Below are positions 1-64,000 of a stretch of 64,000 nt of DNA, piece by piece. Numbering within the stretch: the stretch's first letter is position 1; every line of letters begins with the position of its first letter. The stretch is from the NCBI RefSeq assembly GCF_001425305.1, contig NZ_LMEE01000002.1:189284-253283 (forward strand). The letters are read 5' to 3'. The translations under genes and the position numbers were made by a program. The DNA is from Phenylobacterium sp. Root1290 (GTDB lineage: Bacteria; Pseudomonadota; Alphaproteobacteria; Caulobacterales; Caulobacteraceae). A model generated the notes under the pieces. That model searched no databases. It saw only the letters and a program-made list of their open reading frames with translations, and was not told the DNA's origin.

Positions 1-1260
1 CAGCGCACCACCTTCGACCTGGAGATGATCCAGGCCACCGGCTCGTGCGCCGGCATCGAGAACTACAGCCGCTACCTGTCCGGCCGCCGCACCGGCGAGC
101 CGCCGCCGACCTTCTTCGAGTACATTCCCGAGAACGCCCTGCTCTTCATCGACGAGAGCCACCAGGCGGTGCCGCAGATCGGCGCGATGTACCGGGGCGA
201 CTATCGCCGCAAGTTCACCCTGGCCGAGTACGGCTTCCGCCTGCCCTCCTGCCTCGACAACCGCCCGCTCAAGTTCGAAGAGTGGGACGCCATGCGGCCG
301 CAGACGGTCAACGTCTCGGCGACGCCCGCAGCCTGGGAGCTGGAGCGATCCGGCGGCGTCTTCGCCGAGCAGGTCATCCGGCCCACCGGCCTGATCGATC
401 CGCCGGTCGAGGTGCGTCCGGTCTCCAAGGACAATCACAGCCAGGTCGACGACGTCATCGCCGAGGCCCGCGACACCATCGCCAAGGGCTACCGCACCCT
501 GATCACCGTCCTGACCAAGAAGATGGCCGAGGACCTCAGCGAGTACATGCACGAGCAGGGCCTGCGCGTGCGCTACATGCACTCCGACATCGACACCATG
601 GAGCGCATCGAGATCATCCGCGACCTGCGGCTCGGCGCCTTCGACGTGCTGATCGGCATCAACCTGCTGCGCGAGGGCCTCGACATCCCCGAAGTGGGAT
701 TGGTCGCCATCCTCGACGCCGACAAGGAAGGCTTCCTGCGCTCGGAAACCTCGCTGATCCAGACCATCGGCCGCGCCGCGCGGAACGTGGACGGCAAGGT
801 CATCCTCTACGCTGACCACATCACCGGCTCGATGGAACGGGCCATGGCCGAGACCCAGCGCCGCCGCGAGAAGCAGGAGCAGTACAACCTCGAGCACGGC
901 ATCACGCCTGAGAGCGTCAAGAGCCAGATCAAGGAAATCCTCGCCAGCCCGTACGAGAAGGATCGCGTGCTGGTCCCGGTCGGCGTGGCCGAGGACGCCG
1001 GCAAGCCGTTCCTCGGCGACAACTTCAAGGCCACCCTCCGCGACCTCGAGGCCAAGATGCGCCAGGCCGCCGCGGACCTGGAGTTCGAGACCGCCGCGCG
1101 CCTGCGCGACGAGATCAAGCGCCTCAAACTGCTCGACCTGGAATTCGCAAACGACGCCCTCACCGGCGAGGGCGAGACCGCCGATCGCGAGGTGGTCAAG
1201 AAGGTCCGGGCCGAGGCGCGGGCCGAGAGCCAAGAGCGGTTCCGCAAGGGGAAACGCTAG
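1..1260 (+). CDS. uvrB: UvrABC excision nuclease subunit B, C-terminal part (5' end outside window)
   Basis: UvrB is the damage-verifying helicase-like subunit of nucleotide excision repair and hands damaged DNA to UvrC. The open frame enters from the window edge, and 419 residues remain of a protein usually about 660-740 long. The Walker B/DEAD-like motif [13 protein letters not shown] is visible, followed by [18 protein letters not shown]. The helicase motifs V and VI follow as [20 protein letters not shown] and QTIGRAARN. The C-terminal UVR domain (about residues 340-375 of the fragment), which contacts UvrC, contains [18 protein letters not shown]. The N-terminal P-loop lies upstream of the window. 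No clear hairpin terminator follows the stop. The assignment is certain; the gene is cut only by the window. Confidence 0.98.
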
Positions 1261-1489
1261 CTCCGCAATAGGGATAAGCCCTTGTTCCCACTGCCAAAAC
1301 AACCGAGCGTGGCGCCGGCTTGACCGCACGCCTGTAACCCAAACTCCACAGTACGAAAGACGATATCGTTAACTTCTGGAGGCCCGGAACCACGGCCCCG
1401 CTTCGCGCGTAGAGTCCGTCGGATGGGGAGCGCTGTCGACGCGGTCCGACGGGGGCCGCGGGCATGACGCTCTTCCTGGGGATGATCCC

Positions 1490-1780
1490 ATGACGCCTCC
1501 GCTTTCCGTGGTGGCCGACAACTCGGCCGACAAGACCAAGCCGCTTACCGGCCGTGACCTATCAGAACGCATTCGCCGGCTGCAGGCCGAGGCCAAGTCG
1601 CTGGCGCGCGAGCATGTCCACGCGCTGGGCGTCGCCTTGATCGAGGTCGAGCGGCTGTCCGCCGAGATCGCCGAGGGCGGCGAGGCCTATCCGGCCGGCG
1701 TCCGCGACCTCGCCCGGCGGATGGCGGAAGACTGCGAAGCCAAGGTCCAGACCCTCGAGGCGATCTCCTCGCGCGCCTGA
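1490..1780 (+). CDS. Small helical protein of unknown function, copy 1 of a tandem pair
   Basis: This 96-residue protein is one of two tandem paralogues; the next gene shares the cores RIRRLQAEAKSLAREH, EVERLSAEIAEGGEAYP and LARRMAEDCEA. The composition (many A, E, R and L, no Cys, no signal peptide or membrane segment) predicts a soluble two- or three-helix bundle. A GGGGAT stretch lies just before the ATG. The 229 bases upstream hold a perfect 10-bp palindrome, ACGATATCGT (1360-1369), but no promoter I can name. I do not recognise a characterised family and propose no function. Confidence 0.85.
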   Translation: MTPPLSVVADNSADKTKPLTGRDLSERIRRLQAEAKSLAREHVHALGVALIEVERLSAEIAEGGEAYPAGVRDLARRMAEDCEAKVQTLEAISSRA

Positions 1781-1841
1781 CCCGACTTTGGCGCCTCTCA
1801 TGCAGCACAGGTCACAGACTGTGCAGCTTTGGGAGCGCCAG

Positions 1842-2141
1842 ATGGTTACTCGGATGCGTGCGTCAACGGCCCTCAGCGTTGTGGCCGACAATCAAACCGC
1901 CGTCGCAGCGGCGCCGAGCGTCGCGGACAGGATTCGCCGATTGCAGGCCCAGGCCAAGAACCTGGCCCGCGAGCACATCATCGCGCTCGAAACTGCGATC
2001 GCCGAGGTCGAACGGTTGTCTGCGGAGGTCGCCGACGGCGGCGAAGCCTATCCGGTCGGGGTTCGCGAGATCGCCCGCCGCATGGCCGCCGATTGCGAGG
2101 CCAACGGCAATACGATCCGCGCGCTCGTCGGCCGCAGCTAG
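1842..2141 (+). CDS. Small helical protein of unknown function, copy 2 of a tandem pair
   Basis: This 99-residue paralogue of the preceding gene conserves DRIRRLQAQAKNLAREH, AEVERLSAEVADGGEAYP and EIARRMAADCEAN in the same order. I chose the ATG at 1842 because GGAG sits six bases upstream; the frame is open back to 1788, but that start has no ribosome binding site. Similarity is visible at DNA level, consistent with a tandem duplication that has since diverged, mostly at third codon positions and at the N-terminus. Its stop TAG is interlocked with the stop of the convergent acetyltransferase gene (CTAG at 2138-2141). The function is unknown. Confidence 0.83.
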   Translation: MVTRMRASTALSVVADNQTAVAAAPSVADRIRRLQAQAKNLAREHIIALETAIAEVERLSAEVADGGEAYPVGVREIARRMAADCEANGNTIRALVGRS

Positions 2142-2413
2142 GCCAGCAGGCCGCGGAACTCGTGGCTGCGCCGCAGCCATGCGGCCGCGAACCCGCAGAT
2201 CGGCACGATCTTCAAGTCCCGCTCGCGCGCGTTCGCGGCCAGCGCCGCCATCAGGCGACCGGACGCGCCGGTACCGCGCAAGGGAACCGGGCTCTCGACA
2301 TGGTCGATGAACAGGCGATCCCCTGAGAGCCGGTAGTCGGCCCATGATGTCATGCCCTGCTCGGTCATCTCGAAGCGCTGCTCGGCTTCGTTGTCTCGGA
2401 GTTCATTGCTCAT
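2138..2413 (-). CDS. Small GNAT-family N-acetyltransferase (YjdJ-like)
   Basis: This 91-residue protein matches the short single-domain GNAT proteins of the YjdJ type. They keep the acetyl-CoA binding part of the fold but are about half the usual GNAT length. Visible features are the N-terminal strand RFEMTEQGMTSWADYRL, then FIDHVESPVPLRGTGASGRLM with the pyrophosphate-binding R-G-x-G/A pattern, and the late strand LKIVPICGFAAAWLRR. The substrate is unknown. It is cytoplasmic, with no signal or membrane segment. It converges on the upstream small helical gene with a four-base stop-codon overlap and lies 50 bases downstream of the thiolase gene on the same strand. Confidence 0.85.
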   Translation of the reverse strand: MSNELRDNEAEQRFEMTEQGMTSWADYRLSGDRLFIDHVESPVPLRGTGASGRLMAALAANARERDLKIVPICGFAAAWLRRSHEFRGLLA

Positions 2414-2463
2414 CGTAGCCTAACGCCCCCAACCGAGGATTGGTCCACCTCCTCAGCGCGCGG

Positions 2464-3654
2464 TCAGACCAGTTCAACCGCCATGGCCGTCGCCTCGCCG
2501 CCGCCGATGCAGAGGCTGGCCAGTCCGCGCCTGCCCCCGCGCGCCTCCAGCGCCGCGATCAGGGTCGCCAGGATACGCGCGCCGCTGGCGCCGATGGGGT
2601 GGCCCAGGGCGCAGGCGCCGCCGTTGACGTTCAGCTTGGCGCGGTCGATGCCCAGATCGCGCTCGGCGATCATCGCCACCACCGCGAACGCCTCGTTGAC
2701 CTCGAACAGATCGACGTCCTCGACGCTCCATCCGGCCTTCTTGAGGGCCTTCTGCATCGCCGGGACCGGAGCGGTGGTGAACAAGCCCGGCTCATGAGCA
2801 TGAGCCGCGTGGCTCACCACCCTGGCCACGACCTTCAGGCCCAGCTTCTCGGCCACCGAAGCCCTGGTCATCACCAACGCCGCTGCGCCGTCCGAAATCG
2901 AAGAGGCGTTCGCCGCGGTGATCGCCCCGTCTTTGCCGAAAGCCGGCTTCAGGGTCGGGATCTTGGCCGGGTCGGCCTTCAATGGCTGCTCGTCAGTGGA
3001 GACCGTCTCGGTCCCTTTGCGAGTGGTCACCTGCACCGGGGCGATTTCGCGGGCGAAGGCCCCGCTCTCGGTCGCCGCCCGGGCGCGGGCCAGCGACGAG
3101 ATCGCGAACTCGTCCATCGCCTCGCGGGTGAACTGATAGGCGCGCGCCGTCTCGTCGGCGAACGAGCCCATGAGCCGGCCAGGCTCGTAGGCGTCTTCCA
3201 GGCCGTCCAGGTACATGTGGTCGAACGCCGTGTCGTGACCGATCCGGGCGCCGCCGCGGTGCTTGTTCAGCAGGTACGGCGCGTTGGTCATGCTCTCCAT
3301 GCCGCCGGCCACGATGATGTCGGCGCTGCCGGCCGCCAGGGCGTCATGCGCCATGATCGCGGCCTGCATGCCCGATCCGCACATCTTGTTCAGGGTCGTC
3401 GCCTCGACCGATTTCGGCAGGCCAGCGCCCAGCGCCGCCTGGCGCGCCGGCGCCTGGCCGAGCCCCGCCGGCAACACGCAGCCCATGAAGATCTGCTCGA
3501 CAGCCTCGGGCGACACCCCGGCCCGTTCGACCGCGGCACGCACGGCGGCGGCGCCCAGTTCAGTGGCCTTGAGCGCGCTCAGCGAGCCCTGGAAGCTCCC
3601 CATCGGGGTGCGGGCATAGGCGGCGATGACGACGGGATCGGCGGATTGGGTCAT
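2464..3654 (-). CDS. Acetyl-CoA C-acyltransferase (thiolase)
   Basis: This thiolase of 396 residues either condenses two acetyl-CoA or cleaves 3-ketoacyl-CoA. The nucleophilic cysteine is C92 in LNKMCGSGMQA. The C-terminal motifs VNEAFAVV, GGACALGHPIGASG (catalytic His) and LCIGGGEA (second catalytic Cys) are all present. The length is typical of the biosynthetic AtoB/PhaA type. Without PHB or beta-oxidation genes beside it, the direction of use is not decided by context. Its neighbours are mnmA upstream and a small GNAT gene downstream, both on the same strand. It probably serves acetoacetyl-CoA or fatty-acid metabolism in the cytoplasm. Confidence 0.95.
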   Translation of the reverse strand: MTQSADPVVIAAYARTPMGSFQGSLSALKATELGAAAVRAAVERAGVSPEAVEQIFMGCVLPAGLGQAPARQAALGAGLPKSVEATTLNKMCGSGMQAAIMAHDALAAGSADIIVAGGMESMTNAPYLLNKHRGGARIGHDTAFDHMYLDGLEDAYEPGRLMGSFADETARAYQFTREAMDEFAISSLARARAATESGAFAREIAPVQVTTRKGTETVSTDEQPLKADPAKIPTLKPAFGKDGAITAANASSISDGAAALVMTRASVAEKLGLKVVARVVSHAAHAHEPGLFTTAPVPAMQKALKKAGWSVEDVDLFEVNEAFAVVAMIAERDLGIDRAKLNVNGGACALGHPIGASGARILATLIAALEARGGRRGLASLCIGGGEATAMAVELV

Positions 3655-3717
3655 GCCGCCGATATAATTCTCCGCCTGGCGAAATGAAATGCTCCCGCAG
3701 CGTCAGGCCCGCAGCTG

Positions 3718-4878
3718 TCAGCCGAGGGCGCGCACCGTCCCGGAAATGAACCCGCCGCCGAGCACGCGGTCCGGCTGTTCCGGCGCGTAGAGTACGCAGG
3801 CTTGCCCCGGCGCGACGCCTTCTTCTGGCGTGTCGAGCTCCACGGCGATGTCTCCACCACGCACCGACAGCTTGCCGGCCACCGGCTCACGGGTCGAGCG
3901 CACGCGCGCCAGCACCGGCCGGCCGGCCGCAGCGGCCATGTCGTCGCCCTCGCCCAGCCAGTTGGTTTCCTTCAGCGTCAGCGCGCTGGTCAGCAGCGCC
4001 TCGCGCGGTCCAACCACAACCTGGCGCTTGTCGGCGTCGATCTTCACCACGAACAGCGGATCGCCGACCGCGATGTTGAGGCCGCGCCGCTGGCCGATCG
4101 TGTAGCGGGTGACGCCTTCGTGGCGTCCCAGCACCCTGCCGTCCATGTGCACGACCTCGCCCGCCTCCGCGCCGTGCGGGCGCAGGCGGTCGATGATGGT
4201 CGTGTATCGGCCTTCCGGCACGAAGCAGATGTCCTGACTGTCAGGCTTGTCGGCCGCCGCCAGTCCCAGTTCCGCAGCCACCCGCCGCACCTCGGGCTTG
4301 GGCAGACCGCCCAGCGGGAAGCGCAGGAAGTCGAGTTGCTCGCGCGTGGTCGCGAACAGGAAGTAGCTCTGGTCGCGAGCCGGGTCCGCCGCGCGCATCA
4401 ACTGCGCCCCGCCCGGAACCTCGGCGCGCTGCACGTAATGCCCCGTGGCCATGGCCTCGGCGCCCAGGTCGCGGGCGACGTCCAGCAGGTCACGGAACTT
4501 CACTGTCTGATTGCAGCGGATGCAGGGGATCGGCGTCTCGCCGCGCAGGTAAGCGTCGGCGAAGTCCTCGATGACCTGCTGCTTGAACTTGCTTTCATAG
4601 TCGAGGACGTAGTGCGGGATTCCGATGACGTCGGCGGCGGTCCGCGCGTCGTGGATGTCCTGGCCCGCGCAGCAGGCGCCCTTCTTCTGGATCGCCGCGC
4701 CGTGGTCGTAGAGCTGCAGCGTCACGCCCACGACGTTATAGCCGGCCCTCGCCAGCAGGGCGGCGGTGACCGTGGAGTCCACTCCACCGGACATGGCCGC
4801 GACCACCCGCGCGCCGGGCTTCAGGCCCACGGCGGCGCGTGCAGCTTCCACGGCTGTGTCTGCGAAAAGCGCGTTCAT
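3718..4878 (-). CDS. mnmA: tRNA-specific 2-thiouridylase
   Basis: MnmA activates U34 of the Lys, Glu and Gln tRNAs with ATP and inserts sulfur to give 2-thiouridine. The protein has 386 residues. The PP-loop [14 protein letters not shown] is near residue 30. The catalytic pair comprises the Cys in [14 protein letters not shown] (about residue 120) and the Cys of [12 protein letters not shown] (about residue 215). GHYVQRAE and a typical C-terminal beta-barrel follow. It lies 57 bases downstream of flgL on the same strand; the pairing with flagellar genes looks positional rather than functional. All catalytic features are intact. Confidence 0.97.
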
Positions 4879-4935
4879 GGCGGGCTATGTAGCGGTTGGC
4901 GCCCCGATTTGCGAGGGCGCCCCCGTCATCGCGCC

Positions 4936-5862
4936 TTACCGCAGGGCGTTCAGCAGCGAAGAATCGCGCAGGGTGATGAACACCTGGGTCGAGGCCTGCA
5001 GCGCCAGGGTGGCCTTTTCCAGCTCGACCGAGGCGAGCGGCATGTTGGCGTCGACGATGTCGCCGATCATGCCCTTCAGGCTGTTCTGGCGAGCCGTCAG
5101 ATCGACCTTCACGTCTTCCACGCGCGCCTGCACCATCCCGTTGCGAGCCGTCTTGTCGATGATGTCGCTGGAGGCCGTGTCCCAGCTGGCGAGTTCGGCG
5201 GTCAGGAACGTCCGCTGGGCGTCGGTCATGGTGCCGCCGAACGGTGTCGCCTCGTGGAAGGCCTGCAGCGTCTTGTATGCCTGCAGAATGTCTGTTCCGA
5301 GGTCGTCCGCCAGCATGCCGGTCTTCACCGTGGTGGCGTCGTCGACCTTGTGCTCGGTGATGAAGTCGTCGTTCTGGAAGAAGTCCGCGATCGCCGGCGT
5401 CAACGGGTTGGTGAGGTCGGAAAGCGCCTGGGCCGTCACCGGCATGGTGTCGATCTTGCCGCCGGCGAACAGGTACTTGCCGCCGTAGCGGGAGTTCATG
5501 GCCGAGACCGCGTTGCGGAACTGCGCCTCGATTTCCTGCATCAGCGTGTCGGTGCGGCCGGTGGCGATGGCCTCTTCGATCGCCTGCTTGGTGGAGGCGG
5601 CGGCGTCGCCCAGCTGGCCCATTGCGAAGTCCTGGGTGGTCAGCTTGTCGGCGATCAGTTTGTTCTGATCGAGATAGCCGCCGACGCGGGTCTCCACCGA
5701 GCGCATCGCCGTCAGCATTTCGGCGTTGCGCGAGTAATCCTTCAGGTTCGCCCCGTTCTCCTGGGTCGCCACCTTGTCGCCCGCAGCCATCTGCTTCTGC
5801 TGGGCGAGCATGATGTTCCGAAGAACCAGGCTGTAATTGCCGCCGGTCGTGACGCGATACAT
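4936..5862 (-). CDS. flgL: Flagellar hook-filament junction protein FlgL (HAP3)
   Basis: FlgL is the second hook-associated protein and links the FlgK ring to the flagellin filament outside the cell. The 308-residue product has flagellin-like ends: an N-terminal coiled region MYRVTTGGNYSLVLRNIM followed by heptads, and a C-terminal helix ending LALQASTQVFITLRDSSLL. There is no cleavable signal, as expected for export through the flagellar type III apparatus. It follows flgK with a 12-base gap on the same strand, so the two are surely co-transcribed in the order flgK-flgL. The length is close to that in Caulobacter relatives. Confidence 0.93.
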   Translation of the reverse strand: MYRVTTGGNYSLVLRNIMLAQQKQMAAGDKVATQENGANLKDYSRNAEMLTAMRSVETRVGGYLDQNKLIADKLTTQDFAMGQLGDAAASTKQAIEEAIATGRTDTLMQEIEAQFRNAVSAMNSRYGGKYLFAGGKIDTMPVTAQALSDLTNPLTPAIADFFQNDDFITEHKVDDATTVKTGMLADDLGTDILQAYKTLQAFHEATPFGGTMTDAQRTFLTAELASWDTASSDIIDKTARNGMVQARVEDVKVDLTARQNSLKGMIGDIVDANMPLASVELEKATLALQASTQVFITLRDSSLLNALR

Positions 5863-5874
5863 CGTCAGGCTCCG

Positions 5875-7971
5875 TTAAACCATGTTCGTCAGGACGTCGA
5901 ACAGCTCCTTCGCCGCTTGGATCATGCGGGCGGAAGCGTTGAAGGCCTGTTGATAAGTCGTCAGTCGGACGAGTTCCTCGTCCACGTTCACGCCCTCGAC
6001 CGCCTCGCGGCGCGCCTGGGCCTCGTTGGACACCGACTCCGCCGCGCTCTTGCGGTTTTCCGCCGCCTCGGCCTGACGGCCGATGGAGCCGCCAAACTCG
6101 GCGGCATACCGGGACAGGGTCATGCTGACCGTGCCCAGCGTGCCCGCTGGCGAGAAGGTGGTGGTCACGTCGCCCGCCGCGGCCAGCAGCCTTGCGCCGC
6201 GGCCGTCGCCGGCGGTGACCGCCGGCTTGCCCGCCGCGACCGAGAGGTCGAGCGTCGCCAGGCCGAGCTTCATCGGATCCTGCGAGATGGCCGCGTCGAT
6301 GTCGTAGCGGCTCGCGCGGCCGTTGCGCTCGATGACGCCCAGGCCGAACAACTGGCTCATGGACGGGCCCGACGCCCCGCGCTGGGTCTGGTCCTGGGTG
6401 ATCGAAAGCGTGGCGTTCTGCGGCGCCGAGCCGCTGAAGGTGAGCGCGCCCTTGGAGTCCAGGCTGAACTGACCGTTGGTGCCGACGCCGGTCACCGGAT
6501 CGTTCAGCGCCGTCAGCAGGTCGTTCATGCTGTTGGCGGGAGCCGGCGGAACCGTGAAGGTCATGTCGCGGATCGGCTTGCCGTCGGCCTGCGCCAGGCG
6601 GAAGCTGATCGTCTGGCCCGGCGTGAAACCGTGCGGGTCCGTGCCCCGCAGCCCGGTCTCGTAGCTCATCATCCCGCCGGAGCGGACGAGGTCGTTGAGG
6701 CCGAAGAAGTGCGAGAAGCCGCGGCCGGCCTTGGCCGACGTTCCCTCTTCGATGGCGATCCGGTTGTCGCCGGTCCCCGTCAGGCTCAAGGCGCCATCGG
6801 TGAAGCTGGCCGTCGCCGCCCCGCCCATCGCGGTGTTCAGGCTGGTCAGGAAGCTGGCCGGCGTGAACGCCCCGCCAGGAACCATGGTGCCGGCGTCGAA
6901 GTCGATGTCGACGCGGCTCTGGACGATGCCGTCCTTGTCAAGGATTGCGACCGTGGTTCTGCCGGTGAAGCCGCCGACCGCGGTCGGCAGGTCGAGTCCG
7001 GTGTCGCGGCCGTTCAGCGCCTTGGGCGGCGGCGAGGCCGTGGTCTTGTTGTGAGCCGCGTTGATCTGCTCGACCGTGCGCGAGATGAACTCGCCCAGTT
7101 GGTCGGACATGCCCGGAAGCGTCGTATCGCGCAGGTCCATAAGGCCGCGGATCTCGCCGCCCGAGATCTGGATCGGCTGCGGGAAGCCGACGCCGCCCTC
7201 CGGCTCGACCGCGATGTAGCCCTTGGTCGCGTCGGTGCGATTGTAGCTGAGCGTCGCGGCCTTGCCGTCGCCGGCCAGCAGCAGCCCCTCGGCCGATCTG
7301 ACCGTCACGCCGCCATTGGTGCGCTGGGCGACCTGCACGTTCATCAGGGTCGAGAGTTCGTCGACCAACTGGCTCTGAATGTTCTCCGAACCCGAGGCGT
7401 CGCCGCTGGTCAGCTTGGCGCGGCTGATGTCGGCGTTCATCTGATTGATCTGCCGCAGCAGATCGTTGATGCGGTTCACGTTCGAGGAGATGCGCGCATC
7501 GACGGTCTCGCCCAGCTCATTGATTTGGGCGTTGATGCGGCCGGTCTCGGTAAGAAAGTCCTCGACCTTCGAGATGCCCTGGCTGCGCAGCAGGCTCGAG
7601 GAGGGGTCGTCGGCCGCCGCCGCGAAGGCGTTGAAGATCTGGTCCAGGCGCGAGAAGTAGAACGTCTCCTTGCCCGGATTGCCGAACAGGCTCTGCGCGT
7701 TGTCCAGATACTGCGAGAAGGCGTCCCAGCGCGAGGCGTCCGAGGACGCCGTCAGCGAGGCCAGCTGGAGATACTGGTCGGTGACCCGCCGCACTCCCTG
7801 GATGTCGACGCCCATGCCCTGGCCGCCGACGACCAGAGGGGCCTGGTCGACCTGCTTGCGCACGTAGCCGGGCGTGTTGACGTTGGCGATGTTGTCCGAG
7901 GTGACGCGCAGGTTCATCTGGGCTGCATTCAGCCCGGACGAAGCCGTCTTCAGCATAGCCGTCAGTGACAC
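5875..7971 (-). CDS. flgK: Flagellar hook-associated protein FlgK (HAP1)
   Basis: FlgK forms the first junction ring on the distal end of the hook. The 698-residue protein has the diagnostic N-terminus MSLTAMLKTASSGLNAAQM followed by VTSDNIANVNTPGYVRK, the rod/hook-type motif shared with FlgE. Its C-terminal helix is NVDEELVRLTTYQQAFNASA with RMIQAAKELFDVLTNMV. The middle third is a variable insert, which explains the length above the enterobacterial ~550. It is divergent from the fliK-like operon across a 408-base intergenic region and is the first gene of flgK-flgL. A flagellar late promoter is expected, but I found no convincing one on this strand. Confidence 0.96.
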   Translation of the reverse strand: MSLTAMLKTASSGLNAAQMNLRVTSDNIANVNTPGYVRKQVDQAPLVVGGQGMGVDIQGVRRVTDQYLQLASLTASSDASRWDAFSQYLDNAQSLFGNPGKETFYFSRLDQIFNAFAAAADDPSSSLLRSQGISKVEDFLTETGRINAQINELGETVDARISSNVNRINDLLRQINQMNADISRAKLTSGDASGSENIQSQLVDELSTLMNVQVAQRTNGGVTVRSAEGLLLAGDGKAATLSYNRTDATKGYIAVEPEGGVGFPQPIQISGGEIRGLMDLRDTTLPGMSDQLGEFISRTVEQINAAHNKTTASPPPKALNGRDTGLDLPTAVGGFTGRTTVAILDKDGIVQSRVDIDFDAGTMVPGGAFTPASFLTSLNTAMGGAATASFTDGALSLTGTGDNRIAIEEGTSAKAGRGFSHFFGLNDLVRSGGMMSYETGLRGTDPHGFTPGQTISFRLAQADGKPIRDMTFTVPPAPANSMNDLLTALNDPVTGVGTNGQFSLDSKGALTFSGSAPQNATLSITQDQTQRGASGPSMSQLFGLGVIERNGRASRYDIDAAISQDPMKLGLATLDLSVAAGKPAVTAGDGRGARLLAAAGDVTTTFSPAGTLGTVSMTLSRYAAEFGGSIGRQAEAAENRKSAAESVSNEAQARREAVEGVNVDEELVRLTTYQQAFNASARMIQAAKELFDVLTNMV

Positions 7972-8379
7972 GGTTTACCCTCCGCCCGGCAAAGCCTGAC
8001 GCGCGACCCGGCCAAATCTGCCGAGATGATGGTGAACGCCCGCGCGAGGGCCATGCAAAAATCCAATCTTTTCAACGAAATCCATTTTGGAGCTCGTCAA
8101 ACCTGCAAAACACGGCGCAAGACCGGCGCCAGTCGCAGACCACCTCCTCGGCAGGGCGTTTCTTCCAGGGCGGCAGGGACGACCCATCGAACAACTTCGG
8201 CTCGGCAAAAAACGCCTGAGCGGGTCGATCAGGCGCCCATCGAAATCACATTTTCACCTTATATTTCAAAGCATTGAAGAGTTGGCGCAAAGGTTGCTCA
8301 GAAGGCGTCGAATGTACGCGGCGCAGAAGCGCTCCCACCGATAAGCCCAGGCGACGCCCGGGCGGATTCACCGGAAGCC
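7972..8379. other. Divergent flagellar intergenic region between flgK and the fliK-like gene
   Basis: This 408-base stretch has no credible gene on either strand. It is clearly AT-richer than its neighbours around 8045-8105 and 8240-8285. Its right end carries a good sigma-54-type -24/-12 element facing the fliK-like gene (separate entry). Facing flgK there is only a weak -12-like TTTTGCA with a poor -24 element (complement of about 8104-8120). In Caulobacter such regions also bind FlbD and IHF; I could not place those sites with confidence. Confidence 0.7.
8283..8298 (+). promoter_or_regulatory. Probable sigma-54 (RpoN) promoter for fliK-like/flgD/flgE
   Basis: The sequence TGGCGC-AAAGG-TTGCT matches the -24/-12 consensus TGGCAC-N5-TTGCW with one change (A to G in the -24 element). 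It keeps the invariant GG and GC dinucleotides exactly ten bases apart. It lies 82 bases before the ATG of the fliK-like gene, so transcription would start near 8309. In Caulobacter, late flagellar genes are transcribed by sigma-54 with the activator FlbD, so position and gene content agree. An activator site was not identified. Confidence 0.75.
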
Positions 8380-9858
8380 ATGACAGCGCCCCTGTTCAAT
8401 TTGCCGATTACGAACCCGATCGCCGGGTCCACCGCCACAGCGTCCGGCGGTCAGGGCGCGTTGGGCGGGTTCGAGGCGCTGCTCGCCGCGTTCTTTGGCG
8501 CGCCTGCCGACCAGGCGGCTGGCGAAGGCCTGTTCGCCGCTCAGTCCGAGAGCGACGCCAAGGCGGACGGCGACACCAAGCCCGCCGCCGAAGGCGCCGC
8601 CGGCGATCCGACCGCGCTCGCTCCGACCGTCCCCAATGACGCCATGACCCTGGCGGCGATGCTGGCCGCGCCGCAGCAACCGGCGTCGACCGCCGCGCCG
8701 CCGCAGGACGCCGAGGCGCCCGCCCCGTCGGCGGCGCCCAGCGCGCCCTTCATGCCGCAGCTTCAGCAGGCGGCGGCCGACGCCCCGCCCGCCGCGGCGG
8801 CCAAGACCGCTGCGGCCGACCTCCCCGCCGACGCTCCGCTGCAGAACGCCCAACCGGACGCCGGGGCCGAGACGCTCGCCTCCGCCCCGGCCGTCGCCGC
8901 CCAAGCCAAGCCCGCCCCTGCCGAAACCTCCCCCAAGGCCGACGCCAAGCCGGCGCCGACCCCTGCCCAGCACGTCCAGGCCGCTCAGGTTCAGCAGCCC
9001 AAGGCGCCCGCCCTGGTCGCCCCGCCGGAGACTGCAGCCCAGGCTGAACTGGCCCAGGCCGGGGCCGCCGCTGGAGCGGCCCAGGACGAGGCCGCTCCGC
9101 TCGAGCCGCACCAGCCCGCGCGCTCCACCCGCCACGCCGACGGCGCTCGCCGCCGCGGCGGCGAAGCGAACGCGCCGAGCGCCACGGCCCCCGCCAATGA
9201 CGCCGCCCTGCCGACGGCCGTGACCGCCGCGTCCAACGCCGGCGACGCCGGCAAGTCCGCCGCCAGCCTGGAATCCGAGCCGGCGCTGCTCGCGCCCAAG
9301 GAAGCGAAGGCCGAGGCCGCGGCCGCCGACACCCCGGACGCCCAGCCGGCCGCCCCTGCGGCCGCCGCCGCCCAGGCTCATGCTCCGGCCCACGCCGCCC
9401 CGGTGCGCGCGACGTCCGAGACCATCGCCAACCTGACCGCCCAGATCGGCAAGAAGCTGGAAGGCCGGGTCACGAAATTTGACGTTGAGCTGACCCCCGG
9501 GGGCCTCGGTCACGTCAGCATCGCCGTCGAGATCGCCGCCAGCGGCAAGATGACCGCGGCCATGTCCTTCGACTCTCCGCAAGCCGCCGCCGAGGTGCGC
9601 GCCCGCTCCCACGAGCTGCAGCGCGCGCTCGAACAGGCCGGCTTCGACCTGGCCGGCGGCCTGACCTTCGATGTCAACGGCGAGCGTGGCGGCGACGGCC
9701 GCGGCCTTGCCCAGCAACAGCAACAGAACGACGGCGCCTCGCGCGGACGCGCCTTCCAGGCGGTGCTCGGCACCGCCGGTGAAGCCGCCGAGTCCGCCGC
9801 CGTCGCCGCACTTCAATACGCCCGCCGGTCCGAGACCGGCGTCGATATCCGGATCTAG
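8380..9858 (+). CDS. fliK: Flagellar hook-length control protein (FliK-like)
   Basis: FliK measures hook length and switches the flagellar export gate to filament-type substrates. The 492-residue product fits the family: a long low-complexity Ala/Pro-rich N-terminal two thirds (the molecular-ruler region) and a conserved C-terminal domain. That domain spans about residues 350-440, with FDVELTPGGLGHVSIAVEIA and EVRARSHELQRALEQAGFDL. A Q-rich stretch (LAQQQQQ) follows the domain. It is the first gene after the sigma-54-type promoter and lies nine bases before flgD, so fliK-flgD-flgE form an operon. Identity rests on the C-terminal domain and context, since the N-terminal part is not conserved. 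Confidence 0.87.
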   Translation: MTAPLFNLPITNPIAGSTATASGGQGALGGFEALLAAFFGAPADQAAGEGLFAAQSESDAKADGDTKPAAEGAAGDPTALAPTVPNDAMTLAAMLAAPQQPASTAAPPQDAEAPAPSAAPSAPFMPQLQQAAADAPPAAAAKTAAADLPADAPLQNAQPDAGAETLASAPAVAAQAKPAPAETSPKADAKPAPTPAQHVQAAQVQQPKAPALVAPPETAAQAELAQAGAAAGAAQDEAAPLEPHQPARSTRHADGARRRGGEANAPSATAPANDAALPTAVTAASNAGDAGKSAASLESEPALLAPKEAKAEAAAADTPDAQPAAPAAAAAQAHAPAHAAPVRATSETIANLTAQIGKKLEGRVTKFDVELTPGGLGHVSIAVEIAASGKMTAAMSFDSPQAAAEVRARSHELQRALEQAGFDLAGGLTFDVNGERGGDGRGLAQQQQQNDGASRGRAFQAVLGTAGEAAESAAVAALQYARRSETGVDIRI

Positions 9859-9867
9859 GGGGCCTCT

Positions 9868-10611
9868 ATGGCGATCGATCCTACCGCAGCTGCAGGCGCC
9901 CCCGGCGTAGCCGACACCGGGCGCACGCGCCTGGCCGACAGCTACGAGACGTTCATGAACCTCCTGACGGCGCAGATCAAAAACCAGGATCCGCTGTCGC
10001 CGATGGACTCCACGCAGTTCACCCAGCAGCTCGTGCAGATGACGGGCGTGGAGCAGCAGCTGCTGACCAATGACCTGCTGGAAAAGCTGGTCACCAACAC
10101 TGGATCGGGCATCCAGACCTCGGTCAGCCTGCTCGGCCGCGAAGTCCGCGCCGTGCACAACGAAGCCAAGCTCACCGCCGGCAAGGCCGACTGGTCCTAC
10201 AAGCTGGACCGCGAAGCCACCGACGTCACCATCGAGGTCGTCAACAGCCTCGGCAAGGTCGTGCAGGTCGAAAAGACCAGCGGCGATGACTTGAAAGCCG
10301 GCGACCACACCTACTCCTGGAACGGCAAGGACCGCACCGGCGCCCAGCTGCCGAACGGCGAAACCTACACCCTCCGCATCACCGCCAAGGACTCTGCAGG
10401 CGCCACCGTCGGCGTCACCAACTTCATCAAGGGCGTCGTGACCGGCGTCGAGCAGGGCAGCGGCAAGACCTTCATCACCGTCAACGGCGTTCAGATCGGC
10501 TGGGAGAAAGTCACTTCCATCGCCGAGGTGCCGAAGACGGCCTCCACCGACACTCCCGACCCCGACAACCAGGACGACGACGAAGACACGACGTCCCAGC
10601 AGGCCGTCTGA
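9868..10611 (+). CDS. flgD: Flagellar hook assembly capping protein FlgD
   Basis: FlgD caps the growing hook and guides polymerisation of FlgE subunits. The 247-residue protein opens with the conserved FlgD N-terminal region: YETFMNLLTAQIKNQDPLSP then MDSTQFTQQLVQMTGVEQQ. Next come the Tudor/FnIII-like hook-cap domain (about residues 90-200, including HTYSWNGKDRTGAQLPNGETY) and an acidic tail rich in Asp. It has no signal peptide, consistent with type III export. It sits between the fliK-like gene and flgE on the same strand. The order hook-length control, cap, hook is usual in Caulobacter. Confidence 0.95.
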   Translation: MAIDPTAAAGAPGVADTGRTRLADSYETFMNLLTAQIKNQDPLSPMDSTQFTQQLVQMTGVEQQLLTNDLLEKLVTNTGSGIQTSVSLLGREVRAVHNEAKLTAGKADWSYKLDREATDVTIEVVNSLGKVVQVEKTSGDDLKAGDHTYSWNGKDRTGAQLPNGETYTLRITAKDSAGATVGVTNFIKGVVTGVEQGSGKTFITVNGVQIGWEKVTSIAEVPKTASTDTPDPDNQDDDEDTTSQQAV

Positions 10612-10653
10612 CGGCGCCTGATCCCAGCATTCGTTTAGAAAGGTAGACACCCC

Positions 10654-12039
10654 ATGAGCATCAACAGCGCCATGCTCTCCGGCGTTTCCGGGCTGATCTC
10701 CAACTCCTCGGCCCTGGCGGCGATCTCCGACAACATCGCGAACGTCAACACCACCGCCTACAAGCGCAACCAGGTGAACTTCGCCAACGTGGTCACCGCG
10801 CAGGCCGTTAAAGGCCGCTACTCGGCCGGCGGCGTGCAGGCTGTCACCCGCCAGTTCATCAGCCAGCAAGGCCTGATCCAGAGCGCCACCTCGCCGACCG
10901 ACCTCGGCATCTCGGGCGATGGCTTCTTCGTCGTGGCGACCAAGGGCGGCACGCTGACCGCGAACGATGAGCGCGTCTTCACCCGCTCGGGCTCGTTCAG
11001 CGTCGACGCCGACGGCTACCTCGTGAACGACGCCAAGCTGTACCTGCAGGGCTGGCCGGTCGCCGATGACGGGACGTTCAACACGAACCCGTCTGACCTG
11101 AACATGATGCAGTCGATCAACGTGAAAAACCTCGGCGCGGCGGTGCGCGCCACGGACAACATCGTGGTCAACGCCAACCTCAACAAGACCCTGACCGCCG
11201 ACGCCGCGAAGAACACGACCTATACGACGCTCGGCGCGGGCGCGATGGCCAACTGGGCCGTCAACCAGGACCCGGCCACCGGCGTCCAGCCCGACTTCAC
11301 CTTCGAGATGAACGTCATCGACTCCGTGGGCGCCACCCACAAGGTCGCCGTGGCCTTCATCAAGGACAACACCACGCCGAACCTCTGGAAGGCGGAAATG
11401 TACGCCGTTCCGGCGACCGACGTTAACGCCCCCAACGGTCTCATCGCCTCTGGCAACGTCGCCTTCACCGCCGATGGCCAGTTGGACCTCGCCGCGGCTG
11501 GCACCACCCTGTTCGGTCCGACCGCCACACTGAACCTCGGCGCCTCGGGCAGCGCGGCGACGCCGCGCTGGGCCGACAACCTCGGCATCGAGGGCTCCGA
11601 CATCGCCCTGGATTGGAGCAAGGTCACCCAGTACGCCTCGCCTTCGACCTTGAACTCGGCCAACTCCGACGGCGCCAACGTCGGCAACGTGGTCGGTGTG
11701 GAAGTCAGCGAGGACGGCGTTGTTTCGGCGATCTTCGACAACTCTGAAGTTCGCCAGATTGCGAAGATCGGCTTGGCCAGTTTCGCAAATCCTGACGGCC
11801 TGGCGGCGGTCAGCGGCAATGCCTATCGCGCGACGATCCCTTCGGGTGAGTTCGTGATCAAGCAGCCGGGCATCGGCGGTGCGGGCGAAATCGCCGCCGG
11901 CACGCTTGAAGCCTCCACAGTCGACCTCTCCGCCGAGTTCACCGGATTGATCACCACGCAGAAAGCCTATTCAGCATCTTCGAAGATCATCACGACTGCA
12001 GACCAGATGCTTGAGGAGTTGATCAATATTAAGAGGTAA
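10654..12039 (+). CDS. flgE: Flagellar hook protein FlgE
   Basis: FlgE polymerises into the flexible hook joining basal body and filament. The 461-residue product has the rod/hook N-terminus (AISDNIANVNTTAYKRNQ), internal hook domains, and the C-terminal flg_bbr_C helix LITTQKAYSASSKIITTADQ ending EELINIKR. It is shorter than the roughly 590-residue Caulobacter crescentus hook protein but within the family range. The gene is preceded by AAAGG and follows flgD by 42 bases. Just past the stop is a 16-bp palindrome (12048-12063) that may stop transcription weakly or act in control of the next gene, sciP. Confidence 0.95.
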   Translation: MSINSAMLSGVSGLISNSSALAAISDNIANVNTTAYKRNQVNFANVVTAQAVKGRYSAGGVQAVTRQFISQQGLIQSATSPTDLGISGDGFFVVATKGGTLTANDERVFTRSGSFSVDADGYLVNDAKLYLQGWPVADDGTFNTNPSDLNMMQSINVKNLGAAVRATDNIVVNANLNKTLTADAAKNTTYTTLGAGAMANWAVNQDPATGVQPDFTFEMNVIDSVGATHKVAVAFIKDNTTPNLWKAEMYAVPATDVNAPNGLIASGNVAFTADGQLDLAAAGTTLFGPTATLNLGASGSAATPRWADNLGIEGSDIALDWSKVTQYASPSTLNSANSDGANVGNVVGVEVSEDGVVSAIFDNSEVRQIAKIGLASFANPDGLAAVSGNAYRATIPSGEFVIKQPGIGGAGEIAAGTLEASTVDLSAEFTGLITTQKAYSASSKIITTADQMLEELINIKR

Positions 12040-12047
12040 TGCTTGGC

Positions 12048-12063
12048 GTTAAGCACTCTTAAC
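12048..12063. promoter_or_regulatory. TTAA-containing palindrome in the flgE-sciP interval, possible CtrA site
   Basis: GTTAAG-CACT-CTTAAC is a perfect 6+6 inverted repeat that contains two TTAA half-sites six bases apart, the second as TTAAC. The CtrA consensus is TTAA-N7-TTAAC, so this is one base short in spacing. It lies about 143 bases before sciP and 9 bases past the flgE stop. It could be a CtrA site, a weak terminator, or both. Finding it before a CtrA-circuit gene makes the regulatory reading attractive, but it is inference. Confidence 0.4.
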
Positions 12064-12104
12064 ATTGTCTAACAACTTACACTGTACCAAAAATGGACAA
12101 CGCC

Positions 12105-12140
12105 GAATCATGAATAAGGATTTGTTTACTATCGTGATTC
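12105..12140. promoter_or_regulatory. Pair of GANTC (CcrM-type) methylation sites before sciP
   Basis: GAATC at 12105-12109 and GATTC at 12136-12140 lie 31 bases apart in the 166-base flgE-sciP interval. GANTC is the target of the cell-cycle methyltransferase CcrM in Caulobacterales, where hemimethylation of promoters times some cell-cycle genes. Two sites in so short an interval is suggestive, not significant in itself. Confidence 0.4.
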
Positions 12141-12205
12141 ACCGGCTGTTATGGCCCACCGGCTACGTTCTGCGTGAACAGTGATGGTCGGAAAGGCGTA
12201 AAGCC

Positions 12206-12493
12206 ATGTTGCAACAACAGCAGACGCGCACGAACAGCCGCGGCGAGGCGTACGTGATCGGCCCGACGGGCGCGCCTCTGACGCTGAGGGACCTGCCGCC
12301 GGTCGATACCGGCCGCTGGGTGATCCGCCGCAAGGCCGAGGTCGTCGCCGCCGTGCGCGGTGGACTGCTGACGCTGGACGAGGCGTGCGAACGCTACTCG
12401 CTGACCAACGAGGAATTCCTCGCTTGGCAGAAGTCGATCGACCGCCATGGCCTCGCCGGTCTGCGCACCACCCGTCTGCAGCAGTACCGCTGA
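12206..12493 (+). CDS. sciP: CtrA inhibitor SciP (DUF1153 family)
   Basis: SciP is a small helix-turn-helix protein that binds the master cell-cycle regulator CtrA (and DNA) and blocks its activation of target promoters in swarmer cells. The 95-residue product carries the highly conserved DUF1153 core: YVIGPTGAPLTLRDLPP, RWVIRRKAEVVAAVRGGLL, then YSLTNEEFLAWQKSIDRHGL and the terminal LRTTRLQQYR. The location directly after flgE is the same as in Caulobacter crescentus. The N-terminal ten residues (MLQQQQTRTN) are variable. The upstream interval carries a TTAA palindrome and two GANTC sites. A strong double hairpin follows the gene. Confidence 0.95.
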   Translation: MLQQQQTRTNSRGEAYVIGPTGAPLTLRDLPPVDTGRWVIRRKAEVVAAVRGGLLTLDEACERYSLTNEEFLAWQKSIDRHGLAGLRTTRLQQYR

Positions 12494-12560
12494 TCCCGAG
12501 ACCCCTCCGGGATCAGCGAACCGCGGCCGCGCTCCGAAAGGGCGCGGCCGCTTTCGTTTT
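12491..12560. terminator. Double hairpin terminator between sciP and the convergent nuclease gene
   Basis: The first hairpin is TGATCCCG...CGGGATCA (12491-12515) and begins at the sciP stop codon. The second is GCGGCCGCGC...GCGCGGCCGC (12523-12551), followed by TTTCGTTTT. The T-rich tail faces the plus strand, so this is a strong intrinsic terminator for sciP. It also closes the convergent gene that ends at 12560. Confidence 0.88.
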
Positions 12561-12949
12561 CAGCGCTGGTAGGCGGCGCCCAGCAGGTTGACGTCCGACA
12601 GCTTGCGGACCGTCACCACGATCTGCTCGCGCTCCCCGGCCCGCCGCTCCACCAGCAGCCGCGCCACCTGGGCGTCGTCGTGAAAGGTGTAGCCCTTGAT
12701 CGCGTCGAGGATCGCCTTGGCCAGGTTGTCGAGGTCGATCCAGGGGGGATCGCCGACATACTCCATGACGATGTCGACCGAGAACTCGCCCCAGCTGGGA
12801 CGCGAACCGCGCCAGGCCTTGCGGAAGAACTCATAGACCAGCGGCTTGTAGTACTTCGCCTGGGTGGTCAGGCCGTCGACCACCACCTCCACGACGCCTT
12901 CGGCCTCGCGCGCGCGTACCTTCCCGTGGGATATCCAATCGCCGTCCAT
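12560..12949 (-). CDS. RusA-family Holliday-junction endonuclease-like protein
   Basis: RusA enzymes are small dimeric resolvases that cut Holliday junctions with three Asp residues and a Lys. This 129-residue protein has the signature region WIDLDNLAKAILDAIKGYTF followed by HDDAQVARL. This keeps the D-x-D-N-x-x-K pattern and the second DD of the active site. Most RusA genes sit in prophages, but here no phage gene is near and the locus lies between sciP and fumC. The protein is therefore probably a resident chromosomal member, perhaps with a repair role. The N-terminal 50 residues are less conserved. Resolvase activity is inferred from the motif only. Confidence 0.85.
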   Translation of the reverse strand: MDGDWISHGKVRAREAEGVVEVVVDGLTTQAKYYKPLVYEFFRKAWRGSRPSWGEFSVDIVMEYVGDPPWIDLDNLAKAILDAIKGYTFHDDAQVARLLVERRAGEREQIVVTVRKLSDVNLLGAAYQR

Positions 12950-13033
12950 GCCCCTCCTTAGGGCCTGCGCGCCTTGCAGTCTCGCGCGCGTTCGCTAAAC
13001 CGGCGCTGCGAACTCACCGGAGCTGAAGACACC

Positions 13034-14425
13034 ATGACCGCGACCCGCACCGAGACCGACACCTTCGGACCCATCGAGGTCGCGACCAACGTCTATTGGG
13101 GCGCGCAGTCGCAGCGTTCGATCGGCAACTTCAAGATCGGCTGGGAAAAGCAGCCCAAGCCGGTGATCCGGGCCCTGGGCATCGTCAAGCGCGCCGCCGC
13201 CGAAGCCAACATGGAGCTCGGCAAGCTCGACCCGAAGATTGGCGCGGCCATCGTCGCCGCCGCCCAGGAAGTCATCGACGGCAAGCTGGACGACCACTTC
13301 CCGCTGGTGGTCTGGCAGACCGGCTCGGGCACCCAGTCGAACATGAACGCCAATGAGGTGATCTCGAACCGCGCCATCGAGATGCTGGGCGGTGTCATGG
13401 GCTCCAAGAGCCCGGTGCACCCGAACGACCACGTCAACATGAGCCAGTCGTCCAACGACACCTATCCGACGGCGATGCACATCGCCTGCGCCGAGCAGGT
13501 GGCCAAGGAGCTGATGCCGGCGCTGGAGCACCTGCACGCGGCCCTGAAGGTCAAGGTCAAGGCCTTCGACCACATCATCAAGATCGGCCGCACCCATACC
13601 CAGGACGCCACGCCCCTGACCCTCGGCCAGGAGTTTTCCGGCTATTCGCAACAGGTCGCCAATGGCGTGCGCCGGATCAAGGACACCCTCGCCGGCCTCT
13701 ATGAACTGGCCCAGGGCGGCACCGCCGTCGGCACCGGGCTCAACGCGCCGGTCGGCTTCGCCGAACTGGTCGCCCAGAAGATCGCCGACATCACCCGCCT
13801 GCCGTTCGTGACCGCCCCGAACAAGTTCGAGGCCCTGGCCGCCCACGACGCCATGGTCTTCAGCCACGGCGCGATCAACACCATGGCCGGCTCGCTGTTC
13901 AAGATCGCCAACGACATCCGCTTCCTGGGCTCGGGGCCCCGTTCGGGCCTGGGCGAACTGGCCCTGCCGGAGAACGAGCCGGGCTCCTCGATCATGCCGG
14001 GCAAGGTCAACCCGACCCAGTGCGAGGCCCTGACCATGGTCTGCACCCAGGTGTTCGGGAACAACGCCACGCTCACCTTCGCCGGCGCTTCGGGCCATTT
14101 CGAGCTGAACGTCTTCAACCCGGTGATGGCCTACAACTTCCTGCAGTCGTGCCGCCTGCTGGCCGACGCCTCGATCTCGTTCACCGACAACTGCGTCGTC
14201 GGCATCGAGGCCCGCGAGGACAACATCAGGGCCGCGCTCGAACGCTCGCTGATGCTGGTCACCGCCCTGAACGGCAAGATCGGCTACGACAACGCCGCCA
14301 AGATCGCCAAGACGGCGCACAAGAACGGCACCACCCTGCGCGAGGAGGCCGTCGGCGGCGGCTACGTGACGAACGAAGAGTTCGACGCCCTGGTGCGTCC
14401 GGAAAAGATGATCAGCCCCGGCTGA
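13034..14425 (+). CDS. fumC: Class II fumarate hydratase
   Basis: FumC interconverts fumarate and malate in the TCA cycle without an iron-sulfur cluster. The 463-residue protein has the class II signature [13 protein letters not shown], the region [19 protein letters not shown], the [20 protein letters not shown] substrate loop and the [16 protein letters not shown] segment. I chose the ATG at 13034; the frame is open 20 codons further up, but the family starts close to [12 protein letters not shown] perfect 11-bp inverted repeat overlaps the stop codon and a strong bidirectional terminator follows. Confidence 0.97.
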
Positions 14426-14430
14426 TCATC
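14407..14430. repeat. Perfect inverted repeat overlapping the fumC stop codon
   Basis: GATGATCAGCC and GGCTGATCATC are exact reverse complements separated by two C residues. The right arm contains the fumC stop TGA (14423-14425). A canonical terminator follows only 14 bases later, so this first hairpin is not needed to end transcription. It may shield the mRNA 3' end from exonucleases or affect termination of translation. Confidence 0.7.
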
Positions 14431-14443
14431 GCCCCATCAACGG

Positions 14444-14473
14444 AAAAAGGCCGCCCGAGGGCGGCCTTTTTTT
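14444..14473. terminator. Bidirectional intrinsic terminator between fumC and the polyprenyl synthase gene
   Basis: AAAAAGGCCGCCC-GA-GGGCGGCCTTTTTTT has a GC stem flanked by A and T tracts, so it can terminate on both strands. The two genes are convergent and end at 14425 and 14494. Confidence 0.93.
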
Positions 14474-14493
14474 GTAGCTCGGCGGCGGGAAGC

Positions 14494-15510
14494 CTATGCC
14501 TTCCGCTGAACCGCGAAGTCGGCCAGGTCTTCCAGGGCCGGACGCCAGCTGTTGCTCGTCGCGAAATCGACCAGCTGAACCTTGGCGGCGGCGGCGTAGT
14601 CTGCAGCCAGGGCCAGCGTCGCCCCGTCCGCGCCCGTGGAGGCGACCAGTCCGCGGGCCCGCTCGAAATCCTCGTCGGTCTGTTCGCGACGGCCGACCGT
14701 CCGGTCCCAGAACGGCTTCTCGGCGGCGCCGGTGCGCGCGATCGCCAGCAGCAGCGGCAGCGTCGCCTTGCCTTCGCGGAAGTCGTCGCCTGCGTTCTTG
14801 CCCAGGGTCGCGCTGTCGCCGCTGTAGTCGAGGGCGTCATCGACCAGTTGAAAGGCCAGGCCCAGGTCCTGCCCGAACTTTCGCAGCGCCTCGCGGCGCT
14901 CGGGGCTGGCGCCGGCCGACACCGCACCAGCCTCGGCGGCGGCGGCGAACAGTTCGGCGGTCTTGGCCTTTATGATCTCCAGGTAGAGATCCTGCGACAA
15001 ATTCAGGTCGTGGGCGCGGGTCAGTTGCAGCACTTCGCCCTCGGCGATCACGCGGCTGGCGCGGGCCAGGATCTCCAGCGCCTGCATGGAGCCGGCCTCG
15101 ACCATCAGCTCGAACGCGCGGGCGAACAGGAAATCGCCCACCAGCACGCTGGCCGGCGCGCCCCAGATCAGGTGCGCGGCGACCTTGCCGCGGCGCAGCT
15201 GCGAGGAATCGACCACGTCGTCGTGCAGCAGGGTCGCGGTGTGGATGAACTCGACCGCCGCCGCCAGTTTCAGGCAGGCGTCGTCCTGCGCGCCGGCCAC
15301 GCGGGCTGCGGCGATCGTCAGCAGCGGGCGCAGGCGCTTGGCCGACCCGCCGATCAGATGCTCGGCCAGGGCCGGTATCACCGAAACGGGACTTTGCATG
15401 CGGTCGCGGATCAGGGCGTCGACCTTGGCCATGTCGGGCTTCGCGAGCTCCAGGAGCCCGTCGATCGAGACGGGTTTTTCGCGGGCGATCGCGGCGCTGG
15501 CGGCGTCCAA
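14494..15510 (-). CDS. Long-chain trans-polyprenyl diphosphate synthase (octa/decaprenyl type)
   Basis: This enzyme extends farnesyl diphosphate with isopentenyl diphosphate to make the side chain of ubiquinone. The 338-residue protein has both aspartate-rich motifs: LLHDDVVDSSQLRRGK (first, about residues 93-108) and AFQLVDDALDYSGD (second, about residue 220). KRLRPLLTIAAARVAG binds the diphosphate. Small residues just before the first motif and the total length fit the long-chain class rather than farnesyl synthase. Alphaproteobacteria usually make Q-10, so decaprenyl is the likely product, but sequence alone does not fix the length. It is convergent with fumC and divergent from the methyltransferase gene at 15626. 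Confidence 0.92.
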   Translation of the reverse strand: MDAASAAIAREKPVSIDGLLELAKPDMAKVDALIRDRMQSPVSVIPALAEHLIGGSAKRLRPLLTIAAARVAGAQDDACLKLAAAVEFIHTATLLHDDVVDSSQLRRGKVAAHLIWGAPASVLVGDFLFARAFELMVEAGSMQALEILARASRVIAEGEVLQLTRAHDLNLSQDLYLEIIKAKTAELFAAAAEAGAVSAGASPERREALRKFGQDLGLAFQLVDDALDYSGDSATLGKNAGDDFREGKATLPLLLAIARTGAAEKPFWDRTVGRREQTDEDFERARGLVASTGADGATLALAADYAAAAKVQLVDFATSNSWRPALEDLADFAVQRKA

Positions 15511-15625
15511 AATACCGTAACTCCAAGGCTTTCAACGTCGGCTTGAAAGGGGGCCGGCGTTTGCGGGCGACAATGGTCACGGGATAGACCAGGGTCAAGG
15601 CGGGCTTAGCCGTCTCCGAGCGCAA

Positions 15626-16390
15626 ATGGAACCAGTGTCAGACCTGACAGACGCCGCAATTTCAGAGGACCGGCTGCTCGGCGGGCGAGTTCTGCTACGC
15701 CAGGGTGTGCGCGGCTATCGTGCAGGCATGGATGCGGCCCTGCTGGCCGCCGCCTGCGACGCCGGTGACGGCGCGCGCGTGCTGGAAGCCGGCTGCGGCG
15801 CGGGGGGCGCCCTGCTCACGGCTGCGGTCCGCCGGCCGGGCGCACGTTTCGTCGGCGTCGAGCGCGACGGAGCCGCCGCGGGCCTCGCCCGGCAGAACGC
15901 CGAGGCGAATGGGCTGGCGGCCCGCGTCGAGATTGTGGAGGGTGACGTCGCCCTGCCCTTCAAACGCCTCGAGCTGCAGCCGTTCGACCAGGCGATGGCC
16001 AACCCGCCATTCTTCGATGATCCCACCGCCCTGCGTGCGCCGACGCCGGAGAAGCTCGGCGCCTGGATGGCCGACGGCGGCCTGGCGGCCTGGAGCGCGT
16101 TCCTGCTGAAGGCCGTGCGCGAGGGCGGCGCGATCACCATGATTCACCGCGCCGACCGCCTGGCGGACATCTTGGCGCTGCTGTCGCCCAAGGCTGGATC
16201 GTTCCAGATCAGGCCGATCCACTCACACGCGGACGCTCCCGCCAAGCGCGTGCTGGTCCGCGCCATCAAGACCGGCAAGGCCCCGCTGCAGCTGCTGCCG
16301 GCGCTGGTCCTGCACCCCCGCGAAGGCGCCAAGCATACCGACGAGGCCGAGGCGATCCTGCGCGGCGAGGCGGCGCTGGGCTGGGCCTAG
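15626..16390 (+). CDS. Class I methyltransferase, TrmN6-like (tRNA1(Val) adenine-N6 type)
   Basis: This 254-residue SAM-dependent methyltransferase has the motif I VLEAGCGAGGALLTAAV, an acidic post-I FVGVERDG and the amino-methyltransferase motif QAMANPPFFDDP. The NPPF tetrad is typical of enzymes methylating exocyclic nitrogen of adenine or glutamine. The N-terminal GGRVLLRQGVRGYRAGMDA is the hallmark of the TrmN6/YfiC group acting on A37 of tRNA-Val. It is divergent from the polyprenyl synthase gene. Its stop is interlocked with that of the convergent thioesterase gene. The tRNA target is by family inference. Confidence 0.87.
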   Translation: MEPVSDLTDAAISEDRLLGGRVLLRQGVRGYRAGMDAALLAAACDAGDGARVLEAGCGAGGALLTAAVRRPGARFVGVERDGAAAGLARQNAEANGLAARVEIVEGDVALPFKRLELQPFDQAMANPPFFDDPTALRAPTPEKLGAWMADGGLAAWSAFLLKAVREGGAITMIHRADRLADILALLSPKAGSFQIRPIHSHADAPAKRVLVRAIKTGKAPLQLLPALVLHPREGAKHTDEAEAILRGEAALGWA

Positions 16391-17214
16391 CCCTTGAACC
16401 ACACCACCTGGTGGGAGACCGCCAGCAGCACGCCGTCGTCGGACCAGAGCTCGGCGCTCTGGTCATTGAAGCCGTGGCGAAAGACGCGGGCGTCGGCGAC
16501 GCCCAGCAGCGGCCTTGCCCCCTGGCGGGCCAACGCGGCCTCATCGGCCATGAAGTAGCTCGATAGCGACACCGTGGCGACCGGCGGGACGTCGCCGCGA
16601 ACCTGGAGGATCTTGACCACGAAGGTGTCGCAGATCGCCGCCAGGGACACGTAGTCCAGCGGCCTCGGCGGCTCGTCGCGCACCCAGTTGTGCGACAGGG
16701 CCGAGGCCGGCGTTTCTGCGCTGGCGGCGCCCGGGATCGGCGCGCCGCGCTCGTAGCGGAACTCGTAGCGGCCGCGCCAGCCGGCGCGCCCGGCGGTGTC
16801 CAGCACCGGCGTCTGCGCCGCCGCGGGCACGCTGGGCGGGGCGCCCGGCGCGTGCGTCCAGGTTTCCCGATCTGGGCCGGTGACGGTGCTGGCGGTAGTG
16901 ACGACCACACCCGCCTGCCGCATCTCCACCTGCCAGTGCTGGGTCGATCTGCCGTCACGGATCAGACGCACCACGACCTCGAACTCGCCCTCGGCGATGG
17001 CGGCGCAGAAGTTGACCGTCTGCGCGACGGGCCGGCCACGGCGTTCGGGGTGATCGAGCACCGCTTTCATCATCACCGCCGCGGTCGTCCCGCCGAACGG
17101 CCCAGCCATGTTCCAATAGGCTGCCGAGGTGGCGCCGCGGTAGGCGCCGAGGCCGGTGGCCTCCAGACGGACAGCATCATCGAGCGGGTGCAGAGCAGTG
17201 AGGACTTCGGTCAT
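16387..17214 (-). CDS. Acyl-CoA thioesterase-like double hotdog protein
   Basis: The protein (275 residues from the ATG at 17214) has two tandem hotdog halves as in the TesB/4HBT_3 group, which hydrolyse acyl-CoA to free acid and CoA. The N-terminal half contains TSAAYWNMAGPFGGTTAAVM and RGRPVAQTVNFCAAIAEGEF. The C-terminal half contains PRPLDYVSLAAICDTFVVKI and ending motif LLAVSHQVVWFKG. An upstream TTG start at 17277 is possible but would add an atypical N-terminus. The gene is divergent from the VOC gene across an interval with two inverted repeats and ends on an interlocked CTAG. The physiological acyl chain is unknown. Confidence 0.82.
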   Translation of the reverse strand: MTEVLTALHPLDDAVRLEATGLGAYRGATSAAYWNMAGPFGGTTAAVMMKAVLDHPERRGRPVAQTVNFCAAIAEGEFEVVVRLIRDGRSTQHWQVEMRQAGVVVTTASTVTGPDRETWTHAPGAPPSVPAAAQTPVLDTAGRAGWRGRYEFRYERGAPIPGAASAETPASALSHNWVRDEPPRPLDYVSLAAICDTFVVKILQVRGDVPPVATVSLSSYFMADEAALARQGARPLLGVADARVFRHGFNDQSAELWSDDGVLLAVSHQVVWFKG

Positions 17215-17268
17215 GAGCGCAGCATGACCGGCCTTCTCGTGAACGTCGATAACCTGAAACGCTATCGT

Positions 17269-17333
17269 ATTTTGCAAAGCAAATGATTTACAAAATTAGC
17301 CGGCCATTTTAGGAAAGCATTACCTTTCCAAAA
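17269..17333. promoter_or_regulatory. Two inverted repeats in the divergent thioesterase/VOC promoter region
   Basis: The first repeat is ATTTTGCAAA-N8-TTTACAAAAT (17269-17296, one mismatch between arms). The second is TTTTAGGAAAG-N6-CTTTCCAAAA (17307-17333, one extra base in the left arm). Both are AT-rich in a GC-rich setting and lie between divergent starts at 17214 and 17347, as expected for repressor operators. I cannot name the regulator. Confidence 0.5.
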
Positions 17334-17346
17334 TGAGGAGGCCGCG

Positions 17347-17769
17347 ATGTCGACCATCACCCTTGAACGACCGCCCCTGGCCGGTTGCATCCTGCGGGTG
17401 GCGCGGCCGACGGATCAGATGGAGGCGGTGGTCAGCTTCTATCGGGACGGCCTCGGCTTTCCGGAACTCACGCGTTTCTCGGACCACGACGGCTTCGACG
17501 GCGTGATCCTGGGCTATCCGGGCGCGCCCTATCACCTGGAGTTCACCGCCGCCCACGGCCACGCGGCGGGGCGCGCGCCGACGCAGGACAACCTGCTGGT
17601 CATCTACATGCCCGATCCGCGCGCCTGGAGCCGGATGATCGGCGTGATGCAGCGCCGCGGACACCGGCCGGTGGAGTCCTTCAATCCCTACTGGGACAGG
17701 GAGGGCGTAACCTATGAGGACCCCGACGGCTATCGCGTGGTCCTGCACCAGGGCGTCTGGCCGGTCTGA
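17347..17769 (+). CDS. VOC-family (glyoxalase/bleomycin resistance-like) protein
   Basis: This 140-residue protein has the vicinal oxygen chelate fold, which often binds a metal with paired beta-alpha-beta-beta-beta units. The first unit has VARPTDQMEAVVSFYRDGLG and ends PYHLEFTAAHGH. The second contains MIGVMQRRGHRPVE and the closing YEDPDGYRVVLHQGVW. Candidate metal ligands are the His in YHLEF and the His of VVLHQ. The family covers glyoxalases, dioxygenases and resistance proteins, so the reaction is not decided. A strong GAGGAGG ribosome site precedes the ATG. It is divergent from the thioesterase gene. Confidence 0.88.
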   Translation: MSTITLERPPLAGCILRVARPTDQMEAVVSFYRDGLGFPELTRFSDHDGFDGVILGYPGAPYHLEFTAAHGHAAGRAPTQDNLLVIYMPDPRAWSRMIGVMQRRGHRPVESFNPYWDREGVTYEDPDGYRVVLHQGVWPV

Positions 17770-17773
17770 CGAC

Positions 17774-19147
17774 TCAGCGCGACATCAGCGCGCCGACGAA
17801 GTCGTCACGCCAGGCCGCCACGTCCGTGCGGCGCAGCCCGTCCATCAGCGCGCTCCAGCGCTCGATCCGCTCGGCCTTCTCCATCCGCAGTCCGCGTACG
17901 ATAGCCTCGGCGACCTCCTCGCGGTTGAATGGATTGACGATCAGGGCCTGCGTCATCTGCTCGCTGGCGCCGGCGAACTGGGACAGCACCAGCACGCCAG
18001 GATCTTCCGGATCCTGGGCGGCGACATACTCCTTGGCGACGAGGTTCATACCGTCGCGCAGCGGCGTCACCAGCCCAATGCGGGCCGCTCGGTAGACGCC
18101 GGCCAGCTCGTCGCGACGATAGCCGCGGTTCACATAGCGGATCGGCACCCAGTCCACGGTGGCGAACGCCCCATTGATCCTTCCGGTCACCGCATCCAGC
18201 CGGGCGCGGATCTCCTGGTAGGCGCCCACTTCCTCACGGCTCGGCGTCGCGATCTGCAGCAGGAACACCTGCTCGCGCAGTTCCTCGTGGTCGAGCAGGA
18301 CCTGTTCGTAGGCCAGGAAGCGCTCCTCGAGCCCCTTGGAGTAGTCGAGCCTGTCTACCCCGACGATCATCGCCCGGCCGTTCTGGCTGGCCTGCATCCG
18401 CTCGAGTTCCGCTCTGGCGACCTCCCCCGACGCAGCAGCCTCGAAGCTCTCTAGGTCCAGGCCGATCGGGAACGCGCCGATTTTCGTCGAGCGATCGAAG
18501 GCATGAGCGACGCCCTCGTCATCGACCGTCCCGCCGACCTCGGCGGTGACGTAGTCGCGGAAGGCGCTCGCCGAATCCTCGGTCTGGAAGCCCAGCAGGT
18601 CGTAGTCGAACAACGCCTCGACCAGCGCCGCATGGTCCGGCAGCGTCAGCAGCAGCCGCCGCGCCGGCCACGGGATGTGCAGGAAGAAGCCGATACGATT
18701 GCGCACCCCCCGGCGGCGCAGTTCCTGGGCCAGCGGGATCAGGTGATAGTCGTGGACCCAGATCAAGTCGTCCGGACCGATCAACGGCGTCAGCGCATCG
18801 GCGAAACGGGCGTTCACCCGCGCATAGCCCTCGCTGAACGAACGCTCATAGGAACTGAGGTCCACGCGGTAGTGGAACAGCGGCCACAGCGTGCGATTGG
18901 CGTAGCCGTTGTAGTACTCCTGGCGGTCCTGCTCCTCCAGATCGACGGTCGCCACGGTGACCCCGCCGACCTTCTGGATGGCGATCTGGCCGGTGTACTC
19001 CTCGACCGTCTGGCCGCTCCAGCCGAACCAGACCCCGCTGTGCTCGCGTAGCGCCGCGGCCAGCGCCATGGCCAGGCCGCCGACCGCGCCCTCGCCGCCG
19101 TCGCCTGGGGGCTGCACGCGATTGGACACCACGATCAGCCGGCTCAT
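17774..19147 (-). CDS. otsA: Trehalose-6-phosphate synthase
   Basis: OtsA joins UDP-glucose and glucose-6-phosphate to give trehalose-6-phosphate, part of osmotic and stress protection. The protein has 457 residues from the ATG at 19147 (a GTG three codons up is also possible). GT-B fold hallmarks are the N-terminal SNRVQPPG and GAVGGLAMAL and the WVHDYHLIPLAQEL segment. Also present are the donor-binding GVDRLDYSKGLEERFLAYE and the nucleotide-binding LRDGMNLVAKEYVAAQ. No otsB phosphatase gene is in the window, so the second step is encoded elsewhere. GGGGTG lies eight bases before the chosen ATG. An EcfG-type stress promoter was searched for upstream and not found. Confidence 0.95.
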   Translation of the reverse strand: MSRLIVVSNRVQPPGDGGEGAVGGLAMALAAALREHSGVWFGWSGQTVEEYTGQIAIQKVGGVTVATVDLEEQDRQEYYNGYANRTLWPLFHYRVDLSSYERSFSEGYARVNARFADALTPLIGPDDLIWVHDYHLIPLAQELRRRGVRNRIGFFLHIPWPARRLLLTLPDHAALVEALFDYDLLGFQTEDSASAFRDYVTAEVGGTVDDEGVAHAFDRSTKIGAFPIGLDLESFEAAASGEVARAELERMQASQNGRAMIVGVDRLDYSKGLEERFLAYEQVLLDHEELREQVFLLQIATPSREEVGAYQEIRARLDAVTGRINGAFATVDWVPIRYVNRGYRRDELAGVYRAARIGLVTPLRDGMNLVAKEYVAAQDPEDPGVLVLSQFAGASEQMTQALIVNPFNREEVAEAIVRGLRMEKAERIERWSALMDGLRRTDVAAWRDDFVGALMSR

Positions 19148-19522
19148 CGCGCGCACCCCATCAACAGACGGCCGTCCGCACGTATAGATTTCGTGTTCAG
19201 AGACAGTATTTGAGACATTCCTTCGCCGCGGTCAGAACATCTAACGCACACGGCTTGATATCGTCAGATCGCGCTTAGCGGTCCGACCGCACGCCCACGT
19301 CAAAATGGGGACGTTACTGCGAACAACTCGCTTTGGTCTTGTACCACATCTCAGCGATGCGTCTCGCGCCCTCACGCAACCGTGACATTAGGCGGAGAGA
19401 CCAGCGACACCCGGTCACATGCTGCAAGGCTTCAAGAGTCTCCATATGGACGGCCAGGGGCCAAGTCGGGGCCCGGCGTCCAACGCCGGTCAGCCGCCAT
19501 GTGAAGAGGAAACGACAGACGC
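19148..19522. other. Divergent intergenic region between otsA and the M23 peptidase gene
   Basis: This 375-base stretch has no supportable gene. It contains a perfect hairpin CCGGCGT-CCA-ACGCCGG (19473-19489) in the presumed leader of the peptidase gene, 33 bases before its ATG. I see no recognisable -35/-10 pair, riboswitch or operator on either strand. Confidence 0.6.
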
Positions 19523-20218
19523 ATGTTCCGCGCCACGACGACGCCTGCCCCCGACAAGTTCCACATCTGGATGACCCAGACCTGGCTGACCTTGGGCGCC
19601 GCCGTTCTGGCCGCCGGCTTCCTGCAGGCCGGCGCGCATGCCGCCGCCCGCGCCGACTTCACCAGCGCCCCCGGGAACAAGCCGCTCGCCCTGGCGCTCG
19701 AAGCCGCCCCGTCCGCCGCGGTGACCAAGGTCCTCGCCTGGCAGGGCAAGGATATCGACGGCGACGGCGCGCCTGACTTCGTCAATCCGACCGGCCAGTC
19801 CCCGCGTACGCACGACGCCTATGGCTTTGGCGCGTTCGGCGCGTCGCGCGACGGCGGCTCGCGCAAGCACGAGGGCGTCGATTTCATGGCCCAGGCCGGG
19901 CAACCGGTCGCCGCGCCGATCTCCGGCTATGTCACCAAGATCGGCATGGCCTATGCCGACAACAAGCGCCTGAAGTTCGTCGAGATCACCAACCCAGCCA
20001 TCAGCTATGTGGCGCGCGTCTTCTACGTGGACCCCGACGTGGCCGAGGGCGACGTCGTGCGACTGGGCCAGGAGATTGGCACCGCGCATAGCCTCCAGGC
20101 CCACTACCCGGGCGGCATGACCGACCACGTCCACATGGAACTGATGGGCCCCAACCAGAAGCGCATGGACGCCACCGCCGTGCTGACCGAGCGCTACGTC
20201 ACCCGCTTTGGCGCTTAG
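19523..20218 (+). CDS. Membrane-anchored M23 (LytM) family metallopeptidase
   Basis: M23 peptidases cut peptide cross-links of peptidoglycan or, when inactive, activate amidases. This 231-residue protein has a hydrophobic segment at about residues 16-38 (TLGAAVLAAGFLQAGAHAAA), which could be a signal peptide or anchor, placing the domain in the periplasm. The zinc ligands are present: H-x-x-x-D in KHEGVDFMAQAG and H-x-H in DHVHMELMGP, so it is probably active. The stop codon is interlocked with that of the convergent gene at 20215. The natural substrate (cell wall remodelling) is by family. Confidence 0.9.
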   Translation: MFRATTTPAPDKFHIWMTQTWLTLGAAVLAAGFLQAGAHAAARADFTSAPGNKPLALALEAAPSAAVTKVLAWQGKDIDGDGAPDFVNPTGQSPRTHDAYGFGAFGASRDGGSRKHEGVDFMAQAGQPVAAPISGYVTKIGMAYADNKRLKFVEITNPAISYVARVFYVDPDVAEGDVVRLGQEIGTAHSLQAHYPGGMTDHVHMELMGPNQKRMDATAVLTERYVTRFGA

Positions 20219-20724
20219 TCCTTGCGGCGATACGTGTAGTCGTATCGAACCCGCCAACTGACGCCATAGTCGCCCGAACTCTCCGACCACTGGCGAACCG
20301 CGCCGTCCGCCGCCGGCTGCAGGTGCATGCGGATCAACACCACCGGTGCGTCTGGACGCGCCTGCTCGCTCAACAGGCTCATCCGGCCGCCTTCCCAGCG
20401 GCCCGCGAACAGCCGCCGCGCGCCGGTGGAACCTGACCCGAACTGAACCCACTCGCGGCGCGCGCGATCCCACAGGCTCAGGCTGCCGCCCTCGAACCCG
20501 TCGACGCCCTTGAAGGTCTCCCGCAGACCGCACCCCTTGAAGACGGGCGCGATCTCGCTTTCGCCCGCCGGCGCCCCGGTCCGAGTGTCGCGAACCTCCC
20601 AGCTGCCAAGCCAGAAGTCGAGTTGGCGGTGTTCGGCGGTCGAGCAGTCGCTGACCGCGGCGGCCGGCGTCGCGGCCTGAAGCATCAAGAGAGGAATGAG
20701 CATTCCCCGACCCTGACCCATCAT
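20215..20724 (-). CDS. Secreted protein of unknown function (DUF1579-like)
   Basis: This protein of about 169 residues begins with a hydrophobic signal region (MLIPLLMLQAATPAAA). It contains the motif HRQLDFWLGSWEVRDTRTG, typical of small lipocalin-like beta-barrel proteins of the DUF1579 kind. Later strands are GGSLSLWDRARREWVQFG and YGVSWRVRYDYTYRR. Two Cys residues (DCSTAEH and FKGCGL) might form a disulfide in the periplasm. Start choice is uncertain among ATG codons at 20724, 20721 and 20703; I took 20724 because it keeps a longer n-region and a GGTGGG site. The function is unknown. Confidence 0.75.
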   Translation of the reverse strand: MMGQGRGMLIPLLMLQAATPAAAVSDCSTAEHRQLDFWLGSWEVRDTRTGAPAGESEIAPVFKGCGLRETFKGVDGFEGGSLSLWDRARREWVQFGSGSTGARRLFAGRWEGGRMSLLSEQARPDAPVVLIRMHLQPAADGAVRQWSESSGDYGVSWRVRYDYTYRRKD

Positions 20725-20786
20725 CGCGCCCACCGGCCTGACGCAGCGGTGAACGGCGTCCGGGGCGCGACCAAGCCGGACAAATG

Positions 20787-20813
20787 AAAAAGGCCCGGAC
20801 GCGAGTCCGGGCC
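20787..20813 (-). terminator. Intrinsic terminator of ilvC
   Basis: On the minus strand the hairpin GGCCCGGAC-TCGC-GTCCGGGCC is followed by TTTTT. It lies 29 bases past the ilvC stop and separates it from the secreted-protein gene downstream. Confidence 0.9.
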
Positions 20814-20841
20814 TTCCTCGTCTCAGAAAGCTGAGCGCCCT

Positions 20842-21951
<1,110 letters not shown>

Positions 21952-22066
21952 TCAAGGGAAGCTCGCGGCGATGCGGCGTTTCGCCGGAAAAACCGAACTT
22001 GAGCGGTCGCGCTTGAACCGAAACCGCCGCTGTCGGACATAGACGATCCTAACCGGAGGGCACTTC

Positions 22067-22621
22067 ATGGCGGCGACACCCAAGGACGTGGTCGGCTTCT
22101 GGACGTCGGCGGGACCCGAGAAGTGGTTCGCCAAGAGCGCCAAGTTCGACGAGGCGATCGCCCTGCGGTTCGAACCGGTCCACCACGCCGCGGCCCGCGG
22201 CGAGTACGACGCCTGGATGGCCTCGGCCGAAGGCTCGCTGGCCCTGCTGCTGCTGCTCGACCAGTTCCCGCGCAATCTCTACCGCGGCTCGGGGCACGCC
22301 TTCGCCACCGACCCCAAGGCCCGCCACGTCGCGCGCAACGCCATCGCCGCCGGCCATGACCGCGCCACCGATCCCGGGCTGCGGCAGTTCTTCTACCTGC
22401 CCTTCGAGCATTCGGAGGATATCGCCGACCAGGACGAGGCCATCGCCCTGTTCTCGCGCCTGAAGGACGAGACCGGCGATGCGGAGTCGCTGCGCTGGGC
22501 TGACCTGCATCGCGAGATCATCGTCAAGTTCGGGCGCTTTCCGCACCGCAACGCCTGCCTGGGCCGCGTCGCCACCAGCGACGAGCTGGCGTTCCTCAGC
22601 GACGGCGGCTTCGCCGGCTAG
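22067..22621 (+). CDS. DUF924 family protein
   Basis: This 184-residue all-helical protein matches the DUF924 family: [20 protein letters not shown] at the N-terminus, [20 protein letters not shown] in the middle, then [19 protein letters not shown] and [15 protein letters not shown] near the end. These are the family's invariant blocks. Its fold resembles tetratricopeptide-like helical bundles, and the biochemical role is not established. There is no signal peptide. GGAGGG sits seven bases before the ATG. It is divergent from ilvC, and its stop overlaps that of the small secreted protein gene (CTAG at 22618-22621). Confidence 0.88.
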
Positions 22622-22893
22622 GGCGCGATCCCGCCGTTGGTCTGGATGTCGGACACCGCCTTGCGAGCCTCGTCCCGCCGGGCCTTCATCTGCGAAGGGG
22701 TCATGCAGACCTTCTTGGAGAACCGGCTGCCGGTTTCCGCCTCATACTTGCAGATGACTTTCTCCTCCTTGGCGGCCGTCCTGGCCGGCTCGGGCGCGGG
22801 CGCCGAAGCGGGCGGCGCGGCCGGCGGCGGGGCGGTCTCAGGGGCGGCGCTGGACGCCGCCAGCACGGCGGCGAAGGCGAGCGATACGAACAT
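22618..22893 (-). CDS. Small secreted protein with two conserved cysteines
   Basis: This 91-residue protein has a signal peptide ([18 protein letters not shown]), then a Pro/Ala-rich linker and a compact conserved end with [20 protein letters not shown] and [14 protein letters not shown]. The two Cys residues 15 apart probably form a disulfide in the periplasm. Proteins with this C-x14-C pattern are common in Caulobacterales and Sphingomonadales, but I know of no function. Its stop interlocks with the DUF924 gene, and it is divergent from thyA. Confidence 0.8.
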
Positions 22894-23067
22894 CGAGCTA
22901 GTCCTGCAGACGTCGCGACAGACGAGGGCGCGACGATGGGGTTCCTTTCACCAATCTGCGCTATCCGATATTTGGCGTCCAGCTTGTGGACGAGGCGCGA
23001 TCGAGGCGTTCACGCGAGAGCCGAATCACCACCGAATCACGTCCTGAACAGCAAGCGGTCCCGCCTG

Positions 23068-23919
23068 ATGAACGCTCACGTCGCCATCGCCGAAGCCGCC
23101 GCCGACCATCCCGAGCGGCAGTACCTCGACCTGTTGGCCGACATCCTGGCCAATGGCGTGCAGCGCGGCGACCGCACCGGCACCGGGACGCTCGGCGTCT
23201 TCGGCCGCCAGATGCGCTTCGACCTGGCCAAGGGCTTTCCGCTCCTCACCACCAAGAAGCTGCACCGCAAGTCGATCATTCTCGAACTGCTGTGGTTCCT
23301 GCGCGGCGACACCAATGTGAAGTGGCTGCAGGAGCGCGGCGTCAGCATCTGGGACGAATGGGCGGACGCTGACGGAGAGCTTGGCCCCGTCTACGGCAAG
23401 CAGTGGCGCTCGTGGACCGCGCCGGACGGCCGGGTCATCGACCAGATCGCCAATGTGGTCGAGGGGCTCAAGACCATGCCCAACTCGCGCCGCCACATCG
23501 TATCGGCCTGGAACCCGGCCGACGTGGACGACATGGCCCTGCCGCCCTGCCACTGCCTGTTCCAGTTCTTCGTCGCGCCAAATGACAAAGGGGGCGGAAA
23601 GCTGTCCTGCCAGCTCTACCAGCGCTCGGCCGACGTGTTCCTGGGCGTGCCGTTCAACATCGCCTCCTACGCCTTGCTGACCATGATGGTCGCCAAGGTC
23701 ACGGGGCTCGAGCCTGGCGAGTTCGTCCATACGCTGGGCGACGCGCACCTCTACCTGAACCACCTCGACCAGGCCCGCGAGCAGCTGGCCCGCGAGCCGT
23801 TGCCCCTGCCGGTCATGGAGATCGCCGACAAGCGCGACCTCTTCGCCTTCGAGTTCGAGGACTTCAAGCTGCGCGGCTACAAGGCGCACGACAAGATCGA
23901 CGCCCCGATCGCGGTCTAG
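23068..23919 (+). CDS. thyA: Thymidylate synthase
   Basis: ThyA methylates dUMP to dTMP using methylene-tetrahydrofolate, releasing dihydrofolate. The protein is 283 residues from the ATG at 23068 and includes a short N-terminal extension before [11 protein letters not shown]. Key motifs are [34 protein letters not shown] and the catalytic Cys in [13 protein letters not shown]. The dUMP-binding [20 protein letters not shown] and [12 protein letters not shown] complete the site. The frame is open further upstream, but homologues begin here. folA follows 45 bases later on the same strand, the standard pair since DHFR regenerates the folate that ThyA oxidises. Confidence 0.97.
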
Positions 23920-23964
23920 CCAACCTTACAGATTTACCCTGCCAGACTCTGGTATGACCGGCGC

Positions 23965-24483
<519 letters not shown>

Positions 24484-24544
24484 TCGGTCATAGTCGGCCC
24501 CTCAACGCCACCAATGCGAGTGGCGAGCCGCAGGAGGGACGACC

Positions 24545-25456
24545 ATGGACATGCAGCTTGTCGCCGAGGGCTTGGAGTTTCCCGAGGGCCCCATCGCCAT
24601 GAACGACGGCTCGGTGATCCTCACCGAAATCAAGGGCCAGCGCCTGACCCGCGTCTATCCCGACGGTCGCAAGGAAACGGTGGTCGAAACCGGCGGCGGC
24701 CCGAACGGCGCGGCCATCGGCCCGGACGGCGCCATCTACATCACCAACAACGGCGGCTCGTTCACCTGGCCGACCCAGGACGGCCTGACCATTCCCGGCC
24801 CGACGCCCGACACCCACAAGGGCGGCTATATCCAACGCTTCGATCTCGTCACGGGCCAGCTCAAGACTCTCTACGATTCCTGCGAGGGTCGGCCCTTCGT
24901 CGGCCCCAACGACCTGGTGTTCGACAAGCAGGGCGGCTTCTGGTTCTCCGATCACGGAGCCAGCACGCCCGACGGCCGCCGTTTCGGGGCCCTCTACTAC
25001 GCCAAGATCGACGGCAGTCATGTCAGCCGCCAGCGCGACCACCTGATCGCCCCGAACGGCGTCGGCCTCTCGCCGGACGAGAAGACGGTCTATCTCGCCG
25101 ACACTCAGCTCGGCCGCCTCTGGGCGTTCGACGTGGTCGAGCCCGGCGTTCTGGCCCCGCCGGCCGGCTTCGCGCCCGGCCGCTCGGTCTGCAACCTGCC
25201 GGGCGTCCAGTTCCTCGACAGCCTGGCGGTCGAGGCCTCGGGCAAGGTCTGCGTCGCCACCATCCTGAACGGCGGCATCACCGCCTTCGACCCGAACGGC
25301 ACGGTCGAGCACTACCCCGTGCCCGACTTCATCACGACCAACATCTGCTTCGGCGGCCCGGACATGAAGACGGCGTGGATCACCGCCTCCTCGACCGGCA
25401 AGCTCTACAAGACCACCTGGCCGCGGCCGGGCCTGAAGCTGAACTTCAACGCCTAG
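24545..25456 (+). CDS. SMP-30/gluconolactonase family lactonase
   Basis: This 303-residue six-bladed beta-propeller belongs to the SMP-30/LRE-like family of metal-dependent lactonases. Propeller motifs include AEGLEFPEGPIAM (with the metal Glu), TGGGPNGAAIGPDGAIYITN, FVGPNDLVFDKQGGFWFSDH, and IAPNGVGLSPDEKTVYLADT. The repeated N and D residues supply the calcium or zinc site. There is no signal peptide. It sits at the edge of the accessory stretch beside the old-yellow-enzyme and P450 genes, so a catabolic lactone is plausible, but the substrate cannot be read from sequence. It ends at a GC-rich palindrome that separates it from the convergent oxidoreductase gene. Confidence 0.9.
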   Translation: MDMQLVAEGLEFPEGPIAMNDGSVILTEIKGQRLTRVYPDGRKETVVETGGGPNGAAIGPDGAIYITNNGGSFTWPTQDGLTIPGPTPDTHKGGYIQRFDLVTGQLKTLYDSCEGRPFVGPNDLVFDKQGGFWFSDHGASTPDGRRFGALYYAKIDGSHVSRQRDHLIAPNGVGLSPDEKTVYLADTQLGRLWAFDVVEPGVLAPPAGFAPGRSVCNLPGVQFLDSLAVEASGKVCVATILNGGITAFDPNGTVEHYPVPDFITTNICFGGPDMKTAWITASSTGKLYKTTWPRPGLKLNFNA

Positions 25457-25464
25457 ACGCCTGC

Positions 25465-25490
25465 ATCCCTCCCCCACGCGGGGGAGGGAT
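25465..25490. repeat. GC-rich palindrome between convergent genes
   Basis: ATCCCTCCCCC-ACGC-GGGGGAGGGAT is a perfect 11-bp stem with a four-base loop, without a T tract. It lies between the lactonase stop and the end of the convergent oxidoreductase gene. It may act as a bidirectional transcription barrier or be a copy of a dispersed palindromic element; only one copy is seen in this window. Confidence 0.65.
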
Positions 25491-25502
25491 CAAGCGATCG
25501 CC

Positions 25503-26603
25503 CTAGTACAATTTCGCCAGCGCCTCGCGCTCGAAGTTCTTCAGGTCGGCGGTGCGGCCCTCGCGGATCTTCACCACCCAGTCCGGGTCCTGCAGCAGGG
25601 CGCGGCCCACGCCGACCAGGTCGAAGTCGCCCCGGTCCAGTCGGCGCTCCAGCTCCTCCAGCGACGCGGGCTTGGAGCCCTCGCCCGCGAAGGCGGCGAT
25701 GAATTCGCCCGACAGGCCCACAGAGCCCACCGTGATCGTCGGCACGCCCGTCAGCTTCTTCGCCCAGCCGGCGAAGTTGAGGTCCGAGCCCTCGAACTCG
25801 GGCTCCCAGAACCGGCGCTGCGAGCAGTGCAGGATGTCAGCGCCGGCATCGACCAATGCGCCCAGCCAGGCCTCCAGCGCCGCCGGATCCTGGGCCAGCT
25901 TCACGTCGTAGTCCTGCTGCTTCCACTGGCTGATGCGGATGATCACCGGGTAGTCCGGCCCCACCGCCTTGCGCACGGCCTTCAGGATGTCGGCGGCGAA
26001 CCGTGCGCGGCCCGGCAGGTCCTTGGCGCCGTATGCATCCTCGCGGAGGTTCGTACCGTCCCAGAAGAACTGGTCGATCAGGTAGCCATGGGCGCCGTGC
26101 AGCTCGATGGCGTCGAAGCCCAGGGCCTTGGCGTTGGCGGCGGCCTCGGCGAAGGCGCGGACCGCGTCGGCCACCTCTTCCTCGGTCATCGGCGCGCCGA
26201 ACGCCTTGCCCGGACGCGACAGGCCTGACGGGCTGTCATAGGGGCCCGGCGGGCTCCACTCGGGGTCGCGGGTGCGCACATTGCCGACGTGCCAGAGCTG
26301 GGGCGCCATCACGCCCCCGACCGCGTGCACTTCGTCGATCACATGCTTCCACGCGGCCAGTTCCTTCTCGCCGTGGAAGCGCGGAACGTTCTTGTCGTTG
26401 AGCGAGGCGGGCCGATCGACGCCCGTTCCTTCGGAAACAATCAGCCCGACCTGGGCCGCGGCCCGACGTTTGTAATATTGCGCCACCTCATCGGTCGCCA
26501 CGCCATCGGGCGAGAACGAGCGGGTCATGGGGGCCATGACGATACGGTTGGGAAGACGCAGGCCCTTGAATTCAAAGGGCTTGAAGAGGCTGTCGGCCGA
26601 CAT
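25503..26603 (-). CDS. NADH:flavin oxidoreductase, old yellow enzyme family
   Basis: Old yellow enzymes are FMN-dependent barrel enzymes that reduce activated C=C bonds. The protein is 366 residues from the ATG at 26603, which has CGGAG upstream. Signatures include LPNRIVMAPMTRSFSPDGV, APQLWHVGNVRT, and AIELHGAHGYLIDQFFWDGT with the substrate His. FMN contacts are in TITVGSVGLSGEF and FDLVGVGRALLQDP. It is divergent from the CYP153-like P450 gene, sharing a 167-base promoter region with a 12-bp palindrome. The pairing suggests joint use on a hydroxylated or unsaturated substrate, but this is inference. Confidence 0.93.
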   Translation of the reverse strand: MSADSLFKPFEFKGLRLPNRIVMAPMTRSFSPDGVATDEVAQYYKRRAAAQVGLIVSEGTGVDRPASLNDKNVPRFHGEKELAAWKHVIDEVHAVGGVMAPQLWHVGNVRTRDPEWSPPGPYDSPSGLSRPGKAFGAPMTEEEVADAVRAFAEAAANAKALGFDAIELHGAHGYLIDQFFWDGTNLREDAYGAKDLPGRARFAADILKAVRKAVGPDYPVIIRISQWKQQDYDVKLAQDPAALEAWLGALVDAGADILHCSQRRFWEPEFEGSDLNFAGWAKKLTGVPTITVGSVGLSGEFIAAFAGEGSKPASLEELERRLDRGDFDLVGVGRALLQDPDWVVKIREGRTADLKNFEREALAKLY

Positions 26604-26649
26604 GGTCGCTCCGGTTTCAAACAAGTGTTCGTAGAATTCGAATTACCGC

Positions 26650-26661
26650 ACGACCGGTCGT
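26650..26661. promoter_or_regulatory. Perfect palindrome ACGACCGGTCGT in the OYE/P450 divergent promoter
   Basis: The 12-bp perfect palindrome resembles operators bound by TetR-family repressors, which often contain ACCGGTCGG-like cores. It lies 46 bases from the oxidoreductase start and 109 bases from the P450 start, so one dimer could act on both. The regulator is not encoded next door. Confidence 0.45.
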
Positions 26662-26770
26662 TTTGTCAGTTCAGATTTTCTGTTGCACACCAGCAACTTC
26701 CCCTGAAGCCATTCCGGCGCCATTGTCAGGTGAACAGCGGTCACTCAAGGCCGGACTCGGAGGAAATGTG

Positions 26771-28048
26771 ATGAGCGACGGCGCCGTCGATCTTAAGTCT
26801 GAAGCTCGCGCCAAGGCCTACGCCCTGCCGCTTGACGAGTTCAACATGGCCGATCCGGAGCTGTTCCGCTCCGATACGATGTGGCCCTACTTCGAGCGCC
26901 TCCGGAAAGAGGACCCGGTCCACTACCACAAGGAGGGTCTGCACGAGGATGGCCCCTACTGGTCGGTGACCAAGTACAACGACATCATGGCGGTCGACAC
27001 CAATCACGAGGTGTTCTCGTCGGAGCCGTCGATCACGATCTTCGACCCCAAGGAAGACTTCCAGCTTCCGATGTTCATCGCGATGGACCCGCCCAAGCAC
27101 GACGTCCAGCGCAAGACCGTCAGCCCGATCGTCTCGCCGGCCAACCTGCACATGCTCGAGCCTCTGATCCGCGAGCGCATCTGCAAGACCCTCGACAGCC
27201 TGCCGATCGGCGAGGAGTTCGACTGGGTCGACAAGGTCTCGATCGAACTGACCACCCAGATGCTGGCCACCCTGTTCGATTTCCCTTGGGAAGAGCGCCG
27301 CAAGCTCACCCGCTGGTCGGACGTCGCCACCGCCGGACCGGAATCGGGCCTGTTCAGCTCCACCGATCCGGAGGTCGCCGACCAGGAACGCAAGATGGAG
27401 CTGTTCGAGTGCGTGGACTACTTCACGCGACTCTGGAACGAGCGGGTCAACGAGCCGCCTAAGGGCGACCTGATCTCCATGCTCGCCCATGGCGAAGCCA
27501 CGCGGAACATGGACCGCATGGAGTACCTGGGGAACCTGATCCTGCTGATCGTCGGCGGCAACGACACCACCCGCAACACCATGACCGGCTCGGTCCTGGC
27601 GCTGCACCAGAACCCCGACCAGAAGAAGAAGCTCTACGAGAACCCGGCCCTGATCCCCTCGATGGTCTCCGAGACCATCCGCTGGCAGACGCCGCTCGCC
27701 CACATGCGCCGCACCCTGAACCGGGACTTCGAGTTCCAGGGCAAGCAGATGAAGAAGGGTGACAAGGTCATCATGTGGTACGTCTCGGGCAACCGCGACG
27801 AAGAGGTCATCGACCGCCCGAACGACTACATCATCGACCGCGAGCGCCCTCGGAACCACATGTCCTTCGGCTTCGGCATCCACCGCTGCGTGGGCAACCG
27901 TCTGGCCGAACTGCAACTCAAGATCCTCTGGGAAGAGATCATCGCACGCTTCCCCTCCATCGAAGTCCAGGAAGAGCCGCGGCGCGTCCTGTCGTCCTTC
28001 GTGAAGGGCTACGAAGAGCTGAAGGTGATCATCCCGTCCAAGCTCTGA
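26771..28048 (+). CDS. Cytochrome P450, CYP153-like (terminal alkane/terpene hydroxylase type)
   Basis: This is a soluble P450 of 425 residues from the ATG at 26771, with GGAGG eight bases upstream. The oxygen-binding I-helix reads LIVGGNDTTRNTM, the K-helix ExxR is in SETIRWQTPLAHMRRT, and the heme-Cys loop is SFGFGIHRCVGNRLAELQLK. The blocks GDKVIMWYVSGNRDEEVID and LAHMRRT are characteristic of CYP153 enzymes, which hydroxylate terminal carbons of alkanes or cyclic terpenes. No ferredoxin or ferredoxin reductase gene is adjacent, so electron partners must come from elsewhere. The oxidoreductase gene is divergent. The subfamily call is from remembered motifs, not an alignment. Confidence 0.92.
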   Translation: MSDGAVDLKSEARAKAYALPLDEFNMADPELFRSDTMWPYFERLRKEDPVHYHKEGLHEDGPYWSVTKYNDIMAVDTNHEVFSSEPSITIFDPKEDFQLPMFIAMDPPKHDVQRKTVSPIVSPANLHMLEPLIRERICKTLDSLPIGEEFDWVDKVSIELTTQMLATLFDFPWEERRKLTRWSDVATAGPESGLFSSTDPEVADQERKMELFECVDYFTRLWNERVNEPPKGDLISMLAHGEATRNMDRMEYLGNLILLIVGGNDTTRNTMTGSVLALHQNPDQKKKLYENPALIPSMVSETIRWQTPLAHMRRTLNRDFEFQGKQMKKGDKVIMWYVSGNRDEEVIDRPNDYIIDRERPRNHMSFGFGIHRCVGNRLAELQLKILWEEIIARFPSIEVQEEPRRVLSSFVKGYEELKVIIPSKL

Positions 28049-28060
28049 TCGAGACTTGAG

Positions 28061-28080
28061 GGGGCCGCGCCAGCGGCCCC
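28061..28080. terminator. Hairpin between the P450 and porin genes
   Basis: GGGGCCGC-GCCA-GCGGCCCC forms an 8-bp GC stem between convergent stops at 28048 and 28087. It has only a weak T-rich tail (TTCACTT), so it is terminator-like rather than canonical. Confidence 0.65.
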
Positions 28081-28086
28081 TTCACT

Positions 28087-29319
28087 TCAGAACACGATCT
28101 GCAGACGGCCGGCCAGGCTGTCGCCTTCATCGGTGCCGGCATACGGGCCGGCGCGGTGCATGACCTCCCAGTGGCTGAGATTGACCATCAGCCGCAGCCA
28201 ATCCTCCAGCCGCCAGTTGAGGCCGACCTCGGCCTCGCTGCCCTTGCCGCCCATTGGCGCATCGGTGTTGTCGAGCGTCTGGTAGCGCACCGCCACCTCC
28301 CACGCGCCAGGCCCGCCCTTGGACACCGGCGATCGCGGCCCAATCTTCACGAACGTCCCGCCCCGGCTTGAATAGGCCGCGTTCTCGCCGGTGATCATCC
28401 AGCCTGCAGTCCAGGCGGTGGCGTCGACGGCCACATGGTCGCTGCGGGTGTCGATCTCCCGCCGCCCGGCCTCGACGAACCCCCACAGCGGGCCGCGCAC
28501 CGCGCCCAGTTCCAGCCCGTATCCCGCACCATGCAGCGGGTCGCGCAGGGCGCCGAGCGGCACCTGCACCTCCTTGTTGATGTGCCCGGCCCAGGAGGTG
28601 TTGCGCGCGTGGCTCGCCAGGTCGGCCGGAAAGTCCTCGTAGAAGCCCCAGGCCCCGAGGTGGATTATCCCCTGCCCCGACTTGACCGGATTCCAGTGCG
28701 CGCGCGCCAGGTAGGAGGTCACGTCCCTGGCCACGCCCTTGTTGCCCGGATCGTCGCCGGCGACCTGCGCCGTCACGTGCCAATCCGCGCCATAGACCTT
28801 GGCGATGCCGCCCCAGCCATAGAAGCCCTTGAGCGGGATCACCGCCAAGGCCACGGCGTTGCGCTCCAGAAACGGCGTGCCGTCCGAGCTGCTGGAGCCG
28901 TCGACGCCGCGCTCGCTCAGCCGGTTGCCCAGCACCAGCTCGACATCCTTGCCGGCCCAACGGTCGCGCCAGGCCAGATAGGTGCCGCGCAGGATCGCCT
29001 TGTCTCCCGCGAAATCGCCTTCGGCGGTGTAGAACAGGTGCTCGCCCACCATGCCCTCGACCCCGAAACGCAGGGCGCGGACCTCGTCGCCGTAGAAGTT
29101 GCGCTCCGAAAACGCCGAGCCCTCGGTGCTTGAGGCGTCCAGCAGCAAACGCCCCTTCGGACGCAGGCTGAACCCGCCGTCCTGCGTTACGAACTGGCGG
29201 CCGTCCCAATGGAAGTCGACGTCCGACGCGACGGCCGGCGCAGCGCACGCGGCCAGGGCGCAAGCCAAGGCTGACAACTTGAGAATGACGACGCCCCCAG
29301 CGGATCGCTTCCGCCACAT
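28087..29319 (-). CDS. Outer-membrane porin, OprO/OprP (phosphate-selective porin) family
   Basis: This 410-residue beta-barrel protein has a signal peptide (about residues 12-31, ILKLSALACALAACAAPAVA). The OprP-type start follows: DVDFHWDGRQFVTQDGGFSL and FSLRPKGRLLLDAS. Alternating amphipathic strands end in a terminal Phe (LAGRLQIVF), the outer-membrane insertion signal. GWMITGENAAYSSRGGTF and EVAVRYQTLDNTDAPM are late-strand blocks of this family. The named family includes phosphate and pyrophosphate porins, but most members have unknown solutes. It lies 119 bases downstream of the first IclR gene on the same strand, so it may share that regulon. Confidence 0.87.
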   Translation of the reverse strand: MWRKRSAGGVVILKLSALACALAACAAPAVASDVDFHWDGRQFVTQDGGFSLRPKGRLLLDASSTEGSAFSERNFYGDEVRALRFGVEGMVGEHLFYTAEGDFAGDKAILRGTYLAWRDRWAGKDVELVLGNRLSERGVDGSSSSDGTPFLERNAVALAVIPLKGFYGWGGIAKVYGADWHVTAQVAGDDPGNKGVARDVTSYLARAHWNPVKSGQGIIHLGAWGFYEDFPADLASHARNTSWAGHINKEVQVPLGALRDPLHGAGYGLELGAVRGPLWGFVEAGRREIDTRSDHVAVDATAWTAGWMITGENAAYSSRGGTFVKIGPRSPVSKGGPGAWEVAVRYQTLDNTDAPMGGKGSEAEVGLNWRLEDWLRLMVNLSHWEVMHRAGPYAGTDEGDSLAGRLQIVF

Positions 29320-29438
29320 GCGGCGTACCTGCTCGTCGACTAGACGCAGCGATTCAAGCTTCCAGCAGCAGACCGAGGGATCTATTTTTCAGAACCGCCC
29401 GAACGGCCGGCGACATTGATCGGCGCGGCGGGATTAGT

Positions 29439-30176
29439 TCAGACCGGCGCGAGCTCGCCGATTTCGCCACATGCCGCCAGCAAGGCGTCGGAAGCCTCGC
29501 GCAGATGCTCGCCGCTCATGCGCGCCGCCATGGCCGAGATCGTGATCGCAGCGACGGGCGCGCCGTCCGGGCCATGGATCGCCGCCGAGATCGACCGTGT
29601 CCCTTCCATCAGTCCGCCCTCGATGACCGCCATCCCGCGCTGCTTCACCAGCGGCAGGTCCGCCAGGATCTCCTCGGGCGAGAACGGCTGTCCGGCCGGC
29701 GGCTCCGCCAGGCCCTGGGCGACGGCGGCGGCCGGACTACGCATCGCGCTCATGAACACGCGCCCCGCCGCGGTCAGGGCCATCGGCGCGCGCGTGCCGT
29801 TCAGCGGCGTGTAGCGAAGCGCGCGGGCCGGCGCGACGCGATCCAGAAACAGCACTTCGTGTCCAACCGGGACCGCCAGCAGCACAGTGTCCTGCGTCTG
29901 CTGATGCAGCTTCTGAAGGTGGGGCGACACGGTCCGGCGCAGGCTGTTGGTCGAGATAATCGCCACGCCTAGTTCCCAGGCTTTCAGCGAGGCGAAGTAC
30001 CGCGCCGTCTCGGCGTCCTTCTCGACATAGCCGAGCTCGATAAGGGTGCTCAAAAGCCTGTGGACGTTGGACTTCTGCAGTCCCAACGCCTCTGTCAGGG
30101 CGCTCAGGCGCATGGGGCGTTTGGCGCGCGCCAAAACCTCCAGGACCGCAAAGCCCTTCGCGACCGTGGTATCCAT
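29439..30176 (-). CDS. IclR-family transcriptional regulator 1
   Basis: IclR proteins have an N-terminal winged helix-turn-helix and a C-terminal ligand domain that binds small aromatic or carboxylate effectors. The protein has 245 residues from the ATG at 30176, with GGAGGGG five bases upstream. The helix-turn-helix includes LSALTEALGLQKSNVHRLLS, and the effector domain includes VLFLDRVAPARALRYTPLNG. The recognition helix LQKSNVHRLLSTL is nearly the same as in the second IclR protein at 33484. Two 17-bp palindromes lie between this gene and the divergent TonB receptor gene, as expected for autoregulation and control of uptake. Confidence 0.93.
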   Translation of the reverse strand: MDTTVAKGFAVLEVLARAKRPMRLSALTEALGLQKSNVHRLLSTLIELGYVEKDAETARYFASLKAWELGVAIISTNSLRRTVSPHLQKLHQQTQDTVLLAVPVGHEVLFLDRVAPARALRYTPLNGTRAPMALTAAGRVFMSAMRSPAAAVAQGLAEPPAGQPFSPEEILADLPLVKQRGMAVIEGGLMEGTRSISAAIHGPDGAPVAAITISAMAARMSGEHLREASDALLAACGEIGELAPV

Positions 30177-30210
30177 CACGCCCCTCCGACTGCAGCAGCC
30201 TAGCTGATCC

Positions 30211-30252
30211 GTTCCAAATATTGAAACGTGCATTTGTTCCACATAATGGAAC
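30211..30252. promoter_or_regulatory. Twin 17-bp IclR-type operators between IclR 1 and the TonB receptor gene
   Basis: Two sites are GTTCCAAATATTGAAAC (30211-30227) and GTTCCACATAATGGAAC (30236-30252), 25 bases apart start to start. They lie between the IclR 1 start and the receptor start at 30350. Both follow the pattern GTTCC-N7-GRAAC; the second has perfectly symmetrical arms. The same pattern occurs twice again before the second IclR gene. Confidence 0.75.
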
Positions 30253-30349
30253 AACGATCTAATATGTAGACGCACGATCCGATCGCTGCATATCCTCGCG
30301 CATAACTTCCGTCACCGAATGACGGTCGGCCAATGCATTAGGGGGAACC

Positions 30350-33328
30350 ATGTTGAAGTCCGAACGCCTCTGCGGCGTCTCGGTCCTGGCGATCATGCTT
30401 GGGACCGCGCTCGCCACGACCGCTCACGCACAGGACAAGACTGGCGAAGTCGCCGAGGTCATCGTCACCGGATCGTTCATCCGCGGCACCCCGGAAGACG
30501 CCGCCCTGCCCGTCGATGTGCTGTCGGCTCAGGATCTGCAGAAGCAGGGCGCTCCTGCGATGGTCGACATCATCAAGGCGATCCCCGGCGTGCAGAGCGT
30601 GCTCGGCGAAACCAACCAGTTCGCCAGCCAGGCGACGACCGGCTCGGGCAACGTCAACCTGCGCGGTCTGGGCGCGGTCCGGACCCTGGTCCTGCTCAAC
30701 GGCCGGCGCCTGACCAGCTCGCCGGGCGGCTCCGGCGTCGACACCAACCTGTTGCCGAGCGCGGCCGTCGGCCGGATCGAGGTCCTCAAGGACGGCGCGG
30801 CCGCGACCTACGGCTCGGACGCCATCGGCGGCGTCGTCAACTTCATCACCCGCACCGACCTCAACGGCTTGGAGCTCAACGGCAGCTATACGCTGATCGA
30901 CGGATCGGACGGCGACTACACGCTCAGCGCCAACTACGGCTGGGTCGGCGACCGCGGCGACGCCCTGATCTCGGTGGGCTACCGCCATCGCTCGGAGCTC
31001 GACACCCTGGAGCGCGACTGGGCGGTCAACAGCTACCTGGAAAACCCCAACGGCAGCTGGTCCGGCTTCGGCAATCCCGGCACCTACATCTCGGGCACGA
31101 CCCGCTTCATCGACCCGGGCTGCACCGCGCTCGGCAACACCATCGTCACCGCCGCAGCCGGGACCCAGAGCTGCTACTTCCAGTTCGGCCGCTTCAACAA
31201 CCTGGTCGAGGAGGAGGAGCACTATCAGGTCTACGGTCAGTTCAACTGGGACCTGACCGAGAAGACCCGCTTCCACGCCGAGGCGCTCTACGCCAGCCAC
31301 GACGTGCCGCATGAAGGCACCTCGCCGTCATACGGCCCGACCCAGGCGTTCGGCCCCGGTGCGGCCTCCGGCTCCTTCATCATTCCGCGGACCAATCCCG
31401 GCCTCTGCGGCACGGCCGGAGCCGCCCTCTGCCTGCCCGGCAGCCTTCTCCCGCAGCTGACGCCCGCCCAGCAGACCGCCGTCAACACCGCCGGCTTCAC
31501 CGCCGCCAACATCCTGCTCTGGCGTCCCTATGGCGTCGGCGGCAACCCGCTGACCGGCGATTCCAAACCCGACCAGCGGTTCTTCGAGGGCTTCCGCGTC
31601 TCGGCCGGTCTCAATGGCGAGTTCGACAACGGCGTCGGCTGGGATGTCGCCGTCACCCACATGATCAACCGCAGCGACATCGTCACCTACGACATCCCCG
31701 TCGCGCGGCTCCATTACGCCCTCAACGGCCTCGGCGGCCCGGGCTGTGACACCGATCCGGTGACGCCGGGCGTCCAGGGCGGCGTCGCGGGCGTCGGCTC
31801 ATGCCTCTATTACAATCCGTTCTCGACGGGCGTCCCGGCCAACGCCGCCTCCGGCGAAACCAACCCGAACTACGTGGCCGGCTCCGCCGCCGCCAACGCC
31901 AACAGCCGCGCCATCGGCCAGTGGCTGTTCCAGCCGTACGGCTATCAGTCCGAGACCACGCTGACCGTCGTCGATGCGGTGATCAACGGCCAGTCCAGCC
32001 TCGACTTCGGCGGCGGCCCGATCGGCTGGGCGGCGGGCGCTCAGTACCGCGACAACACCTTCAGCCGCGAGGTGAACGACATCAACAACATCGCGCTGAA
32101 CCCGTGCCCGGAGGAGAACGTCACCAACTGCACGACCGGACGCGGCAACGGCGTCTTCGGCTTCCTCGGCCCGCTTTCGGAGCAGGATCTCGGCAGCGAC
32201 GTCTGGGCGGTGTTCGGCGAGGCCCAGGTCCCGATCACCGACAACCTCTCGTTCCAGCTCGCGGTGCGGCACGAGGACTACGGCGGCGAAGTCGGCTCCA
32301 CGACCAACCCGAAGCTCGCGGTTCGCTGGCAGGCCGTCGACTGGCTGGCCTTCCGCGCCTCGGCCGGCACGACCTTCCGCGCGCCGACCGACATGAACCT
32401 GGTGCCGGACGCCAACACCACCCAGGCCTTCATCACCCAGACCAGCGGCTACCGGGCCTTCGACACGACCGGCAACCCGAACCTGAAGCCCGAAACCGCC
32501 GACACGCTGAACATCGGCGCCATCGTCGACTTCGGCGCGTTCAAGGCGACCATCGACTACTGGTCGTTCGACTTCCAGGACACCATCGAGGCGGAGTCCG
32601 GCTCGGGTCTGCTCTCCACCGTGTTCCCCAACGGCTCGTCCACCACCCTGCCGAACGGTTGCGCCAACCCGGCCCTCGCGCCGCTGGTCGCCCGCTTCGT
32701 GTTCCAGGGCGGCGTCTGCGCGCCTGGCGCGATCCAGCGCGTCAAGCTGACCACCATCAACGGCACGGGCGTGAAGACCTCCGGCGTCGATTTCTCGGCC
32801 ACCTTCCGCGCCGACGGCGTCTGGGGCGGGGCGATGAACTTCGGCCTCGATGGTTCCTACCTGCTGAAGTACGACACCGGCCCGGCCTTCATCGAAGGCA
32901 TCCAGGTCGAGGCGGGCCAGGAACTGGCCGGAACCCACGGCGGCACGGCGGGCGGGACCTCCTATCCCAAGCTCCGCGCCAACCTCTATGCCGAGTACGT
33001 CCGGGACGTGCACAACCTGCGCCTCACCCTGCGCTACATCGACAGCATGGCCGACGTGCGCGACGGGCGGTTCGGGGGCACGAACATCTTCGGGCAGAAC
33101 GGCGCGGTGTTCGGCTACATCCTGCCCCAGGGTGCAAAGCTCGACGCCTTCGTCACCGCCGATGCGTCCTACCGGGTGCTGCTGCCCTGGGACACCACGG
33201 CCAGCGTCACGATCACCAACCTGTTCGACGCCGATCCGCCGTTCGCGCGCCGCGACCTCAGCTACGACCCGGCCACCGCCAACCCGTTGGGGCGCACGTT
33301 CAAGCTGAGCGTCACCAAGCGTTTCTGA
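30350..33328 (+). CDS. TonB-dependent outer-membrane receptor
   Basis: This 992-residue receptor imports a substrate across the outer membrane using TonB energy. It has a signal peptide (about 1-27, ending TTAHAQ) and a plug domain with VIVTGSFIRGTPEDAALPVD, NVNLRGLGAVRTLVLLNGRR and GRIEVLKDGAAATYGSDAIG. A long 22-strand barrel ends FKLSVTKRF. It is of the large Caulobacterales/Sphingomonadales type, whose substrates are often organic molecules rather than siderophores. A strong GGGGGAA site precedes the ATG. Twin IclR-type operators sit upstream and a clear terminator follows. Gene context suggests uptake of an ester substrate; the substrate is unknown. Confidence 0.93.
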   Translation: MLKSERLCGVSVLAIMLGTALATTAHAQDKTGEVAEVIVTGSFIRGTPEDAALPVDVLSAQDLQKQGAPAMVDIIKAIPGVQSVLGETNQFASQATTGSGNVNLRGLGAVRTLVLLNGRRLTSSPGGSGVDTNLLPSAAVGRIEVLKDGAAATYGSDAIGGVVNFITRTDLNGLELNGSYTLIDGSDGDYTLSANYGWVGDRGDALISVGYRHRSELDTLERDWAVNSYLENPNGSWSGFGNPGTYISGTTRFIDPGCTALGNTIVTAAAGTQSCYFQFGRFNNLVEEEEHYQVYGQFNWDLTEKTRFHAEALYASHDVPHEGTSPSYGPTQAFGPGAASGSFIIPRTNPGLCGTAGAALCLPGSLLPQLTPAQQTAVNTAGFTAANILLWRPYGVGGNPLTGDSKPDQRFFEGFRVSAGLNGEFDNGVGWDVAVTHMINRSDIVTYDIPVARLHYALNGLGGPGCDTDPVTPGVQGGVAGVGSCLYYNPFSTGVPANAASGETNPNYVAGSAAANANSRAIGQWLFQPYGYQSETTLTVVDAVINGQSSLDFGGGPIGWAAGAQYRDNTFSREVNDINNIALNPCPEENVTNCTTGRGNGVFGFLGPLSEQDLGSDVWAVFGEAQVPITDNLSFQLAVRHEDYGGEVGSTTNPKLAVRWQAVDWLAFRASAGTTFRAPTDMNLVPDANTTQAFITQTSGYRAFDTTGNPNLKPETADTLNIGAIVDFGAFKATIDYWSFDFQDTIEAESGSGLLSTVFPNGSSTTLPNGCANPALAPLVARFVFQGGVCAPGAIQRVKLTTINGTGVKTSGVDFSATFRADGVWGGAMNFGLDGSYLLKYDTGPAFIEGIQVEAGQELAGTHGGTAGGTSYPKLRANLYAEYVRDVHNLRLTLRYIDSMADVRDGRFGGTNIFGQNGAVFGYILPQGAKLDAFVTADASYRVLLPWDTTASVTITNLFDADPPFARRDLSYDPATANPLGRTFKLSVTKRF

Positions 33329-33350
33329 CCCTTCCTTTCCTGCCCACTTC

Positions 33351-33386
33351 GGCCGCCTCGAAATCTCCGGGGCGGCCTCTTTTTTT
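33351..33386 (+). terminator. Intrinsic terminator of the TonB receptor gene
   Basis: GGCCGCCTCG pairs with CGGGGCGGCC (one G-T pair), followed by TCTTTTTTT. It ends the receptor transcript before the second IclR promoter region. Confidence 0.9.
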
Positions 33387-33395
33387 GGCCGATTA

Positions 33396-33432
33396 GTTCC
33401 GCAGAATGGAACATCATTTCATATATTGGAAC
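33396..33432. promoter_or_regulatory. Twin 17-bp IclR-type operators before IclR 2 and the esterase operon
   Basis: Two sites are GTTCCGCAGAATGGAAC (33396-33412) and ATTTCATATATTGGAAC (33416-33432), 20 bases apart start to start, 52 bases before the IclR 2 ATG. The first matches the site before the TonB receptor in both arms; the second is close to the reverse complement of the other upstream site. Confidence 0.75.
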
Positions 33433-33483
33433 AACACGAATATCTGTGTCATAGCTGGCGCACGACGGAGGTGGGCGGCGACG

Positions 33484-34203
33484 ATGGACCGGGCGGTTTC
33501 CCGCAGTTTCGACATCCTGGAGTGCCTGGCTCGGGCGCGGCAGCCGTCGCGCCTGTCGGACATCGCCGCTGAGACCGGCCTGCAGAAGAGCACTGTCCAC
33601 CGCATCCTCGGCACGCTCTGTGCGCTGGGCCACGCCCGCCAGGACGAGACCGGCCGCTACGGGCCGACGCTGCGGGCCTGGGAACTGGGCGCCGGCGTGG
33701 TCACGTCCATGCCCATCTACCGCGTGGCCGCCGGCTTCCTGCAGGCGCTGCATCGGACCACCGCCGAGACCGTCAGCCTGACCATCCTGTCCGGCGACGA
33801 CGTGGTCTATCTTGAGAAGATCGTGGCCGCCCGGCCGGTGCGCTTCTACACGCGCGTCGGCAGCCGGGCGCCCGCTCCGCTGACCGCCAGCGGCAAGGCG
33901 ATGCTCGCCTTCCGCCCCGACGCCCGCTCCGTGGTCGAGCGCGTCGCCGCCGTCAGCAATCTGGATGTCCCCGCACTGATGACGGAGCTCTCGCAGGTCC
34001 GTCAGCGGGGCTACGCGCTCTCCGGCTACAGCCCCGGCGTCACGAGCATCGGCGCCGCGGTTGCAGCCGGAGGCGCACCCCCTGACGCGGCGCTGTCCAT
34101 CTCGGCGCCCACCGAACGCCTGACCGCCCGCAAGCGCGATGCGCTGATCGAAGCCCTGCTCGAGACGCGGGCCCGCATGACCGAGGCCCTCGACCAGCGA
34201 TGA
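33484..34203 (+). CDS. IclR-family transcriptional regulator 2
   Basis: This 239-residue IclR protein starts at the ATG at 33484, with GGAGGTGG upstream. The frame is open to 33406, but that stretch lies in the operator. Its helix-turn-helix LSDIAAETGLQKSTVHRILG shares the recognition helix residues with IclR 1. The ligand domain contains VVYLEKIVAARPVRFYTRVG and LTASGKAMLAF. Its stop overlaps the start of the PrpD-family gene by four bases (ATGA), so it heads the catabolic operon and is probably autoregulated through the two operators upstream. Effector unknown. Confidence 0.93.
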   Translation: MDRAVSRSFDILECLARARQPSRLSDIAAETGLQKSTVHRILGTLCALGHARQDETGRYGPTLRAWELGAGVVTSMPIYRVAAGFLQALHRTTAETVSLTILSGDDVVYLEKIVAARPVRFYTRVGSRAPAPLTASGKAMLAFRPDARSVVERVAAVSNLDVPALMTELSQVRQRGYALSGYSPGVTSIGAAVAAGGAPPDAALSISAPTERLTARKRDALIEALLETRARMTEALDQR

Positions 34204-35591
34204 CCAAGCCAGCCCAAGACGCGCGCCCCGTGGGCGACGCTCTCGCCGCCTACGTCGCCGGTGCGCTCCACTCCCGCCCGTCGGCCTCTGACCGCGAACT
34301 CGGGCTCCTGCACATCCTCGACACCCTGGCCTCGATCGTCGCCTGCCGCGACCTGGAGCCGGCGGTCCTCGCGCGGGGCTATGCGCTCTCGCTCAGCGGC
34401 GGGACCAGCCGCTACGCCGCCACCATCCTGGGGACCGACGAGCGCGCCGGGATTGTCGATGCGGCCTTCGCCAGCGCCATGACCGGCCACGGCGCCGAGA
34501 TCAACGACTTCATCCCCTCGGCTTTCGTCCAGCCGGGCCCCGCAGTGCTTAGCGTCGGCCTCGCGGTCGCTGAGGTCAAAGGCGCCACCGGCGCCGAACT
34601 GCTTTCCGCCGTCATCGCCGGGTATGAAGTGGCCGGGCGCATGCCCAAGGCGCTCGGCGTCGACAACCTGCGCCGCGCCGGGATCGCCAACCACGGCATC
34701 GGACCGCAGTTCGGCGCGGCCGTGACCGCCGCCGCCTTGCTGCGCCTGCCGCAGGACAAGATCGCCGACGTCTTCAGCTTCTGCGCCCAGCAGGCGTCCG
34801 GCTCCTGGCAATGGCTGCTGGACGTCGAGCACATCGAGAAGGCCTTCGTCTTCGCCGGCATGGGCGCGCGCGACGGACTGCACGCCGCCCTGATGGTCGC
34901 GGCCGGCTTCCGCGGCGTGCGCGATTGCCTGGACAATCCCGGCGGCTGGATGCGCGGCCCGCTGTTCTCGGGCGGCGACCGCGCCTATCTGATCGAAGAC
35001 CTCGGCCGGCGCTCGGAACTGCCGCACACCGCGTTCAAGCGCTACCCGGTCGGCGGCCCGACCCAGCCGGCGGTCGAGGCGCTGCTGGACCTGGCGTCGG
35101 ACGTCGCCGGCGCCGATGTCGCCTCTGTGCTGATCGAGATGCCCGGCCGCTGGCAGGCCTTCCGCGACGCCGCGATGCCGGCCCTCAACCTGCGCTACCT
35201 CGCCGCCATCATCCTGCTGGACGGCCGCCTGGACTTCGTCGGGGCCCAGAGCCTGCAGCGCATGGCGCAGGACCCCGCCGCCCGCGCGCTGATGGACAAG
35301 GTCGAGATCCGCCACGACCCCGCTCAGGAGGCGCAGCCCGGCGAGCCGCGCACCGAGTCCGCGCGCGTGGCCATCGTCCTGGCCGACGGACGGCGGCTCG
35401 AACGCTACGTCCCCCACGTGCTCGGCTTCCCGTCTCACCCGATGAGCGCCGCCGACGTCGAGGCCAAAGCCGCCGACCTGATGGCCCCTGCCCTGGGCGC
35501 GGCGCGCGCCCAGTCGGTGATCGACGCCGTCCGCGGCCTTGAGGCCCTGCCCGACGCCAGCGCGCTGATCCGCCTGATCGCCCGCCCCTGA
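34200..35591 (+). CDS. MmgE/PrpD family protein
   Basis: The family includes 2-methylcitrate dehydratase and cis-aconitate decarboxylase, which act on tricarboxylates and related acids. The 463-residue protein carries LLHILDTLASIVACRDLEP, FASAMTGHGAEINDFIPSAF, RAGIANHGIGPQFGAAVTAA and HTAFKRYPVGGPTQPAVEAL, covering the N-terminal helical domain and the lid domain. Members outside the citrate cluster, like this one, usually act on unidentified substrates. It is translationally coupled to IclR 2 (ATGA overlap) and precedes the first esterase by 10 bases. No methylcitrate synthase gene is present, so propionate metabolism is unlikely. Confidence 0.88.
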   Translation: MTKPAQDARPVGDALAAYVAGALHSRPSASDRELGLLHILDTLASIVACRDLEPAVLARGYALSLSGGTSRYAATILGTDERAGIVDAAFASAMTGHGAEINDFIPSAFVQPGPAVLSVGLAVAEVKGATGAELLSAVIAGYEVAGRMPKALGVDNLRRAGIANHGIGPQFGAAVTAAALLRLPQDKIADVFSFCAQQASGSWQWLLDVEHIEKAFVFAGMGARDGLHAALMVAAGFRGVRDCLDNPGGWMRGPLFSGGDRAYLIEDLGRRSELPHTAFKRYPVGGPTQPAVEALLDLASDVAGADVASVLIEMPGRWQAFRDAAMPALNLRYLAAIILLDGRLDFVGAQSLQRMAQDPAARALMDKVEIRHDPAQEAQPGEPRTESARVAIVLADGRRLERYVPHVLGFPSHPMSAADVEAKAADLMAPALGAARAQSVIDAVRGLEALPDASALIRLIARP

Positions 35592-35601
35592 GGAGACCTC
35601 G

Positions 35602-37137
35602 ATGAGCGCCACCGAGAGCCTGGAAATCACCGCCGCGGTGACCACCGCCCACGGCCAGGTCCGCGGCCTGCGCAAGCGCGGCGCCAGCGTCTTCAAGGGC
35701 CTGCGCTACGGCGCCGACACCGCCGGCGCGAACCGCTTTCGCCCGCCCCAGCCCGTCGCGCCATGGACCGGCGTGCAGGACGCGTTCGACTACGGTCCGC
35801 AGTCGCCGCAGATGCGCAGCCCGCTCGCAGACAAGGGCCCAATGAGCGAGGACTGCCTGCGGCTGAACATCTTCACGCCTGCCGCCGACATGTCGGCCCG
35901 GCCGGTCATGGTCTGGTTCCACGGCGGCGGGTTCGAGGCCGGCTCGGGCTCGCAGAAGGTCTATGACGGAACCCGGCTCGCCCTGCGCGGCGACGTGGTC
36001 GTGGTCACCCTCAACCACCGCCTCAACGTCTTCGGCCACTGCTACCTCGGAGATCGGCTGGGCGAGGCCTACGCCCAGGCGGGCAATGTCGGCTATCTCG
36101 ACCTGATCGCCGCCCTGCGCTGGGTGCGCGACAACATCGCCGCGTTCGGGGGCGATCCCGACAACGTCACCATCTTCGGCCAGTCCGGCGGCGGCCGGAA
36201 GGTCAGCCTCTGCTACGCTGGCGAGGACGCCCGCGGCCTCTTCCAACGCGGCGTCGTCCAGAGCGGCTCGCACCTGCGCGTCCAGGCCCCTGAGGAAGCC
36301 GCGCGTCTGACCGACGCATTGCTCAAGACGCTCGACCTCGCCCCCGGCGACGCCGCTAGGCTGCTGGAGGCGCCGATGGACTCCCTCAGCGCGGCGAAGC
36401 TCAAGGTCATGCGCGACACCCGCTCGCGCTTCTCGCCGGTGCTCGACGGCCTGGCCTTCAAGGACCACCCGTTCCTGCCGAACGCGCCGGCGATCTCCAG
36501 CCATCTGCCGATGATGGTCGGGACCACCCGGACCGAGCTTTCCAACCAGCTGGGCTACGAACCAGGCGCCTTCGATCTGGACATGGCCGAGCTGCGCAAG
36601 CGCCTCGCCCGCCACGTCGGCGAGGCCGACGTCGAGGCCGCGATCGCCGAGTTCCAGGCCAGCAATCCGCAGGCCTCACCGTCCGAGCTCTACTTCCTGA
36701 TCACCTCGGCGCGCGGCTACATCCTCGACCAGACCCTGATGGCCGAGCAGCGGGTCAAGTCCGGCGCCGCTCCCACCTATGTCTACCAGCTCACCTGGCG
36801 CTCGCCGGCCGAGGACGGGCGGCGTATCAGCCAGCACACGCTCGACCTGCCGTTCATGTTCGACAACGTCGCCGCCGCCCCGCATCTGACCGGGCCGGAA
36901 ACCGACGAAACTCGCGCCCTGGCCCAGGCCATGGCCGAGACCTGGATCGCCTTCGCGCGCACCGGCGATCCGAACAACGCCGCAATTCCGGACTGGCGGC
37001 CCTACGACCTGACCACGCGTCCGATGATGCTGTTCGACGTCCCGCCGACCCTGGCGCAGGACCCCTTCGCCGGCGAGCGCGCTTTCATGAGCCGCTACCC
37101 GACCCAGCAGATGGGCCGGACGCTGCACCGCCAATAA
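35602..37137 (+). CDS. Type-B carboxylesterase, cytoplasmic copy
   Basis: This 511-residue alpha/beta hydrolase belongs to the carboxylesterase type B family and has no signal peptide. The oxyanion hole is FHGGGFEAGSGSQK. The nucleophile is Ser195 in IFGQSGGGRKVSLCYAG. The likely acid is the Glu in MVGTTRTELSNQ and the base the His in RRISQHTLDLPFMFDN. The opening TTAHGQVRGLRKRGASVFKG and LRYGADTAGANRFRPPQPV are family-typical. It pairs with an exported paralogue 15 bases downstream. Two esterases in two compartments suggest stepwise cleavage of an ester, first outside and then inside the inner membrane. Confidence 0.92.
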   Translation: MSATESLEITAAVTTAHGQVRGLRKRGASVFKGLRYGADTAGANRFRPPQPVAPWTGVQDAFDYGPQSPQMRSPLADKGPMSEDCLRLNIFTPAADMSARPVMVWFHGGGFEAGSGSQKVYDGTRLALRGDVVVVTLNHRLNVFGHCYLGDRLGEAYAQAGNVGYLDLIAALRWVRDNIAAFGGDPDNVTIFGQSGGGRKVSLCYAGEDARGLFQRGVVQSGSHLRVQAPEEAARLTDALLKTLDLAPGDAARLLEAPMDSLSAAKLKVMRDTRSRFSPVLDGLAFKDHPFLPNAPAISSHLPMMVGTTRTELSNQLGYEPGAFDLDMAELRKRLARHVGEADVEAAIAEFQASNPQASPSELYFLITSARGYILDQTLMAEQRVKSGAAPTYVYQLTWRSPAEDGRRISQHTLDLPFMFDNVAAAPHLTGPETDETRALAQAMAETWIAFARTGDPNNAAIPDWRPYDLTTRPMMLFDVPPTLAQDPFAGERAFMSRYPTQQMGRTLHRQ

Positions 37138-37152
37138 TCAGGAGGAAACGCC

Positions 37153-38757
37153 ATGACCTCAGACCGCCGACAGTTCCTCGCCGCGGGCGGCGCGGCCCTG
37201 GGCCTGGCCGCCGCCGGATCGGTGCGCGCCGCCGAGGCCGACCTGTTCCCCATCGTCGAAACCGCCGAGGGCAAGCTTCGCGGCCTGGCCAGCGGCGGCG
37301 TCAGCGTCTTCAAGGGGATCCGCTACGGCGCCGACTCCTCGGGGGCCAACCGCTTCCGCCCGCCGCAGCCGGTGCAGCCCTGGAGCGGCGTGCGCGACGC
37401 CCTCGATTACGGCAACATCTCGCCCCAGATCCCCGGCAGCCGCCGCCACGCCTATGCCGACCTGATCCTTAACGACCTCCAGCCGGGCGGCATGGGCGAG
37501 GATTGCCTGGTCCTGAACCTCTGGACCCCGGACCCGTCGCGCCGCGCCAAGCGGCCGGTCATCGTCCGCTTCCATGGCGGCGGCTTCTATGGCGGCTCCA
37601 GCAACAATCCTGGCGGCGACGGCGAGATGCTGTCGCGCTTTGGCGACTGCGTGGTCGTGACGGTCAACCACCGCCTCAGCGCGCTTGGCTATCTATACCT
37701 CGGCGAAGGCGGCGACTTCGCCGACTCCGGCGCGGCCGGCATCCAGGATCTGGTCGCCGCGCTGCAATGGGTGTCGCGCAACGTCGAGGCCTTCGGCGGC
37801 GATCCGAAACGCGTGCTGATCGTCGGCCAGTCGGGCGGCGGGGCCAAGGTCAGCCACCTGATGGGCATGCCCAGCGCCAAGGGGCTGTTCACCAGCGCCG
37901 GGGTGATGAGCGGCTCGCGCCTGACCGCCATGACCCGCGAAGAGGCCGCCCAGGCCAGCGACCTGCTGCTGGCCCAGCTTGGCCTGCGCCGCGACCAGGT
38001 CCGCGAGCTGCAGCAGGTCCCCTTCACCACCCTGCTCGCCGCCCAGGCCCAGGTCGAGGCCGCCGACCGCGCCCGCGGCGAGGCGCCTCGCTCCTTCGCG
38101 CCGGTGCTCGGCGCGGCCATCCCGCACCACCCGTTCGCGCCAGGCGCGCCGGCCGAGAGCCACGACGTCCCGCTGGTCGTCTCGACCGCCCTCGACGAGC
38201 GCACCTATCGCGAGGTGAAGTTCAACATGACCTGGGAGGAGGTCCAGCAGCGGCTCGAGAAGCGCGTCGGCAAGGACGCCCCCGCCCTGCTCTCCGCCTA
38301 TCGCGACGAAGACCCCAAGGCGACGCCCTTCATCGTCAACGCCCGCATCGTCAGCGACGGCTCCTTCCGTCTCGGCGCCGACATCATGCTGGAACGCCGG
38401 GTCGCGGCCGGCGGCGCCAAGACCTGGTCCTATCTGTGGACCAGCCCCAGCCCGGCCTTCGGCGGCCGCTACGGCGCCGTGCACGGCATCGACGTCGCCT
38501 ACTCGATGCACGACATCCGCTTCCCGCTTGCCGGCCCCACCGCCGACAATCTGCGGCTGGCCGACGAGATCGCCTCGGCCTGGGTGGCGCTGGCCGCCTC
38601 CGGCGATCCCAACAACCCCAAGACCCCGGCGTGGGCGCCCTACGACATGACCGATCGCACGACCCTGGTGTTCGGCGCGACGACGGCGGCGGTGCAGGAC
38701 CCGCGTCGCTACTTCCGCGAATACTGGGCGGCCCGCTCCGCGGCGCGGTCGGCCTGA
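37153..38757 (+). CDS. Type-B carboxylesterase with Tat signal (periplasmic copy)
   Basis: This 534-residue paralogue of the preceding esterase carries a twin-arginine signal: SDRRQFLAAGGAALGLAAAG and cleavage near VRA-AEA. It would therefore be folded in the cytoplasm and exported. The catalytic Ser227 is in LIVGQSGGGAKVSHLM, the acid Glu in STALDERTYREV and the His in GAVHGIDVAYSMHDI. The oxyanion loop is FHGGGFYGGSSNN. It lies 15 bases after the cytoplasmic copy and 5 bases before the small hydrolase gene. An AGGAGG site precedes the ATG. Confidence 0.92.
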   Translation: MTSDRRQFLAAGGAALGLAAAGSVRAAEADLFPIVETAEGKLRGLASGGVSVFKGIRYGADSSGANRFRPPQPVQPWSGVRDALDYGNISPQIPGSRRHAYADLILNDLQPGGMGEDCLVLNLWTPDPSRRAKRPVIVRFHGGGFYGGSSNNPGGDGEMLSRFGDCVVVTVNHRLSALGYLYLGEGGDFADSGAAGIQDLVAALQWVSRNVEAFGGDPKRVLIVGQSGGGAKVSHLMGMPSAKGLFTSAGVMSGSRLTAMTREEAAQASDLLLAQLGLRRDQVRELQQVPFTTLLAAQAQVEAADRARGEAPRSFAPVLGAAIPHHPFAPGAPAESHDVPLVVSTALDERTYREVKFNMTWEEVQQRLEKRVGKDAPALLSAYRDEDPKATPFIVNARIVSDGSFRLGADIMLERRVAAGGAKTWSYLWTSPSPAFGGRYGAVHGIDVAYSMHDIRFPLAGPTADNLRLADEIASAWVALAASGDPNNPKTPAWAPYDMTDRTTLVFGATTAAVQDPRRYFREYWAARSAARSA

Positions 38758-38762
38758 CCGCC

Positions 38763-39533
38763 ATGCAGTTCCTCGCCGAGAACACCGCCGACGGCGTCAC
38801 CCGCCGCGAGTTTCGCCTGGAGGTCGGCGGCGACTCCGTGCCCGGCTGCCTCTGGCATCCGCAGGGCGCCGTCGGTCCTCGCCCCCTCATCCTGCTCGGG
38901 CACGGCGGTTCCCAGCACAAGAAGGCCGCGAACATCACCGCCGCCGCGATCAGCCACGCCCAGGAACTGGGCTACGCCACGCTCGCCATCGACGCCCCCG
39001 GCCACGGCGACCGCGTCAGCCGTGAGCAGGCCAAGGCAGACCAGGACGCCGCCCGCGAGGCCGGCCGCCGCGCGCAACAGGGCCAGGCGCCGCCGGCCCG
39101 CCCATCCCGCATCCCCGGCGCAGCGGCCAAGGCGGTCGCCGAGTGGCGCGCCGTCCTCGACGCGGCCCAGCAGCTCGACGTCGTCGGCCGTCACGACCGG
39201 GTCGGCTACTGGGGCGTCTCCATGGGGACCCGCTTCGGCGTGCCGTTCGTGGCCCAGGAGCCCCGCATCGCCTGCGCGATCTTCGGCCTGTTCGGCGTCT
39301 TTCCCGGCCTGGAGGACCACCGCCTCGCGGCCGAACAGATCAAGATCCCGCTGATGTTCGTGTTCCAGTGGGAGGACGAGCTGATGAGCCGCGACCAGGG
39401 CCTGGCCCTCTTCAACGCCTTCGGCTCGACCGACAAGACCATGCACATCAATCCGGGCGGCCACGTGGGCGTCCCCGCCCACGAGCGCGACTCCTGGCTG
39501 GCCTTCTGGAAACGCCACCTGGGTGAAGCCTAG
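38763..39533 (+). CDS. Alpha/beta hydrolase of the dienelactone hydrolase type
   Basis: This 256-residue hydrolase shows the nucleophile elbow YWGVSMGTRFG (Ser153), an acid in FQWEDELMSRDQGLALF and the catalytic His in NPGGHVGVPAHERDSW. The N-terminal PLILLGHGGSQHKKAAN is the oxyanion strand and TLAIDAPGHGDRVSR the second lid region. There is no signal peptide, so it acts in the cytoplasm. It is the last gene of the operon IclR 2 - PrpD - esterase - esterase - hydrolase. Family members open lactones or cleave small esters. The substrate is unknown. Confidence 0.87.
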   Translation: MQFLAENTADGVTRREFRLEVGGDSVPGCLWHPQGAVGPRPLILLGHGGSQHKKAANITAAAISHAQELGYATLAIDAPGHGDRVSREQAKADQDAAREAGRRAQQGQAPPARPSRIPGAAAKAVAEWRAVLDAAQQLDVVGRHDRVGYWGVSMGTRFGVPFVAQEPRIACAIFGLFGVFPGLEDHRLAAEQIKIPLMFVFQWEDELMSRDQGLALFNAFGSTDKTMHINPGGHVGVPAHERDSWLAFWKRHLGEA

Positions 39534-39538
39534 AGCTC

Positions 39539-39558
39539 ATATAAAGATATCTTTATAT
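39539..39558. promoter_or_regulatory. 20-bp perfect palindrome in the metE promoter region, probable ArsR-type (SahR/SamR-like) operator
   Basis: ATATAAAGATATCTTTATAT is a perfect palindrome, strongly AT-rich against a GC-rich background. A TTGACT -35-like hexamer follows at 39564-39569. From memory, ArsR-family regulators of methionine metabolism in alphaproteobacteria bind palindromes of this kind; I could not check the consensus. Its place just upstream of the cobalamin riboswitch of metE supports a methionine-cycle role. Confidence 0.6.
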
Positions 39559-39600
39559 CTTTATTGACTCCGCCAGCCGCCGCGCGCAACATGCTCGCGT

Positions 39601-39803
39601 CGTGGTTCCCTGGGGCGTTCGCGCTCTGGGGCTAAGATGGGAATCCGGTGCGGTCCTTTGGACCTATGCCGGAGCTGCCCCCGCAACTGTAAGCGGCGAG
39701 CCGACGTCCAATACGTGTCACTGACCCGCCGAGCTTCATCGGTGGCGGGTCGGGAAGGCCAGGACGACAGGCGCTGACCCGTGAGCCAGGAGACCTGCCC
39801 CGA
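39601..39803 (+). promoter_or_regulatory. Cobalamin (B12) riboswitch upstream of metE
   Basis: All core elements are visible in order: GGGAATCCGGTG (39639-39650), GAGCTGCCCCCGCAACTGTA (39672-39691) followed by AGCGG, and the terminal B12 box AGCCAGGAGACCTGCC (39784-39799). The 121 bases between the box and the metE ATG contain several GC-rich repeats but no T-tract terminator. Control by hiding the ribosome site is therefore more likely than transcription termination. The expected effect is repression of B12-independent methionine synthase when B12 is available. Confidence 0.95.
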
Positions 39804-39924
39804 CAGATAACGTCCTCCGGCGGGGTGTCCGGTCAGGCCGCAAGTCAGGCCTCCCGGCGCCCTGCGTCGGCGCTCGCCTGCTCGCGACTGATCGCCTCGC
39901 CATCAACAGAACTGGCAAGGCATC

Positions 39925-42246
39925 ATGACTGTCACCGTCGCCACCCTCGGCTTCCCCCGCATCGGCCCCAAGCGCGAGCTGAAGATCGCGCTCGAACGAT
40001 ATTGGGCTGGCAAGAGCGATCAGCAGGCCCTGCTCGATGTCGCCGCCGGTCTGCGCGCGAAGACCTGGGCGCGCCAGCGCGACCTGGGCGTCGACCACAT
40101 CCCGTCCAACGACTTCTCGTTCTACGATCACGTGCTGGACGCCAGCGCGATGGTCGGCGCCATTCCGGCGGTCTACGGCTGGGAGGGCGGCCCGGTCGCC
40201 CTCGACACCTACTTCGCCATGGCCCGCGGGGCGCAGGACGAGGCCGACTACGCCGACTGCGGCCATGGCCATCACCACCACGCGCTCGACGTGCCGGCGG
40301 CCGAAATGACTAAGTGGTTCGACACCAACTATCACTACCTGGTCCCCGAGATTTCGCCGGACCAGGCCTTCACCCTGGCCTCGACCAAGGCCATCGACGA
40401 GTTCCTTGAAGCCAAGGCCCAGGGCATCGTCACCCGCCCGGTGCTGCTCGGCCCGGTCACCTTCCTGAAGCTCGCCAAGTCCAAGACCGAGGGCTTCGAT
40501 CCGCGTTCGCGCATCGGCGACCTGGTCGACGTCTACGCCAAGGTCCTGAACAAGCTGGAGCAGGCCGGCGCCGCCTGGGTCCAGATCGACGAGCCCTGCC
40601 TGGTGCTCGACCTGGACGACGCCGACCGCGCCGCCCTGCATGAGACCTATCGCCTGCTCGCGCGCACCGCGCCGGGCGTGAAGCTGATGCTGACCACCTA
40701 TTTCGGCCCGCTCGACGACAATCTGGAGACCGCGCTCGCCCTGCCGGTCGCCGGCCTGCACCTCGACCTGGTGCGCGGCGCCGACCAGCTCGAACGCGTC
40801 CTCGCCAACGCCCCGGCCGGCCTTACGCTGTCGCTCGGCGTCATCGACGGCCGCAACGTCTGGCGCGCCGACCTGGAGCGCCTGCTCGTCAACCTCGAGC
40901 CGCTGCTGGCCACGAACCGCGAGATCGTGCTCGCCCCGTCCTGCTCCCTGCTCCACACCCCGATCGACCTGGCCCTGGAACGCGACCTCGACGCCGATGT
41001 CCGCGAGTGGCTCGCCTTCGCGATCCAGAAAATCGAGGAGCTGGTCGTCCTGGCCCGCGCCCTCAACGGCGGCCGCGCCGGCGTCGCCGACGCCTTGGCC
41101 GCCAGCAGCGCAGCCGCCCAGGCGCGCCGCACCTCGGCCAAGATCCACAACCCGCAGGTCGGCGCCCGTCTCGCTGCGGTCAACGCCGCCATGGCCAAGC
41201 GCTCGGCCAACTTCGGTCGCCGCCGCGCCCTGCAGATCGAACGCCTGAATCTGCCGGCCTACCCGACCACGACCATCGGCTCGTTCCCGCAGACCGAAGA
41301 GGTTCGCAAGGCCCGCGCCGACCACGACAAGGGCCGCATCAGCGACGCCGACTACGACGCCTTCCTGCGCGAGGAGACCGAACGCGCCATCCGCTGGCAG
41401 GAGGAGGTCGGCCTCGACGTCCTCGTCCACGGCGAGTTCGAGCGCAATGACATGGTCCAGTACTTCGGCGAGCAACTGGCCGGCTTCGCCTTCACCAAGT
41501 ACGCCTGGGTGCAGTCGTACGGCTCGCGCTGCGTGCGCCCGCCGATCCTCTACGGCGACGTCTCGCGCCCGGCCCCGATGACGCTCGAGTGGTGGCGCTA
41601 CGCCCAGGGCCTGACCGAGCGGCCGGTGAAGGGCATGCTCACCGGCCCGGTGACTATTCTCAACTGGTCGTTCGTCCGCGACGACGTCACCCGCGAGCGG
41701 GCCTGTCGCCAGATCGCCCTGGCCATCCGCGACGAGGTCGTCGATCTCGAAGCGGCCGGCGCCAAGGTCATCCAGATCGACGAGGCCGCCCTGCGCGAGG
41801 GCCTGCCGCTGCGCCGCCGCGACTGGGACGCCTATCTCGGCTGGGCGGTCGAGAGCTTCCGCCTGACCGCCTCGGGCGTGGCCGACCGCACCCAGATCCA
41901 CACCCACATGTGCTACTCGGAGTTCAACGACATCATCGCCGCAATCGGGGCGATGGACGCCGACGTCATCTCGATCGAGACCGCCCGCTCCAAGATGGAG
42001 CTTCTCGACGCCTTCGCCGACTACGCCTATCCGGCCGAAATCGGCCCGGGCGTCTACGACATCCACTCGCCGCGCGTGCCGACCGTCGAGGAGATGGCGC
42101 AGTTGCTCCAGGCCGCCCGGCAGCGGCTGTCCATCGGCCAGCTCTGGGTCAATCCGGACTGCGGCCTGAAGACCCGCAAGTGGCCCGAGACCAAGGCCGC
42201 GCTCGTCAACATGGTCGCGGCCGCACGCCAGGCGCGCGCCGCCTGA
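39925..42246 (+). CDS. metE: Cobalamin-independent methionine synthase
   Basis: MetE transfers the methyl group of methyltetrahydrofolate-triglutamate to homocysteine using a zinc site. The 773-residue protein has two homologous barrels. The N-terminal one starts TVATLGFPRIGPKRELK. The C-terminal one carries the zinc ligands in IQIHTHMCYSEFNDIIA-like context (HTHMCYSEF) and in VNPDCGLKTRKWPETK. A His-rich insert (ADCGHGHHHHALDV, about residues 110-125) precedes EMTKWFDTNYHYLVPE; I remember similar inserts in relatives. The gene is controlled by the cobalamin riboswitch and perhaps the upstream palindrome. A hairpin follows the stop. Confidence 0.97.
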   Translation: MTVTVATLGFPRIGPKRELKIALERYWAGKSDQQALLDVAAGLRAKTWARQRDLGVDHIPSNDFSFYDHVLDASAMVGAIPAVYGWEGGPVALDTYFAMARGAQDEADYADCGHGHHHHALDVPAAEMTKWFDTNYHYLVPEISPDQAFTLASTKAIDEFLEAKAQGIVTRPVLLGPVTFLKLAKSKTEGFDPRSRIGDLVDVYAKVLNKLEQAGAAWVQIDEPCLVLDLDDADRAALHETYRLLARTAPGVKLMLTTYFGPLDDNLETALALPVAGLHLDLVRGADQLERVLANAPAGLTLSLGVIDGRNVWRADLERLLVNLEPLLATNREIVLAPSCSLLHTPIDLALERDLDADVREWLAFAIQKIEELVVLARALNGGRAGVADALAASSAAAQARRTSAKIHNPQVGARLAAVNAAMAKRSANFGRRRALQIERLNLPAYPTTTIGSFPQTEEVRKARADHDKGRISDADYDAFLREETERAIRWQEEVGLDVLVHGEFERNDMVQYFGEQLAGFAFTKYAWVQSYGSRCVRPPILYGDVSRPAPMTLEWWRYAQGLTERPVKGMLTGPVTILNWSFVRDDVTRERACRQIALAIRDEVVDLEAAGAKVIQIDEAALREGLPLRRRDWDAYLGWAVESFRLTASGVADRTQIHTHMCYSEFNDIIAAIGAMDADVISIETARSKMELLDAFADYAYPAEIGPGVYDIHSPRVPTVEEMAQLLQAARQRLSIGQLWVNPDCGLKTRKWPETKAALVNMVAAARQARAA

Positions 42247-42254
42247 CTCGAACC

Positions 42255-42279
42255 GAAGGCGGCGCCCACCGCCGCCTTC
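42255..42279 (+). terminator. Terminator-like hairpin after metE
   Basis: GAAGGCGGCG-CCCAC-CGCCGCCTTC is a perfect 10-bp stem starting nine bases past the metE stop. It lacks a T tract, so termination may be partial and the next gene may be partly read through. Confidence 0.65.
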
Positions 42280-42314
42280 ACTTCCCCGTCGCAGTTGCTA
42301 TCCGTCGAGGCGAC

Positions 42315-43013
42315 ATGTCCAAGACCTCCTTCGCGCAGGACGGCTACGCCGTCGCCCCCGTGTTCGATCCGGCCCAGGTGTTGTCCGCCCAGGCCGACAT
42401 CGCTGAACAGATCGACCGCATCGCCCATGCGCTGCATGCGCCGTTCGAGCGCAGCTGCCCCGAGCTGCCGATCACCGAACGGCTCGACGCCATTGCCGCC
42501 AAGGAGCGCGCCTACGCTAACCTCCTGCGGCTTGCGGTGCTGACCGACGCCCAGGGCGGCGTGCGGCTCGGCGCCCTGGCGGCCAGTCCAGCGCTCAAGT
42601 CCGCCGCCGAACAGCTCGCCGGCCGGCCGCTGCAGGACCGCGGCCACACGGTCCGTGTCCGCGCCAGCCTCGCCGCCTTTCCGGAGCACTGGCACGACTG
42701 GCACTCCGACGTCGCCATCGATGACGGGACCGAGTGCGGTCGTCTGCGCATCACCGCCTGGATCCCGCTGATGGACGCCGGCCCCGGCGCCGGCGGGCTT
42801 GAGATCGCCGCCGGCCGCCAGCCCGCGCCGTTCCCGCACGTCCGGACCCACGACTTTCATATCGAGGAGACCTCGCTGGCACATCTGCCCCGCGCGCAGC
42901 CCGCTTGCCGGGCCGGCGAGGTGCTGTTCCTCGACCGCTTCACGCCCCACCGGACATTGCCGAACGCGGGCGCCGGCCGCTTCGCTTTGGTCGTGTGGAT
43001 GAAGGCCGCCTAA
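42315..43013 (+). CDS. PhyH-type Fe(II)/2-oxoglutarate dioxygenase-like protein
   Basis: The protein has 232 residues from the ATG at 42315 (GAGG five bases upstream) and belongs to the phytanoyl-CoA dioxygenase-like family. The iron site is visible as HWHDWHSDVAIDDG (H-x-D) and the distal His in FLDRFTPHRTLPNAG. The jelly-roll strands include RLRITAWIPLMDAGPGAGGL. The substrate range of such proteins is wide (hydroxylation of small molecules, halogenation, modified amino acids). It lies 68 bases after metE, separated by a hairpin. The metE context does not identify a substrate. Confidence 0.82.
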   Translation: MSKTSFAQDGYAVAPVFDPAQVLSAQADIAEQIDRIAHALHAPFERSCPELPITERLDAIAAKERAYANLLRLAVLTDAQGGVRLGALAASPALKSAAEQLAGRPLQDRGHTVRVRASLAAFPEHWHDWHSDVAIDDGTECGRLRITAWIPLMDAGPGAGGLEIAAGRQPAPFPHVRTHDFHIEETSLAHLPRAQPACRAGEVLFLDRFTPHRTLPNAGAGRFALVVWMKAA

Positions 43014-43130
43014 GCCATCTGCTGGCGCAGTTCGAAGCCGTCGCCGGCCGGATCGATCAGCACGCCCAGCCTGCGCCTGGCGTCTGCGCCATGCAAAAGC
43101 GCCTGACGGGGCTCCGCTGATGGTGCGCCT
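43013..43130 (-). pseudogene. Possible remnant of a VOC-family gene (C-terminal end only)
   Basis: Between two convergent genes, the minus strand reads LLHGADARRRLGVLIDPAGD and ends GFELRQQMA followed by a stop (43010-43012). A DPxGDGFEL ending resembles the last strand of VOC/glyoxalase-like proteins. Only about 35-40 codons are present, and the open frame upstream merges into the shadow of the SDR gene. It is either a decayed gene fragment or chance. Confidence 0.25.
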
Positions 43131-44054
43131 CTAGGCCGCTGAACTCGAAGCGGCGGCCTTGGCGACGTCAGCCGCGAGCTTGGCGAAAATCGCCTCTGGC
43201 TCAACTTCCGGAGCCTCCGAGTGCGGATAGGCGTGGGCCGACCGCGGCGCTCGGTCGAACCACAGAGCTCCGGGCCTGTGCGCGGGTCGGCGCGCGGCCA
43301 GCCATAGCGCCGTATCGGCGCCCTGCGCTCCCGACCTCAGCACCCAGCCCAGATGGCGGTTGAGGTCCGGCAACGAACTGCGCACGCCGTCGGTGGCCAC
43401 CCAGCCCGGGTGCATCGTGTAGGCCGGCACGCCCTGCTCGGTCCACTTGTCGGACAGCGCCAGCTGCGCGCGCTTGTGCGCGGCATAGGCCATCACCCCG
43501 CTGTACTTCGCCGGCGACTGCTCAAGCCGCCGCAGGCTGAGGGCCGAATTGTAGAGACCGCCCGAGGCCATGTTGATGATCAGCCCGTCCCGCAGCGCGC
43601 CCAGCTCGATCAGCCGCTCGGTCAGGGCGAAATGGCCCAGCAGATTGATCGCATAGGTGCTCTCGAACCCCTCGGGAGAGGTCTTGTAGGCGTGCTCCAG
43701 ACGCCCGACGTTGTTCACCAGCACGTCCAGCCGGCCGATGCTCGCCACATGCTCGGCCAGCGCCAGATTGTCGGCCACGCGGTCCAGGTCGTACTTCAGA
43801 GACTTGACGCCCGGCACGCGCTCCAGCGACGCCAGGGCCTCCGGATTGCGACCGACCGCATAGACGATCGCGCCGCGCCGGGCCGCGCCCAGGGCGATGG
43901 CGCGTCCGATGCCGCCGGTCGCGCCAGTGACCAGCCAGGTCTGCTTCTCGAAAGCGCGGCCGATCGGCTGCAGCGGCAGCCCGCGCAGGATGAAACCGGC
44001 CGCCGTGAAGGACGGCGCGAACCGCCCATAGAAGTTCAGGAGTTTGCTCGGCAT
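43131..44054 (-). CDS. Short-chain dehydrogenase/reductase (DHRS12-like)
   Basis: This 307-residue NAD(P)-dependent oxidoreductase has the Rossmann motif LVTGATGGIGRAIALGAARR, the NNVG motif in LDVLVNNVGRLEHAY and the catalytic Y-x-x-x-K in VMAYAAHKRAQLAL. An active-site Ser lies in INMASGGLYNSAL. The N-terminal 35 residues (SKLLNFYGRFAPSFTAAGFI) precede the Rossmann fold, as in DHRS12-type proteins. An Ala-rich tail (AKAAASSSAA) ends the protein. It is convergent with the PhyH gene and divergent from the MFS gene. The substrate is unknown. Confidence 0.9.
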   Translation of the reverse strand: MPSKLLNFYGRFAPSFTAAGFILRGLPLQPIGRAFEKQTWLVTGATGGIGRAIALGAARRGAIVYAVGRNPEALASLERVPGVKSLKYDLDRVADNLALAEHVASIGRLDVLVNNVGRLEHAYKTSPEGFESTYAINLLGHFALTERLIELGALRDGLIINMASGGLYNSALSLRRLEQSPAKYSGVMAYAAHKRAQLALSDKWTEQGVPAYTMHPGWVATDGVRSSLPDLNRHLGWVLRSGAQGADTALWLAARRPAHRPGALWFDRAPRSAHAYPHSEAPEVEPEAIFAKLAADVAKAAASSSAA

Positions 44055-44301
44055 CGAATCCCTCGGCCCCGCCGCGACGTGCAGCCGGGCCAGCTAGGCC
44101 CAACGCCCATAGACTTGCAATATGAGACTTATCGTCGGCGCGAGAAATACGCGACGCTCCCGCAACCGCGGTCGAAGTGCGTAACGGCGTTCGACGCCAT
44201 TGAGCTTCAGCTGCCGGACGCCTAAGTCCGGGGACCTCTGCGCGTGTTCCCGCGCTTTTCCGTAGACAGGCGCGGCCAGGCTGCGCGTTGAGCGCCAGCA
44301 C

Positions 44302-45627
44302 ATGACCCATTTCTATCATCTGCTAGCCAACAACCTCCTGGCGAACATCACCAACTTCACGGTCTGGTTCGCGCTCACCTTCTACGTCTATCTCGAGACC
44401 CACTCGGTCTTCGCGACCGGCATGGTCGCGGGCATCTATCTCGTGCTCACCGCCGGCTCAGGCTTCTGGTTCGGCAGCTTGGTGGATCATCACCGCAAGA
44501 AGCTGGTGATGCTGGGATCGAGCGTCGTGTCGTTCGCGTTCTACGCCCTCTCCTTCGCCGCCTACCTGTTGTTTCCCAAGGGCAGCCTCGCCGACCCCTA
44601 TGGCGCGCCGCTGTGGGTCGTCGTCTGGCTGGTCATGCTCGGCGTCATCGCCGGCAATATCCGCAGCATCGCGCTGCCGACGCTGGTCACGCTGCTGATC
44701 CCGGAGGATCGGCGGGACAAGGCGAACGGCCTGGTCGGCATGGTCAGCGGAGTCGGCTTCCTGACCACCTCGGTGATCAGCGGTTTCCTCGTCGCCTGGG
44801 GCGGCATGGTCTCGACCCTGGTCTTCGCCCTGGTCTGCACCCTGCTGGCTTTCGCGCATCTGCTGTTCGTGCCGCTGAACGAGGAGCGCAGCACCGCGCC
44901 GACGGACGCCCCGGCCGAGCCTCGGCGCGTCGATATCCGCGGCACCATCCGCGTGATCGGCGCGGTGCCCGGCCTCTTCGCCCTGATCCTGTTCGCCACC
45001 TTCAACAACTTCCTCGGCGGGATCTTCATGGCGCTGATGGACGCCTACGGCCTCTCGCTGGTGAAGGTGCAGACCTGGGGCCTGCTGTGGGGGCTGCTAT
45101 CCACCGCCTTCATCGCCAGCGGCCTGCTGATCTCCAGGACCGGCCTGGGCCGCAGCCCGCTGCGCACCCTCCTCCTGGTCAACCTGATCTCCTGGGCGGT
45201 GTGCTGCGTCTTCACCCTGCAGCCCTCGATCGTCTTGCTGACGCTGGGGTGCTTCGTCTGGATGTTCCTTGGCCCCTACGCCGAGGCCGCCGAACAGACG
45301 ACCCTGCAAAAGGTGGTGCCGTTCGAGCGCCAAGGCCGGGTATTCGGGTTCGCCCAGTCGGTCGAACAGGCCGCCTCCCCGCTGACCGCCTTCCTGATCG
45401 GCCCGCTCACCCAGTTCCTGTTCATCCCGCTGATGACGACCGGCGCCGGCGCAGCCGCCATCGGCGACTGGTTCGGCCGCGGTCCTGATCGCGGCATCGC
45501 CTTCGTCTTCACACTCGCCGGCGTGCTTGGCGTCGTGGCGACTGTGCTGGCCTTCAACTCCAAGTACTACCGCCAGCTCGCCGCGGCCTACGCCAGGGGC
45601 GCCGACCAGGCCGCCGCTCCAGCCTAG
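44302..45627 (+). CDS. Major facilitator superfamily transporter
   Basis: This 441-residue inner-membrane protein has about twelve hydrophobic segments. The loop 2-3 signature is LVDHHRKKLVMLGSSVVSF (the D-x-x-R/K-K type) and a central loop near residues 195-215 (NEERSTAPTDAPAEPRRVDI) separates the halves. The second half includes FATFNNFLGGIFMALMDAYG and GCFVWMFLGPYAEAAEQT, where the E pair is typical of drug- or metabolite-type MFS exporters. There is no operon partner, and the substrate cannot be inferred. The 247 bases upstream carry no identifiable gene. Confidence 0.9.
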   Translation: MTHFYHLLANNLLANITNFTVWFALTFYVYLETHSVFATGMVAGIYLVLTAGSGFWFGSLVDHHRKKLVMLGSSVVSFAFYALSFAAYLLFPKGSLADPYGAPLWVVVWLVMLGVIAGNIRSIALPTLVTLLIPEDRRDKANGLVGMVSGVGFLTTSVISGFLVAWGGMVSTLVFALVCTLLAFAHLLFVPLNEERSTAPTDAPAEPRRVDIRGTIRVIGAVPGLFALILFATFNNFLGGIFMALMDAYGLSLVKVQTWGLLWGLLSTAFIASGLLISRTGLGRSPLRTLLLVNLISWAVCCVFTLQPSIVLLTLGCFVWMFLGPYAEAAEQTTLQKVVPFERQGRVFGFAQSVEQAASPLTAFLIGPLTQFLFIPLMTTGAGAAAIGDWFGRGPDRGIAFVFTLAGVLGVVATVLAFNSKYYRQLAAAYARGADQAAAPA

Positions 45628-45763
45628 GGCGATTACCCGGGTTGCTTGCCATGTCCGCGCCCGCGTCTCATCATCGTTCGGCGGCTGGTGTGCAGTGTCG
45701 GAGTGCAGTCGCTCTGGTGTGACGAAGGTTGGCGATTTCGCCGACGTGTCAGGAGCCCACGAC

Positions 45764-46573
45764 ATGAATCCGAACAAGGCCCTTTGGGAAAAGGGCGACT
45801 TCACGCGACTGGCGGCGGCCATGCGCGAAAGCGGCGACGAGCTTGTCGCCGGGCTGAACGTCGGCCCAGGGATGGACGTGCTCGATCTCGGTTGCGGCGA
45901 CGGCACCACGGCCGTGCCGTCCGCGCAGCGCGGCGCGAAAGTCCTGGGCGTCGATATCGCCTCGAACCTCGTCGCCGCCGGCCAGGCGCGCGCCAAGGCC
46001 GCCGGGCTCGACAATCTGAGCTTCCAGGAAGGCGACGCCTCGAACCTTGAGGGGATCGCCGACGACAGCTTCGACCTCGTGGTCAGCATGTTCGGAGCCA
46101 TGTTCGCGCCGCGGCCGGTCGATGTCGCCCGCGAGATGGTCCGCGTGACCCGTCCTGGCGGACGCATCGTCATGGGCAACTGGATCCCCGGCGACCCGAC
46201 GCTGATCGCCAAGATCCTGCAGACCTGCGCGGCCTACACCCCGCCGCCGCCGGAAGGCTTCGTCAGCCCGATCACCTGGGGCGTGGACGACAATGTCCGT
46301 GCGCGCTTCGGCGAGGCCGGCGTCGACGCCGGCCGCATCAGCTGCGAGCGCGCGACCTACACCTTCCGCTACCCGGGGCCGTCCGGCGCGTTCCTCGACA
46401 TCTTCCGCGACTACTACGGGCCGACGATGAACGCCTTCGAGGCCGCCGAGCGCGACGGCCGGCGTCCGGAACTGCAAGCCGAGCTCTCGGCCCTCTTCGA
46501 GAGCCAGAACCAGGGCGGCCCGGACCGCACGGAAATCCCCGCCACCTTCCTCAAGGTGACGGTCCAGGCCTGA
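45764..46573 (+). CDS. Class I SAM-dependent methyltransferase
   Basis: The protein has 269 residues from the ATG at 45764 (AGGAG upstream) and the motif I VLDLGCGDGTTAVPSAQRGA. VLGVDIASNLVAAGQARAKA provides the ribose-binding acidic residue, FQEGDASNLEGIADDSFDLV is motif II and VTRPGGRIVMGNWIP motif III. It belongs to the UbiE/small-molecule group, but no quinone genes are nearby. The C-terminal third (FRYPGPSGAFLDIFRDYYGP) is the variable substrate region. The substrate is unknown. Confidence 0.9.
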   Translation: MNPNKALWEKGDFTRLAAAMRESGDELVAGLNVGPGMDVLDLGCGDGTTAVPSAQRGAKVLGVDIASNLVAAGQARAKAAGLDNLSFQEGDASNLEGIADDSFDLVVSMFGAMFAPRPVDVAREMVRVTRPGGRIVMGNWIPGDPTLIAKILQTCAAYTPPPPEGFVSPITWGVDDNVRARFGEAGVDAGRISCERATYTFRYPGPSGAFLDIFRDYYGPTMNAFEAAERDGRRPELQAELSALFESQNQGGPDRTEIPATFLKVTVQA

Positions 46574-46673
46574 GGCGCCTGGTCACCGCGATGTGAACGC
46601 CGCGAGGCGGCGGCCCACTGCCGCGCTCCAAGCTTTGCGCTATGCGTCAGTATAGAAGCGCGCCGGAGCCTCC

Positions 46674-48275
46674 ATGAGCGACGAGACCCGAACCGACCGC
46701 CAACGCGGCCTGCTAGGCTTCGTGGAGCGCGCGGGCAATCTGCTGCCGGACCCGACGATCATCTTCGTCTACCTGATCTTCGCCCTGATGCTGCTCTCGG
46801 CGCTGGGGGCCGGCTTGGGCTGGCAGGCGACGCTGCCTTACTCAGGGGACAAGGCGCCCGAATACGCCGAGCTCGCCAACGGCGTGCTGACCTATCGCGC
46901 CTCGAGCCTGTTCTCGGAGGAGAACATCAGGCGGCTGTTCACCGACATGGCGCGCACCTACGCCGGCTTCGCGCCGCTGGGGCTGGTGCTGACGATCATG
47001 CTCGGCGCGGCGGTCGCCGAGCGCTCGGGCCTGTTTTCCGCGCTGATCCGCGCCTCGTTGCGCAACGCGCACAAGACCCTGCTGACCCCGATCATCGCGG
47101 TGATCGGCATGGTCTCGCACCACGCCTCCGACGCGGCCTATGTCGTCTTCATTCCGCTCGCCGCAATCGTCTTCGCGGTCGCCGGCCGTCACCCGCTGGC
47201 GGGCCTGGCCGCCGCCTTCGCGGCGGTGTCGGGCGGCTATGCCGGCAATCTCATGCCCGGCCAGATCGACGTCCTGCTGCTCAGCTTCACGCAGGAGGCT
47301 GCGCGGATCGTCGATCCCAACTGGACGATGAACCCGCTGGGCAACTGGTACTACATCTGCGCCATCGTCGCCCTGTTCACGCCGATCATCTGGTACGTCA
47401 CCGACAAGGTCGTCGAACCGCGCCTGGGCGCCTGGGGCGGCGTCGTCGACGCCGACCTGCAGGCCGATCTGGACAAGGCCGACATCACGCCTGAGGAGCG
47501 CAAAGGCCTGCGCTGGGCCGGGCTCGTCGCCCTGCTCGTCGCCGGGGCCTTCGCCGCGCTGGCTCTCTGGCCCGGCTACACCCCCTTCATCGACCAGTCG
47601 GCGGTCGGGACGGCGCGTCTCCAGCCGCTCTACGCGGCGCTGATCGCCGGCTTCTTCCTGCTGTTCCTGCTCACCGGCATGGCCTTCGGCCGCGCCACCG
47701 GCTCGGTGAAGTCGGCCAATGATGTGGTCGTCATGATGCAGCACGGCGTGCGCACCATGGCCCCCTACCTGGTCTTCGTGTTCTTCGCCGCCCACTTCGT
47801 GGCGATGTTCAACTGGTCGCGGATCGGCCCGATCATCGCGATCAACGGCGCCGAGGCGCTGCAGGCCATGGCCCTGCCCGCGGCGGTGCTGCTGGTCTGC
47901 GTGCTGCTGCTGTCGTCGTTCCTCGACCTCTTCATCGGGTCGGCCTCGGCCAAGTGGAGCGCGCTCTCCCCCGTCGTGGTGCCGATGTTCATGCTGCTGG
48001 GCGTCAGCCCGGAGATGACCACCGCCGCCTATCGCATGGGCGACAGCTACACCAACATCATGACCCCGCTGATGAGCTACTTCCCGCTCATTCTCGCCTT
48101 CAGCCGGCGATGGGACCAGTCGATGGGGGTGGGATCTCTGCTGGCGCTGATGCTGCCCTACGCGCTGTGCTTCATGGCCGCCGGTATCGCCATGACGGTC
48201 GGCTGGGTGCTGCTCGACCTGCCGCTAGGGCCCGGCGCCCAGGTGCACTACCAAAGCCCGGTCTCGACGCCATAG
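46674..48275 (+). CDS. AbgT-family transporter
   Basis: AbgT transporters move p-aminobenzoyl-glutamate inward or export antimetabolites such as sulfonamides. The 533-residue membrane protein starts FVERAGNLLPDPTIIFVYLI and contains the family blocks GLVLTIMLGAAVAERSGLFS, SHHASDAAYVVFIPLAAIVF and LPAAVLLVCVLLLSSFLDLF. Near the end, GVSPEMTTAAYRMGDSYTNI and MTPLMSYFPLILAFSRR are the conserved gate-and-sodium-site hairpin segments. GGAG lies five bases before the ATG. An exported M20 amidohydrolase is encoded at 58289, but 10 kb away, so a joint role in aminobenzoyl-glutamate use is not shown. Confidence 0.93.
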   Translation: MSDETRTDRQRGLLGFVERAGNLLPDPTIIFVYLIFALMLLSALGAGLGWQATLPYSGDKAPEYAELANGVLTYRASSLFSEENIRRLFTDMARTYAGFAPLGLVLTIMLGAAVAERSGLFSALIRASLRNAHKTLLTPIIAVIGMVSHHASDAAYVVFIPLAAIVFAVAGRHPLAGLAAAFAAVSGGYAGNLMPGQIDVLLLSFTQEAARIVDPNWTMNPLGNWYYICAIVALFTPIIWYVTDKVVEPRLGAWGGVVDADLQADLDKADITPEERKGLRWAGLVALLVAGAFAALALWPGYTPFIDQSAVGTARLQPLYAALIAGFFLLFLLTGMAFGRATGSVKSANDVVVMMQHGVRTMAPYLVFVFFAAHFVAMFNWSRIGPIIAINGAEALQAMALPAAVLLVCVLLLSSFLDLFIGSASAKWSALSPVVVPMFMLLGVSPEMTTAAYRMGDSYTNIMTPLMSYFPLILAFSRRWDQSMGVGSLLALMLPYALCFMAAGIAMTVGWVLLDLPLGPGAQVHYQSPVSTP

Positions 48276-48482
48276 CCACGGATCCAGGGGGCCTGACCGC
48301 CCCGATCGGCGTCCTGCAGAGCGCCCAGTCGCCTTGGCCCGTCGCACGGGAAAGATCGGCCCCGCCTTTGGCGCGACGAACCCGCGCGGATTAACAAACG
48401 AGCTTTCGGCCGCCCCACGTCACCTGTTACTTCCGCTTGGCTACGGGGTCGTGGCGCCGAGAAAATCATACAAGGAAATAGC

Positions 48483-51400
48483 ATGGGGGCTGCGTCGCTG
48501 CCTGGAACCGCCTCGCCGCTGGGCCGCCGCTCAGAGGTCTGGACGACGATCGGGCTGGTCGCGGCTCTGACGTTCTTCCTGATCAGCGGCGCGGTCGCCT
48601 ACTTCAACGTCCAGATGCTGCGCGACAACAACGAGCAGGTCATCCGCACGCATACGGTGATCATGTCCTTCAGCAAGGTGCTATCCGCCCTGCAGGACGC
48701 CGAGACCGGGCAGCGCGGCTTCATCATGACCGGTGATGAGCGCTACCTCGACCCCTACAATAGCGCCGTTGCGGCCATCCCCTCCGGGATCGATGCGATC
48801 GATGCGTTGACCAAGGACAATCCAGCGCAGCAGAACCGCGTCGCTCTCCTGCGGCGTGACGTCGACAACAAGCTCATTGAGCTCGATCAGACCATCGCCC
48901 TGCGCCGCGCCCAGGGGCGCGACGCCGCCGTCGCCATCGTCGAAACCGGCCGAGGCAAGGCGGTCATGGACGCGATCCGCACGCAGCTCGACGCCATGCA
49001 GCAGGAAGAGGTGCGTATCCGCTCGGTCCGGCTCGCCGAGATGGAGAGCGCTTACCGCACCGCGGTGATCAGCAGCATCCTGTCCTGCGTCCTGGGCCTG
49101 GTCCTGACCTTGGTCGTCGGTCATCTGGTCCGGCGTGCGGCGAAAGCACGAGCCCGCGAGGATTGGCTGCAGGCCGGCCAGGCCGGCGCCGCCACCGCCA
49201 TGCTCGGCGACCTGTCGCTGCAACAGTTGGGCGACGGCATCCTGGACTTCTATGCCCGATACGTCGGCGCGCAGGCCGGGGCGCTATTCGCAGGCAAGGA
49301 CACCGACTTTCGTCTCGCCGCCAAGCTCGGCGTGCCTGCCGACGCCACGATCACCGAGCAATTCTCCGCGCGCGAGGGGTTGCTGGGCCAGGTGGTCGAG
49401 AGCGGCAAGCCGATGCTCGTTCGCGACGTGCCTGACGGTTATCTCACCATCGGGTCGGCGCTCGGGCGAGCGAACCCGGCGCACCTCCTCATCGTCCCCC
49501 TTCTGGCCGACGGCGCGGTCACCGGCGTCATGGAGCTTGGCTTCCTGAACCCGGTCGAGGCGCCGGTGCTTGACCTGCTGTCGCAGGCCGCGCCGGCCAT
49601 CGGCGTGGGGATGCGGTCAGCGCAGTACCGCAGCGAGCTCCGCGACCTGCTGAGCGAGACCCAGAGCCAGGCCGAGGAACTCCAGGTCCAGAGCGAAGAG
49701 CTCCGCGTCTCCAACGAGGAGTTGGAGGAGCAGGGTCGCGCCCTCAAGGAGTCGCAGGTGCGGCTCGAACAACAGCAGGTCGAACTCGAACAGACCAACA
49801 CGCAGCTGGAAGAGCAGGCCCAGCAGCTGGAGACCCAGCGCGACGATCTGACCCGCTTCAACGCCACGATCGAGCTCAAGGCCAGGGAGCTCGAGCAGGC
49901 CAGCCGCTATAAGACGGACTTCCTGGCCAACATGTCCCACGAGCTGCGCACGCCGCTCAATTCGCTGCTCATCCTGTCGAAGCTGCTCGGCGACAACCCC
50001 GACGGCAACCTGACCGATGAACAGGTGAAGTTCGCCCGGACGATCAAGTCGTCGGGCGACGACCTTCTGACCCTCATCAACGACATTCTCGACCTGTCCA
50101 AGATCGAAGCAGGCCACCTGCAGATCCGTCCCGAGGTCACCTCGCTCAAGAGCCTGGCCGCCGATATCGGCCAGACGTTCACCCCCATCGCGAGCGAGCG
50201 GGGCCTTGAGTTCAAGATCGAGGTCGCGGCCGACGCGCCGGTCGCGCTCGAGACCGACCGGCAACGCCTTGAGCAAATTCTCAAGAACCTGCTGTCCAAC
50301 GCCTTCAAGTTCACCGAGACGGGCGGCGTCAGGCTGACCATTGCGCCGGCCGACGACGGACACCTGGCGTTCGCGGTGACGGACACCGGCATCGGCATCG
50401 CCCAGGACCAGCAGGCCAACATCTTCCAGGCCTTCCATCAGGCCGACGGTACGATCAGCCGCAAGTACGGCGGCACCGGCCTTGGCCTTTCGATCTCGAC
50501 CGAACTGGCCAGGCTGCTGGGCGGGTCGATCGAGCTGCGCAGCGAGGTCGGTGAAGGCAGCACGTTCACGCTCGTCCTCCCGCTCGCCTATGATCCGTCG
50601 CTTGTGGCGGCTCGCCCGGCCCCGCTGTCGGCGAAGGCCGCCGATACGCCGGCGCCCACTCCCCTCGCCGCGGCGACTTCCGCCAATCGACTGCAGTCGA
50701 TTGGAGACGATCGCGATGAGCTCGTCCCCGGACGGCGCAGCCTGCTGATCATCGAAGATGACGGCCCGTTCGCGGCGATCGTCCGCGACCTGTCACGCGA
50801 ACTCGGCTTCCAGAGCCTCATCGCCCGGACCGCCGGGGAGGCCCTGGACCTCGCCAAGCGCGTCAAGCCGAGCGCCGTGGTCCTGGACGTCGGTCTGCCG
50901 GACCAATCGGGCCTGACCGTTCTTGACCGGCTCAAGCGCGACGACGAGACCCGGCACATCCCCGTGCACGTGGTGTCCGCCTCCGACCACGCCCAGACCG
51001 CCCTCTCCCTCGGCGCCGTGGGTTACATGATCAAGCCGGTCAAGCGCGAGGACCTGGCCCAGGTGCTGCAGTCCCTGGAGAGCCAGCTGACCCGGACGCT
51101 GCGGCGCGTCCTGATCGTCGAAGATGACGACGTCCAGCGCGAAGCCGTCAGCCGGCTGCTGGCCTCGGGCGACGTCGAGACCGTCGGCGTCGGGACCGCG
51201 GCCGAGTGCCTGGAGCTTCTGAAGCAAGAGACCTTCGACTGCATGGTGCTCGACTTGACCCTGCCGGACGCCTCGGGTTTCGCTCTGCTGGAGACACTGA
51301 GCAACGAGCGCGGCTACGCATTCCCGCCGGTGATCGTCTACACCGGCCACGACCTCTCGCCGGACGACGAGCAGAAGCTTCGCCGCTACTCGAATTCGAT

Positions 51401-51920
51401 CATCATCAAGGGCGCGAAGTCGCCGGAGCGGCTTCTCGACGAGGTCTCGCTGTTCCTCCATCAGGTGGTGTCCAAGCTGCCGCCCGAGCAGCGCAAGATG
51501 CTCCGCAAGGCCCGCAACCGCGACGCCGTTCTCGAAGGCCGCCGCATTCTGATCGTCGAAGACGACGTGCGGAACATCTACTCGCTCTCCAACATCCTTG
51601 AGCCGCGCGGCGCGACCATCGAGATCGCGCGCAACGGCCAGGAGGCGATCGCCGCGCTCGAGGCCTCGGCGCAGGACGGGGGCGAGGCCATCGATCTGGT
51701 GCTGATGGACGTCATGATGCCCGTCATGGACGGCCTGACCGCAACCCGTGAGATCCGCAAGAACCCGCGCTGGTCCAAGCTCCCGATCGTGGCGCTCACG
51801 GCCAAGGCCATGCCCGACGACCAGGAACGCTGCCTCCAGGCAGGCGCCAGCGACTACATGGCCAAGCCGCTGGACGTCGACAAGCTGCTCTCGCTGGTCC
51901 GTGTCTGGATGCCGAGGTAG
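48483..51920 (+). CDS. Hybrid sensor histidine kinase: CHASE3-GAF-HisKA-HATPase with three receivers
   Basis: This 1145-residue membrane kinase is anchored by two hydrophobic segments (about 19-40 and 192-213). Between them lies a CHASE3 sensor with the signature QDAETGQRGFIMTGDERYLD. A GAF domain (about 235-375) and a long coiled coil rich in Q and E (about 378-470) follow. His486 in FLANMSHELRTPLNSL is the phosphorylation site, then an ATPase domain (KYGGTGLGLSISTELA). Three receivers follow at about 752-865 (SLLIIEDDGPF), 874-990 (RVLIVEDDDVQ) and 1021-1145 (RILIVEDDVRN), each with an Asp (LDVGLP, LDLTLP, MDVMMP). It heads an operon with CheR and CheB homologues. Confidence 0.95.
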   Translation: MGAASLPGTASPLGRRSEVWTTIGLVAALTFFLISGAVAYFNVQMLRDNNEQVIRTHTVIMSFSKVLSALQDAETGQRGFIMTGDERYLDPYNSAVAAIPSGIDAIDALTKDNPAQQNRVALLRRDVDNKLIELDQTIALRRAQGRDAAVAIVETGRGKAVMDAIRTQLDAMQQEEVRIRSVRLAEMESAYRTAVISSILSCVLGLVLTLVVGHLVRRAAKARAREDWLQAGQAGAATAMLGDLSLQQLGDGILDFYARYVGAQAGALFAGKDTDFRLAAKLGVPADATITEQFSAREGLLGQVVESGKPMLVRDVPDGYLTIGSALGRANPAHLLIVPLLADGAVTGVMELGFLNPVEAPVLDLLSQAAPAIGVGMRSAQYRSELRDLLSETQSQAEELQVQSEELRVSNEELEEQGRALKESQVRLEQQQVELEQTNTQLEEQAQQLETQRDDLTRFNATIELKARELEQASRYKTDFLANMSHELRTPLNSLLILSKLLGDNPDGNLTDEQVKFARTIKSSGDDLLTLINDILDLSKIEAGHLQIRPEVTSLKSLAADIGQTFTPIASERGLEFKIEVAADAPVALETDRQRLEQILKNLLSNAFKFTETGGVRLTIAPADDGHLAFAVTDTGIGIAQDQQANIFQAFHQADGTISRKYGGTGLGLSISTELARLLGGSIELRSEVGEGSTFTLVLPLAYDPSLVAARPAPLSAKAADTPAPTPLAAATSANRLQSIGDDRDELVPGRRSLLIIEDDGPFAAIVRDLSRELGFQSLIARTAGEALDLAKRVKPSAVVLDVGLPDQSGLTVLDRLKRDDETRHIPVHVVSASDHAQTALSLGAVGYMIKPVKREDLAQVLQSLESQLTRTLRRVLIVEDDDVQREAVSRLLASGDVETVGVGTAAECLELLKQETFDCMVLDLTLPDASGFALLETLSNERGYAFPPVIVYTGHDLSPDDEQKLRRYSNSIIIKGAKSPERLLDEVSLFLHQVVSKLPPEQRKMLRKARNRDAVLEGRRILIVEDDVRNIYSLSNILEPRGATIEIARNGQEAIAALEASAQDGGEAIDLVLMDVMMPVMDGLTATREIRKNPRWSKLPIVALTAKAMPDDQERCLQAGASDYMAKPLDVDKLLSLVRVWMPR

Positions 51921-51923
51921 CTG

Positions 51924-52745
51924 GTGCACAGGGTCGAAGACATCGAGATCGAGCTTCTGCTCGAGGCGCTGTACCGTCGTTACCACTACGACTTCCGGCA
52001 CTATTCGCGCGCCTCGATCAAGCGCCGCCTGCGCCAGGCCCTGAAGCATCTGGGGTACGAAAACTTCTCGGCGCTGCAGGACGGCGTCCTTCACGATCCG
52101 GCGGTGCTGCCTCAATTGCTGGACTACCTGACCGTCCAGGTCAGCGAGATGTTCCGCGACCCGTCCTACTGGCGCGCGCTGCGAGAAAAGGTCATCCCGC
52201 ACCTGCGGACCTATCCGTCCCTGAAGGTCTGGGTCGCGGGCTGCAGCGGCGGCGAGGAGCTCTACTCCTTCGTCATCCTCTTCCGGGAGGAAGGACTGGA
52301 GGCGCGGACGCTGTTCTACGCCACCGACATCAACCCCGAGGCCCTCGCTACAGCCTCCCGGGGCGTCTACAGCCTTGATCGCATCAAGTCTTTCACCGCA
52401 AACCATCAGGAGGCGGGCGGCAAGTCGTCGCTGTCCGACTACTACAGCGCCGACTACGGCAATGCGGTCCTCGACCAGTCGCTTCGCGACCGCGTCGTGT
52501 TCTCCGACCACAGCCTGGTGACCGACGCGGTGTTCGCGGAGATGCAGCTCATCTCCTGCCGAAACGTCCTCATCTACTTCGACCGGCAGTTCCAGGACCG
52601 CGCCACGGGGCTCTTCAGCGACGCCCTGAGCCGCAACGGCTTTCTCGGTTTGGGGTCGAAGGAGAGCCTGCGGTTCTCGACCCACGCCGACGCGTTCTCG
52701 CCCTTCGTGCCGGAAGAGAAGATCTACCAGAGGCGCAACGCGTGA
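51924..52745 (+). CDS. CheR-type protein methyltransferase
   Basis: CheR enzymes methylate glutamates of chemoreceptors with SAM. The 273-residue protein has the N-terminal helical domain (HYSRASIKRRLRQALKHLG) and the SAM site VWVAGCSGGEELYSFVIL. Also present are YATDINPEALATASRGVYSL and the catalytic-domain block LISCRNVLIYFDRQFQDRA. Start is a GTG at 51924, three bases past the kinase stop. The stop overlaps the next GTG start (GTGA). There is no TPR domain and no chemoreceptor or CheA gene in the window, so its target may be a non-chemotaxis protein. Confidence 0.93.
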   Translation: MHRVEDIEIELLLEALYRRYHYDFRHYSRASIKRRLRQALKHLGYENFSALQDGVLHDPAVLPQLLDYLTVQVSEMFRDPSYWRALREKVIPHLRTYPSLKVWVAGCSGGEELYSFVILFREEGLEARTLFYATDINPEALATASRGVYSLDRIKSFTANHQEAGGKSSLSDYYSADYGNAVLDQSLRDRVVFSDHSLVTDAVFAEMQLISCRNVLIYFDRQFQDRATGLFSDALSRNGFLGLGSKESLRFSTHADAFSPFVPEEKIYQRRNA

Positions 52746-53314
52746 GCCGCGCCGTCGAAGCCATCGTCATGGGCGCCTCGGCCGGGGCGGTCGAGGCGCT
52801 GTCGGCGATCCTGCCGGCGCTGCCGGAAGGGTTTGCGCTTCCTGTGCTCGTCGTCGTGCATGTGCCGCCGGGGCGCACCAACGCGCTCGTGCCGCTGTTT
52901 GGCGCCAAGTGCCGCCTGCCGGTGCGCGAGGCCGAGGACAAGGCGCCCATTGAGGGCGGCGCGATCTACTTCGCGCCGGCCGACTACCATATGCTAGTCG
53001 AAACCGACCGCACCTTGGGGCTGTCAGACGACCCGCCAGTGCTGCATTCGCGGCCTTCCATCGATGTCCTCTTCGAGAGCGCCGCCGACGCCTACGGGCC
53101 GGCGCTCGCCGGCGTCGTGCTGACCGGCGCGAACGCCGACGGCGCGGCGGGTCTCAAGGCGCTCGCCGAGGCCGGCGGCCTGGCGTTCGTTGAAGATCCC
53201 GCCGGAGCCCATGTGCCCGCCATGCCGCAAGCCGCGTTGGACGCGTGTCCTACGGCCACGCCGGCGCGGCTGACCGAACTCGCCTCACTCTTGATCGCCC
53301 TGGGGAGCCGATAG
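52742..53314 (+). CDS. CheB-type methylesterase without receiver domain
   Basis: CheB removes methyl groups from glutamates. This 190-residue protein is only the catalytic domain: the nucleophile Ser in IVMGASAGAVEALSAILP, the His in VVVHVPPGRTNALVP and the Asp in TGANADGAAGLKAL. The normal N-terminal receiver that controls CheB is missing, so activity might be set by the adjacent receiver-kinase proteins in trans. It starts with GTG overlapping the CheR stop by four bases, implying coupled translation. Confidence 0.92.
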   Translation: MSRAVEAIVMGASAGAVEALSAILPALPEGFALPVLVVVHVPPGRTNALVPLFGAKCRLPVREAEDKAPIEGGAIYFAPADYHMLVETDRTLGLSDDPPVLHSRPSIDVLFESAADAYGPALAGVVLTGANADGAAGLKALAEAGGLAFVEDPAGAHVPAMPQAALDACPTATPARLTELASLLIALGSR

Positions 53315-53317
53315 CTC

Positions 53318-54487
53318 ATGCAGTCCGTCAAGTTCCTTCTGGTCGACGACCTTGAGGAAAACCTCCTGTCGCTCGAGGCGCTGCTACGGCGCGATGGCCT
53401 GGAGTGCCTCATGGCGCGCTCGGGCGAAGAGGCGCTGGAGCTGCTGCTCGTGCATGACGTCGCCCTGGCCATGGTCGATGTGCAGATGCCGCAGATGGAC
53501 GGCTTCCAGCTCGCCGAGTTCATGCGCGGCGCCGTCCGCGCGCGGCACGTCCCGATCATCTTCCTCACCGCGGGCAGCGGCGATAAGCAGCGGCGCTTCC
53601 GCGGCTATGAGGCCGGGGCGGTCGACTTCATCCAGAAACCGATCGAACCGGACATCCTGCGCAGCAAGGCCAACGTCTTCTTCGAGCTTCATCGCCAGCG
53701 CCAACAGCTGGCCGCCCAGCGCGACCAGCTCGAAGCCCACGCCAAGGCGCTTCGGGCCATGGAGCAACTGACCCGCCGCGAACTGGCGCACGAACAGGAG
53801 ACGGCGCGGCTGCGAGAGCAGTTCATCGCCGTGCTCGGCCATGACCTGCGCAACCCCCTCGCCTCCATCGGCGGCGCGGCCCGGCTGCTGCGCAAGGAGC
53901 CGCTCAGCGACAAGGGCCAGCACGTGATCCGGCTCATGGAGGCCAGCGCCGACCGAATGGCCGGTCTGATCGACGACGTCATGGACTTCGCACGCGGACG
54001 GCTGGGCGGCGGCATCGCCGTCGAGCGACGCGCTCACGACCTCGAACCGATCCTGCGCCAGGTCGTCGAAGAGCTCGAGGCGAGCTATCCCGATCGCGTG
54101 GTCGAATGCGACTTCCAGCTGCCGACGCCGGCGCCGGTCGATCCGGGCCGGCTGAGCCAGCTTGTCTCGAACCTGCTCGCCAACGCCCTGACCTATGGCG
54201 CCGACCAGGCGCCGGTGCGCCTGCAGGCCGTCATCGACGACGAGGAACTCAACCTGTCGGTGGCCAACAGCGGCGCCCCCATTCCGAAAGCCGCCATGGA
54301 GCGGCTGTTCCATCCGTTCGTCCGCGGCGAGGTGCAACCCAGCCAGGGGGGCCTTGGCCTTGGCCTGCACATCGCCTCCGAGATCGCCAAGGCGCACGGC
54401 GGCGAACTCAGGGCCTCGTCCTGTCGGAACGAAACGCGCTTCACCCTGACCATCCCGCTCGCGGACGCTCCCCTCGCCTCGTCCTGA
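53318..54487 (+). CDS. Response regulator-histidine kinase (REC-HisKA-HATPase)
   Basis: This 389-residue soluble protein begins with a receiver (about residues 3-120: VKFLLVDDLEENLLSLEALL, phosphoacceptor Asp in MVDVQMPQMDGFQL and Lys in DFIQKPIEPDILR). A short coiled coil, a HisKA domain with His175 in FIAVLGHDLRNPLASIGGA and an ATPase domain with the G box GGLGLGLHIASEIAKAHG follow. A receiver before a kinase suggests that phosphorylation by the large hybrid kinase sets the activity of this one. It follows CheB by three bases. Confidence 0.94.
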   Translation: MQSVKFLLVDDLEENLLSLEALLRRDGLECLMARSGEEALELLLVHDVALAMVDVQMPQMDGFQLAEFMRGAVRARHVPIIFLTAGSGDKQRRFRGYEAGAVDFIQKPIEPDILRSKANVFFELHRQRQQLAAQRDQLEAHAKALRAMEQLTRRELAHEQETARLREQFIAVLGHDLRNPLASIGGAARLLRKEPLSDKGQHVIRLMEASADRMAGLIDDVMDFARGRLGGGIAVERRAHDLEPILRQVVEELEASYPDRVVECDFQLPTPAPVDPGRLSQLVSNLLANALTYGADQAPVRLQAVIDDEELNLSVANSGAPIPKAAMERLFHPFVRGEVQPSQGGLGLGLHIASEIAKAHGGELRASSCRNETRFTLTIPLADAPLASS

Positions 54488-54568
54488 GCCGAGCCAGGAA
54501 CTTTTGGCTCGCGCCCGCGTAGCTCAAGCGCCCGGCTTTCGCGGGCGAAAGTGCGGGAGAACTCCAGT

Positions 54569-55171
54569 ATGCCCCAAGCGAACGGACAGGTTTCGGACGC
54601 CCAGGCCAAGGCGACGGCCGTGGCCAAAGCCAAGGCGCTCGCGCCCGACCTGACGGTGCGGATCGGCAGCACGCCGAAGACGAAGTTCCGCGGCGACCCT
54701 GACGTCTTCGGCCGCCTCGTCGAAGACCACGACCGCCATCGCGCGCTCCTGGCGATGATCGAGGAAACGCACGGCGCTTCAGACGACCGTCGCAAGCTCT
54801 TCGAAGAGCTCGTTCACGAGCTCAAGTCTCATGCTGCCGCGGAGGAACAGGCCCTGTGGTCGAGCGTCCTGCGCGACCCCGCGACGACGGACTTCGCCCG
54901 CCATGCGATCGCCGAGCACAAGGAGATCGACGACATGCTCGCCGACCTCGCCGCGCGCGACATGTCCTCGCCTGGCTGGCTGCGGCGGTTCGCCGGCCTC
55001 AAGGAGGAGTACCTGCATCACATCCGCGAAGAAGAACAGGAACAGTTCGTCGCGGCCGAGAAGCGGCTGAGCGAACGCGATCTGCTGCATATGCGCAGGG
55101 TCTTCGAGCAGCGGAAGAAGGCCGAGAAGGCGACGGCGGAGATCGAGCGGAAGATCAAACTGAAGGCGTGA
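54569..55171 (+). CDS. Hemerythrin HHE-domain protein
   Basis: Hemerythrin-like domains bind a di-iron centre in a four-helix bundle and can sense oxygen, NO or redox state. The protein has 200 residues from the ATG at 54569 (GGGAG upstream; a GTG six codons earlier is possible). Probable iron ligands are in LVEDHDRHRALLAM, VHELKSHAAAEEQALWS, FARHAIAEHKEIDDM and YLHHIREEEQEQF. The N-terminal 40 residues are Ala/Lys-rich and probably disordered; a basic coiled coil ends the protein. It lies about 80 bases after the receiver-kinase gene on the same strand. A sensing role for the kinase operon is inferred from adjacency only. Confidence 0.87.
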   Translation: MPQANGQVSDAQAKATAVAKAKALAPDLTVRIGSTPKTKFRGDPDVFGRLVEDHDRHRALLAMIEETHGASDDRRKLFEELVHELKSHAAAEEQALWSSVLRDPATTDFARHAIAEHKEIDDMLADLAARDMSSPGWLRRFAGLKEEYLHHIREEEQEQFVAAEKRLSERDLLHMRRVFEQRKKAEKATAEIERKIKLKA

Positions 55172-55263
55172 CGCGGGCGCCGGCTGGGAAACAGCCCGGG
55201 CAAGGTGCTAATCAGGATCTCAGCCTTGTCCCCCTCGCGGTTTGCTCCGTTCGAAAGACGAAT

Positions 55264-55782
55264 ATGGTCACCTTGGTCCTGAGTATTGTCGGCAGCGATC
55301 GTCCGGGCCTCACCCAGGCGCTCGCCAACGCGGTCCTGTCGTCCGGCGGCAACTGGCTTGAGAGCCATCTGAGCCGCCTGGGCGGACTCTATGTCGGCTC
55401 GGTGCTGGTCGAACTGGAAGAAGGCGGCGTGGACGACCTCCGCGCGGCGGTCCGAGAAGTCGACGCGCAGGGCCTGGAGGTGCGGATCTCTCCGGCGGTC
55501 GCCAGCACCGAGCCCGCGGGCGAGACGGTTGAGTTCAGCCTGGTCGGACAGGATCGGTCCGGGATCGTGCACCAGGTCACGGCGATCCTCAGCCGCCTGG
55601 CCGCCAATATCGAGAGCTTCGACACCCACCTCAGCACCGAGGCTCACTCAGGCGTCCCGCTCTTCCACATGGATGTGCGCCTGAGGCTGCCGCCGCCCCT
55701 GCGCCCCCAGGCGGTCCAGGCCGCATTGGAAGAAATCTCCGCCGAGGTGATGGTCGACATCTCCCTCGCGCACGCGGAATAG
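55264..55782 (+). CDS. Tandem ACT-domain protein, GcvR-like
   Basis: This 172-residue protein has two ACT domains, small ligand-binding folds often sensing amino acids. The first contains VLSIVGSDRPGLTQALANAV and the second VEFSLVGQDRSGIVHQVTAI with RLAANIESFDTHLSTEAHSG. The arrangement and length match the glycine cleavage repressor-like (GcvR) group. It lies 92 bases after the hemerythrin gene on the same strand. No glycine cleavage genes are nearby. The ligand is unknown. Confidence 0.87.
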   Translation: MVTLVLSIVGSDRPGLTQALANAVLSSGGNWLESHLSRLGGLYVGSVLVELEEGGVDDLRAAVREVDAQGLEVRISPAVASTEPAGETVEFSLVGQDRSGIVHQVTAILSRLAANIESFDTHLSTEAHSGVPLFHMDVRLRLPPPLRPQAVQAALEEISAEVMVDISLAHAE

Positions 55783-56108
55783 CGCCCGCCGCGGCCCCAC
55801 CGCTGGCTCCCTGATCCACCTCGCCGATGCCGGAGTGGCCTGAGGTCCTCCTATCCCATCGGGGCACAGCGGCCCTTGGCCTCCCTCCCCGCTCATCGCA
55901 TCCGGCGTTGAGCAGGCCCGCGCCCTGCTCTCAACCTCCGCGCGGCTCAACTGCATCGCTAACGGGCGCCTCCGCGGCGCCGATGACACCACAAGCGGCA
56001 CATTTCGATACTAATTCGTATCGATACATTATTGTTGACGATCTCACTTCCGAGCACCACCGTTGTCCGAAAGCAAGCGGATGAGGCGCTTGCTGGAGGG
56101 GGTCAGCA
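55783..56108. other. Intergenic region before the second TonB receptor gene
   Basis: These 326 bases hold no supportable gene. At 55907-55935 an imperfect hairpin (GTTGAGCAGG pairing with CCTGCTCTCAAC) may end the preceding transcript. A TetR-type palindrome lies at 56006-56027. A TTGACG -35-like hexamer lies at 56035-56040 without a good -10 partner. The GGAGGGGG stretch near 56095 is the ribosome site of the receptor gene. Confidence 0.6.
56006..56027. promoter_or_regulatory. TetR-type palindrome before the TonB receptor/M20 unit
   Basis: CGATAC-TAATTC-GTATCG is a perfect 6+6 inverted repeat, and the right arm runs on as GTATCGATAC, giving a third arm. The site is 82 bases before the receptor ATG and adjoins the only -35-like hexamer. 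A TetR gene lies at the far end of the same unit (59644-60240), so it is the best candidate ligand, by position only. Confidence 0.55.
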
Positions 56109-58289
56109 ATGCGTTCTAAGGTCTTATTGGGCGGCGTGGCCGCAGCGGCGTTGAGCTATGGCTCGGCGTCCGCCCAGGATGGCGGCGAGGCCATGCTTGA
56201 GGAGTTGGTGGTCACGGCTCTGAAGAGGAGCACCACCGTTCAGGACACGCCGATGAGCATCACGGCGGTCGGCGCAGAGACGATCGCCCAGCTGGGCGCC
56301 ACCCGCCTGGAGGACTACTTCCGCCAGGTGCCAAGCGTGAACCTCAGCCAAGGCCAGCTTGGCCAGAGCCGGGTCAGCATCCGCGGCGTGCAGGGGTCCG
56401 GCGAGGCGACCACCGGGCTGTATTATGACGAGACGCCGCTGACCGGTCCCTCGGGCACGACCCAGGACCCGGGTAACAACGCCGCCGATCTCAACCTGTT
56501 CGACGTTGAACGCGTCGAGGTTTTGCGCGGTCCGCAGGGCACGCTCTACGGCGGCGGCTCGATGGGCGGCACGCTGCGGGTGATCTTCAACAAGCCGGAT
56601 CCGACGCAGATTGGCGGCGCGGTGGAAGCGCAGCGGGCCGTGACCAAGGGCGGCTCAGACAGCGGCTATCTCAAGGGCATGATCAATTTGCCGCTCATCG
56701 ACGGCAAGCTCGCGGTTCGCGCCGTCGCCTATGGCGAGGCGCGCCCCGGTTATGTCGACAACGTTCGGCTTGGGCGCAAGGACATCAACGACAGCGAGTC
56801 CTCGGGGTACCGGGTGCTGCTGGGCTTTACCCCGACTGAAGACGTAGCGGTCACCGCAACGGTCGTACATCAGGTTTCCGAAGCGGACGACGTTCAGGGT
56901 TGGTACCAGAGCCTGGGCGAGCACAAGACCGACAGCCGCGCCGTCCTGCCGATCCGCAACGAGCTCGACCTCTACAGCCTGACGGCCAAGTGGGAGTCGC
57001 CCTTTGGCACGCTCACAGGCTCAAGCTCGCACTACAAGTACGACATCCTGCGCACGGTCGATTTCTCCCCCGCCTACGGAGCAGCCTCGCCCGCCCTGGC
57101 GCGCCTGCTGCCCATCACCGGCTACCAACCGGCCAATCTGCTGTCGTGGAACAACGAGCTGCGCCTGAGCTCGCGTGGCGAGGGCCCGCTGCAGTGGACG
57201 ATTGGAGCCTACACCGAGCTGCGCAAGGACCACATCGACAGCAACACCCTCTTCGGCGACGCCTCGACGGGGATGGTCTACGAGCCGTTCCGCTACGTGC
57301 AGGGCCGCTACGTGGAGACCGAGGTGCAGCAGACGGCCGGCTTCGGGGAGGTGTCGTACAAGCCAGTCGAACGGCTGACGCTGACGGTCGGCGCGCGCTA
57401 CTACGACTACACCAAGACCACCTCCGGCGCAGGGACACAGCGCAACCTGCTCACCGGAGCCGCACCCGAACGCTTCGCAGCCCAGACGGCCGACGCGTCA
57501 GGCTGGGTCTATAGGTTCAACGCCAGCTACGAGCCCACCAGCGATATCCTGTTCTACGCCACGGCCTCGGAGGGCTTCCGACCGGGCGGCGCCAACAACA
57601 TCCCTGGTCTCAATCAGGCGCTGGTCGTCTACGCTCCTGACAGCCTCTGGAACTACGAGGCCGGCGTGAAGAGCACGTGGCTGGAGGGGCGGATGACCGC
57701 CAACCTCGCCGTCTACCAGATCGACTGGAAGGACCGGCAGACCGGCGCCCTTACCGCCGACGGCCTCTACTCCTTCATCACAAACGCCGGCGCCGCGAGG
57801 ATCCGGGGCTTCGAACTGGAATTGGCCGCGCGTCCCATGACTGGCCTGACCCTGAACGGGGCGGTGAGCTACACCAACGCCGAGCTCACCGAGGACCAGG
57901 CGAACGCGAACATCCTCTCGGACGGCTCCACCGGGCGCAAGGGCGACAGCATCCCGTTGATCCCGGATCTGAGCGCCTCGGCCTCAGCGACGTACGTCTG
58001 GCCGATCGCTGGCGAGATGAACGGCCTGGCCCGCGCCGACGTCGCTTACACCGGGGAGATGGCCTCCACCTTCCGGCCGACCTACGTGTACTATGATCGC
58101 TTCGGCAGCTTCACGACTGTGAACCTGCGCGCCGGGATCGAAGGGGACGACTGGGGCCTCTACGCCTTCGTCCAGAACCTGACGGACGCCGTCGGGATCA
58201 TGAACAAGAACTCAGGCGTCGGGTACCAGGACCTGCTGTTCGGCCTGACGCCCCGCACCGTGGGCGTCAACATGCGGAAGCGCTTCTGA
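56109..58289 (+). CDS. TonB-dependent outer-membrane receptor 2
   Basis: This 726-residue receptor has a signal peptide (about 1-22, ending SASAQ) and a plug domain with ELVVTALKRSTTVQDTPMSI, SRVSIRGVQGSGEATTGLYY and FDVERVEVLRGPQGTLYGGG. The barrel ends LTPRTVGVNMRKRF. The plug sequence is of the sphingomonad/Caulobacterales organic-substrate type rather than siderophore type. Its stop TGA overlaps the ATG of the M20 amidohydrolase (TGATG), so translation is coupled. Together they suggest import of a compound that the amidohydrolase splits in the periplasm. Confidence 0.94.
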   Translation: MRSKVLLGGVAAAALSYGSASAQDGGEAMLEELVVTALKRSTTVQDTPMSITAVGAETIAQLGATRLEDYFRQVPSVNLSQGQLGQSRVSIRGVQGSGEATTGLYYDETPLTGPSGTTQDPGNNAADLNLFDVERVEVLRGPQGTLYGGGSMGGTLRVIFNKPDPTQIGGAVEAQRAVTKGGSDSGYLKGMINLPLIDGKLAVRAVAYGEARPGYVDNVRLGRKDINDSESSGYRVLLGFTPTEDVAVTATVVHQVSEADDVQGWYQSLGEHKTDSRAVLPIRNELDLYSLTAKWESPFGTLTGSSSHYKYDILRTVDFSPAYGAASPALARLLPITGYQPANLLSWNNELRLSSRGEGPLQWTIGAYTELRKDHIDSNTLFGDASTGMVYEPFRYVQGRYVETEVQQTAGFGEVSYKPVERLTLTVGARYYDYTKTTSGAGTQRNLLTGAAPERFAAQTADASGWVYRFNASYEPTSDILFYATASEGFRPGGANNIPGLNQALVVYAPDSLWNYEAGVKSTWLEGRMTANLAVYQIDWKDRQTGALTADGLYSFITNAGAARIRGFELELAARPMTGLTLNGAVSYTNAELTEDQANANILSDGSTGRKGDSIPLIPDLSASASATYVWPIAGEMNGLARADVAYTGEMASTFRPTYVYYDRFGSFTTVNLRAGIEGDDWGLYAFVQNLTDAVGIMNKNSGVGYQDLLFGLTPRTVGVNMRKRF

Positions 58290-59647
58290 TGCCTGCAACG
58301 GGAGGCGCGGCGCACCGCGCGAACAAGACCATGACATTCGCCCTACTCCTTCCCGCCGCCGCCGTGCTGCTGGGGGCCACAGTTGCGTCTGCAGCTCCTT
58401 TCGACGTCCCTGCCGCCCGAGATTCGGTGACCGCCGCGTTCGAGAAGGATCGGTCGAGGCTTGAAGCCCTGTACATGGACCTTCACGCTCATCCGGAACT
58501 TGGATTCCAGGAGACGCGCACCGCCGCGCGTCTGGCCAAGGAAATGAAGGCGCTGGGTCTGGACGTCACCGAAGGCGTTGGCGGCACCGGCGTGGTGGCC
58601 GTCCTGCGAAATGGAGCCGGGCCGACGGTTCTGGTGCGCACCGAGCTCGACGCCCTACCCATGAAGGAGGAGACAGGACTCCCCTACGCCAGCAAGGTCA
58701 CCGCACAGTGGGAGGGCCGCGAGACCTTCGTCGCCCACTCATGCGGCCACGACATGCACATGGCCGCCTGGGTCGGCGCAGCGCGGGCCCTCGTCGCGCA
58801 GAAGGCCCGCTGGCGCGGGACGGTCCTGTTCGTGGCCCAACCCTCCGAGGAGACCGTGTCCGGCGCGCGGGCGATGATCGCGGACCGCTTCTTTGAACGG
58901 TTCGGCAAGCCTGACTACGGCTTTGCGCTTCATGTCGGCCCGGGCCTCGCCGGCGGCGTCTACTACAAGCCGGGCGTCCTCTCCTCGAACTCCGACGCCC
59001 TGGAGTTGACGTTCACCGGTCGCGGCGGACATGGCTCCATGCCGCACGCCACGATCGACCCTGTCCTGATGGCTTCCCGCTTCGTGGTTGACGTACAGAG
59101 CATCGTCAGCCGGGAAAAGGACCCCGCCGCGTTCGGTGTGGTTACGATCGGAGCGATACAGGCGGGCAGCGCGGGCAACATCATCCCCGAGACCGCTCAG
59201 CTCAAGGGCACGATCCGCACCTATGACGCCGGCGTGCGCCAGAAGATCCTCGACGGCGTGACCCGCGTCGCAAAGGCCCAAGCCGACATGTCGGCTGCGC
59301 CGCCGCCCAAGCTGGAGTTCATTCCCGGCGGCAAGGCGGTGGTGAACGACGCGGCGCTCACCGCCACGACCGCTGACGTCTTCAAGCAGGCGTTCGGGTC
59401 GATGGCGGTTGAGATTCCGCAGCCTGGCTCGGCCAGCGAGGACTACTCCGAGTTCATCCTGGCCGGCGTGCCCTCGGTCTACTTCGCCATCGGCAGCTAT
59501 ACGCCAGAAACCATGAAGGCCGCGGCTGGCAAGCCCCTGCCGGTAAACCACTCGCCCATGTTTGCGCCCGCGATCCAGCCGACGTTGCAGACCGGCGTCA
59601 CGGCCATGGCGCTGGCGGTCATGAACGTCCTGCCTGTCGAGCCCTAG
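58289..59647 (+). CDS. Exported M20-family amidohydrolase (aminoacylase/hippurate hydrolase-like)
   Basis: This 452-residue zinc hydrolase has an N-terminal signal (ALLLPAAAVLLGATVASAAP). Metal-site motifs are LYMDLHAHPELGFQETRTAA, the Cys-His pair in FVAHSCGHDMHMAAW, the Glu pair in QPSEETVSGARAM and FALHVGPGLAGGVYYK. The dimerisation lid contains FTGRGGHGSMPHATIDPV. Such enzymes cleave N-acyl or N-aroyl amino acids. The start at 58289 overlaps the receptor stop; an ATG at 58331 would give a shorter signal without basic residues. It is convergent with the TetR gene, with interlocked stops (CTAG at 59644-59647). Confidence 0.93.
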   Translation: MPATGGAAHRANKTMTFALLLPAAAVLLGATVASAAPFDVPAARDSVTAAFEKDRSRLEALYMDLHAHPELGFQETRTAARLAKEMKALGLDVTEGVGGTGVVAVLRNGAGPTVLVRTELDALPMKEETGLPYASKVTAQWEGRETFVAHSCGHDMHMAAWVGAARALVAQKARWRGTVLFVAQPSEETVSGARAMIADRFFERFGKPDYGFALHVGPGLAGGVYYKPGVLSSNSDALELTFTGRGGHGSMPHATIDPVLMASRFVVDVQSIVSREKDPAAFGVVTIGAIQAGSAGNIIPETAQLKGTIRTYDAGVRQKILDGVTRVAKAQADMSAAPPPKLEFIPGGKAVVNDAALTATTADVFKQAFGSMAVEIPQPGSASEDYSEFILAGVPSVYFAIGSYTPETMKAAAGKPLPVNHSPMFAPAIQPTLQTGVTAMALAVMNVLPVEP

Positions 59648-60240
59648 CCCGGCAGGCCGATCAGTCGCCGGACGACCAACTCGGCGTCCCGGCGGCTGAC
59701 CTTGCGGCCTGTGGCCATCGTATTCATGGCCAGGCCGCTGAGCACATCGACCAGGAGATCTGGATCGACGGCGTCAGGCCGACCGAGCCGCGCCAGGGCG
59801 CTGGCGACATAGGCGCGGTTCCGGGCCCTGCGGGCCACGAAGTGGGCGGTCGTGAGCTTCTCCAGTTCAGGGCGCAGCCGCGCCTCCTGCACGATGAGCC
59901 CCATGCAGGGACCGATGACGGGCGCGTTGTAGAGCGCCACCATCTCCAGAAAGAAGGCGACGATGTCGTCCAACGGAGCCTCGCTCTCCGCCAGATCCTT
60001 GAACAGGAACGCCTCGTGAAAGGCGTCCGCCACGGCGGCGTAGAGACTGTCCCACCGACGATAGAACGTCGCGCGCGGGACCCCGGCGCGGACGCAGATC
60101 TTGTCGATCGTGAGCCCTGAAAACCCCTCCGCCGCGAGGCCCTCGATCGACGCATTCCGAATCCGGCGATCGACCTCCGGGTCGCGCCGACGCCCTGAAG
60201 GGCGCACGGAGGTCTCGATAGCGGTCTCACGGGGAGGCAT
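59644..60240 (-). CDS. TetR-family transcriptional regulator
   Basis: This 198-residue regulator has an N-terminal helix-turn-helix at about residues 35-70 (FSGLTIDKICVRAGVPRATF then YRRWDSLYAAVADAF) and a variable ligand domain. The N-terminus is basic (RPSGRRRDPEVDRR). It faces the receptor/amidohydrolase unit tail to tail, and a TetR-type palindrome stands before that unit, so it is the probable regulator. Its own upstream region has no clear second copy of that palindrome. Confidence 0.92.
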   Translation of the reverse strand: MPPRETAIETSVRPSGRRRDPEVDRRIRNASIEGLAAEGFSGLTIDKICVRAGVPRATFYRRWDSLYAAVADAFHEAFLFKDLAESEAPLDDIVAFFLEMVALYNAPVIGPCMGLIVQEARLRPELEKLTTAHFVARRARNRAYVASALARLGRPDAVDPDLLVDVLSGLAMNTMATGRKVSRRDAELVVRRLIGLPG

Positions 60241-60395
60241 GAGGTTGCAAAACCCTTTCGGCGGCGCGGCCTATAGACCTGCAGAGTGGTTTCCCACACG
60301 CCAGCTGCAGCAGCAACTCCGCCGGCTCTCGGCCTGGCATGGCAGGCCGTCTCCAGCGCTGTCAGCCTGCTGGCGCCGCGCGCCGCGCGCGCAGA

Positions 60396-60761
60396 CTACT
60401 TCTGGGTCGCCAGATAGCTGATGATCGCTGCACGCTGGTCGGCGGCGGGGACGCCGAGCGTCATCTTGGTCCCCGGGATCCGCGCCGCAGGGCGCGCCAG
60501 ATAGGCGTCAAGGTTCGCCCTGTCCCAGACCACGCCCGAGCCCTTGAGCGCCGTCGAATAGGCGTAGCCCGCGACCACGCCGGCCTTGCGCCCCGCCACG
60601 CCCCGCAGCGGCGGGCCCAGCTTGGCCGCGCCGCCCGCATCGATCGTGTGGCAAGTCCCGCAGCGCTGCTTGAACAGGGCCTCGCCGCCCGGCGCCTGTG
60701 CGGCCGCGGGCGCCGCAGCCAGGGCCAGGGTCGCGGCGGCGATCAGGATCGTCGTCCTCAT
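60396..60761 (-). CDS. Monoheme c-type cytochrome
   Basis: This 121-residue protein has a signal peptide (MRTTILIAAATLALAAAPAA). The heme site is CGTCH in EALFKQRCGTCHTIDAGG, with the axial Met in PGTKMTLGVPAADQR and GPPLRGVAGRKAGVVAGYAY between. This is the class I (cytochrome c2-like) pattern and the protein is periplasmic. The ATG overlaps the stop of the transporter gene by four bases (ATGA), so the two are co-translated. An electron carrier next to a sugar transporter suggests an oxidase or dehydrogenase for an imported sugar elsewhere in the genome; no dehydrogenase is adjacent. Confidence 0.94.
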   Translation of the reverse strand: MRTTILIAAATLALAAAPAAAQAPGGEALFKQRCGTCHTIDAGGAAKLGPPLRGVAGRKAGVVAGYAYSTALKGSGVVWDRANLDAYLARPAARIPGTKMTLGVPAADQRAAIISYLATQK

Positions 60762-62191
60762 GTCGCGGTCCTCGCGATGGCGGCCAGGTTCTGGGCGTGA
60801 CGCTCGCGCGTGATCGGGTAGATCAGCACGCACATCAGCGCGCAGATATAGAGACCGACCAGGATCGGCACCTCGTAGATCGCCAGCTTGTTCAAGGTCT
60901 CCTGCGGCACCTGGCCGGGCTTGGCCCCGACCGGGAAGCCGGCCAGATCGATGATCGCCGTGGCGATGATCACGCCCGCGCCGGAGACGCATTGCAGCGC
61001 GAAGCTGTTGGCCGCGAAGTAGAGCCCGGGCGTCTTGCGGCCGGTCCGCGCCTGGGCGTCCTCGACCACGTCGGCCATCATCGCCGCCGACAGGATCGAG
61101 CCGACGATCGTGAAGACGGTGTTCAGGAAGCTGGCCAGGATCAGCACCGTCAGCAGCGACGTCGAGCCGTTCGCCGGCAGCAGATCGACGACCCGCAACA
61201 TGTAGAGCGACGGGTTCACGGTCATCGACAGGACCAGCATCGCCGCTGCGCCCCACTTCTTGCCGATCCACTTCGAGAGTCGCCCGGCCAGGAAGACGCC
61301 CACGGCCACCGAGGCGAAGTTGCCGGCGATGATGATCGAGATCTGGTCGTTGGTGAGGCCCCAGAAGAACAGCCGGAAATAGACCAGCATCGAGCTGGCC
61401 ACCCCGCCGGCCATCGCCCCGAACACCGTGGCCCCGACCATGATCAGGTACGGCCGGTGCGAAACGGCGTTGAAGATCTCGCGCAGGGTCTGGAACAGGT
61501 TCAGGCCTCGCGACGGCGGCGTCGGCGTGAAGGTCTTGATGTGCTTGTGCGTCGCCAGAGACGAACCGAGCATCGCCACGATCATGATCAGCGCGCCGAC
61601 CAGGCCGTAGGTCGCATAGCCCTGCGGATTGAGGGTGCCGACCTCGTACTCCGCCGTCGGACGCAGGAAGATGCTGAACGAGGCGATGGACAGCAGCAGA
61701 CCCGCGATCCAGCCGAAGAACTGGCGATAGCTGAGCAGACTTGTCCGCTCGTCGTAGTCCTCGGCCAGTTCGACGACCAGCGAGTGGCTGGGGATCTCGA
61801 ACAGCGAGATCGAGAACCGCACGGCGATCGACAGGCAGACCAGGTAGAGGAACAACTGCCCATGGGTCAGCGCCGCCGGCGGGTTCCACAGCAGGTAGAA
61901 GCCCAGCGCCGTCGGAATGATCGAGGCGTACATGAACGGGTGGCGCCGGCCCCAGCGCGAACGCCAGTTGTCCGACACGTGGCCGATCAACGGATCCATG
62001 ACGGCGTCGACGACCAGCGAGATCATCACCGCCAGTCCGACGGTGCTGGCCGGCAGACCCAGGGCCTGATTGTAGAACAGGATCAGCAGCGTGCCGAAGC
62101 CATTGTCCTTCACCCCGAAGGCGATAGATCCGGCCCCATAGCCGATCTTGTCGAGGACGCTCTTTCGCGGCGCCGGCGGATGCCCGTCCAT
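60758..62191 (-). CDS. GPH-family (glycoside-pentoside-hexuronide) cation symporter
   Basis: This 477-residue protein has about twelve membrane spans and starts at the ATG at 62191 (GGGGAGGGG upstream). The opening SVLDKIGYGAGSIAFGVKDN and the block DAVMDPLIGHVSDNWRSRWG are the GPH hallmarks, as is RRHPFMYASIIPTALGFYLL. Later segments include IVGSILSAAMMADVVEDAQA and ARTGRKTPGLYFAANSFALQ. Members import sugars or glycosides with protons or sodium. The stop overlaps the cytochrome gene. The precise sugar cannot be read from sequence. Confidence 0.92.
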   Translation of the reverse strand: MDGHPPAPRKSVLDKIGYGAGSIAFGVKDNGFGTLLILFYNQALGLPASTVGLAVMISLVVDAVMDPLIGHVSDNWRSRWGRRHPFMYASIIPTALGFYLLWNPPAALTHGQLFLYLVCLSIAVRFSISLFEIPSHSLVVELAEDYDERTSLLSYRQFFGWIAGLLLSIASFSIFLRPTAEYEVGTLNPQGYATYGLVGALIMIVAMLGSSLATHKHIKTFTPTPPSRGLNLFQTLREIFNAVSHRPYLIMVGATVFGAMAGGVASSMLVYFRLFFWGLTNDQISIIIAGNFASVAVGVFLAGRLSKWIGKKWGAAAMLVLSMTVNPSLYMLRVVDLLPANGSTSLLTVLILASFLNTVFTIVGSILSAAMMADVVEDAQARTGRKTPGLYFAANSFALQCVSGAGVIIATAIIDLAGFPVGAKPGQVPQETLNKLAIYEVPILVGLYICALMCVLIYPITRERHAQNLAAIARTAT

Positions 62192-62270
62192 GATCCCCTC
62201 CCCTGCCCGGCGCGACGCCGGACTGTTGGCGCGCCACATCCGCAGCGCGCCGTTTTTTGTCCGTCGGTCG

Positions 62271-63554
62271 CTAGAGGTCGCCGAAGCCCTTGCCCTCGGC
62301 GGCGAGACGCTCGAGCAACGGCGCCGGCTTCATCGCCGGCCCGACCTGAGCCTCGAAGCGCTTCAGGGTCTCGACCACTACGGGCAACCCCACCTGATCG
62401 GCGTAGAACATCGGGCCGCCCTTGTCGGTCGGCCAGCGGAAGCCGTGCACCCAGACCACGTCGATGTCCGAAGCGCGGATCGCCTTGCCCTCTTCCAGGA
62501 TGCGCGCGCCCTCGTTGATCATCGGATAGACCAGCCGCGCCAGGATCTCGGCGTCGTCGATCTTGCGCTGGGGCAGGCCCTTGCGGACCGCGAAGTCGGC
62601 GATGATCTTCTCGACCGTCGGCGACGGCAGCGGATTGCGCTCGGCGTCGTAGTCGTAATAGCCCGCGCCGGTCTTCTGGCCGCGGCGGTCCATCTCGCAG
62701 AGCACGTCGCGCAGGGTCTCGCCCTTGGACTTGGCCGCGTTCCAGCCGATGTCCAGGCCCGACAGGTCGCTCATCGCGAACGGTCCCATGCGGAAGCCGA
62801 ACTCGCGCAGCACGCGGTCGACGTCCCAGGGCATGGCGCCTTCCAGGATCAGCAGGTTGGCCTGGTCCTGGCGCGGGAACAGCATGCGGTTGCCGACGAA
62901 GCCCGGTCCGACGCCCACCACCGCGCCGATCTTGCCGATCTTGCGGGAGACCTCCATGGCCGTGGCGACCACGTCCTTAGCGGTCTTCTCGCCGCGCACG
63001 ACCTCGCACAGCAGCATCACATTGGCGGGCGAGAAGAAGTGCATGCCGACCACGTCCTGCGGCCGCGAGGTGGCCGAGGCGATCTCGTCGACGTCCAGGT
63101 ACGACGTGTTGGTCGCCAGGATGGCCCCCGGCTTGGTGATGCGGTCGAGCTCGGCGAAGATCTGCTTCTTCAGCCCCATGTCCTCGTAGACCGCCTCGAT
63201 CACCAGGTCGCAGTCGGCCAGGGCGTCCAGCGACAGCGCGCCGGTCAGCCGGCCGATACGGGCCTCGGCCTCCTCCATCGAGAAGCGGCCGCGCTTGGCC
63301 GAGTTCTCGTAGTTGCGCCGCACGACGGCCAGACCGCGCTCGAGCGCCTCGGCCTTGGTCTCGACGATGGTCACCTCGAAGCCGACATTGGCGAAGTTCA
63401 TCGCGATGCCGCCGCCCATGGTGCCGGCCCCGATGATCCCGACCCTGGCCACCGGCCGCGTCGGGGTGTCGGTCGGGATGTCCGGGATCACCCAGCAGTC
63501 CTGCTCGGCTGTGGCGAGATAGGTTTCGGCGTCCAGGGCCGTCGCTGCAGTCAT
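62271..63554 (-). CDS. 3-hydroxyacyl-CoA dehydrogenase, stand-alone (no hydratase domain)
   Basis: This 427-residue enzyme oxidises 3-hydroxyacyl-CoA with NAD in beta-oxidation. The Rossmann motif [20 protein letters not shown] begins only at about residue 36, after a short linker ([17 protein letters not shown]). That linker resembles the piece joining hydratase and dehydrogenase in the longer FadB/FadJ-type enzymes. Catalytic blocks include [14 protein letters not shown] and [11 protein letters not shown]. Two C-terminal domains include [20 protein letters not shown] and [20 protein letters not shown]. The usual upstream enoyl-CoA hydratase domain is absent and no hydratase gene is adjacent within the window. 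The SDR gene lies upstream. Confidence 0.93.
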
Positions 63555-63576
63555 GACTTTGGTCTCACTCGATAGA

Positions 63577-64000
63577 TCACTGGGCGGGAGGCTTGGGACG
63601 CAGGTCCGGGCCCCAGGTGACGACCGGCGGATTTTCGCCGGCCAGGGCGACGTCGGTCTGGCCGCGCACGTAGTCGCGCCAGTTGTCGCCGTTGAAGACG
63701 TAGAAACGGCCCTCGATCAGGGCCTCCAGCGTCGCCTGGGCGATGTCGCTGGGCTGGACGCCGCGCCCCTGGAAGACTTCCGAGCCCTTCACGTGGGCCG
63801 GATCGTTCCACTCGCGGTCGCTCCAGGGCTGGTCGCCCCCTGGCCGGTTGCGGTTGGACTTGTGGATCTGGGTGTCCACCATCCCCGGGCAGACGACCGA
63901 GACGCCGATCTCAGTGTTCCAGGCCGCCAGTTCGGAATGCAGCGACTGGCTGATCGACAGCGCCGCGGCCTTCGACGAGCAGTAGGGCGAATGCTCGCCG
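63577..64000 (-). CDS. Short-chain dehydrogenase/reductase, C-terminal part (5' end outside window)
   Basis: On the minus strand the frame enters from the window edge as GEHSPYCSSKAAALSISQSL, the catalytic Y-x-x-x-K region of an SDR. It continues EIGVSVVCPGMVDTQIHKSN with the P-G motif after the last strand. The remaining 140 or so residues end PPVVTWGPDLRPKPPAQ. The tail with IEGRFYVFNGDNWRDYVRGQ is typical of larger SDRs acting on acyl or steroid-like substrates. It lies 23 bases before the dehydrogenase gene on the same strand. The N-terminal cofactor motif is outside the window. Confidence 0.9.
   Translation of the reverse strand, partial: GEHSPYCSSKAAALSISQSLHSELAAWNTEIGVSVVCPGMVDTQIHKSNRNRPGGDQPWSDREWNDPAHVKGSEVFQGRGVQPSDIAQATLEALIEGRFYVFNGDNWRDYVRGQTDVALAGENPPVVTWGPDLRPKPPAQ

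Follow-up and report, generated by a model that had tools for sequence, protein, structure and literature searches.

How metE is controlled in Phenylobacterium sp. Root1290 is a question raised by its upstream region, in which a palindrome and a cobalamin riboswitch stand before the same gene. The DNA analysed (the window) comprised 64,000 nucleotides. The reading preferred here, with a probability of roughly three in four, is that metE belongs to the SahR regulon and is additionally controlled by the riboswitch; SahR would likely act as a repressor relieved by S-adenosylhomocysteine (SAH), and B12 would block translation.

The palindrome upstream of metE

A perfect 20-bp palindrome, which an earlier note on this DNA had pointed out, was confirmed at positions 39539–39558, where the half-sites ATATAAAGAT and ATCTTTATAT adjoin. 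The complete element, ATATAAAGATATCTTTATAT, is a candidate SahR operator to which no strand was assigned. It was the only match in the window at up to three mismatches, and none of 100 shuffled sequences gave a match. At the same threshold the whole 4.26-Mb genome contained four matches, and a reversed control pattern gave none. The distance of 43 bases to the riboswitch given in the earlier note is approximately right if taken up to the conserved helix of the riboswitch near 39600, but the Rfam model already starts 27 bases past the palindrome.

A possible third half-site, ATCTTTAT (39557–39564, forward strand), lies 8 bp from a half-site of the palindrome and extends into the -35 element. 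Two of 40 metE loci, the window included, have TTAT in this position. An upstream third half-site (ATAA) at the same spacing of 8 bp was present at 16/40 metE and 15/22 sahR operators, and no third half-site at this spacing was seen at the ahcY (0/23) or metK (0/23) loci.

A SahR regulon in the Root1290 genome

All four genomic palindromes lie upstream of methyl-cycle genes, namely metE, metK, ahcY and sahR. The distances from the 16-bp operator core to the gene start used were 66 nt for metK, 69 nt for ahcY and 6 nt for sahR. SahR is a protein of 323 amino acids with an ArsR-type HTH_5 and a Methyltransf_11 domain, and the operator whose core ends 6 nt from its start codon is a putative autoregulatory site. 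The gene heads a single run on one strand consisting of sahR, metF, an ORF resembling metallo-beta-lactamases, metH1 (identified from reading the ORF) and metH2, which are probably co-transcribed. The metallo-beta-lactamase-like ORF (L015:6337–7191), located between metF and metH1, was likewise named by reading its sequence. In most loci of the family the start of sahR (L015:8117–9112 in Root1290) lies 6–8 nt past the operator core, and the sahR mRNA is therefore probably leaderless.

According to the main text of Leyn et al. 2014 (PMC4239095), the SahR regulon is characterized by a 20-bp palindrome and by the core targets sahR, ahcY, metH, metF and metK. The Root1290 system resembles this regulon of Proteobacteria in its ArsR-family regulator, in its 20-bp palindrome and in the sites at sahR, ahcY, metK and the metF/metH cluster, to which the operator upstream of metE is added; metE is also described there as SahR-controlled in a subset of genomes. 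The earlier guess that the palindrome belongs to an ArsR/SahR-type regulator was thus right. Two checks suggested along with it, for further palindromes before methionine-cycle genes and for an ArsR gene near them, gave positive answers: apart from the metE site, the genome has sites only at metK, ahcY and sahR, and sahR both carries a site and heads the metF-metH cluster. SahR homologues with 46–53% identity were present in all ten other alphaproteobacterial genomes searched.

Promoter and transcript start of metE

The -35 element TTGACT is located at 39564–39569 on the forward strand, and TTGAC was found 5–7 bp past the 16-bp operator core in all 40 Caulobacteraceae metE loci compared. A probable -10 element, CAACAT (39587–39592, forward strand), follows after a spacer of 17 bp; it matches the consensus poorly, and its assignment rests on alignment with relatives. 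No promoter was found at metE by a strict consensus scan, because the -10 is poor.

The transcription start was placed at 39599–39600 (forward strand), within the first riboswitch bases (G)TCGTGGT, by alignment to the +1 of Caulobacter crescentus metE. According to the strain-construction text of PMC6538847, the metE insert of C. crescentus extends from +1 up to the start codon. Its initial stretch, which also occurs in the btuB insert and by our reading is the vanillate promoter, is followed by the metE part, starting with TCGTGGTCTGCGG. With a start at the first riboswitch base, the palindrome would occupy about -61 to -42. This agrees with the expectation that it should lie within the promoter region, since it abuts the -35 of a promoter whose start has been published for a Caulobacter relative in that text. 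An alternative promoter in which the palindrome itself provides the -10 was rejected: ahead of the metE operator, no -35 was conserved at a constant spacing, and at most 3 of 40 loci agreed on one offset for a TTG there.

The riboswitch and the metE leader

The riboswitch that the earlier note had described as complete is indeed a full-length match to the cobalamin aptamer model RF00174 (39586–39816, forward strand; 108.3 bits, E = 3.5e-26, cut-off 31.5 bits). The gene behind it, metE, encodes the cobalamin-independent methionine synthase, a protein of 773 amino acids (39925–42246, forward strand) which contains both Pfam MetE domains, PF01717 and PF08267. Directly 5' of the start codon, GCCT (39894–39897) pairs with AGGC (39918–39921) to form a hairpin (39894–39921, forward strand) that likely sequesters the ribosome-binding site and would thus be the expression platform. 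In the 40 leaders folded, inspection by eye showed a hairpin that either covers the start codon region or lies directly 5' of it. Its arms vary yet still pair, as in the GCC/GGC stem of L184 and the GTC/GAC stem of L189, and the start-region hairpins of L021–L029 differ from those of other leaders in both sequence and place. A platform of the terminator type was dropped because a scan of the metE leader revealed no terminator-like site. In the reporter experiments described in PMC6538847, the 5' UTR of C. crescentus metE conferred a translational shut-off dependent on B12, with a K1/2 of 0.062 nM, and the layout of this UTR is near-identical in one of the family members studied here (L184).

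The genome contains only one other cobalamin riboswitch, located before an ORF for a TonB-type receptor (L110), which is most likely btuB. This corresponds to C. crescentus, where, as far as the text of PMC6538847 covers it, riboswitches are found on metE and btuB only. Elsewhere in the window, two adjoining carboxylesterase-like ORFs (35602–38757) are alike in sequence as judged by eye, probably as the result of a tandem duplication.

Conservation of operator and riboswitch

Within the genus, metE is found in a minority of genomes, 14 of the 100 drawn, that of Root1290 included. This scarcity may be likened to the loss of metE in 47% of fully sequenced Caulobacter species mentioned in PMC6538847. 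In all 13 same-genus relatives that possess metE the riboswitch was present, and the operator ended exactly 27 nt before the start of the riboswitch model. A draw from the family gave 60 genomes with metE among 299, 11 of which already belonged to the genus set, and both elements were present in all 26 new loci examined. Overall, operator and riboswitch were found together at 40/40 Caulobacteraceae metE loci checked for both (63 were found). In four further genomes (G112, G126, G146 and G161), which stand outside the riboswitch count, an operator match lies about 340–380 nt before metE. No metE without an operator was detected among the 44 examined, out of 63 genomes with metE, 40 of them examined for both elements.

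Among named alphaproteobacterial loci, 20 had a riboswitch before metE. At 17 of these an operator with up to three mismatches was present and was followed by TTGAC 4–7 bp later; one of the 17 (L032) is from Brevundimonas and hence from the same family. At L048 the operator was recognizable only as a version with five mismatches, and at L035 and L037, both from Bradyrhizobium, the riboswitch precedes metE and no operator was found. Two other loci (L056 and L064) showed neither a riboswitch at the cut-off nor an operator at up to three mismatches. L031, which begins too near metE, and L085 were left out of the riboswitch tally.

The Bradyrhizobium loci would be expected if the palindrome were a relic, or served another promoter, and the riboswitch alone controlled metE. 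We consider this explanation very improbable, since operator and promoter register are kept at 40/40 loci of the family while the flanking DNA diverges, and the metE operator has no conserved -35 upstream of it that could belong to another promoter.

The remainder of the regulon was also conserved. At up to three mismatches, sites were found at sahR in 12, at ahcY in 12 and at metK in 11 of the 13 same-genus relatives; G057 had no site at sahR or ahcY and G004 none at metK. One further same-genus site (L138), flanked by metK-like sequence, lies at the end of a contig. Across 11 genomes from other genera, operator sites precede metK (11), ahcY (10) and sahR (9); in one (G108) the site precedes metF. 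Matches with three mismatches on L132, L145, L149, L158, L168, L169 and L218, and one with two mismatches on L164, had no methyl-cycle gene match and were taken as chance. The last of these (L164:1194–1209, from G057) is a SahR-like site directly before a putative ATP-grasp-like ORF and is absent in relatives. G057 also contains a second unit of operator, TTGAC and cobalamin riboswitch (L231:199–214 and L162:1199–1457) with no metE match nearby, which is possibly the remnant of a gene loss or rearrangement.

Two operator layouts

When the loci were aligned on the 16-bp operator core, two conserved layouts became apparent, with the operator either just upstream of the -35 (metE and ahcY) or inside the core promoter (sahR and metK). 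Of the 40 metE loci, 34 have a gap of 7 bp between the end of the core and TTGAC, one a gap of 6 bp and five a gap of 5 bp. At ahcY, the distance to TTGC is 7 bp in 21 of 23 loci and 8 or 6 bp in one each. At sahR (22 loci) and metK (23 loci), the TTG of the -35 lies upstream, and the operator occupies the spacer and the -10. At ahcY and metE, bases on both sides of the 16-bp core are conserved as well.

Loci outside the family were compared as well. The ahcY layout is kept in 8 of 9 such loci, with TTG 6–7 bp past the operator, L240 being the exception. All 17 named metE loci with an operator, L032 of the same family among them, have the metE layout, with gaps of 7 bp (ten loci), 6 bp (two), 5 bp (three) and 4 bp (two). 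In the ten alphaproteobacterial genomes, inspection by eye placed the operator upstream of sahR and a TTG further upstream.

How SahR may act at metE

Repression at sahR and metK would be straightforward, by covering the core promoter. At metE simple occlusion is not obvious, because its operator is placed ahead of the -35, unlike at sahR and metK. It is conceivable that alphaproteobacterial SahR works in two ways, repressing sahR and metK through sites inside the core promoter and acting differently, perhaps as an activator, at ahcY and metE; we put this forward as a rather unlikely possibility. In its stronger form, in which SahR represses sahR and metK by covering spacer and -10 and activates, or helps the polymerase, at ahcY and metE from upstream of the -35, the proposal appears unlikely. 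In its favour, the layout split is consistent, with a 7-bp distance to the -35 at 34/40 metE and 21/23 ahcY loci, and the ahcY layout recurs beyond the family (8/9). HlyU-named activators also occur, going by their names, among the ArsR-type solved structures that match SahR. On the other hand, the spread of 4–7 bp in the -35 gap among orders is larger than usual for a rigid activator contact, and it weakens a strict helical-face contact in particular. The -35 of metE is near consensus, unlike that of many activator-dependent promoters, and SahR is described in the consulted part of PMC8877191 as a repressor. It would moreover make little metabolic sense for SAH-free SahR to activate ahcY, because ahcY should rise, not fall, once SAH frees SahR.

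The preferred reading, and the most likely one, is that SahR represses all four targets, metE, metK, ahcY and sahR, and that SAH relieves this repression. The conserved bases flanking the core at ahcY and metE suggest that SahR would reach near the sigma contact, and hindrance is thus plausible. Points against this reading are the poor -10, the failure of the consensus scan to find a promoter, the 3 of 20 named loci that lack a good operator, the sites missing in G057 and G004, and the small share of genomes (29%) in which Leyn et al. list metE under SahR.

In the proposed mechanism, a SahR dimer bound to the palindrome immediately upstream of the metE -35 would most likely hinder RNA polymerase. 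Effector work on SahR was reportedly carried out by Novichkov et al. in 2014. Rising SAH would then release SahR; passages of PMC4239095 and PMC8877191 cite work in Desulfovibrio for SAH as the ligand. The metE transcript would begin at the first riboswitch base, and with B12 bound the start-region hairpin would stay closed, leaving metE untranslated. SahR may thereby represent the total demand for homocysteine methylation, because its operator also governs the sahR-metF-metH cluster, and the riboswitch would represent the choice of synthase, MetH in the presence of B12 and MetE in its absence. The earlier idea of two control layers on metE is well supported, at the level of sequence, by the operator and the regulon-wide palindromes, the promoter register, the riboswitch and their conservation. 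The strict gate proposed with it, in which metE is made only when methionine demand and B12 lack coincide, may apply if SahR represses metE and SAH is its ligand in Root1290.

Relation to known systems

In four groups treated by Leyn et al. (PMC4239095), metE was stated to be regulated by SahR in 29% of SahR-bearing genomes. The main-text passages of that paper do not discuss the operator position relative to the promoter or the riboswitch overlap at metE; nor do they mention the layout split between metE/ahcY and sahR/metK, the supplements and the original SahR paper being outside this comparison. The C. crescentus study differs in that the UTR was placed under the vanillate promoter and not its native one, and SahR or ArsR is unmentioned in its text as far as covered (PMC6538847). 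The control of gammaproteobacterial metE by MetJ and MetR, as outlined in PMC4239095, is similar in that a single gene for methionine synthase answers to two regulators; in that case each layer is a protein, whereas Root1290 metE combines a protein operator with an RNA switch.

Operator and riboswitch are each of a known kind, and as far as the literature searches show, the new content is their conserved pairing together with the two layouts. These searches, which did not extend to most subscription papers or to RegPrecise, returned no paper describing metE under both SahR and a cobalamin riboswitch; tables of those sources may already contain the pairing implicitly.

Biological significance

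In the absence of B12, metE and btuB account for about 4.5% of protein synthesis in C. crescentus according to PMC6538847, and the setting of metE transcription would therefore have a direct fitness cost. The two operator layouts offer a test case for one ArsR-family regulator acting in more than one way. If the dual mode were true, the methyl-cycle genes would fall into two groups tuned oppositely or unequally, and the B12 riboswitch would be superimposed at metE. In bacteria able to rely on either methionine synthase, a flux signal read by a protein at the DNA level and a cofactor signal read at the RNA level may thus be combined on one gene.
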